Made by a program: the position numbers and the translations under genes
The notes under the pieces: model-generated
Databases searched by the model: none
The model's input: only the letters and a program-made list of their open reading frames with translations
What the model was told of the DNA's origin: nothing
Shown: piece after piece, positions 1-64,000 of the stretch
How positions within the stretch are numbered: the stretch's first letter is position 1
Layout of the letters: each line of letters begins with the position of its first letter
From: Lactifluus volemus
Lineage: Eukaryota > Basidiomycota > Agaricomycetes > Russulales > Russulaceae
Length of the DNA: 64,000 nt
Direction: 5' to 3'
Assembly (NCBI GenBank): GCA_022376515.1
Contig: WTXI01000136.1
Span: forward strand, 1-64,000

Positions 1-1515
1 TTTCTTTTGGAGGTGAACGAGATCGGGAAAGGGAAAGGGAAGGGAATTTCGGTCCGTACCGATTCCAGAAAGGCATCGTACACAGGCCGAGGAGCATTCC
101 GACGGCGATTCCCTGGAATGTCAGGCCCGTACATTGAAGATTGAATCCATTTTCCCTCGAAAATGATGGGGAAAGCTTGGAAGGTTAGGTAAAGGATGCC
201 GAGAATCAACGAATCCCTTCTCAGCATATCATGTCAGCGGCAAATCGTACCGAGAGATGGCGTTCTGCCACATATACCATAGATTCAACAGGAGCGCCAT
301 ATGATCGAGAAGCGCAGCGTCAATAAGCAATGTTCGTAGTGGGTTGGTGAGTGCTTTCTCTGCTGGTGCATACCAATTTAGATTCCCCGTGTCCTCACGA
401 AGGCTACGCTAACTCTGTGAGCCAATATTACGGTCCCTGCTATTCAGCACTTGCCGTTGCGCCTTCCACTTGAGTATCACAGGGATGCACGTTTCTGGCA
501 CGATCTATATGGCTGAGATCACGTAGGGATGACGACTTGAGGGATTAGACTTTACGATGATTAGCAGTACTGCCTGGAGGAACGACCACATGATCAGAAT
601 GTAGAAAGTCCATCTCCAGTGTAGATGCTGGTTAATAAATCTATTTGCTTTTTACAACGATTGCTCTTAGGGACGTGTGTACACCCACCCACTGAGTATA
701 GGTCCTAGTTCAGGACCAAGGAAGGGGCATATCGTGTAAACGGCCATCGGTCTATCTCAGTTTATGAGAAACGCAATTCAAAAACCGCAATCGGTGAAGC
801 CGAAACGCACGTGGCGACTTCACTATTGGAGAACATATCACTGACACTTCCTCCAGCCACGCAGAGAAACGCAGCTCCGCAGTATCCAGAGATGAAGCGG
901 AAAACCAAGTATACGGCTGTCGCACCAGTAACGCGGATGTGGGGACAGAGCCAGCCAACCACTTACATATATTGGGCGCAAACGCGACGGGGAACATAAA
1001 CAGGAAAAATAGGGAAAACGACACGCGATAGACCACCTTGCGTCCATATATCTCTGACATTGGCCCCGCGACGAGTGGTCCGAGGCCAGACCCAAAACGA
1101 AGAGGCTGACCGAGGATGGCGACTTCCTTGCCCACATGGAATTCTCTGGCCACTGGCGCTTCCACAAAGGCAGCCTTTTTATCATGGACGCAAAAAATGC
1201 GTTGCGGGGTGGAGGGATATAATATCAATTAGGACACCCCATATCGGACAGAGTCTGATGAGCTCCGGGAAGAGCCGTGACAAGGACGTACCATGGACGA
1301 GGCGCAAGTGACGCAAATGGATGCGCTTGAAATGCAAATCACGGAAAGCCATCGGCGTACCAGAGACAGTTCCTGGGGATTCTCTGTTGGCTCAAGACAG
1401 ACCTCATAGGGATTCGCGTCGGAGGGAGTGAGCAATGGTGGTATCGGATCGTGATGCTTATTTCGTGTATGGTGATGCCAAAAGTCGTAAGTCGGGTGAG
1501 GGTGCCAGAAGAACA
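1..1515 (-). CDS. MFS transporter, DHA1-like (3' end beyond window)
   Basis: Minus-strand gene running off the left edge. The spliced frames give a cytosolic N-terminus with the stretch NPQELSLVRRWLSV, then VGKEVAILG, the loop motif GPMSEIYGRKVVYRVSF (MFS motif A region after TM2), VFRFISGYCGAAFLCVAGGSVSDMF (TM4-5) and CPFLGPELGPILSG. This order is typical of fungal 12-TM drug:H+ antiporters of the DHA1 group, which export small molecules or polyamines across the plasma membrane. Several introns are needed (for example around 1226-1290 and 960-1000). The last readable part near 60-150, with FQGIAVGMLLGL, matches the second half of the family, so only the final helices are missing. It is a tandem paralogue of the gene at 1896-3956 in the same orientation. 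The start is the ATG at 1515; an ATG at 1528 is in another context and less likely. Substrate is unknown. Confidence 0.72.
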
Positions 1516-1895
1516 TGAGTGGGTGCAACGTGAAACATCCGGTAGGGCTCGGAGCTAGTAAAACGCAGACCCCGTGGGACTACAGATGATAGGCATACAC
1601 GTACATCGTGGCAGCTCTAACGTACGATCAAGACAAATTAGATGCGTCTCGACCCGCGGTCTCGGAACGACTGCGGACCGAAGAAGGCACCAACGACCTT
1701 TGACAAAATTCCTTATGGGGAATATAAGCGCGGGAAGAAGAAGTCGCATTTGCTGACAATGAGTGAAAAATGACATTCCGAGTCATAAAGTGGTCGTAAC
1801 GTCGATCTATGAAAACTGATTGTGGTTATTGTAGAAGTACGATCGTCCCGATCAGCCTGGTATGCAGTGGCAAAGTCGTGGTCGTGACAGCTGCA
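1516..1895. other. intergenic spacer between the two MFS genes
   Basis: About 380 bases between the start of the first MFS gene and the stop of the second. I see no coding match or repeat here. It should hold the promoter of the left gene and the terminator of the right one. Confidence 0.5.
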
Positions 1896-3956
1896 TCACA
1901 CAGCAAACTTGGATTTTTCCCGCAACCGAGCACCTACGTGGTAGAATACAAAACTATGACAGAGATCGACATTTTGAGCGTTACATAAGTAAGGATGAAC
2001 TCACGGTAAGGGCGCCATGACTGTTGCAACACTGGCCAGAATCAAGGTTGCACCCACCGTGCCGAGGGTGTGGTACATCTGAGTAGCGAAGAGCGGGAAC
2101 GCAGCAGCAAATGACGCGCGCATAACACTGTTACTAGCCATCGCAGACGCTGCGATCGGCCGGTACGCAACGACGAGATACGTGAAGGAGGATGTGAAGA
2201 CAAAATATGTGCCCGTGCCAAATGGAACAGATGCGATGATAGGCGCAATCCAATGAACATTACTATATGTTGTGAAGGCGAGCCAGAAAAGGCTGACGGA
2301 TACAAGAACCGCACCCGCCTGGCCCATTACGAGACGGAATTCTGGTGGTGGATCGCCGTGATTCCGGACGAACCGCCTATAACGTCTATGAAAGAGCACC
2401 ATAAGTAAGTTCGGATGAACAAGCAAGCCAGAGGTGAGTTTAACTCGCCCATTCCAATATGGGGTCGTTGCCAGCCCAATGAAAAAGCCGATGGCAATAC
2501 CGAGGAATGTCAAGCCCGTCATTTGTAGATTAAAGCCATGCTTTTCCATGAAGATGATAGGAAACGCCTCGAAGGCAAGGTATTGAATTCCTAAAATGAA
2601 TGCATTCCTAACAGGATTTATTGATCACTGGAACGATGGGCGAAAGTAAGCACTCTACCAAACGTCGATTAGGAGTGCCATACGATCAAAGAGGATGAGT
2701 TCTACAGGAGTTCAATCGCGTACTGCACGCTTAGAAAAAGATAGGAAGACATACGGAACGGCCTATAGCAACTAAGGAGAACAGCATGTCCCAAGCTGAT
2801 GTATTCCCTCTCTAATGGAGCATAATAGTGCTGGTTCCCAGTGGTTTCTCTCAGGCTAGATGACCTGGGTGAGTGTTTCGCCATCTGCTGGTTGCTGGTG
2901 AGTGTACCGTTGTGCCTTCCGCTTGAGAATCACAGGGACGTAAGTCTCTGGAACAAACTACATTGTCTCTTCAGGAAGGATGTCACATAAGGTCCTAGAA
3001 TACCTACGCAGATCAATGCAATTGTTTGAACGAAAGACCAGGTAATGAGGAAATAGTACGTCCATCTCCAGCTCGTATTTTGGTTGATGAAACTTCGTAA
3101 TATTCAACGTAACGACTGGAGGAATCAGGAATCAGCTCACCCGCTAAGTAAAGGTCCGATCTCCGGGCCGAGAAATGGTGTCATCGTATAAACAGCCATC
3201 GGACTAGTACGAGACACGGCATTTACTCCGGATTCACAACATAGAGACCACGGAAAACCCACGTTCCGACCTTTGCATTCGAGAACATATCGCTGACACT
3301 GCCACCAGCAACACTGAGAAATGCTGAGCCGCAGAAACCCGAGACATATCGGAATGTCAAGTAAATCGCTTCAAAACAAACGTGATTAGAACCCAGAGCA
3401 CCATGGATGACCGTTTACGCGACAATTACCAATGTCAGGTGCAAAGGCGACAGGAAACGTAAAGGCGAAAAAAAGAATGAATGACACCCGATAGACAATG
3501 TTCCGTCCGTAAACTTCGGACAATGGCCCTGAAAAGAGGGGACCGGTGCCGAGACCAATGACATAAAGGCTGATCCCCAAGATTGCTACTTCTTTTCCCA
3601 CAAGGAATTGTTGAGACACGGCATCTACCGTGAAAGCAGCCTGTGATGGTGCAGAGATACAGTAGCTCGAGTGAGTGATAAGTGCGTTTAGTATTCGAGA
3701 CACTTGCAACAGACGATGCGCCTGCGACACAGAGCGCTGCCCCAGAGATGGTTGCAACTGCTAGCCAGCGACGAAATAAAGGGAGCTCTTGAGGGTCGTC
3801 ATCTCGCTCGAGCTGAACCTCGTATTTCTTCTCCCCGCGTAATGCGGAACTATCCCGTTCTGCTGGGTGACCTTCATGCTGGTGAGATACCTTGCGCTCA
3901 TCAAGGGTTGAAGTGTGGGACATGGGCGAAGACGAGGGACACTTGTCGGTGTTCAT
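1896..3956 (-). CDS. MFS transporter, DHA1-like (complete)
   Basis: Complete paralogue of the gene to its left. Starting at 3956 the protein has a hydrophilic N-terminus (alternative start MSHTSTLDERK at 3923), then DPQELPLFRRWLAVATISGAALCVAGASS (TM1), VGKEVAILGISLYVIGLGTG (TM2), GPLSEVYGRNIVYRVSF (motif A), the loop GGSVSDMFSNA, FLGPEIGPLLSG, the central loop with PETYVPVILKRKAQR, then LILFDRMALLIDVW, AFEAFPIIF and the long C-terminal half at 2001-2549. A last intron joins MAPLP to a C-terminus ending REKSKFAV with a TGA at 1896-1898. Role inferred from family: proton-driven export of drugs, polyamines or toxins at the plasma membrane. I found no clear disabling change, but the central loop exons (2600-3000) are hard to splice by eye. 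Confidence 0.72.
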
Positions 3957-5740
3957 AGAGCGGGGAAGTGCTTATCGACTTATAAATCGATGGTTTTTGT
4001 ATGAGAGCGAGATTGTAGATCATGATTTATCAGACGCAGATCCGCACCCGGATGATATTTTAGGCGTCCGAGAGAGTCCTTCATGTTGTTACGTACTATC
4101 TAGCAGGATCTCCCATTTATTGTCAGAAGTGAGCTTGAGGCTCAGTTTTTGAGGAAACAGACTGAGGAAAGAGAGTTGTAGAAAGGAGAGTCCGAACACA
4201 AAAATAAATGTATGGGATCATGATAGTCGCACGTGGGACTCGGATTTCGGTGCCTGGGGTCTCCAAGTCTGGGCCGTGCCTCCCCTCACTGACTTGAACA
4301 AGCTTCTCCATACGTGCAGGTGTGCAGATAGAGTCATTGAAAACTAGGAGAACGTTTCGAGTAATCTAATCGGCACACCTCACGATGAGCGGGCTCGATA
4401 CGAAGCAAAGAAGAGCTAAAGCGCAAACGGGAGGGAGAAAGTAACTTGAATAGGTAAGCAATCATGGTGACAGTGATGAGTGAGAAGATGAAACACAGCA
4501 GAGAGGCAAGAAGGGCGACACGCAAGGAGGGACATGCGGTAGCATCCCGCGTTCGACTACCGCGTCCGTCCAACGCAGAGTGTCGAAGACGGCATAGAAA
4601 GTGAATCAGACACCGTGTAATTCAGCTGTCATAAAGAAAACAAATTGGCCATGGTAACACCCGTGTGTCACTGACAGTCATGCAGAATCGATGAGTGTAG
4701 CCGTGTTTCTGTTGTTGATTAGTGCCACTCAGTCTGACAGCTCTGATGAAAATGAATTCAACTTGAGTAGCACGTGTTACTATCACTTGACAGAAGTGAT
4801 AGTAGTGGAAGTGACAGCCAGGCATCTATTCTAGTGGTAAACATAACTTTTAAGAGAAAAACTTCATGCACGTTCATGCCAGAGACCTTGGGAAAGTGGA
4901 AATTCACAATAACGATAATCCGGGAAGCGTTCCGGACACTTTTCTCACAGTGCGAGCTTTCAATTTCCAATCTCCGATATCTCCGATCACTTTTGAGCGC
5001 CTACGTATGGAGCGGTGCCCCTATAAGTTACTGTACTCACACTTGCTCAATCCCATTGTGCTCCCATTGTGTTACCTTCATACAGCGCGAAATGGTTTTT
5101 GTTCTTGAGTTTTGACACAATTATCTTTTACCTATATCACCATCCACTGAGAGCATAGAACCACTCGGGGTTATATCATTATTACAAGGAGGTAAAAATC
5201 ACCATTATCACTTCCCACACTTCTAAGTAAGCGATAGTACTGTACAGTCAATGTGTCAGTCAAATTCCAAGCGCAGTTGGGGGTGGTAAGCGCTATTTCA
5301 AATAACTGCAATGAATTTAGACGGAGTCATTTATGTAGCTGCTAAACCGCTTTGAAGTCCCGCCGATTTGACGCGATGTCTCGATTCTAACACTTTCACA
5401 ACGCAGAAAATGAGATTTCCTCAGGTTTCAGGCACCAACATATTTTTTAGTGAACCTATAGCAAATTTGTGGAATCACATCATGCAGATCGTAGGTTACG
5501 GTAGCACTGAATGGTGCTGCGCAACTCACATTCTTCTGCCGAGAAACTCCACTGGCGGGTTCTTACCCCATGCCTCATATAGTCATCTGCCAGGGCTCCG
5601 GTGACAGGTTTCGTAAATTTCGTTTAAATGCTCTAACCTCATGAGCTTCAATCCCTCATCTTTCTGACCTTGCCATTATCAAGTCGCTCTGTGGCGGGTC
5701 CACACATCTCGGAAACTCATATTGATTTGACCGCATCAAC
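3957..5740. other. gene-poor spacer
   Basis: About 1.8 kb between the MFS pair and the DUF6534 gene. Open frames here are short, overlap on both strands and show no recognisable domain. I see no inverted repeats or RNA gene. The left part must hold the MFS promoter. Confidence 0.4.
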
Positions 5741-7850
5741 ATGGGTGCCTCTGCCGTTGTAGATATCCGACCTATCTTTGGGGCCGCCTTCGCTGGGTTT
5801 TTCGTCAGCACCGTGTGCGTCTGATTCCTTTTCTAGTCATCGTTGTCGACCTCTTTTTGAGTTGGCGGGCCCCTAGCTTGTTTGGTATGACAATAATTCA
5901 GGCGTAAGTCAAAGTGATCTTTCAAGCTCGCTTCGGTTCGGATTAATATCTTGGTTCATGCAGATGGACTTACTTTTGGTAATGAAATCTAACCCTACAA
6001 AGTTGTCACGAAAATAAGCCGTTGGTATTCCCAGGGATAGTCGCAACGAAGACTCGAGGTTACACAGATTATTCATTGCGATCTTGATGTACGTGGTGGG
6101 ACCCAACACTTGACAGCGTCTTACAAGTGGTGGTCTTACTAGCGTTCTAAATACCCTGCACACAATTCTAGTCTTTCATGCGCTCTACTGGTGAGATGGC
6201 CAGTGTGCCCTCCCAACCGTCCTTCGAAAATCCATTATTTTAGGTACCTGATCCTGAACTTTGGCAACGTTGACAATCTAAACTTCAATATGTGGTGAGT
6301 TCTCTCATTTCAGTGGTTGTCACCTCTAATTTTCACCCTTAGGTCTATAAATGTACGCCCCCCATCGTGTGAATCTCGCCACCTGATACATACCACGTGT
6401 ACTTCATGTAGATTCAAGGCGCAATTGCAGTATGCTATGCTTTGCTGATTCATCCAATGGTTGACTTACCATTACTTGTAGCCTACCGTTATCTTTTTAG
6501 TCCACCTGTTAGTCCTTGGTCCTTTTCAGCGAATTGACGTCCTGATCCGCCAGCGTAGTTGCTACGCAAGACGAATCTATATCTGTGGGCATTTCCTCCA
6601 GCAACTTTCTGTATTCCCGATTGTGACGTGATCGCTTGACAGTAAGCCAGAGGTTGATTTTCCCTGTGTTGATCGTAAGTACCCTGTGTGGGCGACTTAT
6701 CGTACATTTTTCATCTATGTCATATTTGTAGGTGGGTTTAAGTAGCATTATCCCCAGTAAGCACTTGCTCCATTACGTGATGGACTTCAAGTTCTTGTGA
6801 TCAGCTCACCCGCGTTTTTGCAGTCATCGGATGGGGTGCGTTTCGCGCTCGTTTTTCACACCCATTCACAAATACTAACCCTTGTACCCCAGATATTGTC
6901 ATCAAAGAGTATATGTGATTTCACTTGACCTCTCCGGGGAATTTGACGCCCATTATCAGGTTTTCCCTCAAACAATTCTCTCGTTATGGCATCTTTACCG
7001 TATGCCTCGATGTTCACTTCACTTTTCAACAGCGCATGACTTCTCAGTAGTGGTCCGCCTCCTTGGGATTGCTCGCAATGTTCTTGGCGGACATACTGAA
7101 TGTCGTGGCGATGTGTTGGTATCTCTATCGCAAAAGAACTGGGCTCAAGAGGCAAGTCATGGCTTTGCTATTCCGAGATGAAAATCAAAAATCCCTTCAA
7201 TGCTCGTGTACAGAAGTGACACAACTATCAAGACCCTGATGACCTACTGCATCAGTACGGGCCTTTTGTCAAGGTGAGACTTGATAACACATCACGTGGC
7301 CACGATAAATGAATGAAGTTAGCATCATTGCTCTTATGTCGTTTATTTTTGTAAGCGTTTCTCTTCTCTTCCTTGTGCCACCTTACGCCGTGATTAGTTC
7401 TATACCGCGCCCACTACTCTGCTTTCGGACGCTTTATTCGGGACGGTAGATAAATGTTCGTCTGCTCTTATGTAGAGGATGATTTTCTGAAATCATCATT
7501 TCAGGTCATGTCAACTCCCTCCTCGCCATGTAAAAAGTACTTTCAGTCTTGAGGAGGGATTGCTGACATGTAAGGCTTTCAGGTTGAATAGCCGCGAGTC
7601 AATGCTTGGGCGGGAAGAGACTCCGGACGCTAGTACCTTCTACATGTCTTCGATCACAACTTCGCAACAGAAGGGAACATACCAAGAGTCAATGCCCCGA
7701 GTTGGACAACCTTCGGCTCAGGAATTCGTTGACGTGCGCCAGTCAACTAGTAGGGACGTTCCGCCGTGCAAGCGTGATGACAACACGGAACCTAGCCTGC
7801 CCAACGTCGAAATATTGGTACAGATCCCTACACTTTGTTGCGGTACCTGA
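5741..7850 (+). CDS. DUF6534 domain integral membrane protein
   Basis: A heavily interrupted gene belonging to the basidiomycete DUF6534 family of multi-pass membrane proteins, whose function is not known. Joining short exons gives MGASAVVDIRPIFGAAFAGF, then VLFGMTIIQAWTYFW, RDS-type loop residues (DSRLHRLFIAILM), NTLHTILVFHALYW, YLILNFGN, AYRYLFSPPV, the late-family motif ADILNVVAMCWYLYRKRTG, and HVNSLLAM joined to LNSRESML by an intron at about 7529-7571. The conserved 'YVNSLLA.LNSR' boundary supports that last splice. The tail (7572-7850) is polar and variable, as in relatives. The stop is at 7848-7850. At least seven introns of 40-100 bases are needed, and around 6500-6850 the path is uncertain, so a disabling change there cannot be excluded. 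It probably sits in the plasma or vacuolar membrane. Confidence 0.6.
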
Positions 7851-8280
7851 ACTCATATAGTCACCTGTATCGAAGGATGGGCCATCTCGGGCTCTTCTTG
7901 TCTTGACAGCCAACGATCATTGATAGAATCGGTATGAATGATTGCAAGTTTTAAAGTTTCGGGTTCGACGGTGAGTCAGTAGGTGACTGCCATCACTCTC
8001 ACTGCTAGTAGTCGGTCATTGCTTTGCATAACTTTTTGTCACGGTGGATCATCAATGCATATAATTACACATTTTAATTGACTTCATACTCATGTTCTTG
8101 TCGCCCGTGCACCTCCGAGTCTCGTTCCCATCTATAGGCCTTTCTGGTGTGTGGCGGTGGTTCCGAGCTGCATCCATTTGACGTCATTCTATTGTGAGTT
8201 CTGTCACTAAAAGTGGTATAGGCTGCTGCACCGTGCTCTCACGGAGAATTTGTCCACGTTGTGATACCCCTGACCACTTC
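7851..8280. other. spacer before protease array
   Basis: About 430 bases with no gene or repeat that I recognise. Similarity to the other protease units begins close to 8281, so this is unique sequence left of the array. Confidence 0.4.
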
Positions 8281-8612
8281 AGCAGGACACATTAGGAATT
8301 GCAGGCACACTGCCAGTGTTAAAGCCAAGCCCCTCAAACCCCTCCTTCGCCTATTGTCTTGCGATGGCTCCTTGTTCCGTTAGAATTGCGGAGCGAGCGG
8401 ATCCGAGTCATGGCCTCCATTACGGCGCATTTGAAAGTACATTTCGAGAAGCGATGTTCAACACAGTCCAGGAGCTGTCCCAGGTCTTCCCGTTACTTTC
8501 AAATTGTTGCTATCTGAGTTACGCCTAGACTCCTAGCTGACGTCGACTATCATCTCGCCTACTGTATATTAATACCGTATGTCCTGGCGGTTTCGCTGTC
8601 GCATCTGAAGAC

Positions 8613-10345
8613 ATGTCCGTTTCTCCCCTTCGCTTTACTTCCTCAGTCAAGGTCGGTGATGTTACTCGCGCCATTGTCACCAGCGACACTGCACGCGCAC
8701 GGAAATTTCTTGCTGGTACCCAGCCACATGGCCCGATAGCCCATAAGACACCAGAGCTCCGTCGGCGCCGTGGCGTGGCGAGCAAAGACAGCCATGGTGA
8801 CAGCCGCGGCCACGCTCAAGTTAATCTTGCCGACGACGGGAAGGCTGTTGACGATACTATTGATGCCACTGATGCTGGTCTGCTCGTGATCTCCTCACCA
8901 CATCTGTCACGCTACTGATATTGTCATGTCCTAGCCTTGATATATACCGCCACGGTCGGGGTCGGCAGCCCGCCTACTGATTATGTCCTTATTATCGACA
9001 CCGGCAGTTCCAATACCTGGGTTGGTGCGAATAAGAAGTACAGCAAGACAGGTACCTCCAAGGAACTAGCAATGACGTAGTAAGTCACGGCTCTGTCCAG
9101 CATAGGCCGATATCTGTCCTCAAATTTATCTCTTAGTCAGTCAGCTATGGGTCGGGCGCTTTCACTGGGAAGGAATGTGGGCATCTTTTATTTTCCGGTG
9201 CTTCGTACTGTCAGATGCTATCTTGTGGTTCTAGACTTGGATCAAGTGACGCTCTCTCCCTCGCTCACCATCAAGTCCCAAAGCATCGGCGTTGCTTCCT
9301 CTTCTCGAGGATTCAATGATGTCGATGGTATCCTCGGGTACTATTTTCTACTTCCTGTCAAGGCGCCCTATCGTTTGACTCAATCATAAATTCGCAGTAT
9401 TGGCCCCGTCGATCTCACTCAGGCACGATTGGGGGGAAAACTCCTGTCCCCACCATAACAGATAATCTTTTCCAACAAGGCACGATTACTACGGAGTCTA
9501 TCGGCATTTTCTACCAACCATCTACTTCTGCGGGCGCCCTTGCCAACGGCGAGCTCAAATTCGGAGGGATCGATTCGTCCAAGTTTGAATTTTTACTCAA
9601 TTAGTGTCGCGCTGCGAGACTGAAACATTTATAAAAGGATCGTCGGCGATGTGAACTATGTACCGATCACGAGCACCTCGCCTGCAAGCCGCTATTGGGG
9701 AGTCGATCAAACCGTCACCTACGGTTCCAGTGGAGAAACAATCTTAGGGTTGACCTCTGGTATCGTTGACACTGGAACCACACTCATTCTCCTTGCCACT
9801 GGTTCGATTCTTTCCTAACGCCGTATATCATCACACTCAATGCTGTGAATTTCCTTCCCCACAGACGCATTCCAGACGTACCAGCAAGCTACTGGTGCAA
9901 CGCTCGATCAGTTCGTTCTGCACTGTCCAACTCAGAGTTGAGAAGGCAACTAATTTCCACGATTTCCTTGTGTCTTCTAGGACGACTGGTCTTCTTACTA
10001 TCACTGCTTCCAGTTTGAGAATCTGCAGTCGCTGTTCTTCAATATTGGGGGCATCTCGTATGAGCTGACCCCCAATGCCCAAATCTGGCCTCGTTCGTTG
10101 AATGCCCAGATCAACGGTGATAAGGATAGCATCTATCTAATCGTGGCCGACCTTCAAAGCCCGTCGGGTCAGGGGCTCGACTTCATCAGTATGTTTTCCT
10201 TTATCTTGTGTAGAACCTTCGTGTTAACTGGCATATTTATCCAGACGGGTTTTCGTTCCTGCAACGTTACTACAGTGTGTACGACGTAACTAACTCACAA
10301 GTGGGGCTGGCGGCCACGCCGTTTACCAATGCCGAAACCAACTAA
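8613..10345 (+). pseudogene. A1 aspartic protease copy 1, frameshifted
   Basis: Polyporopepsin-like pepsin-fold protease relic. Reading through the introns used by copies 3 and 4 recovers the propeptide (SPLRFTSSVKVGDVTRAIV), the first catalytic motif DTGSSNTWVGA near 9000, IKSQSIGVASSSRGF, and the second catalytic motif IVDTGTT near 9760. The C-terminus ends GLAATPFTNAETN with the stop at 10343-10345. Two defects are visible relative to copies 2-4. One base is missing near 9062 (the frame then stops at TAG before the second intron). Another base is lost near 9420 where the siblings read TQG(T)IGG. A point change also places TAA in the fourth intron, which is harmless. Full-length relatives are secreted acid proteases that digest protein outside the hypha. 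This copy is unlikely to make an active enzyme. Confidence 0.82.
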
Positions 10346-10588
10346 CTGGTACGAGCGAAGTTCACCCAGCACTGGCTGAGGGAGGTTGTTCTGTGTCTTC
10401 GATGTACTTGTAGTAGAATCTTGTCGTTCTTGATGTACGGTGAACGGCGACAACTCGATCAATGATTCAAATGGTGTTTCTCCCTCATAAATTTCATATA
10501 CTTTCATCAATTCCTCGCACGCCTTGTCCCGCCTGCATGCACACAATTTGTCTGGAGAGCCGGTCACTACGAGGAGATCGTGCACCAC
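10295..10588 (-). other. small open frame conserved in all four 3' flanks
   Basis: A 97-codon minus-strand frame in the shared 3' flank. Its core, LLVVTGSPDKLCACRRDKAC followed by EELMKVYEIYEG, stays open in the matching places of the other units (about 13690-13830, 18640-18770, 22590-22720), though it ends earlier there. Copy 4 reads GSPEKLCARGRDKACEDLAK. I recognise no family. Recent duplication alone could explain the conservation, so a gene is not claimed. Confidence 0.2.
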
Positions 10589-11392
10589 TTGGAAGAGTAT
10601 ATGTGGTCTGAGCGAGAGTGCTGCAAGGGGTTTGGCTTGGGGTGAGCATGTCTGAGATCCTGATCTCAGGCTACACGATCTACATGACGGTGCGCTAAGT
10701 TTGGACCCAGATACTCCCGCATAAGGATAATCAATAGAATGAAGAATGAATATTCATTATGCAAAAACTGTGAGATTAAAAATAGGATTAGATGCTCTAT
10801 GCTTATGTATTTGAACAGGGATGGAATGGAAAAGGGACAGAACGCAGAGTCACACATTAATAAACCTTTTTGCACACAGAAAAAAGGCAAGAGAAGAAAA
10901 CTTCATCAGATAAGCTTGGCAGAGTCGGTTGCCCAGGCGAAGATGCACAGTTGCTCTTTGCAGATGGGGGCTGCGACCAGCGCGCAATTGGGGGGCTGGT
11001 GCTGGCACCAGCACCGGCCCACCAGACAGAGTGTGCCGGAGAAACCTCCCTGGATCCAGTCTCGCTCTCACACAGCGACACAACACGCATGTGCCGTGGC
11101 TGCCTGTGCGATGCAGATGTGGGATGGGCGTCCGCGAGTCACGTTACGCGTCACGGTGATGCCTGAGTAGTGTTGCCGCCCACAGCACTGTGACTGTGAA
11201 GTGACTGTGACTGCGCTGTGATATTTCAAACACAGTCACACTTCACAGTTTGACAATGCGCTGTGAAGCACTAGGCATTATTGTTGACACTCTTGGCCAT
11301 ACTCAAAGCTACACATCTTCAGAAACGATTTTTCATCACTTCCATCAGTATGACTGTTTTTTTTGAATGTTGGTTCAATTTCTTCCACATGG

Positions 11393-14300
11393 TTGTTCCC
11401 ACGCATCAAATTCGGCTGCACTGTCACTTTACTGTACTGTGCGGCAACACTATTCCGGACCCGCTTATCGTTATGGAACGGGCTGTAATTGACGTCCCCA
11501 CCTGTACCAGTACTAGTGGCGTAGCCCAGCAAGACACATTAGGAATCGCAGGCACACTGCCGGTGTCAAGCCAGGCCGCTCCTTTGATCTACTGTCTTGT
11601 TTCTGTGATCAACCTCCGCGATGGTTCCTTGTTCCGTTAGAATTCCGTCGCGAGCGCATCGTAATCTACGTCACTGCGCGTTTGAAAGTACGTTTCGAGA
11701 AACCATGTTCAACTCAGGTCCCAGATCCTTCCATTACTTTCACACCGCTGCTTTCCGAGTCCCGCCCAGATTCCTAGTTGGTGTTGCCTGTCGCCTATAT
11801 CAATACCGTATGTCCTGGTGGTTTCGCTGCCAGATCTAAAGACATGTCCGTTTCTCCCCTTCGCTTTACTTCCTCAGTCAGGGTCGGTGATGTTGCTCGC
11901 GCCGTTGTCGCCCGCGACACTGCACGTGCACGGAAATTTCTTGCTGGTACCCAGCCACATGGCCCGATAGCCCATAAGACACCAGAGCTCCGTCGGCGCC
12001 GTGCCGTGGCGAGCAAAGACAGCCATGGTGACAGCCGCGGCCACGCTCAAGTTAATCTTGCCGACGACGGGAAGGTTGTTGACGATACTATTGATGTCAC
12101 TGATGCTGGTCTGCTCGTGATCTCCTCACCACATCTGTCACGCTACTGATAATTGTCATGTCCTAGCCTTGATATATACCGCCACGGTCGGGGTCGGCAG
12201 CCCGCCCACTGATTATGCCCTTATTATCGACACCGGCAGTTCCAATACCTGGGTTGGTGCGACTAAGAAGTACAGAAAGACAGGTACCTCCAAGGAAACT
12301 AGAAATGACGTAGTAAGTCACGGCTCTGTCCAGCATAGGCCGATATTTGTCCTCAAATTTATCTCTTAGTCAGTCGGCTATGGGTCGGCTCTTCAGTGGG
12401 AGGGAATGTGGGCATCTTTTGTTTTCCGGCGCTTCGTGGCTGTCAGATGCTATCTTGTGATTCTAGACACGGACCAGGTGACGCTCTCTCCCTCGCTCAC
12501 CATCAAGTCCCAAAGCATCGGCGTTGCTTCCTCTTCTCAAGGATTCGAGGGTTTCGATGGTATCCTCGGGTACTATTTTCTACTTCCTGTCAAGGTGCCC
12601 TATCGTTTGACTCAATCACAAATTCGCAGTATTGGCCCCGTCGATCTCACTCAGGGTACGATTGGGGGGAGAACTCCTGTCCCCACCATAACAGATAGTC
12701 TTTTCAAACAAGGCTCGATTACTACGGAGTCTATCGGCATTTTCTACCAACCATCTACTTCGACGGGCAGCATTGCCAACGGAGAGCTCACGTTCGGAGG
12801 TATCGATTCGTCCAAGTTCTTATTTTTATTCAATTAGTGTCGCGCTGTGAGACTGAAGCGGTTATAAAAGGATCGTCGGCGATGTGAATTATGTACCGAT
12901 CACGAGCACCCCGAATGCAGGCCACTATTGGGGTATCGATCAAAGCGTCACCTACGGTTCCAGTGGAGAAACAATCTTAGGGTTGACCTCTGGTATCGTT
13001 GACACTGGAACTACACTCGTTCTCCTTGCCACTGGTTCGATTCTTTCCCAACATCGTATATCATCGCGCTCAAGGCTGTGAATATCCCCACAGACGCATA
13101 CCAGAAGTACCAGCAAGTTACTGGTGCAACGCTCGACGAGTTCGTTCTGCCCTGTTCAACTCCGAGTCGGGGCTGAGGAGGCAACTAATTACCACAATTT
13201 CTAGGACGACTGGTTATCTTACTATCACTGCTTCCCAGTACCAGAATCTGCAGTCGCTGTTCTTCAACATTGGGGGCATCTCGTATGAGCTGACCCCCAA
13301 CGCCCAAATCTGGCCTCGTTCGTTGAATGGCCAGATCAATGGTGATAAGGATAGCATCTATCTAGTCGTGGGCGACAATGGAAAGCCGTCGGGTCAGGGG
13401 CTTGACTTCCTCAGTATGACTTCCTTCACTTGAGTAGAACTTTCATGCTAACTGGCATATTTTATCCAGACGGGTTCGCGTTCCTGCAACGTTACTACAG
13501 TGTGTACGACGTAACTAACTCACGAGTGGGGCTGGCGGCCACGCCGTTTACCTTTGCCGAAACCAACTAACTGGCGGGGGTCTGTCAAGTATGGAATCAG
13601 CGGTACGAGGGAAGTTCACTCAGCGCTGGCTGAGGAGGTTTTTGTGTTTTCGATGTACTTGTAGTGGAATTTTGTCGTCGATAAACAGCGATAACTCGAT
13701 CTATGGTTCAAATGGTATTTGTCCCTCATAAATTTCATAAACTTTCACCAATTCCTCGCATGCCTTGTCCCGCCTGCATGCACACAATTTGTCTGGAGAG
13801 CCGGTCACTACGAGGAGATTGTGCACCACTTAGAAGAGTATATGTAGTCCGAGCGAGAGTGCTGCAAGGGGCTTGGCTTCGGGTGAGCATGTCTGAGATC
13901 CTGATCTTAGGCTACACGATCTACATGACGGGGCGCAAAGTTTGGACCCAGATACTCCCGAATAAGGATAATCAATAGAATGAAGAATGAATATTCATTA
14001 TGCAAAAACTGTGAGATTAAAAACAGGGTTAGATGCTCTATGCTTACGTATTTGAACAGGGATGGAATGGAAAAGGAACAGAACGCAGAGTCACAGAGGG
14101 AGATTAATAAGCCCTTTTACCACAGAAAAATGGCAAGAGAGGAAAACTTCATCAGACAAGCTTGGCAGGAGTCGGTTGCCCAGGCGAAGATACACAGTTG
14201 CCCTTTGCAGATGGGGGCTGCGACCAGCGCGCAATTGGGGGACTGGTGCTGGCACCAGCACCGGCCCACCAGACAGAGCGTGCCGGAGAAACCTCCCGGG

Positions 14301-14640
14301 ATCCAGTCTCGCTCTCACACAGCGACACAACACGCATGTGCCGTGGCTGCCTGTGCGATGCAGATGTGGGATGGGCGTCCACGACTCACGTTACGCGTCA
14401 CGGTGATGCCCTAGACAGCACAGTGACTGTGAGGTGGCTGAGACTGCACTGTGATATTTCAAACTCAGTCACACTTCACAGTTTGACAACGCGCTGTGAA
14501 GCACGTGAAGCACTGTGCACAGTAGGCATTATTGTTGACACTCTTGGTCATACTCAAAGCTACACATCTTCAGAAACAATTTTTCATCACTTCCATCAGT
14601 TTTTTTCTGGATGTTGGTTCAATTTCTTCCACATAGTAGT
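11393..14640 (+). repeat. tandem unit 2 of protease array
   Basis: Second repeat, starting at GTTCCCACGCATCAAATTC, which also opens unit 3 at about 16324. It contains protease copy 2 and the 3' flank (13571-14640). The flank again ends in the CACAG/CTGTG-rich block (14409-14520) and the stretch TTGTTGACACTCTTGG. Beyond 14640 it passes into hAT transposon sequence that is absent at the same place in unit 1. Confidence 0.75.
11844..13570 (+). pseudogene. A1 aspartic protease copy 2, frameshifted
   Basis: Nearly complete protease with the same nine-exon layout as copies 3 and 4. Both catalytic motifs are present (DTGSSNTWVGA near 12230 and IVDTGTTLVLLAT near 13000), as is the C-terminus GLAATPFTFAETN with TAA at 13568-13570. 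The third exon reads GGGTCGGCTCTTCAGTGGG where copy 3 has GGGTCGGGCGCTTTCAGTGG, a net loss of two bases. This breaks the frame near residue 150, before the flap region. Elsewhere the sequence remains open and close to copy 3, so the lesion looks recent. A different acceptor could restore the frame only by dropping the conserved YGSG region. Family role: secreted acid protease. Confidence 0.78.
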
Positions 14641-14799
14641 TATCCCTCACCGAGCCATTTCAGCACCCATCACAAATGTCGGTCTGACTTACCTCTCTGC
14701 CCCATTCGCTGCCCCTTCAATTCTGCGTTCACTTCTTCAACCACTACCTCTCGACCATCCTTGGGGCCACTAGCCCGAGTGTGACACGCCGGCACCCAT

Positions 14800-15352
14800 G
14801 CCATACCCTCTCTCGCCCATGATGCCACAGTAGCAACAAACACCCTTGATGCTTGGACCTGCTCGGAGCTGGCTCAACTAGTCGATGAGAAAGATCAGAT
14901 TACAGTTGCTGATGAGCTACGACGTTACATTGAGGAGGGCCTTATAGAAGAAGCTGAATATACCAATGATTTTAGTCTCACAAGGTACTGGCAAGTGAGT
15001 TCTCGTTGAAGTTTGCGTTCAGTTTTTTTTTTCGCAGTGAACATCTCGGTGCTTATGTCAGCACTTTCAAGTTGTGCCCGCTATCCTTGCGGGCGTTGTT
15101 CATCGCTCATTGCACTCACCGCTCACACTGGCACTTGAATATTCTTTTTTACATTCAATCTGATTACGTTTTCAGGCCAGACGATACCAGTTTCTGGCCC
15201 TGTATCGCGTTGCACTTGATGTCCTTCCTGTTCAAGCCTCCTCAGTTGCATGTGAATGTGTGTTCTCATCAAGCAAAGAGACCATCATGTGCCACAGCCG
15301 CCTCTCCACTGAACTCATGGAGGTTCTGCAATTTCTCAAGTACACATATTGA
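14800..15352 (+). pseudogene. hAT transposase C-terminal fragment
   Basis: Two exons joined by an intron at about 14995-15176 give DELRRYIEEGLIEEAEYTND, then RYWQARRYQFLALYRVALDV and SSVACECVFSSSKET, ending LMEVLQFLKYTY and TGA at 15350-15352. This is the hAT dimerisation domain pattern (W...YP.L..mA.dvL.i.aSs...ErvFS). The catalytic RNase-H part and the BED zinc finger are missing upstream, so the enzyme is dead. The ErvFS motif reads ECVFS here. Confidence 0.75.
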
Positions 15353-15629
15353 CAAGATCATCTCAATCTGATGGAGGGTTTGATAACTTCGGAAGAGGAC
15401 TTATTAGATGCAGAAACATCATCTATTTCGAACTGATGAAGTGCGAGAGCTACTGTGAAAGGTCAAATTAACAGCCTCATTGGATTGTTAAATGGGGAAG
15501 CATCGTAATTCTTGTAGATACATCAAAACTTTATTAAAAACAGTTGAAAATGTCGATTTTTTTCGTGGTCTATAAATAGTTACAGTGGTAAGAGCAGTGA
15601 TTGCCTTCACTTCACAATACAGTACAGTA

Positions 15630-16289
15630 CAGTGTTCGGTCACTCCTTGACACAGTAGATTGAGATTTGGGTTTTGTCATCCCCATGCCACAAATTTGGC
15701 AATTCTGAGTCGGTATGATTATTGAGTGGTATCTCAAGCCTATATCTACAAAATTTCAAGCCAATAAAAGATGTTTAATACAATGAACGACATTGATTTG
15801 TGAATAGAGTCCAATTACCACGAAATTCACTCCTTGACACAGTGTGTCATCCGTGTGACACCTGTTATCTACGTTCCCACACCGCTAATCAGCTGTCAAT
15901 CCAAAGTGATATGTGAGGGGATGCGAGGTCGATTGGATCGGGCTTTCACGCAAATGTCACGCAGACTCCCACTCATCAAGCCATCTGTTTTGTCTGATTT
16001 TTCATGACACCAATTGTTGCCAATGTCAGCATGTTTCATGCCTAATTTTTAGAACCACTGTAGTCTATCAGAATATCTGTACATGAGTGGTCGAAAAGTT
16101 GGTACAATCAAAAAAATGCTAAATTTGGTGTAATGACCAGTATGCTGCCCTAACGACTTGTTAAAAATTTTGAGATTTTTTATATGTATAGAGTAGACAT
16201 AACAGATTAACTTTTGTTAGTGAAGTTAAGTGAATGGACGAGATTTGAGAGTGACAAGGCTTACTGTGTCAAGGAGTGACCGAACACTG
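15630..16289. mobile_element. 660-bp MITE with perfect TIRs and TA target duplication
   Basis: Starts CAGTGTTCGGTCACTCCTTG at 15630, and the exact reverse complement ends at 16289. The inverted repeat is perfect for 28 bases (15630-15657 and 16262-16289). TA flanks both ends (15628-15629 and 16290-16291), as expected for Tc1/mariner-type insertion. The inside is AT-rich with no open transposase frame. A direct partial copy of the terminal repeat (TCACTCCTTGACACAGT) lies at 15827-15843. It sits inside the hAT relic and so inserted later. Confidence 0.9.
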
Positions 16290-16774
16290 TACTTCACAGC
16301 ACACTTTGATCACTGTGAAATGTGTTCCCACGCATCAAATTCGGCTGCACTTGTCACTTTACTGCACTGTGCGGCAACACTATTCCGGACCCGCCTATCG
16401 TTATGCAACGGGCTGTAATTGACGTCCCCACCTATAACAGTACTAGTGGCGTAGCCCAGCAAGACACATTAGGAATCGCAGGCAACACTGCCAGTGTTCA
16501 GCCAGGCCGCTCCTTTGGTCTATTGTCTTGTTTCTGTGATCAACCTCCGCGATGGTTCCTTGTTCCGTTAGAATTCCGTCGCGAACGCATCATAATCTAC
16601 GTCACGGCGCGTTTGAAAGTACATTTCGAGAAACCATGTTCAACTCAGGTCCCAGATCCTTCCATTACTTTCACACCGCTGCTTTCCGAGTCCCGCCCAG
16701 ATTCCTAGTTGGTGTTGCCTGTCGCCTATATCAATACCGTATGTCCTGGTGGTTTCGCTGCCAGATCTAAAGAC

Positions 16775-18500
16775 ATGTCCGTTTCTCCCCTTCGCTTTAC
16801 TTCCTCAGTCAGGGTCGGTGATGTTGCTCGCGCCGTTGTCGCCCGCGACACTGCACGTGCACAGAAGTTTCTTGCTGGTACCCAGCCACATGGCCCGATA
16901 GCCCATAAGACACCAGAGCTCCGTCGGCGCGGTGCCGTGGCGGGCAAAGACAGTGGTGACAGCCGCGGTCAAGCTCAAGTTGGTCTTTCCGACGACGCGC
17001 AGGCTGTTGATGATACTATTGATGCCACTGATGCTGGTCTGCTCGTGATCTCCTCACAACATCCGTCACGCTACTGATAATTGTCATGTCTTAGCCTTGA
17101 TATATACCGCCTCGCTCGGTGTCGGTAGCCCGCCTACTGATTATGTCCTTATTATCGACACCGGCAGTTCCAATACCTGGGTTGGTGCGAATAAGAAGTA
17201 CAAAAAGACAAGTACCTCCAAGGACACGGGAAGGGACGTAGTAAGTCACGGCTCTGTCCAGCATAGGCCGATATTTGTCCTCAATTTTATCTCTTAGTCA
17301 GTCGGCTATGGGTCGGGCGCTTTCAGTGGGAGGGAATGTGGGCATCTTTTATTTTCCATCGCTTCGTGGCTGTCAGATGCTATCTTGTGATTCTAGACAC
17401 GGACCATGTGACGCTCTCTCCCTCGCTCACCATCAAGTCCCAAAGCATCGGCGTTGCTTCCTCTTCTCGAGGATTCGCGGGTTTCGATGGTATCCTCGGG
17501 TACTATTTTCTACTTCCTGTCAAGGCGCCCTATCGTTTGACTCAATCACAAATTCGCAGTATTGGCCCCGTCGATCTCACTCAGGGTACGATTGGGGGGA
17601 GAACTCCTGTCCCCACCATAACAGATAGTCTTTTCAAACAAGGCTCGATTACTACGGAGTCTATCGGCATTTTCTACCAACCATCTACTTCGGCGGGCAG
17701 CATTGCCAACGGAGAGCTCACGTTCGGAGGTATCGATTCGTCCAAGTTCTTATTTTTATTCAATTAGTGTCGCGCTGTGAGACTGAAGCGGTTATAAAAG
17801 GATCGTCGGCGATGTGAATTATGTACCGATCACGAGCACCCCGCGTGCAGGCCGCTATTGGGGTATCGATCAAAGCGTCACCTACGGTTCCAGTGGAGAA
17901 ACAATCTTAGGGTTGACCTCTGGTATCGTTGACACTGGAACTACACTCGTTCTCCTTGCCACTGGTTCGATTCTTTCCCAACATCGTATATCATCGCGCT
18001 CAAGGCTGTGAATATCCCCACAGACGCATACCAGAAGTACCAGCAAGTTACTGGTGCAACGCTCGACGAGTTCGTTCTGCCCTGTTCAACTCCGAGTCGG
18101 GGCTGAGGAGGCAACTAATTACCACAATTTCTAGGACGAATGGTTATCTTACTATCACTGCTTCCCAGTTCCAGAATCTGCAGTCGCTGTTCTTCAACAT
18201 TGGGGGCATCTCGTATGAGCTGACCCCCAACGCCCAAATCTGGCCTCGTTCGTTGAATGGCCAGATCAATGGTGATAAGGATAGTATCTATCTAGTCGTG
18301 GGCGACACTGGAAAGCCGTCGGGTCAGGGGCTTGACTTCCTCAGTATGACTTCCTTCACTTGAGTAGAACTTTCATGCTAACTGGCATATCTTATCCAGA
18401 CGGGTTCGCGTTCCTGCAACGTTACTACAGTGTGTACGACGTAACTAACTCACGAGTGGGGCTGGCGGCCACGCCGTTTACCTTTGCCGAAACCAACTAA
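16775..18500 (+). CDS. A1 aspartic protease copy 3, intact (polyporopepsin-like)
   Basis: Pepsin-fold acid protease that hydrolyses peptide bonds with two catalytic aspartates; relatives are secreted. Nine exons can be joined with consistent phase. They give the propeptide SPLRFTSSVRVGDVARAVV, TASLGVGSPPTDYVLIIDTG, SSNTWVGANKKY, the flap region SVGYGSGAFSG, VTLSPSLTIKSQSIGVASSS, GFDGILGIGPVDLTQG, ELTFGGIDSSK, DVNYVPITSTP, WGIDQSVTYGSSGETILG, the second catalytic DTGTT, NLQSLFFNIGG, NAQIWPRSLNGQ and a C-terminus ending AATPFTFAETN. Introns lie for example at 17044-17095, 17240-17298, 17337-17397, 17496-17545 and 18345-18400. The ATG at 16775 directly starts the propeptide. I see no convincing signal peptide in frame, and a TAG closes the frame about 70 bases upstream, so a missing first exon is possible. 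Confidence 0.8.
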
Positions 18501-19420
18501 CTGGCGGGGGTCTGTCAAGTATGGAATCAGCGGTACGAGGGAAGTTCACTCAGCGCTGGCTGAGGAGGTTTTTGTGTTTTCGATGTAATTGTAGTGGAAT
18601 TTTGTCGTTGTTGATGTACGATAAACAGCGATAACTCGATCTATGGTTCAAATGGTATTTGTCCCTCATAAATTTCATAAACTTTCACCAATTCCTCGCA
18701 CGCCTTGTCCCGCCTGCATGCACACAATTTGTCTGGAGAGCCAGTCACTACGAGGAGATTGTGCACCGCTTAGAAGAGTATATGTAGTCCGAGCGAGAGT
18801 GCTGCAAGGGGCTTGGCTTCGGGTGAGCATGTCTGAGATCCTGATCTTAGGCTACACGATCTACATGACGGGGCGCTAAGTTTGGACCCAGATACTCCCG
18901 CATAAGGATAATCAATAGAATGAAGAATGAATATTCATTATGCACAAACTGTGAGATTAAAAATAGGGTTAGATGCTCTATGCTTATGTATTTGAACAGG
19001 GATGGAATGGAAAAGAACGCAGAGTCACAGAGGGAGATTAATAAACCTTTTTACCACAGAAAAAAGGCAAGAGGAAAACTTCATCAGACAAGCTTGGCAG
19101 GAGTCGGTTGCCCAGGCGAAGATGCACAGTTGCCCTTTACAGATGGGGGCACCGGCCCACCAGACAGAGCGTGCCGGAGAAACCTCCCGGGATCCAGCTA
19201 TCCAGTCTCGCTCTCACGCAGCGACACAACAGGCATGTGCCGTGGCTGCCTGTGTGATGCAGATGTGGCGCCCGCGAGTCACGTTACGCGTCACGGTGAC
19301 AGTGCCCTGAGTGCCTGTTTCTCGCACTGGCACGCGAGTCACTTCCTGACCGCGTATCATATAAACCCAAAGTTATAATATCCTAAGCTACTCGCCGTCT
19401 ACATTTGAGCGGATACCACT
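18501..19420. other. shared 3' flank of unit 3 and duplicated RAD4 promoter
   Basis: Counterpart of 10346-11160, 13571-14410 and 22447-23591. Open frames in it (for example 18920-19378) are not kept in length or frame between units, because small indels differ, so I read them as non-coding. The last 100 bases, with TATAAACCC and CTACTCGCCGTCTACATTTG, match the sequence just ahead of true RAD4. Confidence 0.65.
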
Positions 19421-20345
19421 ATGTCAACAACCAAGTTAGCCAGCAACAGTGAAGATGAGTTTGATTGGGAGGAAGTTGCAGTACCGACTTAGAACTGGAT
19501 TCAGAAGACTGGGCCATCTACAAGACCCAACATTGAAGTAACACTCGAAGTACATCCTACACAAAGCAAGGACAGAACACAGTACGCAGTCTTTGTCGTT
19601 CTTCGCAGAACGAACGTGTCACGGTTGAGACTGCTACAGGAAGAAACATGCAGGGAGGATTTCCCATGCTGAACGCCTCCTCTGCATCGATTGTCACAAA
19701 GCACATACTGTAGCGCTGATTGCTAATGCTTTCGTACGCAACAGATGGATAAACGACGAACTTCTCCAGGTGTGCATGCCCTTCCTTTCCTTTTCCTACC
19801 CCAGGCCTGACTTTGACCTTTCAGGCTCACCTTCTGTCCCTCACCCCTCTCGCAGTCCAAAATTCGTTCGCGATGATCCACAAATCCCGTATTCCGGACT
19901 TTGTACTACGTGGTTATTTCTATGAACAAGCTGTGTCACACCTCGCATCGTGGTGGGCGGATACCTTTTTCACCCTCAAGCCCCCAGGACATCTTCGTAG
20001 CCGCACGTTTGAGGACGTCCAGCGTGTCCTTCATTCTAGTGGCTTAGTTGACACCACAGGCAAAGGGAAGGGAAAAGCCCTTCCTGAGGATGTCGACCCG
20101 CTAGAGGGTCTATTTGAGGATGGCAAGGTGGAGGTCGTACAGAGCCTTATGAAGCACGCACCGATGCGCTCGGGCTCGCGAGACGTGAGTTTGCAACTTT
20201 TCACTGCGCTCTGTCGTGCTCTTGACATACCCGCGTGTCTTGTGGTAAGCTTGCAGAGGGTCCCGTGGCAAACGAATGTCGGTCGACCAGGAACACCTGT
20301 TAAGCCAAAACGAGCTAGTTCTAAGGGGAACTTTTGCGGGAGGGG
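19421..20345 (+). pseudogene. truncated 5' duplicate of RAD4
   Basis: Closely matches the first part of the complete RAD4 gene at 23592. It opens ATGTCAACAACCAAGTTAGC and has the same first introns and the same transglutaminase-fold start (LLSLTPLAVQNSF, WWADTFFTLKP, VQRVLHSSGLVDT, FTALCRALDIPA). Thirteen bases missing near 19488 bring TAG into frame at 19490-19492 after the acidic leader. The copy then stops in the middle of the TGD domain at about 20330-20345, where protease upstream sequence begins. No BHD domains follow. It cannot encode a repair protein. Confidence 0.88.
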
Positions 20346-20654
20346 CCGCCAAGGGGCTTTAATTGACGTCTCCACCTATACCAGTACTAGTGGCGTATCT
20401 CAGCAGGACACATTAGGAATCGCAGGCACACTGCCAGTGTTAAGCCAGGCCGCTCGAACCCCTCCTTTTGTCTACTGTCTTGTTTCTGTGATCAACCTCT
20501 GCAATGGTTCCTTGTTCCGTTAGAATTCCGTCGTGAGCGCATCATGATCTCCGTCACGGCGCGTTTGAAAGTACATTTATGTTCAACTCAAGTCCCAGAT
20601 CCTTCCGTTACTTTCACACCGCGAGTCCCGCCCATTCCTATCTGGTGTTGCCTG

Positions 20655-20680
20655 TGAACTCGCCTATATAATAGCGCATG
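20655..20680 (+). promoter_or_regulatory. possible TATA element ahead of protease copy 4
   Basis: CGCCTATATAATAGCGC lies about 45 bases before the propeptide ATG at 20712. Copies 1-3 have weaker versions (for example GCCTATATCAATACCG). If this is the TATA box, translation would start at 20712 with no signal peptide. Sequence-based guess only. Confidence 0.3.
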
Positions 20681-20711
20681 TCCTGGCGGTTTCGCTGCCG
20701 GATCTAAAGAC

Positions 20712-22446
20712 ATGTCCGTTTCTCCCCTTCGCTTTACTTCCTCAGTCAGGGTCGGTGATGTTGCTCGCGCCGTTGTCACCCGCGACGCTGCACGTGCACA
20801 GAAGTTTCTTGCTGGTACCCAGCCACATGGCCCGATAGCCCATAAGACACCAGAGCTCCGTCGGCGCGGTGCCGTGGCGGGCAAAGACAGTGGTGACAGC
20901 CGCGGTCAAGCTCAAGTTGGTCTTTCCGACGACACGCAGGCCGTTGACGATACTATTGATGCCACTGATACTGGTCTGCTCGTGATCTCCTCACAACATC
21001 CGTCACGCTACTGATAATTGTCACGTCCCAGCCTTGATATATACCGCCTCGCTCGGTGTCGGTAGCCCGCCTACTGATTATGTCCTTATTATCGACACCG
21101 GCAGTTCCAATACCTGGGTTGGTGCGAATAAGAAGTACAAAAAGACAAGTACCTCCAAGGACACGGGAAGGGACGTAGTAAGTCACAGCTCTGTCCAGCA
21201 TAAGCCGACGTTTGTCCTCAATTTTATCTCTTAGTCGGTTAGCTATGGGTCGGGCTTTTTCCGTGGGAGGGAATGTGGGCATCTTTTATTTTCCATCGCT
21301 TCGTGGCTGTCAGATGCTATCTTGTGATTCTAGACACGGACCATGTGACGCTCTCTCCCTCGCTCACCGTCAAGTCCCAAAGCATCGGCGTTGCTTCCAC
21401 TTCTCGAGGATTCAATAATGTTGATGGTATCCTCGGGTACTATTTTCTACTTCCTGTCAAGGCGCCCTATCGTTTGACTCAATCACAAATTCGCAGTATT
21501 GGCCCCGTCGATCTCACTCAGGGCACGATTGGGGGGGGAACTCCTGTCCCCACCATAACAGATAATCTTTTCAAACAAGGCACGATTACTACGGAGTCTA
21601 TCGGCATTTTCTACCAACCATCTACTTCGGCGGGCAGCATTGCCAACGGCGAGCTCACATTCGGAGGGATCGATTCGTCCAAGTTCTTATTTTTGCTCAA
21701 TTAGTGTCGCGCTGTGAGACTGAAGCGGTTATAAAAGGATCGTCGGCGATGTGAACTATGTACCGATCTCGGGAACCTCGCCTGCAAGCCGCTATTGGGG
21801 AGTCGATCAAACCATCGTCTACGGTTCCAGGGGAGAATTAATCTTAGGGTTGACCTCTGGTATCGTTGACACTGGAACCACACTCATTCTCATTGCCACT
21901 GGTTCGATTCTTTCCTAACGCCGTATATCATCACACTCAATGCTGTGAATCTCCTTCCCCACAGACGCATTCCAGACGTACCAGCAAATTACTGGTGCAA
22001 CGCTCGATCAGTTCGTTCTGCACTGTCCAACTCAGAGCTGAGAAGGCAACTAATTTCCACGATTTCCTTGTGTCTTCTAGGACGACTGGTCTTCTTACTA
22101 TCACTGCTTCCCAGTTTGAGAATCTGCAGTCGCTGTTCTTCAACATTGGGGGCATCTCGTATGAGCTTACGCCGAACGCCCAAATCTGGCCTCGTTCGTT
22201 GAATGCCCAGATCGGTGGTGATGCGAATAGCATCTACCTCGTCGTCTCCGACCTTCAAAGCCCGTCGGGTCAGGGTCTCGACTTCATCAGTATGACTTCC
22301 TTTACTTGAGTAGAACTTTCATGCTAACTGGCATATTTTATCCAGACGGGTTCGCGTTCCTGCAGCGTTACTACAGTGTGTATGACGTAACTAACTCACA
22401 AGTGGGGCTGGCGGCCACGCCGCTTACCTTTGCTGAAACCAACTAA
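20712..22446 (+). CDS. A1 aspartic protease copy 4, intact (polyporopepsin-like)
   Basis: Second copy that splices into a complete reading frame with the same nine-exon plan as copy 3. The product shows the propeptide SPLRFTSSVRVGDVARAVV, catalytic IIDTGSSNTWVGANKKY, VSYGSGFFRGREY, VKSQSIGVASTSRGF, NVDGILGIGPVDLTQG, TIGGGTPVPTITDNLFKQG, NGELTFGGIDSSK, YVPISGTSPASRYWGVDQ, catalytic GIVDTGTTLILIAT, DAFQTYQQITGATLD, FFNIGGISYELTPNAQIWP, SIYLVVSDLQSPSGQGLDF and a C-terminus ending AATPLTFAETN, with TAA at 22444-22446. It is more diverged from copy 3 than copy 2 is, and shares features with copy 1 (DAFQ, LQSPSGQG). Role by family: extracellular acid protease. The start and the lack of a visible signal peptide are as uncertain as in copy 3. 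Confidence 0.8.
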
Positions 22447-23591
22447 CTGGCGGGGGTCTGTCAAGTATGGAATCAACGGTACGAGCGATGTTCACTCAGC
22501 GCTGGCTGAGGAGGTTTTTGTGTCTGCGATGTACTTGTAGTGGAATTTTGTCGTTCTTGATGTACGATAAACAGCGATAACTCGATTTATGATTCAAATG
22601 GTATTTGTCCCTCATAAATTTCATAAACTTTCGCCAAGTCCTCGCACGCCTTGTCCCGCCCGCGTGCACACAATTTTTCTGGAGAGCCGGTCACTACGAG
22701 GAGATTGTGCACCGCTTAGAAGAGTATATGTAGTCTGAGGGAGAGTGCTGCAAGGGGCTTGGCCTGGGGTGAGATCCTGATCTCAGGCTACACGTTCTAC
22801 ATGGCGGGGCGCTAAGTTTGGACCCAGATACTCCCGCATAACGATAATCAATAGATCGACTATTCACTATGTAAAAACTGTGAGATTAAAAACAGGGTTA
22901 GCTGCTTATGTATTCGAAAAAGGCATAGAATGGAAAAGGAATGCACACAGAGGAAATTCAAAAAAGCCTTTTTACCGCAGAAAAAAGGCAGAGAGGGCAA
23001 AATTCACCAGCATGCCAGAGCTGCTGGGCCTTGGCTGCCTCCGATGTCAAACACAGGGCTCATGTGAACTCCTAACCAGAGTCATTTCTCACAAGCTGGC
23101 AGGAGTTAGTGGAGGTTGCGACCAGTGGGGGACTGGTGCTAGCACTACCATCTGCCCACCAGACAGAGCGCGCAGGCGAAACCTCCCGGGATTCAGTCTC
23201 GCTCTCACGCAGTGACACAACACGTATGTGCCGTGGCAGCCTGCGCGACGCAAATGTGGGAGGTGGGCACCCGCGAGGCTCGTCCGCGACGTCCGCCGGG
23301 TAGGACGGTGGTTCAGGAATAGGTGAAGTGGAGTCCTTCTCACCTTCATTCACCTGCCCGCGATTAATCACGACGTCCTCAGCGCGCTCGACGCGACGCG
23401 TTCAAGTTGGTTGGCATGACCATGGTGCGGTACGCGTGACGTCGCCCAAGAGAGGCACATCACGTTACGCGTCACGGTGACAGTTCCGAGTCCCGTTTCT
23501 CGCACGCGAGTCATTTCCTGGACGCGTATCTTATAAACCCGAGTTATAATGTCCTAAGCTACTCGCCGTCTACATTTGAGCGGATACCACT
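22447..23591. other. 3' flank of unit 4 and RAD4 promoter region
   Basis: Diverged version of the shared flank. The minus-strand frame GSPEKLCARGRDKACEDLAK is still open near 22600-22720, and the block beginning TGTGAGATTAAAAACAGGG is at about 22877. The last 130 bases include CGTATCTTATAAACCCGAG and lead into the RAD4 ATG, so they probably hold its core promoter. Confidence 0.55.
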
Positions 23592-26500
23592 ATGTCGACA
23601 ACCGAGTTAGCCAGCGACAGTGAAGATGAGTTTGATTGGGAGGAAGTTGCAGTACCGACAGCCGCGCAACCCTTAGAACTGGATTCAGAAGACCAAGCTG
23701 GGCCATCCACAAGACCCAATATTGAAGTAACGCTCGAAGTACATCCTACCCAAGGCAAGAACAGAACACAGTACGCAGTCTTGCTCGTTCTTCGCAGAAC
23801 GAGCGTGTTGAGACTGCTACAGGAAGAAACATGCAGGCGGGATTTCCCATGCTGAACGCCTCCTCCGCATCGATTGTCACAAAGTACATACAATAGCGCT
23901 GATTGCTAATGCTTCCGTACGCAACAGATGGATAAACGACGAACTTCTCCAGGTGTGCATGCCTTTCCTTTCCTTTTCCTACCCCAGGCCTGACTTTGAC
24001 CTGTCAGGCTCGCCTTCTGTCCCTCACCCCTCTCGCAGTCCAAAATTCATTCGCGATGATCCACAAATCCCGTATTCCAGACTCTGTAAAACGCGGTTAC
24101 CTTTTTGAACAAGCTGTGTCACGCCTCGCAACGTGGTGGGCGGATACCTTTTTCACCCTCAAGCCCACGGGACATATTCGTAGCCGCACGTTTGAGGACG
24201 TCCAGCGTGTCCTTCATTCTAGTGGCTTAGTCGACACCACAGGTAAAGGAAAAGGAAAGGCCCTTCCTGAGGATGTTGATCCGCTAGAGGATCTATTTGA
24301 GGGTGGCGAGGTGGAGGTGGTGCGCAGCGCGAAGAGCCTTATGAAGCACGCACTGATGCGCTCGGGCTCGCGAGACATCAGTTCGCAGCTTTTTACTGCG
24401 CTCTGTCGTGCTCTTGGCATACCTGCGCGCCTTGTGGTAAGCTTGCAGAGCGTCCCGTGGCAAACGAATGTCGGTCGACCAAAAACACCTGCCAAGTCGA
24501 AACGAGCTAGTTCTAAGGGGAAGGCCGCCACCACGCCGCACGACGCGGGAGACAGTGGTAGCGCCAGTGCATCACAAAAGGACGAGCACTCGTCTGGTGA
24601 CGACATGCAGGTGGACGGTGAGCCTGCAGACGAGACCATGTCTAGTGGCAAACGGAAAATGTCGCACACCGTAAAACTGCGGAAGACAACTCGTAACAGA
24701 CAGAAGCACACTCCGAGTACGCATTTATCCTCCGTAGAGCTCATTTTGTAAATTATAATGTCTACACCTAGAACCCTCGGATCCGCTTACCACACCACCC
24801 GTCTTTTGGACCGAGGTTTTCTCGCGTCCTGATGGCCGTTGGCTTCCCGTTGACCCAATACGCGCCGTCGTCAACAAACGCAAGGTCTTCGACCCGACTC
24901 CTACGGGCACGTCGTCACGCCTGGCCAGTGTGGACAACCGCATGATGTACGTACTCGCGGTTGAGGAAGACGGTTACATGCGCGATGTCACCCCACGATA
25001 TGCCAAAAAATACAGCGCCAAAGTCTCCAAGGTGCAAGCTGGCGGGAGAGGCCGTCAAGAGTGGTGGGCTCGAGTCGTCCAAGCGGTAACTCGACCATAC
25101 CGTTTGGTACGCAACTTGGGCTTCAAAGTCATTATCATGTTCTTATATGACCTGTAACTGCTGAAGCACAGAGAGACGATGTCGAGGATGACGAGTTGGT
25201 TGTCAACCAGTTTACAGAGGGTATGCCAACGACGCTCGGGGGCTTCAAAGACCATCCCTTGTACGTATCTTACTAAAACTTCGTCAGTCCCTATTTATAC
25301 TCGCATCCAGTTACGTCCTAGAACGGCATTTGCTCAGAGATCAAATCATCTCATCAGATGCAAATGAACTCGGCAAATTCCGCGGCGAGCCAGTTTATTC
25401 TCGTAGCCAGGTTCTGCAGCTCAAAGCGGCAGAGAATTGGATGCGCCATGGACGCGTTGTGAGCGCTGGCGAGCAACCGCTTAAATATGTCAAACAGCGC
25501 GCGGCGACCTTGAACCGAAAGCGCGAGCTCGAGATACGAGCAAATATGGAAGGCGCGAATGGCAGTAATAGTGCAATGCAAGGGCTATACGCGGAGGAAC
25601 AGACAGAGAGATATATCCCACCACCAGTCATCGATGTATGTTTCCCTTTTCGCCTGCTTCTTAGTCCAAGGGTGCTGAGATGTGTCTCACAAAAATAGGG
25701 CAAGATTCCGAAGAACAGCTTTGGGAATATTGATCTATACACGCCGTCCATGCTTCCTGACGGAGCGGTGCACATCCCACGTATGACGCCCGCGTTTATG
25801 CTAGAGTGCCTCCGCTGATATCCAAATTCTCTTCATCCCTCATGTACAGATAAGGGTGCCACAAAAATTGCCCGCCAACTGGGCTTTGACTATGCAGAGG
25901 CCGTGGTACGTATAGGATAACGAATTGGAGTGCGACGACTCTTCTTCACACATGGTCACGTCTCATATTATAGACAAGCTTCGAATTTCGGAAAGGAAAG
26001 GCATTTCCGGTGATTTCAGGTATCGTTGTGGCTGCGGAGAATGAAGACATAATCCTCGAGGTGAATATGCGCGCCTTCCCCATTTACTTTTTTTTGCTTA
26101 TCGAGCCATCGCTCACATACGCATCAAGGCATACTGGGAAGCAGAACATGTCGCGGCGCAGAAGGAGCAGGAGAAGCGCCAACAGGCTGTGCTCAAGCGA
26201 TGGACGAAGCTCGTGCGCGGCCTGCGTATCCGTCAGCGCATGCGCGAGGAGTACGGTGCCCCGTCGTCCAGCAGCACCCGACATGGAGTCGACGCGGCTG
26301 TTGCTGTTGCCGTGGAGGACGGCACCAAACACGACGAGGATGGAACAATGTCAGTCGCCGGAGGTGGCGGCGGATTCCTCACAGGCGTAGAGGACGTCGT
26401 GCAGCATTATAGCCTCCCGCGGCCGGTGCACGTCGTGTTCTCGTCACCCCCGCGCTCGCCACAGCCTGATGATATCCATTCGTCACCTCCACCGTCCGAA

Positions 26501-27178
26501 GAGTCGCCTTTGCCTATGCTGACGACGACGACGATTGCATCAGCTCTGACTGTTGCTGCTCCTGACATGCCGCTTTCCTCCTCCTCAGACGATGGAGAAG
26601 AAGGCTCGATGTCTGTCTATCATCTTCCAGCCGAATCAAATGGCCGTAGCTCTTCCTCCCCCCCAGTAAGCGGAGAAGACAGAACCAACGGGAGAAAAAG
26701 TCGAGGGATGCCTAAGTCCATGGCCGAGCTGGCAGCCGAAACAGCAGCAGCAGCAATAATGTCATCGCCACCAACATCCCACGAACAATTTATTCCCTCA
26801 CGGACCCCCGCCATCACCGGCGCGTCCAACGGAAATGGGAGAACAAAGGCGAAATCGAAATCGAAGAGAGTGCAGACGCAGACGCAGAGTCGTAAACGGG
26901 CACGGGGTGATCTATCAGAGACCGTCAATGACGTCGAGGATGAGTATATGGAGAATGAAGAAGACGGGTATGATGACGATGAGAAACCGCCGCGAGTGGC
27001 CACGAAGCGCGCGCGGACTCGAGCTCAGAATTACTGGGAGGGACCAGGTGGTGGTGGTGGAGCTGGCGGAGTGGTGCTGTCTGGTAGAGTTCTTCGTACG
27101 CGCAAGGGCAAGTCTGCCGAGCAGCTTAAGCGCGAGCGTGAGCAGGAGCTTGCGGTGAAGCGTGCGATGGCAGGATGA
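23592..27178 (+). CDS. RAD4: RAD4/XPC nucleotide-excision repair damage sensor
   Basis: Nuclear DNA-damage recognition factor that, with RAD23, opens helix-distorting lesions for nucleotide-excision repair. Spliced frames show an acidic leader (MSTTELASDSEDEFDWEEV), then GISHAERLLRIDCHKVHTIA and the transglutaminase-fold TGD (LLSLTPLAVQNSF, WWADTFFTLKPTGH, FTALCRALGIPARLVVSLQS). An acidic insert follows, then the end of the TGD (VFWTEVFSRPDGRWLPVDPI, VEEDGYMRDVTPRYAKKY). BHD1 begins after TTLGGFKDHP. BHD2 has KFRGEPVYSRSQVLQLKAAE and GRVVSAGEQPLKYVK. BHD3 has GKIPKNSFGNIDLYTPSMLP and LGFDYAEAV, then FEFRKGKAFPVISGIVVAAE. A long low-complexity basic/acidic C-terminus (26400-27178) with a Gly run is probably disordered. 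The stop is TGA at 27176-27178. It is the intact parent of the 5' fragment at 19421. Confidence 0.92.
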
Positions 27179-27440
27179 CATACTCGCGAGTGCTCTTTTG
27201 GTGTGTTTTTTTTTAAATTTCTTGGCTATAATAATACACTGTACAGGCACGGTGGTGATGATAATCAACGACAGTAAACGGCAAAATAGTTGCTCTCTTT
27301 TTTGTTACAGCCATACTGTTACAGTAATTTTTTTTTTACATTAGGTCTCTGGGGCTTGCGTAATAGAAATCTCCTTTTCTTTTTTGGAAACGAACAAGAC
27401 ATGTAAAAAAAAAAAGCCACCGATGTGTGATGTGACTACC

Positions 27441-29091
27441 TCAAAAAGGCTGAGGTTGCAAGGGAAGTAGGCACGCAAAAGTTAGGAAAGAGGTGTGTCC
27501 GCGGACCTCCTTTGAATGTTTGGAAAGGACTTGAGTATCTGGAGCGGATGTGGAGGTGGTGGGCAGTGGTGGCACTGCAGCGTCAGCATCGTCGTCAGCG
27601 GCGGTAGTCGGCGGAGGCATCTCGTTCTCCGGCGGTTCCTCAACCAAGTCCATGGCAACGTCAGGAACAGGGCTAGTAGCACCCTCGTCCTCGTCTTCGT
27701 CACACTGTTCTATCATCATCGTCTCTGTCGTCGTCGTCTTGGCTTTCTTGGTTTCTAGCTCGGAACACTCGGGGTCATGTTCAGAGTCGGGATCGGCAAC
27801 GCCCGGCGCGTCGCTATCGTCCTCTTGGCGCTTGCGCTTCTCCGGGGCGGGGGCGTCGTAGCGGCGACGAGCACGAGAAGCCGCGATCTGGCGCTGACGT
27901 TTGTCTTCGCGGTTACGCTCCTGCTGCTTGAGCTTCTCGGCGACGGAGTCAATGCGGACGAGACGTGGAGCCTGGTTGACCTCGTGCGGTCTGAGAAGCG
28001 TTTCATACATGGTGATGTCTGAGGGGGAGGGGGGCGCGAAATCCCGTTATCAGAGGATCGTCGGGCAATGGGACATTTGCGGATTTTAGGGTCGTACCGG
28101 TGAAGCCTGCTTCATTGAGCGCGCTTACGGTGCGCAGGACTTGTTCTATGCAAGGGCTGAAACAGCATATGCGTGTCAAGCGGTCCTTCTTTAAAGCAAC
28201 AAACGGATTTATTATCATTTGATAGTGTGTGGTTGCCGAGAAAGTGAGCTTACTCTAAGGGCAGCTTTGGCATGTTCGACAGCTTCCCACGGCGCAGGAA
28301 GATCCAAGAATACTAAAAATGACGAGATGATAACAACCAATCTTGCGGGGTTATAAATGACCTACCCGAGTCGGCAATGTCCGAGATAGTGAATCCGTTC
28401 TTGCAAACGTTTCTATGGGTAAGGGTGACGATGGCGGACAAGCCGTGGCGGGTGAATTCCTCACTTGAAAATGGTTCGTGAATGTCTCAAAGACGGGAAA
28501 GGACGTACGCTGCTTTGTTCGCTCGCGCCTCGTGGAACTCATAGGAAAATACATGTCCGGTGACACCGACAGTTCGCGCAATCGAATGTGTGAAGGAAGC
28601 AGAACCAGTGCCTGGAGAGAAAAAAAAAAAACAATTAAAAAATGGAAATTCGAGAAGCATATTTTTTTTTGGCGCCGCGAGGTATGGAAGGACGGATGGA
28701 ATGAGGAAACGGCATTACCTGCCTCGACCACGACGCTGCCTGGTCTGATATGAAGCCAGGATGTGATAAAAGCAATGTCGGCGAGATAGAGAATTTGGGT
28801 CCTATGAGGCAAGGCTAGTGTCCACAATTCTGGAGTTGGTCTGAGGATGTGAATGAAACCTTTGCCAGTGCGAGATGGGACTTTTGAGCCGTAGGGGATG
28901 CCAACGAGGTCAGAGTGACGATAATGACCATATCTACTATTAAAATCTTTGCCAGGCGTGATCAGGACGGACTGGATCAAGTCTCGTGTCTAAGGTGGGG
29001 ATGAGATAAAATTACTAAATTAAGAAGAGGGACGAACGAGCCAGACGATGACGAGATCCCCTGGAGCGACTTGCCTGGCCGTTGACCACAT
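27441..29091 (-). CDS. TRM61: tRNA (adenine-58-N1)-methyltransferase catalytic subunit TRM61
   Basis: SAM-dependent enzyme that, with TRM6, makes m1A58 in the T-loop of tRNAs, including initiator tRNA. The start ATG at 29091 gives [17 protein letters not shown], an intron, then [51 protein letters not shown] and [14 protein letters not shown]. The SAM motif I is split by an intron (VVVEAG then [15 protein letters not shown]; most relatives have GTGSGS). Next come [29 protein letters not shown] and [19 protein letters not shown]. The C-terminus from 28010 to 27441 begins [14 protein letters not shown] and continues as a charged, Asp/Glu- and Pro-rich tail longer than in yeast. It converges with RAD4 (262 bp apart) and diverges from the PAS gene, with 242 bp between starts. 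Confidence 0.9.
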
Positions 29092-29269
29092 AAACGGGAC
29101 CGAAGGGAAGAGTCTAATCAAGGTTAGATTCAGTCCGTCTTTTGGATCTGACCACAACCCCATAATCGGAGTTTAAATTCCAAATGGAGTCAATTATGCT
29201 TTCCATGGACATAATATACGCTAAGCTACGCTTTGAATTATTTATTTTGGATCTGATCTGCATACCTTC

Positions 29270-29333
29270 TTGGTAACCCCCCCTTCCCCCCCCCATTTAT
29301 CCTTCTTCTCCTTCTCCATCATCATCCCCATCC
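29270..29333 (+). promoter_or_regulatory. CT-rich tract upstream of PAS gene
   Basis: Pyrimidine-rich run (CCCCCATTTATCCTTCTTC and more) directly ahead of the ATG at 29334, within the 242-bp divergent promoter shared with TRM61. Such tracts are common in strong fungal core promoters. Confidence 0.4.
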
Positions 29334-30895
29334 ATGGACTCGTCTTCTCCTTGCGTCTCATTCAGTCCGTATCCTCTTTTATCACTCCTCTTTAGTTCTC
29401 CTTCTAACTTCTTTACTCAGTTGGAATCGTCGACTTTAGTGAGCAGGTACATCACTACATCTATATCCTCGCCATCCCTTACCCTCTCCTTTTAGGCCCG
29501 TTGGGTCTTCTGCACAGAGTCAGTCAGCGAACTCCTCGGTAAGCATCTTCCTCGTCCTATCCCTCGGCTTATTTTATTTTATTTCAGGTTACGAACCTCG
29601 TGAGCTCGTCGGTACCCCCTCCCTTGACCTCGTTCATCCCGACGAATTTCGCGATGTCAAAAATCTTCACTAGTCCGTGCAGTTCTTGCTGTGCTCAACC
29701 ACAAGCTCATCCCTATATTCCAGCACAACCATCTGCCAAGACAAGGCCGCTGTACTTGCATATCTACGCTTGAAGCATAAGGACCCTTACAAGGGCTACG
29801 TCCTATGTGCCATCGTGAGAAAAAAAAATACATTTCACCCTCATCGTTAGTGTCAACACACCTTTCAGTCACGAACTGTTGCATGGAATGTCCTCGTTGG
29901 CAGCGTCTCCTTTGCTTCTATGGGGCCAAAGGCCATGCACAATGCCTCAACTGCGCAAGAAGTCACCATTATCACTCCCTCGGCTGCAAATTTCGAATTT
30001 CGTGTAAGCTCGTAGGTTTCTCTTCCCTCCGGTGCCATCCTGACAGACTTGTCCTCATCAGCGCTGGGGGGATCCGTCGCCCATGCCCCCCAGTCCTATA
30101 CACTCCCCAGGGTCACCTTCTGAAAATGAATCTGGTCCAGATGATAATGCTAGCGAGTCTTCTAGAAGTAGCCCTACAACAAACAGGGACTCATCGTTGC
30201 CCACCAATTCTCTTTCCAATGGCGGAAGTAGGACTGGTCCAGATGGTGTCATCACTTTTGACCCACTCCCAAAACAGTCCATACGCACGGCTCTCATTCT
30301 CGACAGGTTCTCCACCTCCTGCCCGATTATCTATTGCTCCAACGACAGTTTCTTGTCAACTACCGACATCATGGGTCGTCCCTTCTTTGATTTTGTAACG
30401 AAGAGAGATGAGGCACTCGTCAGGAGCTGGATCGACGCCGTCAAAGGCTGGGGCGTAAACGAGCGTGGGCAGCCCAGCGATGGCGGCTTTGGCTTTGGCA
30501 AATTTAACCTGTTTCCCCGAGGCCGAGACTCAGTGTACGCTTCTATTCACATTCCTCGCTCACACACTGATTCTGTGGGCCATCCTAGTGAGCGGTTGGA
30601 ACCGGAATCCCCACAGCCTTCACCACGCCACGGGCGCCGCGGCAGTGCGGCACAGTATATGCCCCGCACCTCTCATACCGCCGCCCCTGCGCCAGTTCGC
30701 CAGCGGCAGCAGCGATCGCGTGCTACTGTAAACACTGCGGAAGAAGTTGTTGTCGACGCCATCTTCTCTGCACATTCGGATGGCCTCATGGTCATCCTTC
30801 GACACGCATCTTCGCCCTCTGGTGGGTCTCAACCACCCAATTCGACGGCAGGTCCTTCAAGATCGGTGTCATCATCCAGCACCCAAAACTCTTGA
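29334..30895 (+). CDS. PAS-domain protein
   Basis: Short exons give MDSSSPCVSF, then GIVDFSEQARWVFCTESVSE, LLGYEPRELVGTPSLDLVHP and DEFRDVKNLH, a typical PAS fold start (YEPREL.G....HPDE). KAAVLAYLRLKHKDPYKGYV and QSRTVAWNVLVGSVSF follow. Residues from 30083 on form a Ser/Pro-rich linker, then a second PAS-like region (CPIIYCSNDSFLSTTDIMGR, PFFDFVTKRDEALVRSWIDA). The C-terminus is Ser/Gln-rich and ends TQNS at TGA 30893-30895. It resembles white-collar-type basidiomycete PAS proteins in layout. I see no flavin-binding GxNCRFLQ motif and no zinc finger, so a LOV photoreceptor role is not supported. A nuclear sensor or co-regulator is a guess. Confidence 0.75.
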
Positions 30896-32949
30896 CTTGA
30901 ACTTGAATCACTCTGTGAAATATTAATATTTCATTTTTCTTGATTCCAGTTGTTATTAACGACTACCTCTGTGTTATGTTGTGCGCTGAACTCACCCCAT
31001 CATGCTGCGTCCCTGTTGTGTTGTGCTCTGTATCTGTATTCGCATTCCCCAATCTATTTATACACATATCTTCTGATCACCTATCCAGTGTCTATTCTCT
31101 CATCTCGGATCAAATAATCGCTAAACTACGTGACTATGGTGTTGACCATTGTCTCCTGAAGGTCAAGATACAGTGATACGGATTGGCGACCCCAGGCCCC
31201 TCACCCAAGAAGCGTTCGTATACTAAAGTTTCCGCATGGGCCCTTTGGTCATACATCAGCAGGGTTACCAAGACGGCCGTGTGTGTCCGATAATCGGAGT
31301 TGTAGTGAAGGGCAGAGGCGTATGTGCGCGTGTCTGTTTGTCTCTAAAGGGACATAGGCTGGGGCAGTGCCTTATACTAGCTAACTTTGATTCTGGGCCT
31401 TCCTGTCAGCGGACCCCTGGCGAGGGGGGGAGGGGACTTGAGTTAAGGGTACTTAAACGGAAACTGGAAGTTGGGTGCAACCATGTGCCCATGTCAGTTT
31501 GATATGCAGGGCACTAAGGGGTTGACACCGCCTGAGGCCGACAGGGGGAGGCACCCGAGTAACGTTATGCTTATCTCTGTTCCCAAGGAGCGGAGCTTTG
31601 CCACGAGTAGGACTGACGCCACGAGGACACATCCACCCATACACTAAAATTATGTTTTTCTTTTAAACCTCTTGAACTGACAGGACGCGGGAGGGAGGAG
31701 GGAACAAGTATAGAAGGGAGGACTTGGAGGACTCGGCCTTCCTCTCTCTCCTTTCTTAGTTAGGCCCGAGTTGAAGCAAATCGAAGAGAAGGAGGGTTCA
31801 CATTGTTCACAACCCGAACAAGCAACGCGAAACAGAAATTCTTTTTCCTGTGTGCTTCTTTTTTTTTTCTCTCGCTCTCGTAAGTTCTAGGTCAAAAAGA
31901 GCGGACGTGCGTGCGTAAACTGGAAACTGCTGTAATATGGAATTTTTGTACTGTAAGTTGATGCGTTAAATGTCATTCAGTTTCGGAACCAAAAGGCAAG
32001 GCACACGTGTGTGCATCCATGCAACGCCGCCGTAGAAGCCCTTTTTTGAGGGATGTCCGAAAGAAGATGCATCGAACAAACAACACGGCGACTTGATTGA
32101 GTGAGGGAAACGTTACGCTCATGGTGACTGACTGATCACTCAGCTTTTTGTTTTTTTTACCCACGCACGCGGTTCCCTCTAACTCTACGGATAAATAACA
32201 AAGGCAAAGGCCCCATGAGAGAAAACTCTAATTTTGTAACACGATAGTACTGTTGACGTACATACCGTAGTAGGGGTGGAGGGGGAATCTCGGAGGGAGG
32301 AATACGCGTGATTGTGTGTGCATGTGCAATCAAACCTGAGCTGCGGAGATTGGACGGGTTTTATTTTTGTACTCGTACGTTTTTTTGTACCTCTTGTTGT
32401 GCTGTATGCTCCCCCCTTGTAAGGAAGGTCCAAGCGTTCAAGTCAATCAATCTCATGGGGAGAACAAGGGTCAGCCCCCCCTCGCCCTTTGTGTGCCTGG
32501 TGTCAATAAGATGTTCACTCAGTCAAGCACTCTGGGAGACATATGAAGAGAATATATACTGCCCATGCGAACTCGGAGGAAAATGCAGTTTTGTGTCGTG
32601 ATGCCAGCAAGGTTATAGGGGAGCGGGATCGACTAGAAACCAACAGGTAATTAGCTCCATTTGTGTGTGCCAGCGTAGGCAGGTTTATCCTTTGGAAGAT
32701 TCTATTTTGTGGGATTCGGTGTCAGTAGAATGACTTGCCCTTCATTTTACCTGCAATGGGAGGGGCCACAAGACAAAGTTAGAGGGTGTCTAATATAACT
32801 TATTGAGCGCTTTACATATCGGCATCCCCAAAGATGCTGTATTACAGTAAACACCGAAGCCAATTCAATAGATATTGGGACTCTCCCGCGGCGTTTGCCT
32901 AGCATTTACACTTTATGTAAAAGCTTTTACGCCACTGTGCTGTACAATC
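30896..32949. other. 2-kb non-coding spacer
   Basis: No frame in this stretch shows a recognisable domain or a plausible exon chain. Homopolymer runs and a CT-rich patch near 31730-31880 are present. It must hold the terminator of the PAS gene and the promoter of MDE1. I see no RNA gene or repeat. Confidence 0.4.
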
Positions 32950-34039
32950 ATGTCACTGCAAGCCACCCCAGACGATCTTGTCACCTCTGATGACCCTTTG
33001 CATGTGAACAATTCTTTGGTTTCACTTGCCCGAGACAAACTAACCCCTTTATGGGCTACTTAGCCTGCCAACCTCATTCCCGAGCTCTGTCGCGGCTTTT
33101 ATCATTTGGGTTGGGTGACGGGAACGGGGGGAGGCATCAGCATCAAGGTTGGGTGAGTTTCCTCTTGCTCTTGCTCTACCCCAGGAAGATTGTCATCGCT
33201 CCACTCTACAAAAGAGACAAGGTCTACATTGCCCCTTCTGGCGTACAGAAGGAACGGATCTTGCCCTCTCACATTTTCGTCCTACCCTTTCCGTCCCCAG
33301 GTGGTGATCGCGTCTTCCTCAGACGACCATCACTCAATCTGAAAGAGTCTGCGTGTACGCCCCTCTTTTGGAACGCGTTTGATCTGAGAGGCGCGGGGAG
33401 CTGCATCCACACTCATTCGCAGAATGCGGTGATCATTACCTTACTGACGGAAGGAAATATGTTTCGGATATCACATCAGGTGGGCGTGATTTACAACATA
33501 CATACATGAGTGGGGGGGGAAATTAACAGTCTGCTCTACCAAACGCAACGTCGGTAGGAGGTAAGTCTCCCCCGTATTTGAGCTACTATTACCAGACCCA
33601 GATGCGATCATCTCGTTCCCTCCCCCACCAAGATGATCAAGGGCGTACGTATAGGCGGGATGAAAACGGCACTTTCTTATCTCGATACTCTCGAGGTGCC
33701 GATTATTGAAAATACGCCCAACGAGGAGGACCTCAAAGACAGCATGGCAGAAGCCATGAGTCAGTATCCAGACGCCGCCGCTGTCCTTGTCCGTCGCCAC
33801 GGCATCTACGTATGGGGTATGACGGGCAGTTGACACGTATTACGACGCGCTTACGTCGTCACTTGAATGTAGGCAGCGACTGGGAAAAAGCAAAGACACA
33901 GACGGAGGTATGAGACCCGTCGAGTGATTGAAATTGGGTGTTGACAAGCGAGGGGGTGTGTTGACCTTACTAGTGTCTCGACTATCTTTTCGAGATTGCG
34001 ATCAAGATGAAGGGATTGGGATTGCCTCTCGTTCAATAA
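32950..34039 (+). CDS. MDE1: methylthioribulose-1-phosphate dehydratase (methionine salvage)
   Basis: Class II aldolase-fold, zinc-dependent cytosolic enzyme that dehydrates 5-methylthioribulose-1-phosphate in the methionine salvage pathway. The start is at 32950 ([18 protein letters not shown]). An intron with donor GTGAAC and acceptor CTACTTAG removes an in-frame TAG and joins to [20 protein letters not shown], then TGGGISIK. After the second intron come [43 protein letters not shown] (the zinc HxH), [41 protein letters not shown] and [12 protein letters not shown] (third zinc His). The C-terminus is [19 protein letters not shown] and [11 protein letters not shown], with TAA at 34037-34039. 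The usual Glu of the 'HQEMIKG' motif is not obvious at the splice. The helicase gene starts only about 60 bases downstream. Confidence 0.92.
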
Positions 34040-34099
34040 TTTTTTTAAAAGTCACAAAGCTGGAGAAGAGTACAGTAGTTTGTATGTCTGTGTAGGCTC

Positions 34100-37000
34100 A
34101 TGTCACGTGAAAAAGCGAGTCTCTATCTCGTGACCGACGCGTCGCGACCTCCGAAGTCGAAGGTCGTGTCAACCATGCACATCGATAATGCCCTGTCCTA
34201 CATGATGGGCCAGCGTCCTGGCTCATCGAAGGGTACTGCTGATTCATTGTCTTACGACGTAGCTGATTGTCACGAGTAAGTCTAATTTGTGCTCTGCAAA
34301 TGAATCTACCGTTACTAACGTTTCGCCGCGATACTCTAGGGTGTTTACAAGAGGTATGATCATACGATGATACAAATGGCATGTCCTTAGTACGCATCTA
34401 CAGTGTTTGGATATACCGAATACAAGGGGAAACAGAAGGAGATTTTCGAGGTGGCGATCAAGGGTACGTTGCTCAGTTGTCCACGTGGCATTGGAAGTTA
34501 TCTTTTTCTGCAGGAGCGGACGTGCTAGTTGTAGCTCCTACTGGGATGGGCAAAGTGAGTCCATGCGATCCCTACATTTCTACTGCAGCTTTAAACCACA
34601 TTAGAGCATCTGCTTTCAAGTCCCCGCGATTGCGCAAGAGGTTTGTATTCGTTACTCCCTTTTTCAATCATGTGCTGAATCGAAACTAGTCTGGAATTAC
34701 CATTGTGGTCTCCCCTTTATTAGGTGTGGCTTCCCCGTTTAGTCGAAGAAAATTCTGGGTTTGCTGACGATTTATCGATGGAAGCACTCATGAAAAATCG
34801 TAAATCTTCTTTGCTTCCCTGCCCCCCCGCCCCAGTCATCTTACTGGATGTGATGGCAGAGATTGCAAGATTGCGCAAATATAAAGTGCGCGTTGCCTCT
34901 TTGACCTCGGAAACCTTGAAAGCGGAGAAAACCCATGTGAGCTCGCCCCGAACCGACTCGTGCGAGTGGGTGACTCGCTTACGGGATTTTAGATCATCAA
35001 CGACCTTTCCACGCCATGTCCGATGAACAGGCTCCTCTACAGTCAGACCTTATGATTCGACTGGTTCACGCCATGCGTTGACTTTTTTTTTTTTTTCAGT
35101 TACACCTGAGAAGCTGTGCTCCCCAGATTTTATGAAGCTCCTGGGTTCTTTGTACCACCGTGGAGAACTCAACCGTCTCGTGGTCGACGAGGTGTGTCTG
35201 ACCCACGAAACGTTCTTTCACCAGACTAACTCTGACAGGCACATTGTATATCCGTGCGTTATCTGATCTCTTCAGAGTGCAGCGCTCTGAGCGTTGTCGT
35301 CAGGAATGGGGGCATGATTTTCGTGAAGAGTATCGACGACTGGGACAGATCCGGCAGAATTTTCCTAATGTTCCCCTCATGGCCCTAACAGCAAGCGCTA
35401 CGCCGTTGTATGTCGCTCCCGTCGTTCCTTGCAGAGGTTTTGACAGTTTAGTTTATGTGCGTAGAGTCCAGGAAGACATTGCTCGCATCCTCGGCATGGA
35501 TTCGGATCGTCTTTTCAAGTTTATACACCCTTTCAACAGGCCAAACCTCTTTTACGAGGTGTGTATACACTCACTGCGTGGGCTCAAAACAGTTTGTGAA
35601 CGTCGTTAGGTTCGGTACCATTCTTCCGTCGATGGGATAGCCCAGATGGACGAGGTCTTGAACTACATCAAAGGCCTGCATCTTCGACGAGGAAGACCGT
35701 CCACGGGCATCGTTTATTGTCGGACACGCGCGACGTGCGATGACCTGTCGAACTACCTAAGAGGGAAGGGATTGAACTGTCGCCCATACCACAAAGGCGT
35801 CAAGTGGGTTCTGAGGATTAATGCTTTATTCGAAGCTGCACTGCTGAAAGAATCATAGGCCTGCGATTCTTGACCTGACGCTCAAGGAATGGGAAGAGGG
35901 CGGAAACGGCACCGGAGGCTTAGATATCGTAAGTTCTTTAGAGTCTGGGGCTCGCCAATACCAGGTTCCTGGAGCTGTGTTACAGGTCTGCGCTACGATT
36001 GCGTTCGGCATGGGCATTGATAAGAGTGATGTTCGGTGCGCCACAGTGACACATTGCAACGTTGTTGAGCGGATCCGTTGAAGAGAGTCTAGGTACATCA
36101 TTCATTACGACCTGCCGAAGAGCTTTGAAGGTACGTTCAAACTACTTGGAACAGGGCGGAATTGAAGTCGAAGTTGCGCCAGGCTACTATCAGGAGACTG
36201 GTGAGTAAAGCACCTCGAAGATTCCGTCACTTCTTTGACTCCGACAGGACGAGCTGGTCGAGACAGTGAAGTAGGTTCATTCAATTTGAACAAGGAAAGA
36301 ATTAGGACTGAATGGGGCACAGCCAGCAAAGTGTATTCTCTACTATTGTAAGACAACCACTCGAAAATACTCTCAGCCGAACCTGATCATCGATCGCAGC
36401 TCGAGAAGATATGTTGCGTGTCAAAAAGCTCGTCGTCATCTCCCAAACACGCCGTCAAGCTATGGCTGATAGAAATAACGACCCCCCGCCCAGTCAGAGG
36501 GCAGTAGATAGCTTTTCTGCAGTAAGGTTCGCTTTGCCTGTGGTTTCATCCCTGTTCATTGGTTCCATTAGCTCGTCGATTTCGCAGAAAACCTGAACGT
36601 CTGTAGACATGTGGTGGGTAACTTTTACCAGTATCGCATGGCTCAATGTTCATTCTCCAAGTTAATATGCCGATACTTCGGTGAGACCGTCGACATACGG
36701 GACACCAATGTGGTCAGGTCGTACTGTGACAACATGTGTGATGTACGCATCTTGAACCGAGCTCAATTGCAACCCCAATTAATGCTATCCATCAGGTTTG
36801 CAAGAACCCGGAGAAGGCCAGAAAGAGGAAGGAGTCGTTGTCTCCTATTGAGGCTATTGGCGCAAACGCGGGTCCGACGGCATACCCTGAAGACGATGAG
36901 GACTACCCAGTCCCGCAAGTCACAGCACCACGCATTCCCTCACGACCTGCCAGCCTCGGCAATGCCCGCGAGAAATCGAAAATAAAGGTAGTCCGCCGGT

Positions 37001-38054
37001 CAAGTCCCAAGGAGGAAGACACCCTCCCTCGCGTAGCGAGCACAAGCACTGTCCTAGCGCCCATCGGCGGGAGGACCAACTATGTTGGCCCAGCGCTTTT
37101 ACGTTCGCGTCCGACGGGTCTGAAGCGGAATTCGTCTGAAGACACGAAAGAAGACCGAAGCGGGAATTCAAAGAAAGTGAAGAGTGGGCCTACGTGTCTG
37201 TATTTCCAAGACTCCTTTGCCATGGTTATGCGGCTGATATGAAGTTGGTAGCGAGAGGCGCAACACAATTCCGTGTGCCCTTCAAGGTCCCTTTGAACAC
37301 TGCATCTGCGAATGGGCAGGTGGGATCAAACACTAGAGGTTCGACAAGTGACAAGCCAGTGTCGACGGGTGTTTCAGACGTCGTTCCGGAGGAGCCTCCT
37401 ATAGACTTGGCAGATCGTGACGACGAATTTCTACCTTGTGAGTGGGATTTTCACCCTCAGCACTGGAATAAAAATCAAGTGCTCTTTGACTTTTTTCCCA
37501 TTAGCGTCACCCATCAGCATTCCAGACAATGAGATAGATCTCGACGTGTCATTCTCTCAGAAGGTTCCGGTGGGTATTTGGTCCTGTGTGAGACGAACGT
37601 CGATTTTAATGTCTCTCCTGTTACAGACAGAGGACAGGACCGCGACTTACAGAAACATCTTCCGAGCGCTATACAAAACTTTTATGTACAGCGCAGGTCA
37701 AGACGATGCATGGCACAAAATCCACACGCACCCGTCAGACAAGAAGACAAGGTAGGAAACCAGGCCACAGTTCATGGTTGTGATCATAAGCTGATCATTT
37801 CAATTAATGTGATTAGGGCCCAGGTGTTATCATTAGCCGCCAAGGAACTCGAATTTGCTGTGCATTCGATGAGCGCTAGTCAAGCGGGGTATGGGGTGAG
37901 GTCCACAAGTGCAGTCAACTGTATCAAGCGCTTGGCGAAAGAGGGAGCTTGGACACCGGACCAAGACGCTGGCGTTGCACGCAAGGACGAGTGGGACGTC
38001 GTTGCGGTTTTGAGACGGGCAGGTCAGAGCACGAATGGTAAGGAGAAGACGTAG
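34100..38054 (+). CDS. RecQ-family ATP-dependent DNA helicase, RECQL5-like
   Basis: 3'-5' DNA helicase of genome maintenance. About 20 exons are needed. Motifs in order: FGYTEYKGKQKEIF (motif 0), VLVVAPTGMGKS (Walker A), ITIVVSPLLALM, SETLKAEKT, MNRLLYVTPEKL, LVVDEAHCISEWGHDF (DEAH box), VPLMALTASATP, FNRPNLFYEVRYHSS, GIVYCRTRATCDDLSNYLRG, VCATIAFGMGIDKSDVR, YIIHYDLPKSFEGYYQETGR and AGRDSE (motif VI), then PAKCILYYSREDMLRVK. The RecQ zinc site is ICRYFGETV followed by VVRSYCDNMCDVC and KNPEK. The 'YYSR.D...V' and 'YCRTR' features resemble human RECQL5 rather than BLM/SGS1, and no HRDC domain is visible. A basic Ser-rich linker and a conserved-looking C-terminal segment (37600-38054, AKELEFAVHSMSASQAGYGV) follow. 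The N-terminal 60 residues are least certain. Confidence 0.88.
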
Positions 38055-39502
38055 TAGTAAGGTGAGAGGTGTATATATTAGGGAAAAGGGCATCGAATGG
38101 CGCGATATGTATAAATAACCAAACCAAGGCCAAGTCTAGGCTTGCACTGCCTTTTGGCCTGTCAAGTTCACGACCCCTGGATTTGGCCGGATCACGACTT
38201 CATCGAGGGTATTGATAACAAGCGTGCGAGTGCTGACGGCGCCAAAGCCCTATCTTCACCCATCTTGGCAGCGGTGATAGAAGTCCGCAATCCAATTTAT
38301 GAATTGTGTAAAATGTGAGAGTTCAAGTTGAGCTAATGATATGTGTGTAAAACAGTACTACACAGTACTTTGTACAACTTCACTTGTCCTATAATTGGAT
38401 TATATGGCAAACGGGTGGCCAGGGCCTCAGGTTTCATTCGTGAAACGCTATTCCATGGAAGCGATAACATCACACTCATGGGTGTGGTGTTCCAAAGCCG
38501 AGCCACGTTTGGCCGATTATCGGCCAGAGATACCAGTGAATTACAGCATGTTGTTGCTGGATGCCGTCATTGTAATAAACCGCAACTGCAGCAATGTCAG
38601 TGATGTCCAAAAGAGGGACGATCTCCGTACGCACCGAACACGTTAATGGTATCCCGCGAAGGGGAGCTGGAACACGAGACAACCCATCATTTATGGAGGT
38701 TTTCCCTAAGAAAGCGGCGGTATAGAGATAAGTTGCCTATCAGAGTGTTTTGCGTCCGCTGCGGCAGAGCGCGTAACTGGTCGAACCAACTTTTTTTTTT
38801 TTTTTTGGAATGAAGCTGCGAAAGACGTCATTCGTACAGTAAGAAGTTTTCTTTCAACGATGATATCAGAGATCTCTCAGGTCTCGAACACGGAACATTT
38901 GGTAGTTGATGGTCTGGACCACGGTTAGAGCCAAGATAAAAATGCGATTGGGGCTTGATGGTACATTGTCCGGAGGTATATCAAAAGTAGGTTGGTACTA
39001 AGATTAGAAGATGCCCTAGAACTTCGTTGGGTGAAACATGTGTGATGTCCCTACGCCGCCAATAGAGAGATCACTACAAGAGGTATATCTACCCGCGCAC
39101 TCGCCAACTGAGCAGTTTTCGCGGATGGAAGGCAAAAATTCTCTGTGTGCGCTGTATGCTTTTCATCCTCCTTACATCCCATCCAGTGGCGCCGAGTTAT
39201 CAAAGTGGGCCCAGGTGGAGTGTTTTTTTTTTGTTTTGTCAAGCCTGCCTTTGCCATTTCTGAGCGCAGCAGAATTTTTTGTCTTAGCGATGATGGCCAC
39301 GAACTCCTTTCAGAAAAAAGCTGAGAGGAGGGGAAGTGAAAAATCCGGGGAAACGGTCGACTTTGGGATACCGGAACTAAAGAGCGAGCGCCGGGCCGAG
39401 ATTCGGAGAGCGCTTAGCGGGCTGGGGGCCGACAGGGCCACAAATCCTACTTTGCACTTGCAATTGCCTACCCCCCATCTGTACAGTTTTTTTTTTTTAA
39501 AA
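38055..39502. other. spacer before GTR1
   Basis: About 1.45 kb without a recognisable gene. An open frame covers 39038-39673, but its encoded sequence before the GTR1 start (39503) resembles nothing I know, while family members begin right at MKKKVLLMG. Poly-T runs at 38791-38807 and 39221-39231. Confidence 0.4.
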
Positions 39503-40702
39503 ATGAAGAAGAAAGTGTGTATGCCTAATTTATTGATAAATTCCTTTGCTCACACAACTGTGCAGGTACTTCTCATGGGCGCATCGGGGAGCGGGAAAAC
39601 CTCGATGCGCTCACTCATCTTGTGCGTCACGCTCGCTCCCTCTGAGCACTCGATGAGAGAGCCTATCTGTTGAGTCGGATATAACGTTGTAGCTCTAACA
39701 ATCCCGCTTCGCTCACGTCGCGCCTCGGCGCGACCATCGACGTTGAACAGAACCACGTTCGTTTCCTCGGTGACCTCATCCTCAACCTATGGGATTGCGG
39801 CGGACAAGACTCGTTCATGGATTCATACCTGACCACTCAACGATCTACCATATTCCAGCACGTCTGCGTGCTCATTTACGTTTTTGAGGTCGGCGCGAGA
39901 GATGCGACAAAGGACGCAGAGTACTACCGCGATTGTCTCGACGGTCTGCAAAAGTACTCGCCCGAGGCGTCCGTCTTCCTTCTTGTGCATAAGATGGACC
40001 TCGTCACAGGTGACAAGGTGGCGGTACTCGAACGTCGCACTCGCGAGCTGCAGAGTGAGAGCGGGAACGTCCCCGTCAAGGTGTTTGGCACGAGTATTTA
40101 CGATGAGTCGTTGTACAAGGCACGTCATACCATATTTTTTATCTATTTTGCGCGCTTTCGTTCTCTCCCTCTCCCTACTTCCCCCTCCCTTCGTGTATCT
40201 GGGCTAACTGACGGGAGCAGGCATGGTCGCGCATCGTGCACACCATCATCCCAAACGCGGCCGTCCTGTCAAAACATCTGACGACCTTCGCTCAAGCCTG
40301 CAGTGCCACAGAGGCCATCCTATTCGAACGCACCACGTTCCTCGTCATCGCCACTTCCAACCCGCCCGACGGTCCCGACCAAGAAGATCTCAGTCCGACA
40401 CGTTACGAGCGCACCAGCGAGCTGATCAAAGCGCTGAAGCATTCATGCGGGCGTATGCGCGAGGAATTCCACGCGCTTGAGATGGAGCTGCCCGATTTCA
40501 CCGCGGTGCTGGATGGAATGACGAAGAATACTTACATCTTGCTTATCGTGCATGACCCTACGATCGGTACGTAGGGCAGTGTACGTGTTGCGTCATGATA
40601 ATGATGACGTGGCTATTCGCAGAGACGGCCGCGTTGAAGATCAACATCCGCCTTGCCCGGCTAAAATTTGAGGAACTTCAAAGCGATTCTGTGCTTGCAT
40701 AA
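39503..40702 (+). CDS. GTR1: Rag-family GTPase GTR1 (RagA/B orthologue)
   Basis: Small GTPase that, as a heterodimer with GTR2 on the vacuole, signals amino-acid sufficiency to TORC1. The start MKKK at 39503 is followed by an intron, then VLLMGASGSGKTSMRSLIF (P-loop). A second intron leads to NNPASLTSRLGATIDVEQNH, VRFLGDLILNLWDCGGQDSF (switch II, DCGGQD), VCVLIYVFEVGARDATKDAE, SVFLLVHKMDLVTGDK (HKMD, the family version of NKxD), AWSRIVHTIIPNA (after an intron near 40121-40220), ILFERTTFLVIATSNP, LIKALKHSCGRMREEFH and TKNTYILLIVHDPTI. The last exon is ETAALKINIRLARLKFEELQ, ending SDSVLA with TAA at 40700-40702. Length and order match RagA over the whole protein. Confidence 0.95.
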
Positions 40703-40964
40703 CTCCCCCTTTTTTCTCTTTCTTCCCTCGCCCTTTTGTTTTTTTTCTTATCATTATTTCTTTTGTGTGTCATGTTGATTCCTTTCCCATCCTTATCTTA
40801 AAATGCAGATTTGCCTTTGCCAAATTGCCCCGAGTGACTTCATATCGGAAATCTCCGCCGCCCTCCCTTCACATACCCCTCCCTACTTTTGGTCGTCGGA
40901 ATAGTTAACCCATTACAGGAGGGGCCCGCCTTGAACCAATCGGCTTCTTTGACGTTGGTGTTGA

Positions 40965-40987
40965 TGGTGGTGGTGGTGGTGGTGGTA
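40965..40987. repeat. (TGG)n microsatellite
   Basis: About seven tandem TGG triplets in the non-coding spacer. Confidence 0.85.
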
Positions 40988-42093
40988 CTAGTAGCAGTAG
41001 TGGCTGCGACAAGATCCAGGTAAAGGAAATGAGAATGCCGAACTACTCACGATGAATGAACTTTGATTGGGAACTAGTCCCGCACCCCGAGAACCGGGAA
41101 GACGTCTCATGCCTTCCCCACTCTAGTCAGTCATGCTCGTCGTCAGTCTTACCCGCGGAACTGTCCTTGCGGGGTGTCATAGGTACGTCCCCTTTGCCAC
41201 GTAAGAGAAAAATAAAAGACTCAAAATTCACGTTTTTTTTTTTTGGATCTTCGTCCCTAAAGTTTCCTTGGGACGAGAGAATGGATAGTACTGCATCCAG
41301 GTTGGTGTAGATGGCGAGTGGAAGCAACCCCCCTTTATATATTAACACGGAAATGAGAGGTGCCACATTAACGCCACGCTGGCACGCGGAACCATGATAT
41401 CGTCAATCTCTTCTTGTGGTGAATCAGTCGTTAATGTGATGCGCGCGCCGATAACCTTCAGTCATCGAGGCGCCGATCGGGGGGCGTTCAAAGGCTCGAA
41501 GTTTGTTATTCGTCCGGGTGAAAGGCGCAAACTATCCGGGATCAACGAGAGAAAGAACGAATAAAACGAAAAGATAAGAGGCCTTTAGCTTCTTCACCTC
41601 TTGTTTTTTTCTTAAATCCGCTTTGGATTCACCGCATCCCATATATACGAAACTGATTAACGGATAACATAAAAATGACATAGCGTGTAGAGGCCGCATG
41701 CATATTGCGGGGAGTTCATGATTTCAGACTTTCTTACAACACACAGGTCAGTGTTTCCCAAAAGTAGACGGGCGAGCCGGCCGCGGTCAATCACATAAGT
41801 TTGAAAAACTTCGAAATTCACTTTTTGGGGGGTTTTCAAAGCCGAGGGCCAGTTCGGGATTAAACTGAGCCGAGTACTGAAATAGAAATAGCGAAGGGGG
41901 GCCCCGGCTATTACAGTAGCGTCATCCTGTGGAACGCGTTCCAGGATTAGAGCCGTAGTGGAACACAGAATAGAAAGCAAGCTGGGAAGAGGGGGGGACC
42001 AAACCCAGAAAAGTTCAATAGACCGCGGAAGGAAGAGAAGAGAAGGAATAAAGAGAATAAAGAGGGGGAGCAACGGAAATGAGAAGAGAATGA

Positions 42094-42113
42094 TGGTGGT
42101 GGTGGTGGTGGTG
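42094..42113. repeat. (GGT)n microsatellite
   Basis: About six tandem GGT triplets in the same spacer; G-rich on the plus strand. Confidence 0.85.
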
Positions 42114-43174
42114 ATGTCAAATTGATAATGAACTTAGACAGGCCCATGTGGAAAAAATAGAAAGAAAGAAGATCGTTACTTGCTTCTCTTTTTCTCGTGA
42201 ACAGTGGTGGAACGCCGAAAAACTAGGATAGAACCCCCCCAAAACCTAACTTCTGTGGAAGGATGAGAGAACCAAAAGCCGGGCGCTAGGACGTTGCCGA
42301 GCGACGTGGGCGCTATTCTCACTCATTACAGTACGGTACCCTTTTGCTTTGCTTGTCAACACGTCACGGACGGACCAGGCCTGACCAGGGAAAGGGCCAC
42401 CTTTTTCTTTGCCCCTTTCACATCGCTGAGGAGCAATGCTCCACATGGGAGCGCGCCATGACACACACACCTTGGCACCGGCGCCAAGTGGCGCTGACGC
42501 CCTGCCCGTACTTGTATGTTTCACTCGAGATGGAGCATCACCTAGATCTTCGAAAGTCATGTCCGGTTTGGGACACCTATTGCGGCTTGGCCGGGGGTTC
42601 GATGACGCAAGCTTAATTTATCGTTTGCAATTGTAGGCACCACATAGGTCAGAGATGCAATAGTCCCTGTGGAGAGCTTTCTTAATTAATTTTAAGGTTG
42701 GAGGGACGGGGGGAAAGAGGGTGGGTGATAATCGTGGTGTGCAGCCGACGCCTGGGGGACGGGGGGAATTAATAGGTGGCGCGTATCGGTTTGCGACGAT
42801 CCTCAAGGAAAGCATACGGGGACATTGGGTGAAGCAACGAAGAATCAGCCACCGAATAGATGAAATGGCCAGGATGACGAAAGGTATCCCTGGATGCCCC
42901 ACTGTAGCTAGATTGGGCTAGCGTGTGAAATGACCAGTTGCAAGGGTGAGCAATGTAGAGATGTGCCGTGGCGTGGCGGTGTCAGAGTCGAAAGGCCAGC
43001 AGTTTTTCCGTGTTAGAAGGGGGAGCGGTGTTAATAACCCGGTGGATTTGATAACCTGAAAGGGGAAAGAGGGTAAATAAGGGGACAAACAAGTAGCCGC
43101 CCAAAGGCAATTGGCGCGAGAAAGGGAAAAAAAGAGCAAGTGAGCAAAGAAAGCCTTGTCGTCGGTCAAAGAAG

Positions 43175-44896
43175 ATGGGTCAGTCTGCCTCATCGACCGT
43201 AACACACAACAGTGCTCAAGATAGAGATAACCGTGACAACAAGCTTCCCTCTCATCCCGTTCATAGATCCCTCCGTACTAAAAAGAAATCCCTCGAATTG
43301 CCCGACCTGGCGTCCCTTTCTCTTACTCCTGCCCCCTCTCATCTAAACTCCCCTAATCACTCTCCTCGTCCCCACTATAGGAGACAGAAAGCTTCCTCCC
43401 CTATCCCCATACCCGCTCACTCTCTCACTCCCAACGGAGCCGATCATCATTACCAATCTCACGCCCGTCCGAACCAGCTCCCTTCGACTACTCAAATGCC
43501 CGATGTCCTCGTTCAACAGCAACCCCCTACTCACATTCCCGTCTTTCCTCCCTCACAACGTCTTAGATCCACCCAAACCGCTTCCAGATCTTTCACCCGA
43601 CCCTCCCAAGCCACCCATCTCCAGCCAATCAATGATGTCGAACCACCTCGTGAACAGGAGGCCAAGGTCGCCCCATTCGTCTCAGAAACGATCAGCAGCA
43701 CAATTCCATTAGGCTTAACTCAGGCAGATGTTCCTCAACCCCCAACTCGTGCTCGACTTTCACCCATCGATGAACCCCCACAACCCGTAGATGTAACGAT
43801 CTCATGGCATGGCAGTGGAAAGAATGTCCTTCTTGCTCGTGCTGGCGATGCAAACTGGAAGGGCCGTCAAGTGATGACCCGCAGGTGCGTGCTATACACA
43901 TCCCTTTTACTTTTTTTCCCCCTCCTCCCCCCGTCTCGTGTAGCTCTAATGTAACCCTAACCACAGCTCATCCAAATCCGACACTTTTGTCGCCATTGTC
44001 CCACTCTTACCTGGCACGCACCATATCAAGTTCATCGTTGATGACAACTGGAAGCTCGCACAAGATCTCCCTACCGCTGTTGACGATGATGGTTCACTGG
44101 CCAATTATGTTTCTGTACCGCTCCCCGCTCCCCCTTCAACTCCCCTTTCACCACCACCCACTTCCGCAAATCGCACACCCCATCAAATCTCTTTCTGGTC
44201 ACAAAGCAGTGATGCAGGTGTCTGCACACCCTTTGGCGAAGAAGGTTGGACGTCCGTTATTCCCCCCGAGTTGATCGCCGCCGCTCGTGAAGAAGAAGTG
44301 TTTCTTGCCAACGGGGCAATCGGCACCGCCCCAAACATCCCTCCAGCACCCGTCCTCCCACGGCACCTCGACAAGCTCATCCTCAACACGCGCGTCGGCG
44401 CCCCGCCACCACAACCTGTGAAAGAACGCAGACACCGTGCGCGTTCACGACACGGCGAGTTTGGCATGACTCGATCCGACCAGGAAGAGCAACCTCCAGC
44501 TGGCTCTTCTCATATTCCTGTCACGACGGCGAGTGGGACAGACGTGTCCGCTGCACGCCATGGGCACCCCAACTCCAGTTCGCATTCGCATTCGCGCTCG
44601 CCCGTCCGTACCCTTGTCGGCGGCTCGACTGCCGCATTAGGCTCGACGGCTGCCGCATTGATGCTGGCAGATGATGCGAGCGTGCTCCCTGTGCCATCGC
44701 ACGTTGTCCTACATCACCTCAGCACCAGCGCGATCCGGAATGGTGTACTGGCAGTTGGTAGCACGACTCGATACAAGAAGAAGGTGCGTCTCTCGTCACT
44801 CTTTTTTTTGAAGCGTACCTCTGACATTTTTTTTTCTTTTGCATCTTACTCTTTCGCAAGCAGTTTATCACAACGATCTATTACAAGCCGACGTGA
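43175..44896 (+). CDS. GAL83: SNF1/AMPK complex beta subunit (GAL83/SIP2-like)
   Basis: Scaffold and targeting subunit of the glucose-repression kinase SNF1/AMPK. The N-terminus MGQSASS fits an N-myristoylation signal (Gly2, Ser6), as in SIP2 and animal beta subunits. A long Ser/Pro-rich leader (residues 8-205) follows. The glycogen-binding CBM48 domain reads PVDVTISWHGSGKNVLLARA, GDANWKGRQVMTR, an intron at about 43884-43966, DTFVAIVPLLPGTHHIKFIV and DDNWKLAQDLPTAVDDDGS, ending LANYVSV. The C-terminal ASC domain contains FGEEGWTSVIPPELIAA, PPAPVLPRHLDKLILNT and VLPVPSHVVLHHLSTSAI, with RNGVLAVGSTTRYKKK. After the last intron comes FITTIYYKPT with TGA at 44894-44896, the family's usual end. 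An insert of about 120 residues (His/Ser-rich) splits the ASC domain. Confidence 0.93.
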
Positions 44897-45473
44897 TAAT
44901 CGTTGCCGTCGATTCCATAAAAATGTGTATTCATAACTGCTTGGCCGTAGAGGGCAACCAGGCCATTAGATTTCGCTGCCTTCATATAGTTCTTACTTCG
45001 CATTCTACCATCCTTTTTTTTTTTTTCCAACTCTCCCCAATCCGTGATGCTTACGATCTTGATGACGTTGATGCTTTAGTTTGTCGTGCCCGGTGCGCGC
45101 GAGAGTGCCAAATCGGCTTTTCCTTTTTTTCTCAGATTTTTGCTTGGTTATGATTCATGATGTACTATAGTCATCTCATCTCCATGCATTTTGCACACGG
45201 ACAGGTGTTTAGTACATGTTGTGTGCTACTTTGACGAATATACCATGCTTTCCCTTTCTCTTGTCACACTGATCGGAGGGCGCCGTATGCGATACATCTA
45301 AGGTACACAGGGCAGGGCAGGCCGCGGCGGAGACAAGGCTAAGTTTGTCTGCCATCAGCTTGTGATAACGGACCCTTCTTACGGGGACCACTTGGCCGCT
45401 TGTTTATCCCTTCTGGGTAGATAAACCAAATCATCATCACAATCACGTGTTGAGACGCGCCTTGTACTGACGA
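44897..45473. other. spacer between GAL83 and APC2
   Basis: 577 bases. Poly-T run at 45016-45028. No coding match. It should hold the GAL83 terminator and the APC2 promoter. Confidence 0.4.
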
Positions 45474-48400
45474 ATGACTTCCGAGGCGTTGCGCAATCAG
45501 GTCGCAGCCAAGTGGCAAGATGCTTTCAATAGGCTCAATCGAGGCGCACAAGGTATCTCTGGTCTCATGGAGTTTAGCAATGTCCGTTCGTCTCTTCGTC
45601 GTTCAAAACAAAAACTCTAAATTTTTTTTACCCTTCTTAACAGGCATGGGCGATTGCTGCAGAATTTTTACGTCCGAGAGAGCTTGGGACACCCCCGAAG
45701 GATTTTAGTGAGTGTAGAAAAATGCGGTTTATTTTTTGGTTTGTTAGTTAAACGTTAACGGGGGCGGCGGTGTGCATGTAGATACGGTCGAAGTTAGGAA
45801 CGCGTTTGATGTCCTCATGCAGTGTAGGATGTTACCTATGCTCTTGGAAAGTTTCGTCGGTACGTGTTGCGACCAATCTTTTATTCATTGCATAACACGC
45901 CCGTACACGTACAGAGGATATGCGCCGCAATCAGCATTTGATCACGAATGACGTGGTGAGGTACATGACGGAGTACGAGGTGTGGGGTGTAACTTTTTTT
46001 TTTTGGTGCGCTTCTAGAGCTCTCATCAATATCTGCTTGGGGGGACAGGCTAGCGGAGACCCGGACGTGATCGGCCGACTCGTCCTTCTCTTAGCAGATT
46101 GGTACTTTGCGTGGGCTCCCGGTGGCGAGTAAGTTTTTTGTCCCCAGCTCGCGTGTTTCTGTCCGACGACGAGCCCAACCAAGTCCGTCTAGGTTAGGTC
46201 ATACCATATCCTCAGCATACATCGTCAATTTCCAGACGCACGTCTTCTCCGTTCTGCCTTCGACATTCGCCGGCGGTTTCAAGAAGCTCCTGGCCGCTAC
46301 CCTCGCATTCTATACGCAGGGGGGCGCCGCCGCCGCCGCCGACGCCGCCGCATCGGTGAAGAACTCCAAGCTTTGGCCGTCTTTTGAACTTCTCGGACTC
46401 GCGGATCGTTACGAATCATTGATCGCGAGCGTATGTTATGAACACATTGAAGCACACGTATTGGAGACCTGTATCGGCAAGTGGGACGAACCGATGCTGA
46501 GCAAGTTGCGCGAGTGGATGGCTGATAAAGTTGTGCCTTGGATGCTCCTGCCATACGCCAGGGGTGCAAAGACGAGTGAGTCAGCCTCGCTCTTGGTCTA
46601 ACCCGCCCCCTCGATCTAATTCCCCTGTTACGCATACGTAGCCGAAGAAGCGAGGACGATGTTGCAAGGCGTGGGATCTCGATTCGATTTCCACGTCTGC
46701 AAAACCTTGTGTGATCTCCGGTGAGTGATGTAAACATTTTTTTCTGCGCGTTTCTATTAACCTGATACGTGTTTTCAAAAGAACCAAGGAGATGTTTGAT
46801 ATCGTCATTGACCATCCCGATTCGACACCCGCGCTCCACGATCTCAAAGTGAGGAATTGATCCATCTTTTGGTCTTCTCGGCTCAAATGATATTTTCGGG
46901 GTTGCGTAGGAATGCTTACAACGCGTCGATCAACGCACCCAGCTTGTACAAGCGCTGCGCAAAGCGTGAGCGCCATCATTGACCCCCCTCTTTATTTGGC
47001 TCATTCTTGACCACAGTAATGAAAGAAGATTACTCCATCCTGGCGCAGATACCAAAGTTATCTTGACACAATATGTGTCGTTGATTCGATGCTTACGCAT
47101 CATTGACCCTCCCGGAGTCTTACTATTCAAAGTGGCCGACCCGATTCGACGTTATCTCCGGTGAGCCAACCCCAGTTTCTTGGCATGGAAGGTTCGACTA
47201 AGCGTCCCCAAATTTTAAAAGTGATCGCCCTGACACAATCCGCTGCATCGTTGCCAGCCTCGTGGTAGATGGCGAGAGTGGCGATTCAATAGTTGATGAC
47301 GATGAGCCGATACAGGCACTACAGAGCGCGCCGGCAGACGACTATACCGACCCAAATTGGGAGCCGGAGCCTATCGATGCTGGACCAGGTAAGGTTTTTG
47401 TCCGGTCTGGCCGACTAACCCTGATCAATCCGATAGACTTTCGCGCCAACAGACCGAGCGATGTCGTCAGCACCCTCGTCAGTATCTACGACTCGAAGGA
47501 CCTCTTTGTCAAGGAGCTCCAAGTTCTTCTCGCTCAACGTCTCCTCGCTGTCACCGATGGAAATTACGAGAAGGAGGTGGGGTCTAGTCATTCGGCTAAT
47601 CTTCGGGGTATGTTATCGCTCACTTTGCGAAACAGCGTCGAAATTTAGAGATCCTCAAGATTCGTTTCGGCGAAGGCCCATTGCAAGTTTGCGAGGTCAT
47701 GCTCAAAGACATGACGGATTCAAAGCGGATAGATCAACATGTCCAGTCTCAAAGCTCGGTGAGTGTACGAAACTCAACTTGCTGCGCTCCCGGCGGCTGA
47801 TATTACCTCAAGTCCGTAATGCACCCCACTATCATCTCTCGGCACTTCTGGCCACAGTTTCAGACGACAAAAATTCTCATGCCAGGTCAACTACGCGAGT
47901 ATGACAAATTTTTCCAAACACTCTTATTACTCTTGTAAATTGAAGTCACGTGCATGCAGAATTCAAGAATCGTATGCGCGCGGGTTTGCGACGTTCAAAC
48001 CAGACAAGAAATTACGCTGGCTCTCTCATCTTGGGAGCATCCGCCTTGACATACAATTGCAAGATCGTACCATCAGCGCGGACGTTCCACCTCTCGAAGC
48101 TGCATTCATTGAGCTTTTCTCGGAGCAAGGTGCGGTTTCCATATCCCACGAACGTCTAACGACTCAATTTCACACGTGTTGTCAGACGTCTGGGCCGTGA
48201 ATGATCTTATCACGCGTGTCGGGCCTGTTGAACGTTCGGTGGCGCTCAAAGCACTGCTGGCATGGGTTGATCGCGGTGTATTACGTGAGGAGAGCGACGG
48301 TGGGGATGTGCAGCGCTTCCGCTTATTGGAGAGTACCCCAACTGGTGCTAGCGCAACACCAATAGGAATGTCCACTGCTGGCTCGCGCGTGGCGCTTACA

Positions 48401-48697
48401 GAAGAGGAGCCGACTGTGCTCACAGTGCAGCAGCAACAGGCGGAACAGATGAAGGTGTACTGGAAGGTGCGTTCTCTTTGCGGTCTTTGTGTTGTTGATG
48501 CTCAGGTGGTCTGACGGTAGTTCATCGAGGGAATGCTCACCAACCTCGGCGGCCTTCCACTAGATCGCATCCAAACGATGCTCAAGTTTGCACCGGGGTA
48601 TGACCGCACAGTTGATCAGCTAGGCGCGTTCATGGATGCTGCGCGTCGTGAGGGCCTCGTCAACGTCAAGGATGGAATCTGGCGGCTCAACCGATAA
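45474..48697 (+). CDS. APC2: anaphase-promoting complex subunit 2 (cullin-like)
   Basis: Cullin-homology scaffold of the APC/C ubiquitin ligase that drives mitotic exit; it docks the RING subunit APC11. Many exons. The N-terminus MTSEALRNQVAAKWQDAFNR is followed by SFVEDMRRNQHLITNDVVRY, HVFSVLPSTFAGGFKKLLAA, a poly-Ala tract coded by GCC repeats (46324-46352), then LREWMADKVVPWMLLPYARG and LKECLQRVDQRTQL. The cullin region begins with LTQYVSLIRCLRIIDPPGVL, PADDYTDPNWEPEPIDAGP and FRANRPSDVVSTLVSIYDSK, then LQVLLAQRLLAVTDGNYEKE and CEVMLKDMTDSKRIDQHV. It continues with KPDKKLRWLSHLGSIRLDIQ, DVPPLEAAFIELFSEQ and the winged-helix end (FIEGMLTNLGGLPLDRIQTM, RREGLVNVKDGIWRLNR), with TAA at 48695-48697. 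All frames join without defects, although the exon edges in 45880-46240 are uncertain. Confidence 0.9.
46324..46352 (+). repeat. GCC-rich triplet run inside APC2
   Basis: Codes for an Ala-rich stretch (AAAAADAAAS) between two helical repeats of APC2; probably a variable surface loop. Confidence 0.8.
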
Positions 48698-49477
48698 CTG
48701 GCCGATAGCACGTTTGGAGCTTCTTGGGGGAGGGGCGTTCCTCTTTCTGGATAACCTTCTGCGGGCGCCGTAGAGCCGCTATCAGTCTGTGTGGGGCTAC
48801 ACGCGTCGGAGTGTAGCTTTGATTCACGAGGGAGTGACCTTTTGGGTTCCATACGAGTCATATTTGCAGCAAGGGCTGCCCAGTTAAGACAAGACTATTC
48901 GATGGCAAGCCTTGTCTTCTGCGCTTTTGTAAACTGAAAGTGGGCACGCACGAGAAGCGTCGTGGGCCAAAAAAATAAAACATGGATGATGTGACTTGTC
49001 GTTGGGCACTGCAATTCGTTTCCACAATCAACTTGTGGCGGTGAGTATGCCGAATTGAGAACTTTGCTAGACTGGCGCTACGAGACTGGCCTGGAAACCT
49101 AGTGAACGTTACAAGGGCGTTGCGAGTTGCACGCATCAAGGGTTTCACCTAGACGTTCACCGCCTTGGGGCTTATTCAGGAATCGAGTTTGTGAGGATGT
49201 GAACTTTGTAGAGTGACATGACCACACTGGCAAGGCACCGAATATAAATTACATAATAAATGATAGTAGTTCAAAATCGAGACACGGGTGGTCTTGTGTC
49301 TTTCGCCCCTCTCTTCATTCTCCTTCTTTCCTCTCCATCCCTACATTTCCTCTACTCTCTCCCGTTTATCGAGAGGGAAAACGTTCACTACCATCTCAAA
49401 TTATTATATTTTTTTTCGACACACGAATCACTTTTTTTTTTTGTGCATAAAAGAAACTCAAGAAAAAAAAAAAAACG
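48698..49477. other. spacer with CT-rich promoter tract
   Basis: 780 bases between APC2 and the MAPKK gene. The left part is unremarkable. From 49305 to 49370 it is strongly pyrimidine-rich (TTCTCCTTCTTTCCTCTCC), followed by T and A runs just before the ATG at 49478. This is the likely core promoter and 5' leader of the MAPKK gene. Confidence 0.55.
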
Positions 49478-51113
49478 ATGAATCGTATCCGCTCGAAGCG
49501 CAATTTCAAGTCACTCCAACTCGACGTTACGGCTCAACCTCCGATTCCGCAAGAGCCAGATCCCGTCCCAATGCGCGCGCCGCCAATGGCAAATAAATCG
49601 GTAGTGGCCGCCGCAGGAGGTGCCAAAAAGCGTCCGCCGCCGATGAACCTCAAGCCCAAGGCGCCGATCGAACAACAGCCTTCAACAGCAGGCGAAATCG
49701 GGAGCGCGATGGGAGGTATGATGACTACAGGTGGTGCGAGTATCCTCACCGTCACGTCGGGACCGACATCGGCGCCGGCTAGCGGGACGATATCGGCCAA
49801 CTCGAAACGAATGACGTATCATACGACGTTGTCGAACAAACTTGCGAGTTTGGATATGAGCGCGGAGGTCAAGTATGATTTGAGAGATGAAGATCTCAAG
49901 GATTTGCATGAACTTGGACAGGGAAATGGTGGGAGCGTGAAAAAGGTGGAACATGTTCCGACGCATACCATCATGGCCAAGAAGGTAGCCTTTTTCCTTT
50001 CTTCCCCGTGTGTGTGTTTTCGCTCAACATGGGAGTTTTTGTTGGTAGATTGTCCTTATCGACGCGAAGCCATCGGTTCGCAAGCAGATCCTACGAGAGC
50101 TGCAGATCATGCATGACTGTCACTCGGAATACATCATTTCGTTCTACGGCGCATTCTTGTCTGATCCCAATATTTGCATCTGCATGGAGTTTATGGACAA
50201 GGGTTCGCTCGATGGCATTTACAAACGCATTGGCGCGATCGACATTGACGTCGTGGCCAAAGTGGCGCATGCCGTCCTCGAAGGTCTCACTTACCTCTAT
50301 GATGTCCACCGCATCATTCATCGCGGTAGGTCCTTATCCGTGGGTTTCGAGGCTATGTAGGGGCAGGTCTCTAACTCGCTCGCAACGATCAGACATCAAG
50401 CCGTCTAACATTCTGTTCAATTCCAAGGGTCAGATCAAAATTTGTGATTTCGGCGTTTCGGGCGAATTGATCAATTCGATCGCGGATACCTTTGTTGGGA
50501 CATCAACTTACATGAGCGTGCGCACCATCACCATGGTACTGATCATTTCTAGTTATGCGTTGCTGACGTCCGATCATGTCTTTGTAGCCTGAACGGATAC
50601 AGGGTGCACAATATACCGTCAAGTCGGACGTCTGGTCTCTCGGGATCTCGCTCATCGAGCTGGCTCTTGGCCGATTCCCGTTCTCCGAGTCTGCGTCGGA
50701 CGACGATTCTGATCTCTCTGAATTCGAGGGCACCCTCTCACCATCACGCCCAGTACCGCTGGAGAAGGTGAAGGATGAGAGCAAGGATAAGAAGCATAAC
50801 CGGCGGAAGAGCAAGGGCGTGACCCTTCAAGGTGGTGGCATGACAATGAGCATCTTGGAACTGCTACAACACATTGTCAATGAACCAGCGCCGAAGCTCA
50901 CGCCGGAGGGCCGCTTTCCGAAAATGGCTGAAGATTTTGTCAACAGCTGCTTGCTAAAAGATCCGGATCAACGACGGACACCGAAAGATCTCATGGTGCC
51001 GTATTTTGTGCCCTTTTGACGCACGTGTGTTGACCTTTTCCCAGAATCACGAGTGGATCGTCCACGCACGAACGACAAGCTTTGATCTCGAGACGTGGGC
51101 GAGTATAGTCTGA
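49478..51113 (+). CDS. STE7: MAP kinase kinase, STE7/Fuz7 type
   Basis: Dual-specificity kinase that phosphorylates a MAPK on Thr-x-Tyr; relatives act in the mating and filamentation pathway. A disordered Pro/Ala-rich N-terminus of about 100 residues precedes the kinase. Motifs: [17 protein letters not shown] (P-loop), [20 protein letters not shown] (catalytic Lys, split by the intron at 49985-50049), [58 protein letters not shown] (catalytic loop, after an intron), [20 protein letters not shown] and TSTYMSPERIQG. The activation segment has the MAPKK Ser/Thr pair SIADT. A 50-residue charged insert ([18 protein letters not shown]) precedes [18 protein letters not shown]. The last exon reads [20 protein letters not shown], with TGA at 51111-51113. 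Confidence 0.93.
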
Positions 51114-51611
51114 CAGAGGATAGGTGCGCGTTTCTGATACCCGGTTTCTTCTGGATGGGGAGGCTCATGGTCGCCATAATGAGCAAAGGCTGTCGGGTGC
51201 GATGCTGGTGCGAGAGCGTTCGTGAAGCCATTGCGATGTATGTATTTTAGAATCAATCACCAAACACTCGCTTCTATAAACTATTGTCTCTCTTTACCAC
51301 TCGTCGTTGGTCGCGGTGATATCAGACTGCGCCTGATCTCTCTCGGACGCTTAAGCCGTGATTGGCGCCCGACTAGATTTGATCCATCCGAGATTTACCT
51401 TCCACCTTTTGCTCGGTTGACCCATTTGGGTTTTTCGGGCGACAAAGCTTACCCTTGTCAAACAAAAACTTTCTGTTGTGGTTGTTGTGGTTGGTGGACC
51501 CAAAGTTCGAAAAAAGTTGACGCACGTGTGATCTGATCGACGGTGCAACCGTACCGAACGTCCGACTTGGTACTAGTACAAAATAAAAAGAATTTCTAAA
51601 AAATTTTGAAC
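51114..51611. other. spacer left of the TIR element
   Basis: About 500 bases of ordinary sequence containing the MAPKK 3' region. No gene recognised. It ends at the TTAA (51612-51615) that borders the element to the right. Confidence 0.4.
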
Positions 51612-51642
51612 TTAACGCCCTACGAGAAATGTCTTACAGTAA

Positions 51643-51870
51643 ACTAATCGCAATTAATAGAAATTAAATATTGATCTAAGGAAACCGATAACAGTTGATA
51701 TGGATTACATTGATTGATATCGGCTAATAGAATTTGAATATCATTCAATACTTTTCAATCACCAGTTGAATTCTGTTGAATAATAATGATTGCATGTCAC
51801 GAGATTTATTATTCAATCTAAGGCAACTGATTGGAATTGAATAAAACATATCGCGCACTATCGTTCCAGT
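51643..51870. repeat. AT-rich subterminal zone, left
   Basis: About 230 bases dense in ATTGAAT/ATTCAAT-like words (TGAATATCATTCAATACT, AATTGAATAAAAC and others). The zone at 54112-54341 inside the other end is alike in composition and words. Confidence 0.6.
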
Positions 51871-52299
51871 TTATCGAACGCGCAAAAACCCTGCATCGAG
51901 TACTCACTGTGTCCGGTCACAGAGCCGACTTCAGCGTAATGACCTATATTACTATTTGTAATTGTTTGTCGGATCAACTTTGTGTTGCGCTGATTCGAAT
52001 GCATACATTTCTTCCTTCTTCCTCTCCTTCTCAAAAGTGTCCCCCAGTTCTTTCCTCCGCTGCCCGTGAGACTTGTATACTCTCCACAGACCTTCGTGAG
52101 TGTCTCCCTTCCTGCTTTCTTCAGACCAGCATCATTTGGGTCTTTTTGGGGGGCCACATCTTCAATTGAGCTAATGGCCGTGCTTTTCTCCCATTGCCCC
52201 CCAACGTGCTTCCTCTCTGCCAGCGTGCCTCTCCTACTTACCACCACCACCATGGCATCACTCACTGGCATCACCGTTGTCACCTGCCTCCCCTCCGGC

Positions 52300-52905
52300 C
52301 CTCCTGTGCTGTTGCCGTCATGAAGAGATCCTCACGTTGTCGTCGGTTCAGCAAATTCACAAATCTTATGCGTCTGCAGACACGGCATTGATGTACTTTG
52401 CCCAGGATGGCTGTTACCCAGGCCCAATTTCAGGGAAAAAGCCCTCTCCTGTCACTTCCCACATTGGCTTCAACGAGAATGCGACACTACCGTTCGAACC
52501 CGGCAAGACCTATCGACTCCGCACTGAACACTGGTGCGTTTGCCGTGTTCTTCTTCTGGATTGATGGCCACGATATGCGTATTATAGAACCCGACGGCGT
52601 CCGTATACCCTTGACATCTGCGTTGGAGGCTAATCTGATGCCGACAATATATCGTAGACTGACGCCGACGAGCACCCCATCAACCTTCTGAGCGTCACTG
52701 TTGCTCAGCGTTATTCAGTGTTGGTTACTGCGCGCAATGATGCTGGCTGTAACTGGGCAATTCATGCCAACAGGGACACGACCATGTTCCCGATACCCTT
52801 CAGCCTAGTGAGTTCGTTGATTGCAACACTCGATAGTGGATAATTTCTGAATTCCAGACATAACCTCACCAGAGCAACAGACCTCCTCTTGACCTTGGCA
52901 TCTCC
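52300..52905 (+). pseudogene. ferroxidase (FET3-like multicopper oxidase) fragment
   Basis: Captured internal piece of a high-affinity iron uptake ferroxidase. Readable parts: ALMYFAQDGCYPGPISGKKP, NENATLPFEPGKTYRLR, then (after a frame change) NTGAFAVFFFWIDGHDMRI and IEPDGV, VTVAQRYSVLVTARNDAGCN and WAIHANRDTTMF. DTLQP then joins NITSPE across an intron at 52809-52859. This is the second cupredoxin domain of FET3 (family: G.NATLPFEPGKTYRLR..NT.AF..F.FWIDGHDM.IIE.DG). Copper-ligand regions at both ends are missing and the frame is broken at about 52530, 52620 and 52785, so no enzyme can be made. The retained intron shows capture from genomic DNA rather than cDNA. Confidence 0.78.
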
Positions 52906-53589
52906 ATGCCAACCCCCCCTTCCCCTGGCCGCCGCCGCTGTCAGATTGGTTTTTGTTTTCTATGGCTAACTTTTTTTCCCTTCCAGCGTTACCTGCAACC
53001 TTGGTGCGTGTGGTGTTATCAAACTCTGCTGGGTGTGGTTAATACCTGGAAGCGAGCTCTTTTCTCACCCCGTTCCCTTTTTTTTGCTGTAGTTTGGGGA
53101 AAAGTGGTGGTACTGCCTCGTATGAACGGCAGGTGGGGTCTTCAACATCTTGCTATTGATGGGCGCAAATCTCATTGGTTTTGTCCTCGGTGTGGACGGT
53201 GCGTAGTACTTTGTCATGAAATGACTGGTGGCTGGGATGGTATGTCTCTCCTAAAGACCTTTGTAACACTATATTTCGTTGATTGAGGTAATCCCAGGAA
53301 TTCGATCTGCGCAAACGATGGGGTAGCCAACACCTTGTGGTGGTCTGGGTCACACTGTCATTGGCAAGGTCAGCCCTTCGCTGCAAGGGATCCCATCTTT
53401 GACATCTTTCTTACAGTCTTTGTTGGTCACTGGAGCCATGTTCCCATGGCTGATTTGGTCCACCGGGACGATGCCTGTGCGTTTCAGTCTTTCCCTATTG
53501 TTTCTGCCTTACCCTTTATGACTAGAACTCGAGAGTGTTTAACGGCCTTGATGGTTTCCAATACAGATAGATCGCCAAACCCAAGAAGA

Positions 53590-53960
53590 AACAAAAAACA
53601 ATAAGTGCTTGTAGGTTGATTGCGTGGTGGCTTCTTCTGCACCAGACGTTGCAGGTGCATCTCGAGCACCTTGGCACTTTTCCGCATCCTCTGCTTCTCC
53701 ACCCACTCATTCAGCCACAGCTCGTACTCCTTCAATGTCGTTTCCAGCTCGTCGAGTTCCGTCTTGGTGTATCGTCCGGTGGCTGTGCCCGCCCTGCTCT
53801 TCTGCGGTGAGGTTCGCGCACGCATTGATGAGGAATAGGCGCATGTGCCAGTTCCACATCTGACTGGTGTTCAGCGCCTCTGACCTCACCGTGACTGCTG
53901 CTACCACTGCCGTCCTGTGGAGAGTCCCATGATCCGTCCCAAATCCCCCCCCCTCGCACA
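53590..53960 (-). pseudogene. LHS1/HYOU1-type HSP70 C-terminal fragment
   Basis: Minus-strand piece of the ER-lumen HSP70-like nucleotide exchange chaperone family (LHS1/HYOU1). It reads EALNTSQMWNWHMRLFLINA, then CANLTAEEQ. One extra base shifts the frame, and it continues GRYTKTELDELETTLKEYEL, WLNEWVEKQRMRKSAKVLEM and HLQRLVQKKPPRNQ. About 14 codons usual between 'NEWVEKQ' and 'AKVLE' are missing. The ATPase domain and the ER retention end are absent. It lies antiparallel to the ferroxidase fragment inside the same element. Confidence 0.75.
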
Positions 53961-54111
53961 GCAGCAAATCCAAGCCCATGCTGTTAGGCCGAGGAGCTCC
54001 CACGCCCATGCCCAGAGCAGACGATGTGGAGGTGGTACACGGTCAGTGTCAAGGATGACTTAGATTGCTTGATGCGTAGCTGGACAGAGGCAAGGCGATT
54101 AGGATCGAGGG

Positions 54112-54341
54112 TAGAATAAAATTGAATAGAGCTGTAGCTGTAAATAGAAAATAAATGGTGATCGATTCAATTTTACCTGATTCAATCGTGCAATCAAACG
54201 AATTCAAATCCGATCCGATCTAATATTCAATTGAATTCGGAAAACTGAAAATGTTTTCGATTTGTCCATTCAATTAAATCGCAAAAAGACTCATCCGTTG
54301 ATAAAAATTGAATCAATTCAACTAGTTAAATTTACTTCGAA
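54112..54341. repeat. AT-rich subterminal zone, right
   Basis: Dense in ATTCAATT-like words (CATTCAATTAAATCG, ATTGAATCAATTCAACTAG). Mirrors the left subterminal zone of the TIR element. Confidence 0.6.
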
Positions 54342-54371
54342 TTACTGTAAGTCATTTCTCGCTGGGCTTAA

Positions 54372-55867
54372 CGTCTGGGGCTTCGTAAGTTACACGTAAC
54401 AAAAAAGTTGCCAAAAAAAAAAAAAGGGAGCTGAATCGAGGCACGAGTTCGCCGCCGCGTGGGAAAGTGGCGATAACAGATTTCCGAGTCATACGCAAGC
54501 AATGGCAGGTGATACAGTATCCTTGGCATTTTTTTCCTGTTAATTCCCACGTGGCCCTGCACGATGCACGGTGTTCAAAACCGTTCAACGTTCAACAATA
54601 ACAATTACCCCCTCTGAGATTGAAAATATACCGTTAACCATTTATTGTTGTATGAGTCTTATCTTTCCTAGCCAAGGGGAGGCGGCGGGGGTAAATCGAA
54701 CAATCTTCTTGCCCCTGTCCACATTGTACTTAGCGCATGGCTGGTTCCTTAATAGCTCCACACTTTCTGATGGACCATGTACTGTACTGTACTGATTCAG
54801 ACAACGCGGCTACTATATAATCATCTTCAGAAACGTCAGCATACAGTATAAGGATATACTGCACTGTAGTGTGAAGGGGTGCAGTTGAGATTTTTATTTT
54901 TATTTTTACGTGTCGCAGTCCGAGGGGACAGCCGCCAAAAAGCTTGCATTTGTATTGCTTTGCAGTAAATCATGTTCATTTACGGCGGCCAAGTTCCGGA
55001 CTCAAGAGACGTTGTTTGCCCCTCGACATTGGTCGCGTCGCAATAATGTTAAGAATTATGCGTGTGGGTGCAAACGTCCAAGTTGGTTATGGTTATAAAC
55101 CTAACACACTAACATCGTCATTTGTTTCGTGCTACCGTAGAGTAGCAAATGTTCACTCCTTTGTTAGAGGGAGTACTAGCTTAGTACGACTTGAGTCATG
55201 TCCGCATCTGCGTCGCAGCTCTAGCAAGCAGCCGGACAAATAGAGGCCAAAAATAATAATTTTGAGTTGATCTAAGAGTATGGGTAGCAAACATGTCACG
55301 GTGGCCCGCGTTGCTCATACGAGCTTGTACAAGTAAAAGAAAATACATTTCCCTTCAAGTTTTTTGATGAACTACTATAGACAGCAAGGTAAAGACATCC
55401 AGTGGTGAGATCGTGATACGTTGAGGCGTGAGGTATCATCGTAATACTACTACTGTACAAAACAAATCCGAGACCGAGGCGCAAAACCGAAAGGAAAACA
55501 TGCATGTGATACTAAAGCAGCACCTATATATCCACAGCAGTAAGTCATCACAGGACGCATCACGAAGGAAAAGAGTAAAAACTGGAACGCGGTGAAAGGG
55601 TACAGCACGCTGCCCGGGAGAGGGGGGACTCGGACATGTGGATTAGCAAAGGAGGGTAAGTGCGAGGCGGGCTCAGGTAGCTCGGCTCGCAGCCGAAGGC
55701 ATTGGGGAGACATAACGGGAAAAGGGATTAAGACCGATAATCGTGGTAGCCGAGATCCAGTGATGGTCGTGGCATAAAAAAAAAAGTTGAAGGGAGTATG
55801 GCATAGAGGGGACGAACGAGAGAAAGCAAAAAAAAAGTGGGCAGGGGTCATGCTGACTTCACAATGA
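54372..55867. other. spacer between TIR element and P450
   Basis: About 1.5 kb with no exon chain recognised. A minus-strand open frame (55450-55851) codes a Pro/Phe-rich sequence of low complexity and does not look like a gene. It should hold the P450 terminator. Confidence 0.4.
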
Positions 55868-57870
55868 TCACAGCCCGCGCAGCTCTCGTTCTCGTGCTAG
55901 GAGAGCCTGAGCCTCTGGGAAACGAGGTGTTATCTCGTATTTGTAAGGTGCTGGATATCTGTGAGGGGGGGGGGGCACACATGATTAATAATCTCGCTTA
56001 TCAACTGGCGGCCGTTGCCATGCTCACAATAAAATTCCTTGTTCGACGAACCCGTCCACGTCTAGTGGAAGTAACTGGCCAGAGCCGTCGTCTTTCTTGC
56101 GCTCTATCTTGCTTGCCCACAACATCATTGCAATGTCGATGAACAACGAGTTAGTCGCTACGTTACGACCGAGGCATATCCTCCGACCAAAACCAAACGT
56201 AAAATGGCCTTCCTCTTTGGTGTCAGACGGTCCGGGAAGAACGTCGCCGTTAGCGTCGAGAAATCTAGCCGGATTAAAGTGCGCCGCGTCCTCGCCATAG
56301 ATATCGGGGTCGCGGTTCATGTGCCACACATTCGGGATGCAAATGCTGCCTTTGGGAATGAACATCCCTTCGTACCAGTCATCCTCGGAGGACCGATGCG
56401 GGACGGACATTGGAGTGATGGAGCTCCAGCGCAAGATTTCTTTTACCATGGCGCGAATGTAGGGCAAGTGTGGGTAGTCCTCAAAGGTCGGCAGACGATC
56501 ACGTCCCACAACCTCATCGAGTTCTATTTGTGCCCGAGCCTGCGTCTCGGGGTACGCCAACATTGCGAGTAACCACCAAGCCATCGATGTCGCGGTAGTG
56601 TCGGTACCACCAACACTTGCAAAAGTAGGGTATATTATGAGTTCCTCGTTCTCCGCTTTGTGATCATATGATAGCACTTACTACAGAGTGCCCGCAAGCC
56701 ATGAGAGTTCTTTCGAGGATAGTTTGCTTTTCTCGGCATTACGAATCAATGTCGCGCCTAGACTTTGATCGTCATCTCCCTTTGCCTGTGGGAAACAAGT
56801 CGTATGTATGCATGATAACTCATATTCTATGAGTTGGGAGACGCTCATACAACATTGAGCCGCAGTGGCTCCATAAGGCCTTCAAACATTTCTGTGTCTT
56901 TTTTGTGCCAGGTCTCAGCGTATTGTTTCCACTTCGCCAGCCTCGTTTACAACCAATCTAAGATCGATGTCGATGCAATATACATTGACGATACTTACCT
57001 GCTGGGAATATATTGCATCCAGTTAAAAAACTCGACTAGATGAGCTCCTGGACAAGCGGCCCGAGCAAGACGTTCACCAAATTCGTCAATCAAGTCAACG
57101 ATACGATTTTTCTCAGATGTGATTGTTGGGTGACCGTAGACGATAGATAGGATCATCGATGCTGCAGATCGGCGAATGTTCTTTTCCAATTGAGCAGGTT
57201 TAGCGAGCGAGTCAGAGGCGAGAAGGACAGCCTCCGTCATCTGTGTCTCACAGAATTGTTTAACGGATTCTTTGGAAAACCTCTCGTTCGCTATCTTCCG
57301 CATCCTACGCCAACTTGATGTTTCGTATTCAGTTTCTGCGTCGGTTTGGAAAGTAGGGAGGTATTTACACATCACCGTAGCGGCAGAATGGGAAGAGGAG
57401 ACCACCACACATAATTTCGGATGCGACAATAAGTGGAGGCCTATCAGAGTATATCGCCGCGCGTCGGTCTAAAAGGTCTGCGGCAACTTTCGGAGAGTTA
57501 AGGATGATCATGGGCTGGCCAGCTGCATTGAGGTAGATAAGATCTCCTTGAAAAAGAGTCCGGTAGGCTTCAGAGCGTGGGCAGAGACAGCTGAGACAAG
57601 GGACTGACCGTATTTCTTCTGCCATTCGGAATACTTGAGCCACTGTCCAGGCTTCAACTCTAGGAGATTTCCTATGATCGGATAACCACGGGGTCCTGGA
57701 GGAAGCTTGCGATATGGACTCGCGAGATAGTGAGCTGTGCAAAGGACAACAAGACCAAGAATGAGGCCAATAGAGAGCGTTTTGTTATCCTGTATGGCCT
57801 GTCGTAGTTGAGGAATTGAAATTTTAGAAACCTCGTAGGGGCCGAGGGGCATAGCAAAGAAAGAGGACAT
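55868..57870 (-). CDS. cytochrome P450 monooxygenase
   Basis: Membrane-anchored heme-thiolate monooxygenase of secondary or xenobiotic metabolism; substrate unknown. The start MSSFFAMPLGPYEVSK at 57870 leads into a membrane anchor (LSIGLILGLVVLCTAHYLAS) and the proline-rich hinge YRKLPPGPRGYPIIGNLLEL. Then DLIYLNAAGQPMIILNSPKV, AADLLDRRAAIYSDRPP, WRRMRKIANERFSKESVKQF and ACPGAHLVEFFNWMQYIP. The I-helix has GGTDTTATSMAWWLLAMLAY, the K-helix KEILR (ExxR), PERF-region FNPARFLD, and the heme-binding loop FGFGRRICLGRNVA (Cys ligand). An intron of about 65 bases with a poly-C run joins VDGFVEQGILL to YPAPYKYEITPRFPEAQALL and ARERELRGL, with TGA at 55868-55870. Without that intron the frame would stop at 56024. 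An ATG at 57852 is an alternative start. Confidence 0.88.
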
Positions 57871-60441
57871 GACCTTGGGATTACGACCGGCGACCGTTGG
57901 GTGGGATGAGGACACAGTTGCCCCTGGTTTATATCCATCCGCGTTTGTGGTGCGCTTATTCCTACTGCCGCATGCCTTCAGTTGGCCACGGGACCGTGCC
58001 TGCTTTCCTTCCCTATTAAGCGATTGGGTGGGCAAGCGAACAGTCGAGAACCACTAATTGATCGACGCTTGCCTCACTTGGAGGTCGGCAACTTGGCACA
58101 ACAATCAGAAATCCACGGCGCAATGTGATAGGCGAAAATCCATATAGATAGAAGCGACAACGGTTCGCACACGTGTTTTTGTGCCATATACTGATAGCTT
58201 TCCATGTATCATAGCGGGAGTCGTGTTGAACAATAGGGCAACCATTTCGGTCAGAACTGAACCAGAGAGCCAATGGCCATTGGCCATGTGTGGTAGTGGA
58301 TAACCGAGACTTAGCTTGACGACGTTCAAGTTGGCACAGCATGACAGCTGCGAGGTTCAGACTCAGCTCGCCTATTAGTATAGTACGCGCAGGGACCTTT
58401 CGCGTACACTTCGATTACACGGCAGACAACGACGATGATCAAGAATGGAATACGATCTACATAGAATACAATTTAGATAACTACGGTCAGGGCGTCGATC
58501 AATAACAACAATAGATGAGCCAGACAGATATCTTGGCCCGTCACGCGTCACGCTTCAAATTGTCACAAGCCACCACCATGATTTCTACGACAAAATAAAT
58601 AAATATGGAATTTGCTTGCTTCCACCGCGAATTATCGCAGTACCTCTCCGAAGCTGATTGATGTGTAAACAAGCGTGAGAGTTTCGAGATTGACGGTTGC
58701 CCGCACTATGGTCACACCTCCATATAGGTGACAGCTTTCATATTACAGTACCGTAACCACAGCAGCGGGCCTCTGAGCCTAGGAGAAACCATGGAAGGGC
58801 TGAATACTAGGTGCATCTACAGTACATCAAGGGATCTACCCTATGAAGCTACGTTTGATTGACGCACAGGGGGGTTGAAAGTGAATAAGCACGAACATCT
58901 CTAAGATGCAATATGTGGTGGTGGAATTGCAAAATCGACTGTTTTTGGACGACTGTCCCATGCATAGCAAGGGGCCGTGACCGCGTGGCGCGAGTTTGTC
59001 AATGGGAGACATGGAAGATTATGTACCTGAGTGACATTACTTCGAAAGTAGAGACTGGCCCAAGCCGCCCCACACGGGAGGCATGCTGCCGTGAATATTC
59101 TGGTACGTCAGCTGGCATACGGTGCACCTAGATACTTATTTTCTATGCGTATTGGGTTTTGCGCATCGAGTACCTGTGGCATTGAAAGCAGACTATCTAA
59201 GAGAGCTTGAGGGGATGTGGTGCCAATTCGTGTCGAAAACGGCGAGTAGGACAAGGGAACGAACCAAACAGGTACGAAAATGTCGGGCGAGAATGTAGGT
59301 AGAGAGTCGTCGGAAGTGGGACGGACGAGCAGGAAGGAGCGCGGGGCTCTCTCAAAGAGTGAGTGTACAAAGAGACGGGTCGAAAAGTAAAGATGAGTAT
59401 TAACAAAATTTCGGAGTTGCGTGCTGGATGTGCCATGACATCATCTTGGCCACGACACTCTTGCATCCGAGCATCGTAGCCGAAATGATGTCGTGGCACA
59501 TTATGATCCAACGAGACGATGAGGACGAGGCGGCGATTCAGGAGCTTGTGAAACGACAGAAGATGGCAACGAGAATGGAGGGAAAGGAAGTGGAACAAGG
59601 CAGGACGAGAGTGATGAGAGGAGGTCGAGGTAGTAGAACTAGTCGAGATCATGGAATCACCAGTTACCGGGGGAGTGCTAAAGTGGTTATCGTAACGGTA
59701 AAGTTCCTTACTGTATGAGACGCGCCGTTGAAGGCAGCATCCGAGGATGTATTATGACTGCGTCGCTGATATTAGCTAGACCCTGTTGATCCAATTGGTG
59801 CGCTATGGAAGCCATCCGCGGCGGGAACTTGTTGTGAACCTAGAACGACGTTCGCAACCCAGGTGGAAACTTCCCGCCCAATCACGTCACCGGCAGAATC
59901 GAAATGTCAGTACAAGATGTTAGTTACAACAGAAGGACACGGTTGCAAAGGCGTCGAACTCTAACGCTGGGAAAAAACGTGGGCCAGAGTCCGGCACCGA
60001 GACGGCTCATCGTAGGGAGAGAATGAAGAACATGATGCGGGTTGTAGAAGAGACGGCAAGATAAAGGTGCACACATTTAGACGAACGTCTGTGAAATGCG
60101 CTCTCCTTTCAGAACCATGGAATGAACAGTGGTACTGATTCAACTTTGGGTTCACCAGGAACGTGTTCCTGCTCCGAGCATGACACGAAGAACAAGCTGA
60201 TGAAGGACTTGTGGGAAGAAATCGCCGTTGCTTAAAGTGCAGACCCCTGGTTGGCAGTTATCAAGTTAGAGACCGGCACTGTCACGGAATCCGTTCCAGT
60301 CTGAGTTCCGCACGATGCACGGTCAAGTGTTCACCGATTCGGAGGAAAGCGAGGGATGATGATGTGACGGCCAAAAGCGGAGTTGTGAGGGCTGGCTCCA
60401 AATAGTCAAGATATCATCGAGTAAGAAAAGTAAGATGCAGC
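57871..60441. other. 2.6-kb non-coding spacer
   Basis: Contains the P450 promoter at its left end. The frames at 59197-59652 (-) and 59428-59718 (+) overlap each other and show only low-complexity charge or Ser/His bias. No domain, RNA gene or repeat recognised. Confidence 0.4.
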
Positions 60442-61084
60442 TCATCGTTCACGACTCAAAACCACGGGTGCTTTTTGAGCTGTCGTGCCCTCTCGTTCCA
60501 TCCGCCGGCGATTCCGCTCATGTTCCTCCAAGATGACCCTCTCTGCGGCGGAGAGGGGTGTCTCCTTCCACTTTCCACCGGGTTTGTCCGCTGCGATTGA
60601 GAGGGTCGACAACCGGTTTGGGTGGATTGAGTTTGAATAAGCCTTCGGATGGAGTTGTCGAAGGCGCGACCACGGCAGGCTTTGCGGACAGCGACAGTAC
60701 AACCTTCTGTAGCCTTCCTCGTGCAGCAATCCTTCCTCTCGCTTCTTGCTGTCCTCTTCATCCACTTCTTGGGCCTCTTGCTCTGCCCGTTCAATCTGCT
60801 CCGCGATGAGTGGCCGCTCGCGCTGTTCGTGTTCACTGTGGCGCGCTCCTTCTTGAGAGACGCTTCTCGCCTCTCCAGAGCGCTTTCGGGCTACGATCAA
60901 TCCACGCGATAAACCATCCTTTATCTGTCTCGTCTGCGTGCGCGACACCAGTGCGGCCAAGGTGTTTGATGAATTCTGTGAGAATCACCCAGCGCGTTGC
61001 GTTCATGTGTAGGTGGTGCTTGTCTTGGATGTACTCCTGGTACACATTGTTGGCCTTGACATGCGTCGCACTAAAACTTTTCAA
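60442..61084 (-). pseudogene. KIN17: KIN17 relic, 5'-truncated and frameshifted
   Basis: Minus-strand remains of the conserved nuclear DNA/RNA-binding protein KIN17, which has links to DNA replication, repair and splicing. The first readable part is VKANNVYQEYIQDKHHLHMN, ATRWVILTEFIKHLGRTG and DETDKGWFIAWIDRSPKAL, the winged-helix domain. Two extra bases follow, then EREASLKKERATV-like sequence. Another shift leads to RERPLIAEQIERAEQEAQEV. A third gives KVVLSLSAKPAVVAPSTTPS and EGLFKLNPPKPVVDPLNRSG. A two-base loss near 60540 moves the frame to LSAAERVILEEHERNRRRME. The N-terminal C2H2 zinc finger exons are absent upstream of 61085. At least three independent frame changes argue for a dead copy; clustered sequencing errors are the alternative. 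Confidence 0.72.
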
Positions 61085-62120
61085 AAAAAAAAAGGGACTC
61101 GTTTATTAATAAGTTACTGAGAATATAGGAGGAGGGCGGACGGATGGGCGAGAGAGAAGCGTAACAAATTCACTTTGGAACGGCGCTGAGATGTCGGCAC
61201 GGAAGGGAAAAGGAATCACGTGAACCTTTGATGCGACAGTTAGTTGAGTATCGCCCGGAACCTTGCAAACAGCAGTCTTTGATCCGTACGATATGGTTGA
61301 ACCACATGGCTGAACCGCATCATACGGATCAAATATTTTCAAGGTGATTACAGGTGAAGAGACGACGCAGTCAGATCCACACATTTTTACCTACAGAACG
61401 AATTGTTTCAAACACCGTTGGACATGGGCCTGAAATGGTTGCTTCGACAACCGAAACTGATATTCCAAAATGGATAACAGGTAACAAAACGCGATTTGCA
61501 CTCCTCGTACGCATTGATAAAAACTTGTTCAGAATGTCATAAAATATTCATAGGCCTGCCGCTCAGACGACGCGACTCGGACTGACCCAACCTGGTTACG
61601 CTTCACTTCAAGGATATGGCATGTGGTACTGGATGCCATATATCAAGTTTTGTGGGTGATTGAGCAAGACTTGAGTTTCCGTCGAGGAACCCTGATCCAC
61701 TGGCGGTGTTGGAACCAGGGTTGGTATGCTGTGAAGGTATGTTCTATTTCACACTGAAGGAGCTGAACGGATAATTTATGCACTACGCAGCACCATCCAT
61801 CTCTGCCATCTCTGGTTGTACGACCGCAGGGAAGGGACAGATCTATTGTCAAGCGACAGCGACGGAAACTGCGGAACTGTTGATAGAAATACGAACGAGC
61901 TTGCCAATTGATACATTATACTGGGATGGATGATGTGTGACACGGACGTGAGATCCCAAAAGACAAGAACATCAGCTTGAACGATGAAAAGTACAAAACA
62001 CCACTGCGGAATAAATATAACACTAAAACGGCTGCTCTGACCGCATCTTCATCTTCTATACATGAGATAATGTTCGGCACTGTTCAAGATCACGATGTGA
62101 AGGAAACGTTCTCCGTGGCA
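61085..62120. other. spacer with an imperfect palindrome
   Basis: About 1 kb between the KIN17 relic and the AMP deaminase stop. No exon recognised, including no KIN17 zinc finger. An imperfect inverted repeat lies at 61278-61333. Confidence 0.4.
61278..61333. repeat. imperfect inverted repeat (56 bp)
   Basis: TTTGATCCGTACGATATGG pairs with CCGCATCATACGGATCAAA across a 4-base loop. About 18 of 23 core positions pair. It could form a hairpin; no function is claimed. Confidence 0.6.
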
Positions 62121-64000
62121 TCAGTTCCGACCCGGGATCGCGCCGATGAGCGCAAGTTCCTCCAGGAGAGTTTCGTGTCTGAATTTGAGCCTCCCATTTG
62201 GCACGTTGGTCTTGTTGATGTCGTTCCCCGCAGCACCGGGAAAATACCACTTCTGGCCAAGCCAGTGGCGCTTGATCTCCATCTCAAAGCCACTCTGGAT
62301 GACGGAATTGCGCGCCAGCTCACAAAGCGAACTTTGTGGAAGCTTGAGGATATGCGCCGCCACGCTGTACTCCTCCAACAGCGGTTCCTACAAGGCAACT
62401 GCGTAAATATCTCGCTCTGATGAGGAGGGAGGCGATTCGAACCTTGGTAAAGTGGAATTGTAGTGGGTCATCCGTGCTCAAGCTGACATTGAGCCCCGCC
62501 TTGAAAAAGTCAGGTAGCGGATTACGCTCATACGTAAGGAACAGCGCATTGTTGCTCAGTGGGCTCATTGCAATGCCAATCTGCTTGAGGTAGAATAAAT
62601 ACTGCAACGCGGGGACTTTACGTAGCAAGATGCCGTGAGAGATGGAGTGAGAAGTCAGGAAGGCAGACGTTAGATGATCCGTGTCGCCTGCTTCTCCGGA
62701 GTGCGGACGGAAGACGAAGGTATCTACAGGTCCAAGTCAGTGAATGGGATACAGTAAACGATGGAATATTGCTACTAAAGCCGCGGGCACGACGCCAGTT
62801 ATTGAGGCTTGCCATATTAGCAAACATATAGTAAACCCTGCCAATGTACATGAGTGACATTACAACCTTACATAAAAATGACAGACCAGTACGAATATGG
62901 AGGAGATTGCGGGTAATTCCAGTCTTTAGGGTAGGGGAACTTCCTGTGGTAGCGGCGCTCGGTCTTCGACTCGTCGTCAACCGTATCGAAGCCGATGACA
63001 CGCTGCAGAAAGGCGTGCAACTTAGGGTGGGACGACGGTTTCTTCGTGACTTCGAACAAGGGTCTGAAAATGTCTATCCGGACCTTGAGTTCTGGTTCCT
63101 AACCCTATATCCACCGAGGTGAATACATACTGCGAACGATATCTTCAAAATTCTGGATGGATCCATTCTCTTTGTACACATCATACAGGCGTGGTACCTG
63201 TATGAGCCAGCGTACGTTGTGCGAGAAGAGCTCGTTGTCGATGACCCACTGCGACAGCTTGTCCCACTCGTCTTCCTTCCTTCCATATATGCTTAACCGC
63301 CACTCGCAATTCTATCATTTAAGTTACTTGACATCGCGAGGGATGAAAATGAGACATCCATGTTATTTACCTGATATTTTCCTTGCTCCAGATCAGTCAT
63401 CACCTCTGGTAATAGATATTTGAGTGACGCCAAGGCATATCACGCAATGGAATCACAATCACGTTTTGTTAGCTCTGCAAGATATTGCCCTTTTATATAG
63501 TTGTCTGTCTTGAGGAAAATCTCGCGTAGGCGGGACTCGCCAATAGGATTGTACTTGAGGTTGAACTTATCAAAACGATGGAAGGAATCTTGGTGTGCGT
63601 GCATGTCCAGGGTATCGATGGAAAGATCGTATGCAGTGAGTTTAAGCGACTCGAAGACCTGCTCGAGAGTTAATTCGGCCCCATCACGGAAGATTACGAC
63701 GTCCTACAAAACCACTTGGTCAGTTGCGCCGTGGAACAGAGAAGAGGGGGACCAGAACCTTCGAGTTGCGCTTCATTTTGACCTTGATGAATCGTAAAAG
63801 ATGTTTTTGATTCATGCTACTAGAGTGGTGAACATGTGTGTCGACTTTGCGGACGTTATAGAAATCACTAGGGGATGGTCAGGGAGTAAGAACGAAAATT
63901 TAGTTTTTTCCATTACCGATGAGGAACGCTCTGCAGACGGCTTCAGGGAATATCCTGACAAAGTCAAGCAGAGAGCGGACCTTCATTTCTGTCATCTCTT
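62121..64000 (-). CDS. AMD1: AMP deaminase (5' part beyond window)
   Basis: Zinc enzyme that deaminates AMP to IMP in the purine nucleotide cycle. The gene enters from the right edge. Readable order: AFLIG-adjacent [14 protein letters not shown], then [20 protein letters not shown] (metal-binding HxH), [40 protein letters not shown] and [20 protein letters not shown]. Next are [79 protein letters not shown] and the central [20 protein letters not shown] (the HxGEAG catalytic region). After it come [35 protein letters not shown] (DDP) and [20 protein letters not shown]. The end is [20 protein letters not shown], with [16 protein letters not shown] and TGA at 62121-62123. All catalytic motifs visible here are intact. 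Confidence 0.92.

Follow-up and report, generated by a model that had tools for sequence, protein, structure and literature searches.

A stretch of DNA from the mushroom Lactifluus volemus raised the question of what moves an element that carries pieces of host genes. The window, as we call the whole stretch analysed, is 64,000 nucleotides long and is part of contig C42 in an assembly of 62.4 Mb and 628 contigs. A PAS-domain protein encoded in it is 99% identical to a JGI sequence and 73% to Russula earlei, the best match with a name, in keeping with a Russula-like host. A sequence-only reading had placed in it, at 51616..54367, a gene-capturing transposon of Pack-type layout, and had suggested that TTAA borders and CCC-start ends would make it piggyBac-like. 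An element is indeed located there. Comparison with other genomic copies set its borders one or two bases further in, at 51618 and 54366, where it begins with CCC and ends with GGG, and gave terminal inverted repeats (TIRs) of 25 bp. The left TIR (51618..51642, plus strand) reads CCCTACGAGAAATGTCTTACAGTAA, and most long matches elsewhere start at 51617 or 51618; the right TIR (54342..54366) reads CCCAGCGAGAAATGACTTACAGTAA on the minus strand. Recomputing the core ends, 51624-51642 versus 54342-54360, gave the same 18 of 19 identical bases as before. An end pattern taken from the element's own bases and searched at up to 3 mismatches has two exact matches in the window and none elsewhere there. 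In shuffled windows the mean was 0.07 matches, and two matches occurred in 1 of 100 shuffles.

Adjacent to the TIRs lie the AT-rich subterminal zones of matching character that had been noticed from the letters. Each 250-bp zone (left, 51643..51892; right, 54092..54341) is 68.8% AT, compared with 48.3% in the interior and 50.4% in the window, and contains repeated TTGAAT/ATTCAA hexamers. Over both zones there are 15 copies of the hexamer, where 500 shuffles gave a mean of 1.6 and a maximum of 6. The end zones of all nine elements compared, which are related to each other, are enriched in this motif, which was chosen by eye (9-15 copies; shuffle means 1.5-2.3, maxima 6-8; none of 500 shuffles reaching the observed count). 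When the commonest hexamer of any kind was counted, at least one of 200 shuffles equalled the observed number in four of the nine. Repeated motifs in subterminal zones are a trait of CACTA elements. An Rfam scan of 51000-55000 returned no match, and ORF reading together with Pfam found no transposase inside the element, in agreement with the earlier reading.

The TTAA said to lie directly outside both ends is present in both flanks, at 51612-51615 and 54368-54371, but it stands two bases off the left TIR and one base off the right. Because these distances are unequal, a duplication of TTAA would put the TIRs out of register. The exact repeat is the 7-bp CTTAACG, with its left copy at 51611..51617 and its right copy at 54367..54373, both on the plus strand; the corresponding empty site, on contig C223, has a single copy, CTTAACA.

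Further copies with the same ends, which the sequence-only reading had proposed to seek with different cargo and TTAA flanks, were found in number, some of them with other content. The core end pattern matched the genome 66 times at up to 2 mismatches, versus once for the reversed control. By hand we paired 24 elements. Five of them, 2.6-2.7 kb long, have the window cargo (the window element is one of these); eleven measure 1.95 kb and six 8 kb, and the remaining two are 2.9 and 2.6 kb long. This pairing covers 48 of the 66 core matches; the other 18 include an evident pair on C223. A wider end pattern, CCCWRYGAGAARTG, matched 139 times versus 15 for its control and revealed a sister family with CCCAGTGAGAAGTGG ends, for which the ends were read in ten of at least about 19 further pairs among the matches listed. 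The 24 hand-paired elements and these ten make up 34 pairs picked by their ends, and a scan that demanded a 7-bp direct repeat added three more. CCC..GGG ends, in line with the CCC start of the earlier reading, occur in 37 of 37 pairs; the pairs had been selected either through end sequences containing or bordering on CCC or through the 7-bp scan.

Perfect 7-bp duplications flank 33 of the 34 pairs chosen by ends alone; the exception, on C257, has a 7-bp duplication from which one base is missing. Including the three pairs from the 7-bp-conditioned scan brings the count to 36 of 37. These 36 pairs occupy 33 distinct sites, with C38, C211 and C400 on one site and C445 and C313 on another. In a register test on the 24 hand-paired elements, 7 bp fitted every pair and 8 bp none, a shift of −1 matched in nine pairs and a shift of +1 in four. 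With the three scan pairs added, 7 bp fitted 27 of 27 and 8 bp none, and the shifted registers matched in 12 (−1) and 6 (+1). A single pair is thus ambiguous, since shifted registers also match in some pairs, and the length and register are fixed by the set alone. With both strands counted, the 33 sites give the target consensus NNTSANN, with T at position 3 and A at position 5 in 95% and C or G at position 4 in 90%; T and A are both present in 30 of the 33 sites. TTAA occurs within two of the 33, the window's own site being one of them.

The same-ended 8-kb elements provided a candidate source of transposase. The right 203 bp of the window element (element positions 2547-2749) are 94.6-95.6% identical to these elements, and the left 229 bp only about 75%. 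One 8-kb element, C334:648867-656842, was read end to end, and the other five are known from their ends and a protein match. It contains an ORF of 907 aa with a Tnp2/Transposase_21 Pfam match (E 1.3e-10) and a DUF4218 match below threshold. The next longest ORF has 338 aa; the other ORFs tested showed no confident Pfam family, and none of the four ORFs compared with Pfam matched a hAT, KDZ or P-element family. A genome search with the last 654 residues of the 907-aa ORF showed that the transposase ORF is uninterrupted (907 aa) in all six 8-kb elements and 99-100% identical over those residues. It also returned 23 further matches, 75-83% identical and running from query residue 1 to at least 532, of which 20 have no internal stop. 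Three 7.5-kb elements of the sister family (C2, C15 and C90:249167) have stop-free ORFs that are 81% identical, and they too are flanked by 7-bp duplications. Apart from these, a distant group of transposases, 30-32% identical and with an open frame of 524 aa, is found in six places (C261, C299, C618, C274, C75:12278 and C596:533749). Downstream of the transposase gene, positions 5463-6176 and 6279-6752 of the 8-kb element hold a 238-aa ORF without a Pfam family and a protein-level tandem repeat (PTAPEVEIxDAA..); this region is possibly a DNA-binding partner.

The predicted fold of a homolog that is 92% identical to the transposase, P0001 (mean pLDDT 78.5), matches RAG1 and Transib, at about 10% identity to RAG1 and with TM-scores of at most 0.39 by query length. 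Across 47 sequences D316, D406 and E706 (P0001 numbering) are invariant, and they are the putative catalytic residues. A cysteine pair, C425-x3-C429, is likewise invariant and does not have the C(2)C spacing. When these 47 homologs were compared with Pfam at E <= 1, 14 families were matched, none of them hAT, KDZ or P-element. Two PDB sequence matches of the transposase profile to CheA (E 0.42 and 0.51) are at chance level and were set aside.

The two broken host-gene fragments in opposite orientation that had been described in the interior were recognized by their donors, which represent at least two host genes and lie on different contigs. Fragment 1 (52332..52867, plus strand; 536 bp, element positions 715-1250) derives from a Fet3-type multicopper oxidase gene. 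It is 88% identical to C334:988816-989368 and 87% to C35:676911-677466, the matches stopping abruptly, and two of its three pieces gave Cu-oxidase Pfam matches over the cut-off. The ORF at the C35 locus contains a Cu-oxidase_2 domain, and yeast FET3 (1zpu; E 3.6e-25) is its best relative of solved structure; a PDB sequence search with a 50-aa Fet3 piece of the cargo gave no match. A frame open on both sides, in the window as in the host gene, suggests a 59-bp GT..AG intron at 52599..52657 (plus strand). Because this intron appears to be retained, the fragment would have been copied from DNA, and because of a frameshift of 2 bp it is broken. Fragment 2 (53606..53882, minus strand; 277 bp with a 42-bp internal gap) is 78% identical to C607:788749-789065. 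We assign it to the 3' part of an HSP70-family gene because PF00012 matches C607:786528-787364 and 787562-787723, on the same strand and 1.0-1.4 kb upstream of the donor match; these matches and the donor stretch probably belong to one gene, which we take to be LHS1/GRP170-like. Neither the readings of fragment 2 nor the tested rest of the interior gave a confident Pfam family, and a PDB sequence search with the second donor exon gave no match, so that the HSP70 assignment depends on the PF00012 matches.

Five copies of the window cargo exist, inserted at four distinct target sites. Element positions 1811-2017 (window 53428..53634) have no match in the other four, on C445, C137, C313 and C601. 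Related cargo is also present in sister-family elements. A tree of ten Fet3 fragments sets the window-class copies, the sister-family copies and the two host loci apart; since it is unrooted, it leaves one Fet3 capture and two undistinguished. Another cargo stretch, 52985-53304 (320 bp), has further copies with identical borders at C164:7374, C579:79606 and C249:37604 (89-91%) and at C249:28615 (86%).

On these grounds we hold with high confidence that the window element is a non-autonomous cut-and-paste element, which has its TIRs and hexamer-rich end zones in common with an 8-kb transposon still in the genome and carries host-gene pieces taken at the DNA level. The shared ends suggest that the transposase of the 8-kb elements mobilises it; the low identity of about 75% over the left 229 bp weighs against this. 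A Tnp2-type transposase of RAG1 fold would bind the TIRs and end zones, excise the element, and insert it at NNTSANN through target cuts staggered by 7 bp. Template switching or gap repair may have brought the gene pieces into an element that multiplied afterwards.

An insertion of a piggyBac-like element at TTAA would explain the TTAA on both flanks and the CCC ends, yet it is barely credible: TTAA is unequally spaced from the two TIRs and is found in only two of 33 distinct target sites (one of these the window's own), the duplication is 7 bp rather than TTAA, the same-ended elements hold a Tnp2/Transposase_21 ORF, and the homolog's predicted fold resembles RAG1/Transib. The piggyBac transposase family PF13843 (DDE_Tnp_1_7) had no match in the genome, a result that says little because 14 control genomes were equally silent. 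It is also highly improbable that the gene fragments were never captured and that the element formed by chance around DNA already holding them. The interior stretches 51893-52331, 52868-53605 and 53883-54091, for which no donor match was found, would fit such an origin; against it stand two donor loci on different contigs and in opposite orientation, matches that end abruptly, and the presence of this cargo in five copies, which occupy four different target sites.

The length of the duplication admits one more explanation, in which another superfamily with 7-bp duplications (hAT7, Kyakuja or P-type) mobilises the element and the 8-kb elements carry the Tnp2 gene as a passenger. Galileo, of the P superfamily, reportedly makes 7-bp duplications, according to a literature listing. 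Kojima 2025 (PMC12730594) records the same length for hAT7 and for Kyakuja, a KDZ-group superfamily with CA..TG ends and no TIRs, a structure that speaks against the Kyakuja option in particular. The 8-kb element does contain other ORFs, of up to 338 aa and without a confident Pfam family, but none comes near the Tnp2 ORF in length, the Pfam matches of the four tested ORFs and the 14 families matched by the 47 homologs include no hAT, KDZ or P-element family, and 7-bp duplications are seen in both of the families whose Tnp2 ORFs are 81% identical to each other. We therefore regard a passenger Tnp2 gene as very unlikely and favor mobilisation by the Tnp2 transposase.

How this transposase relates to known systems was then considered. 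PMC12730594 describes the EnSpm/CACTA (CMCT) clade as having mostly CA..TG ends and duplications of 2-5 bp. The elements described here resemble it in their Transposase_21 transposase, RAG1/Transib-like predicted fold, TIRs, end-zone repeats and non-autonomous derivatives, and differ in their CCC..GGG ends and 7-bp duplications. The signature of the clade is a D/D/E triad in which the second D and the E enclose C(2)C and H(3-4)H; here D/D/E is invariant and the cysteines are spaced C-x3-C. Plavaka, with TGT..ACA or CATCA..TGATG ends and duplications of 2 or 3 bp in the same study, shares neither feature, and Kyakuja, which likewise makes 7-bp duplications in mushrooms, differs in its CA..TG ends without TIRs and its transposase group. 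The CCC ends are precedented, since the TIRs of TRC elements (SmTRC1 and insect relatives) begin with CCC. According to PMC1636069, these animal elements also encode a Transposase_21 protein, but with 2-bp duplications (7 of 14 SmTRC1 copies and two insect elements), compared with 7 bp in the mushroom. We found no earlier report of a Tnp2 element with 7-bp duplications in the openly licensed literature, mostly seen as listings and with Repbase outside the search; as far as that search reached, 7 bp and CCC ends with this enzyme constitute an undescribed variant.

The window element itself, with its TIRs, target-site duplication, lack of an internal transposase, and copies of host genes with donors (Fet3, HSP70-family), is filed as Pack-type, as the sequence-only reading had proposed. 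Its partner is placed by its enzyme among the Tnp2 transposons of the CACTA/RAG clade; it is not a canonical CACTA because its ends and duplication fall outside that definition. Pack-TIR elements, as characterized in PMC8277862, which also cites Pack-CACTA of Arabidopsis, are non-autonomous, contain host-gene fragments and were multiplied by transposition. The window element is alike in all of this and differs in its basidiomycete host and in a Tnp2 partner that leaves 7-bp duplications. In the ascomycete Pyrenophora tritici-repentis a DNA transposon likewise multiplied a non-transposon gene, by hAT transduplication (PMC3538342); that gene is expressed, unlike the broken fragments here.

It seems modestly probable that a mushroom lineage of RAG1-fold (Tnp2) transposases shifted its stagger to 7 bp at the symmetric NNTSANN and acquired CCC..GGG ends, in which case no wider stagger would be known from the clade in which the V(D)J recombinase arose, and that this lineage drives a gene-fragment-carrying, apparently still polymorphic family in a basidiomycete. 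Duplication length serves as a superfamily signature, above all in classing elements without a transposase. An enzyme of Tnp2/RAG1 fold that leaves 7-bp duplications is an exception to this rule, and such elements would be misfiled as hAT, P, Kyakuja or piggyBac. The case also gives a naturally occurring contrast for studying how the stagger is determined in the RAG/Transib/CACTA clade, whose RAG1-type fold is that of the enzyme shuffling our antibody genes. Moreover, gene-fragment carriage by a mushroom DNA transposon can be followed in one assembly, with donors, partners with uninterrupted ORFs, and an empty site.

That empty site, which the sequence-only reading had suggested seeking in a sister strain, was present on C223 of the same assembly. 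Over query 160-600, which spans their junction, the joined window flanks are 98% identical to C223. The sequence there is ...GAACTTAACATCTGGGG; it holds the target once, and the last target base is A instead of the window's G. The right flank continues on C223 at 97% for 3.5 kb, compared with only 76-77% in nine other long matches, so that C42 and C223 appear to be homologous, one having the element and the other lacking it. Since the homologous contig has the site empty, the insertion looks polymorphic, to judge from the two sequences. To the left, query 1-160 matches C223 only 6.8 kb off, at 91%; about 6.8 kb of extra DNA (C223:373745-380555, opposite window position ~51477) forms a second structural difference between the copies. 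To the right, window 55865-57874 contains a gene with nine long paralogous matches at 76-77%, three of them on C100 and two on C34, which we read as a presumed cytochrome P450.
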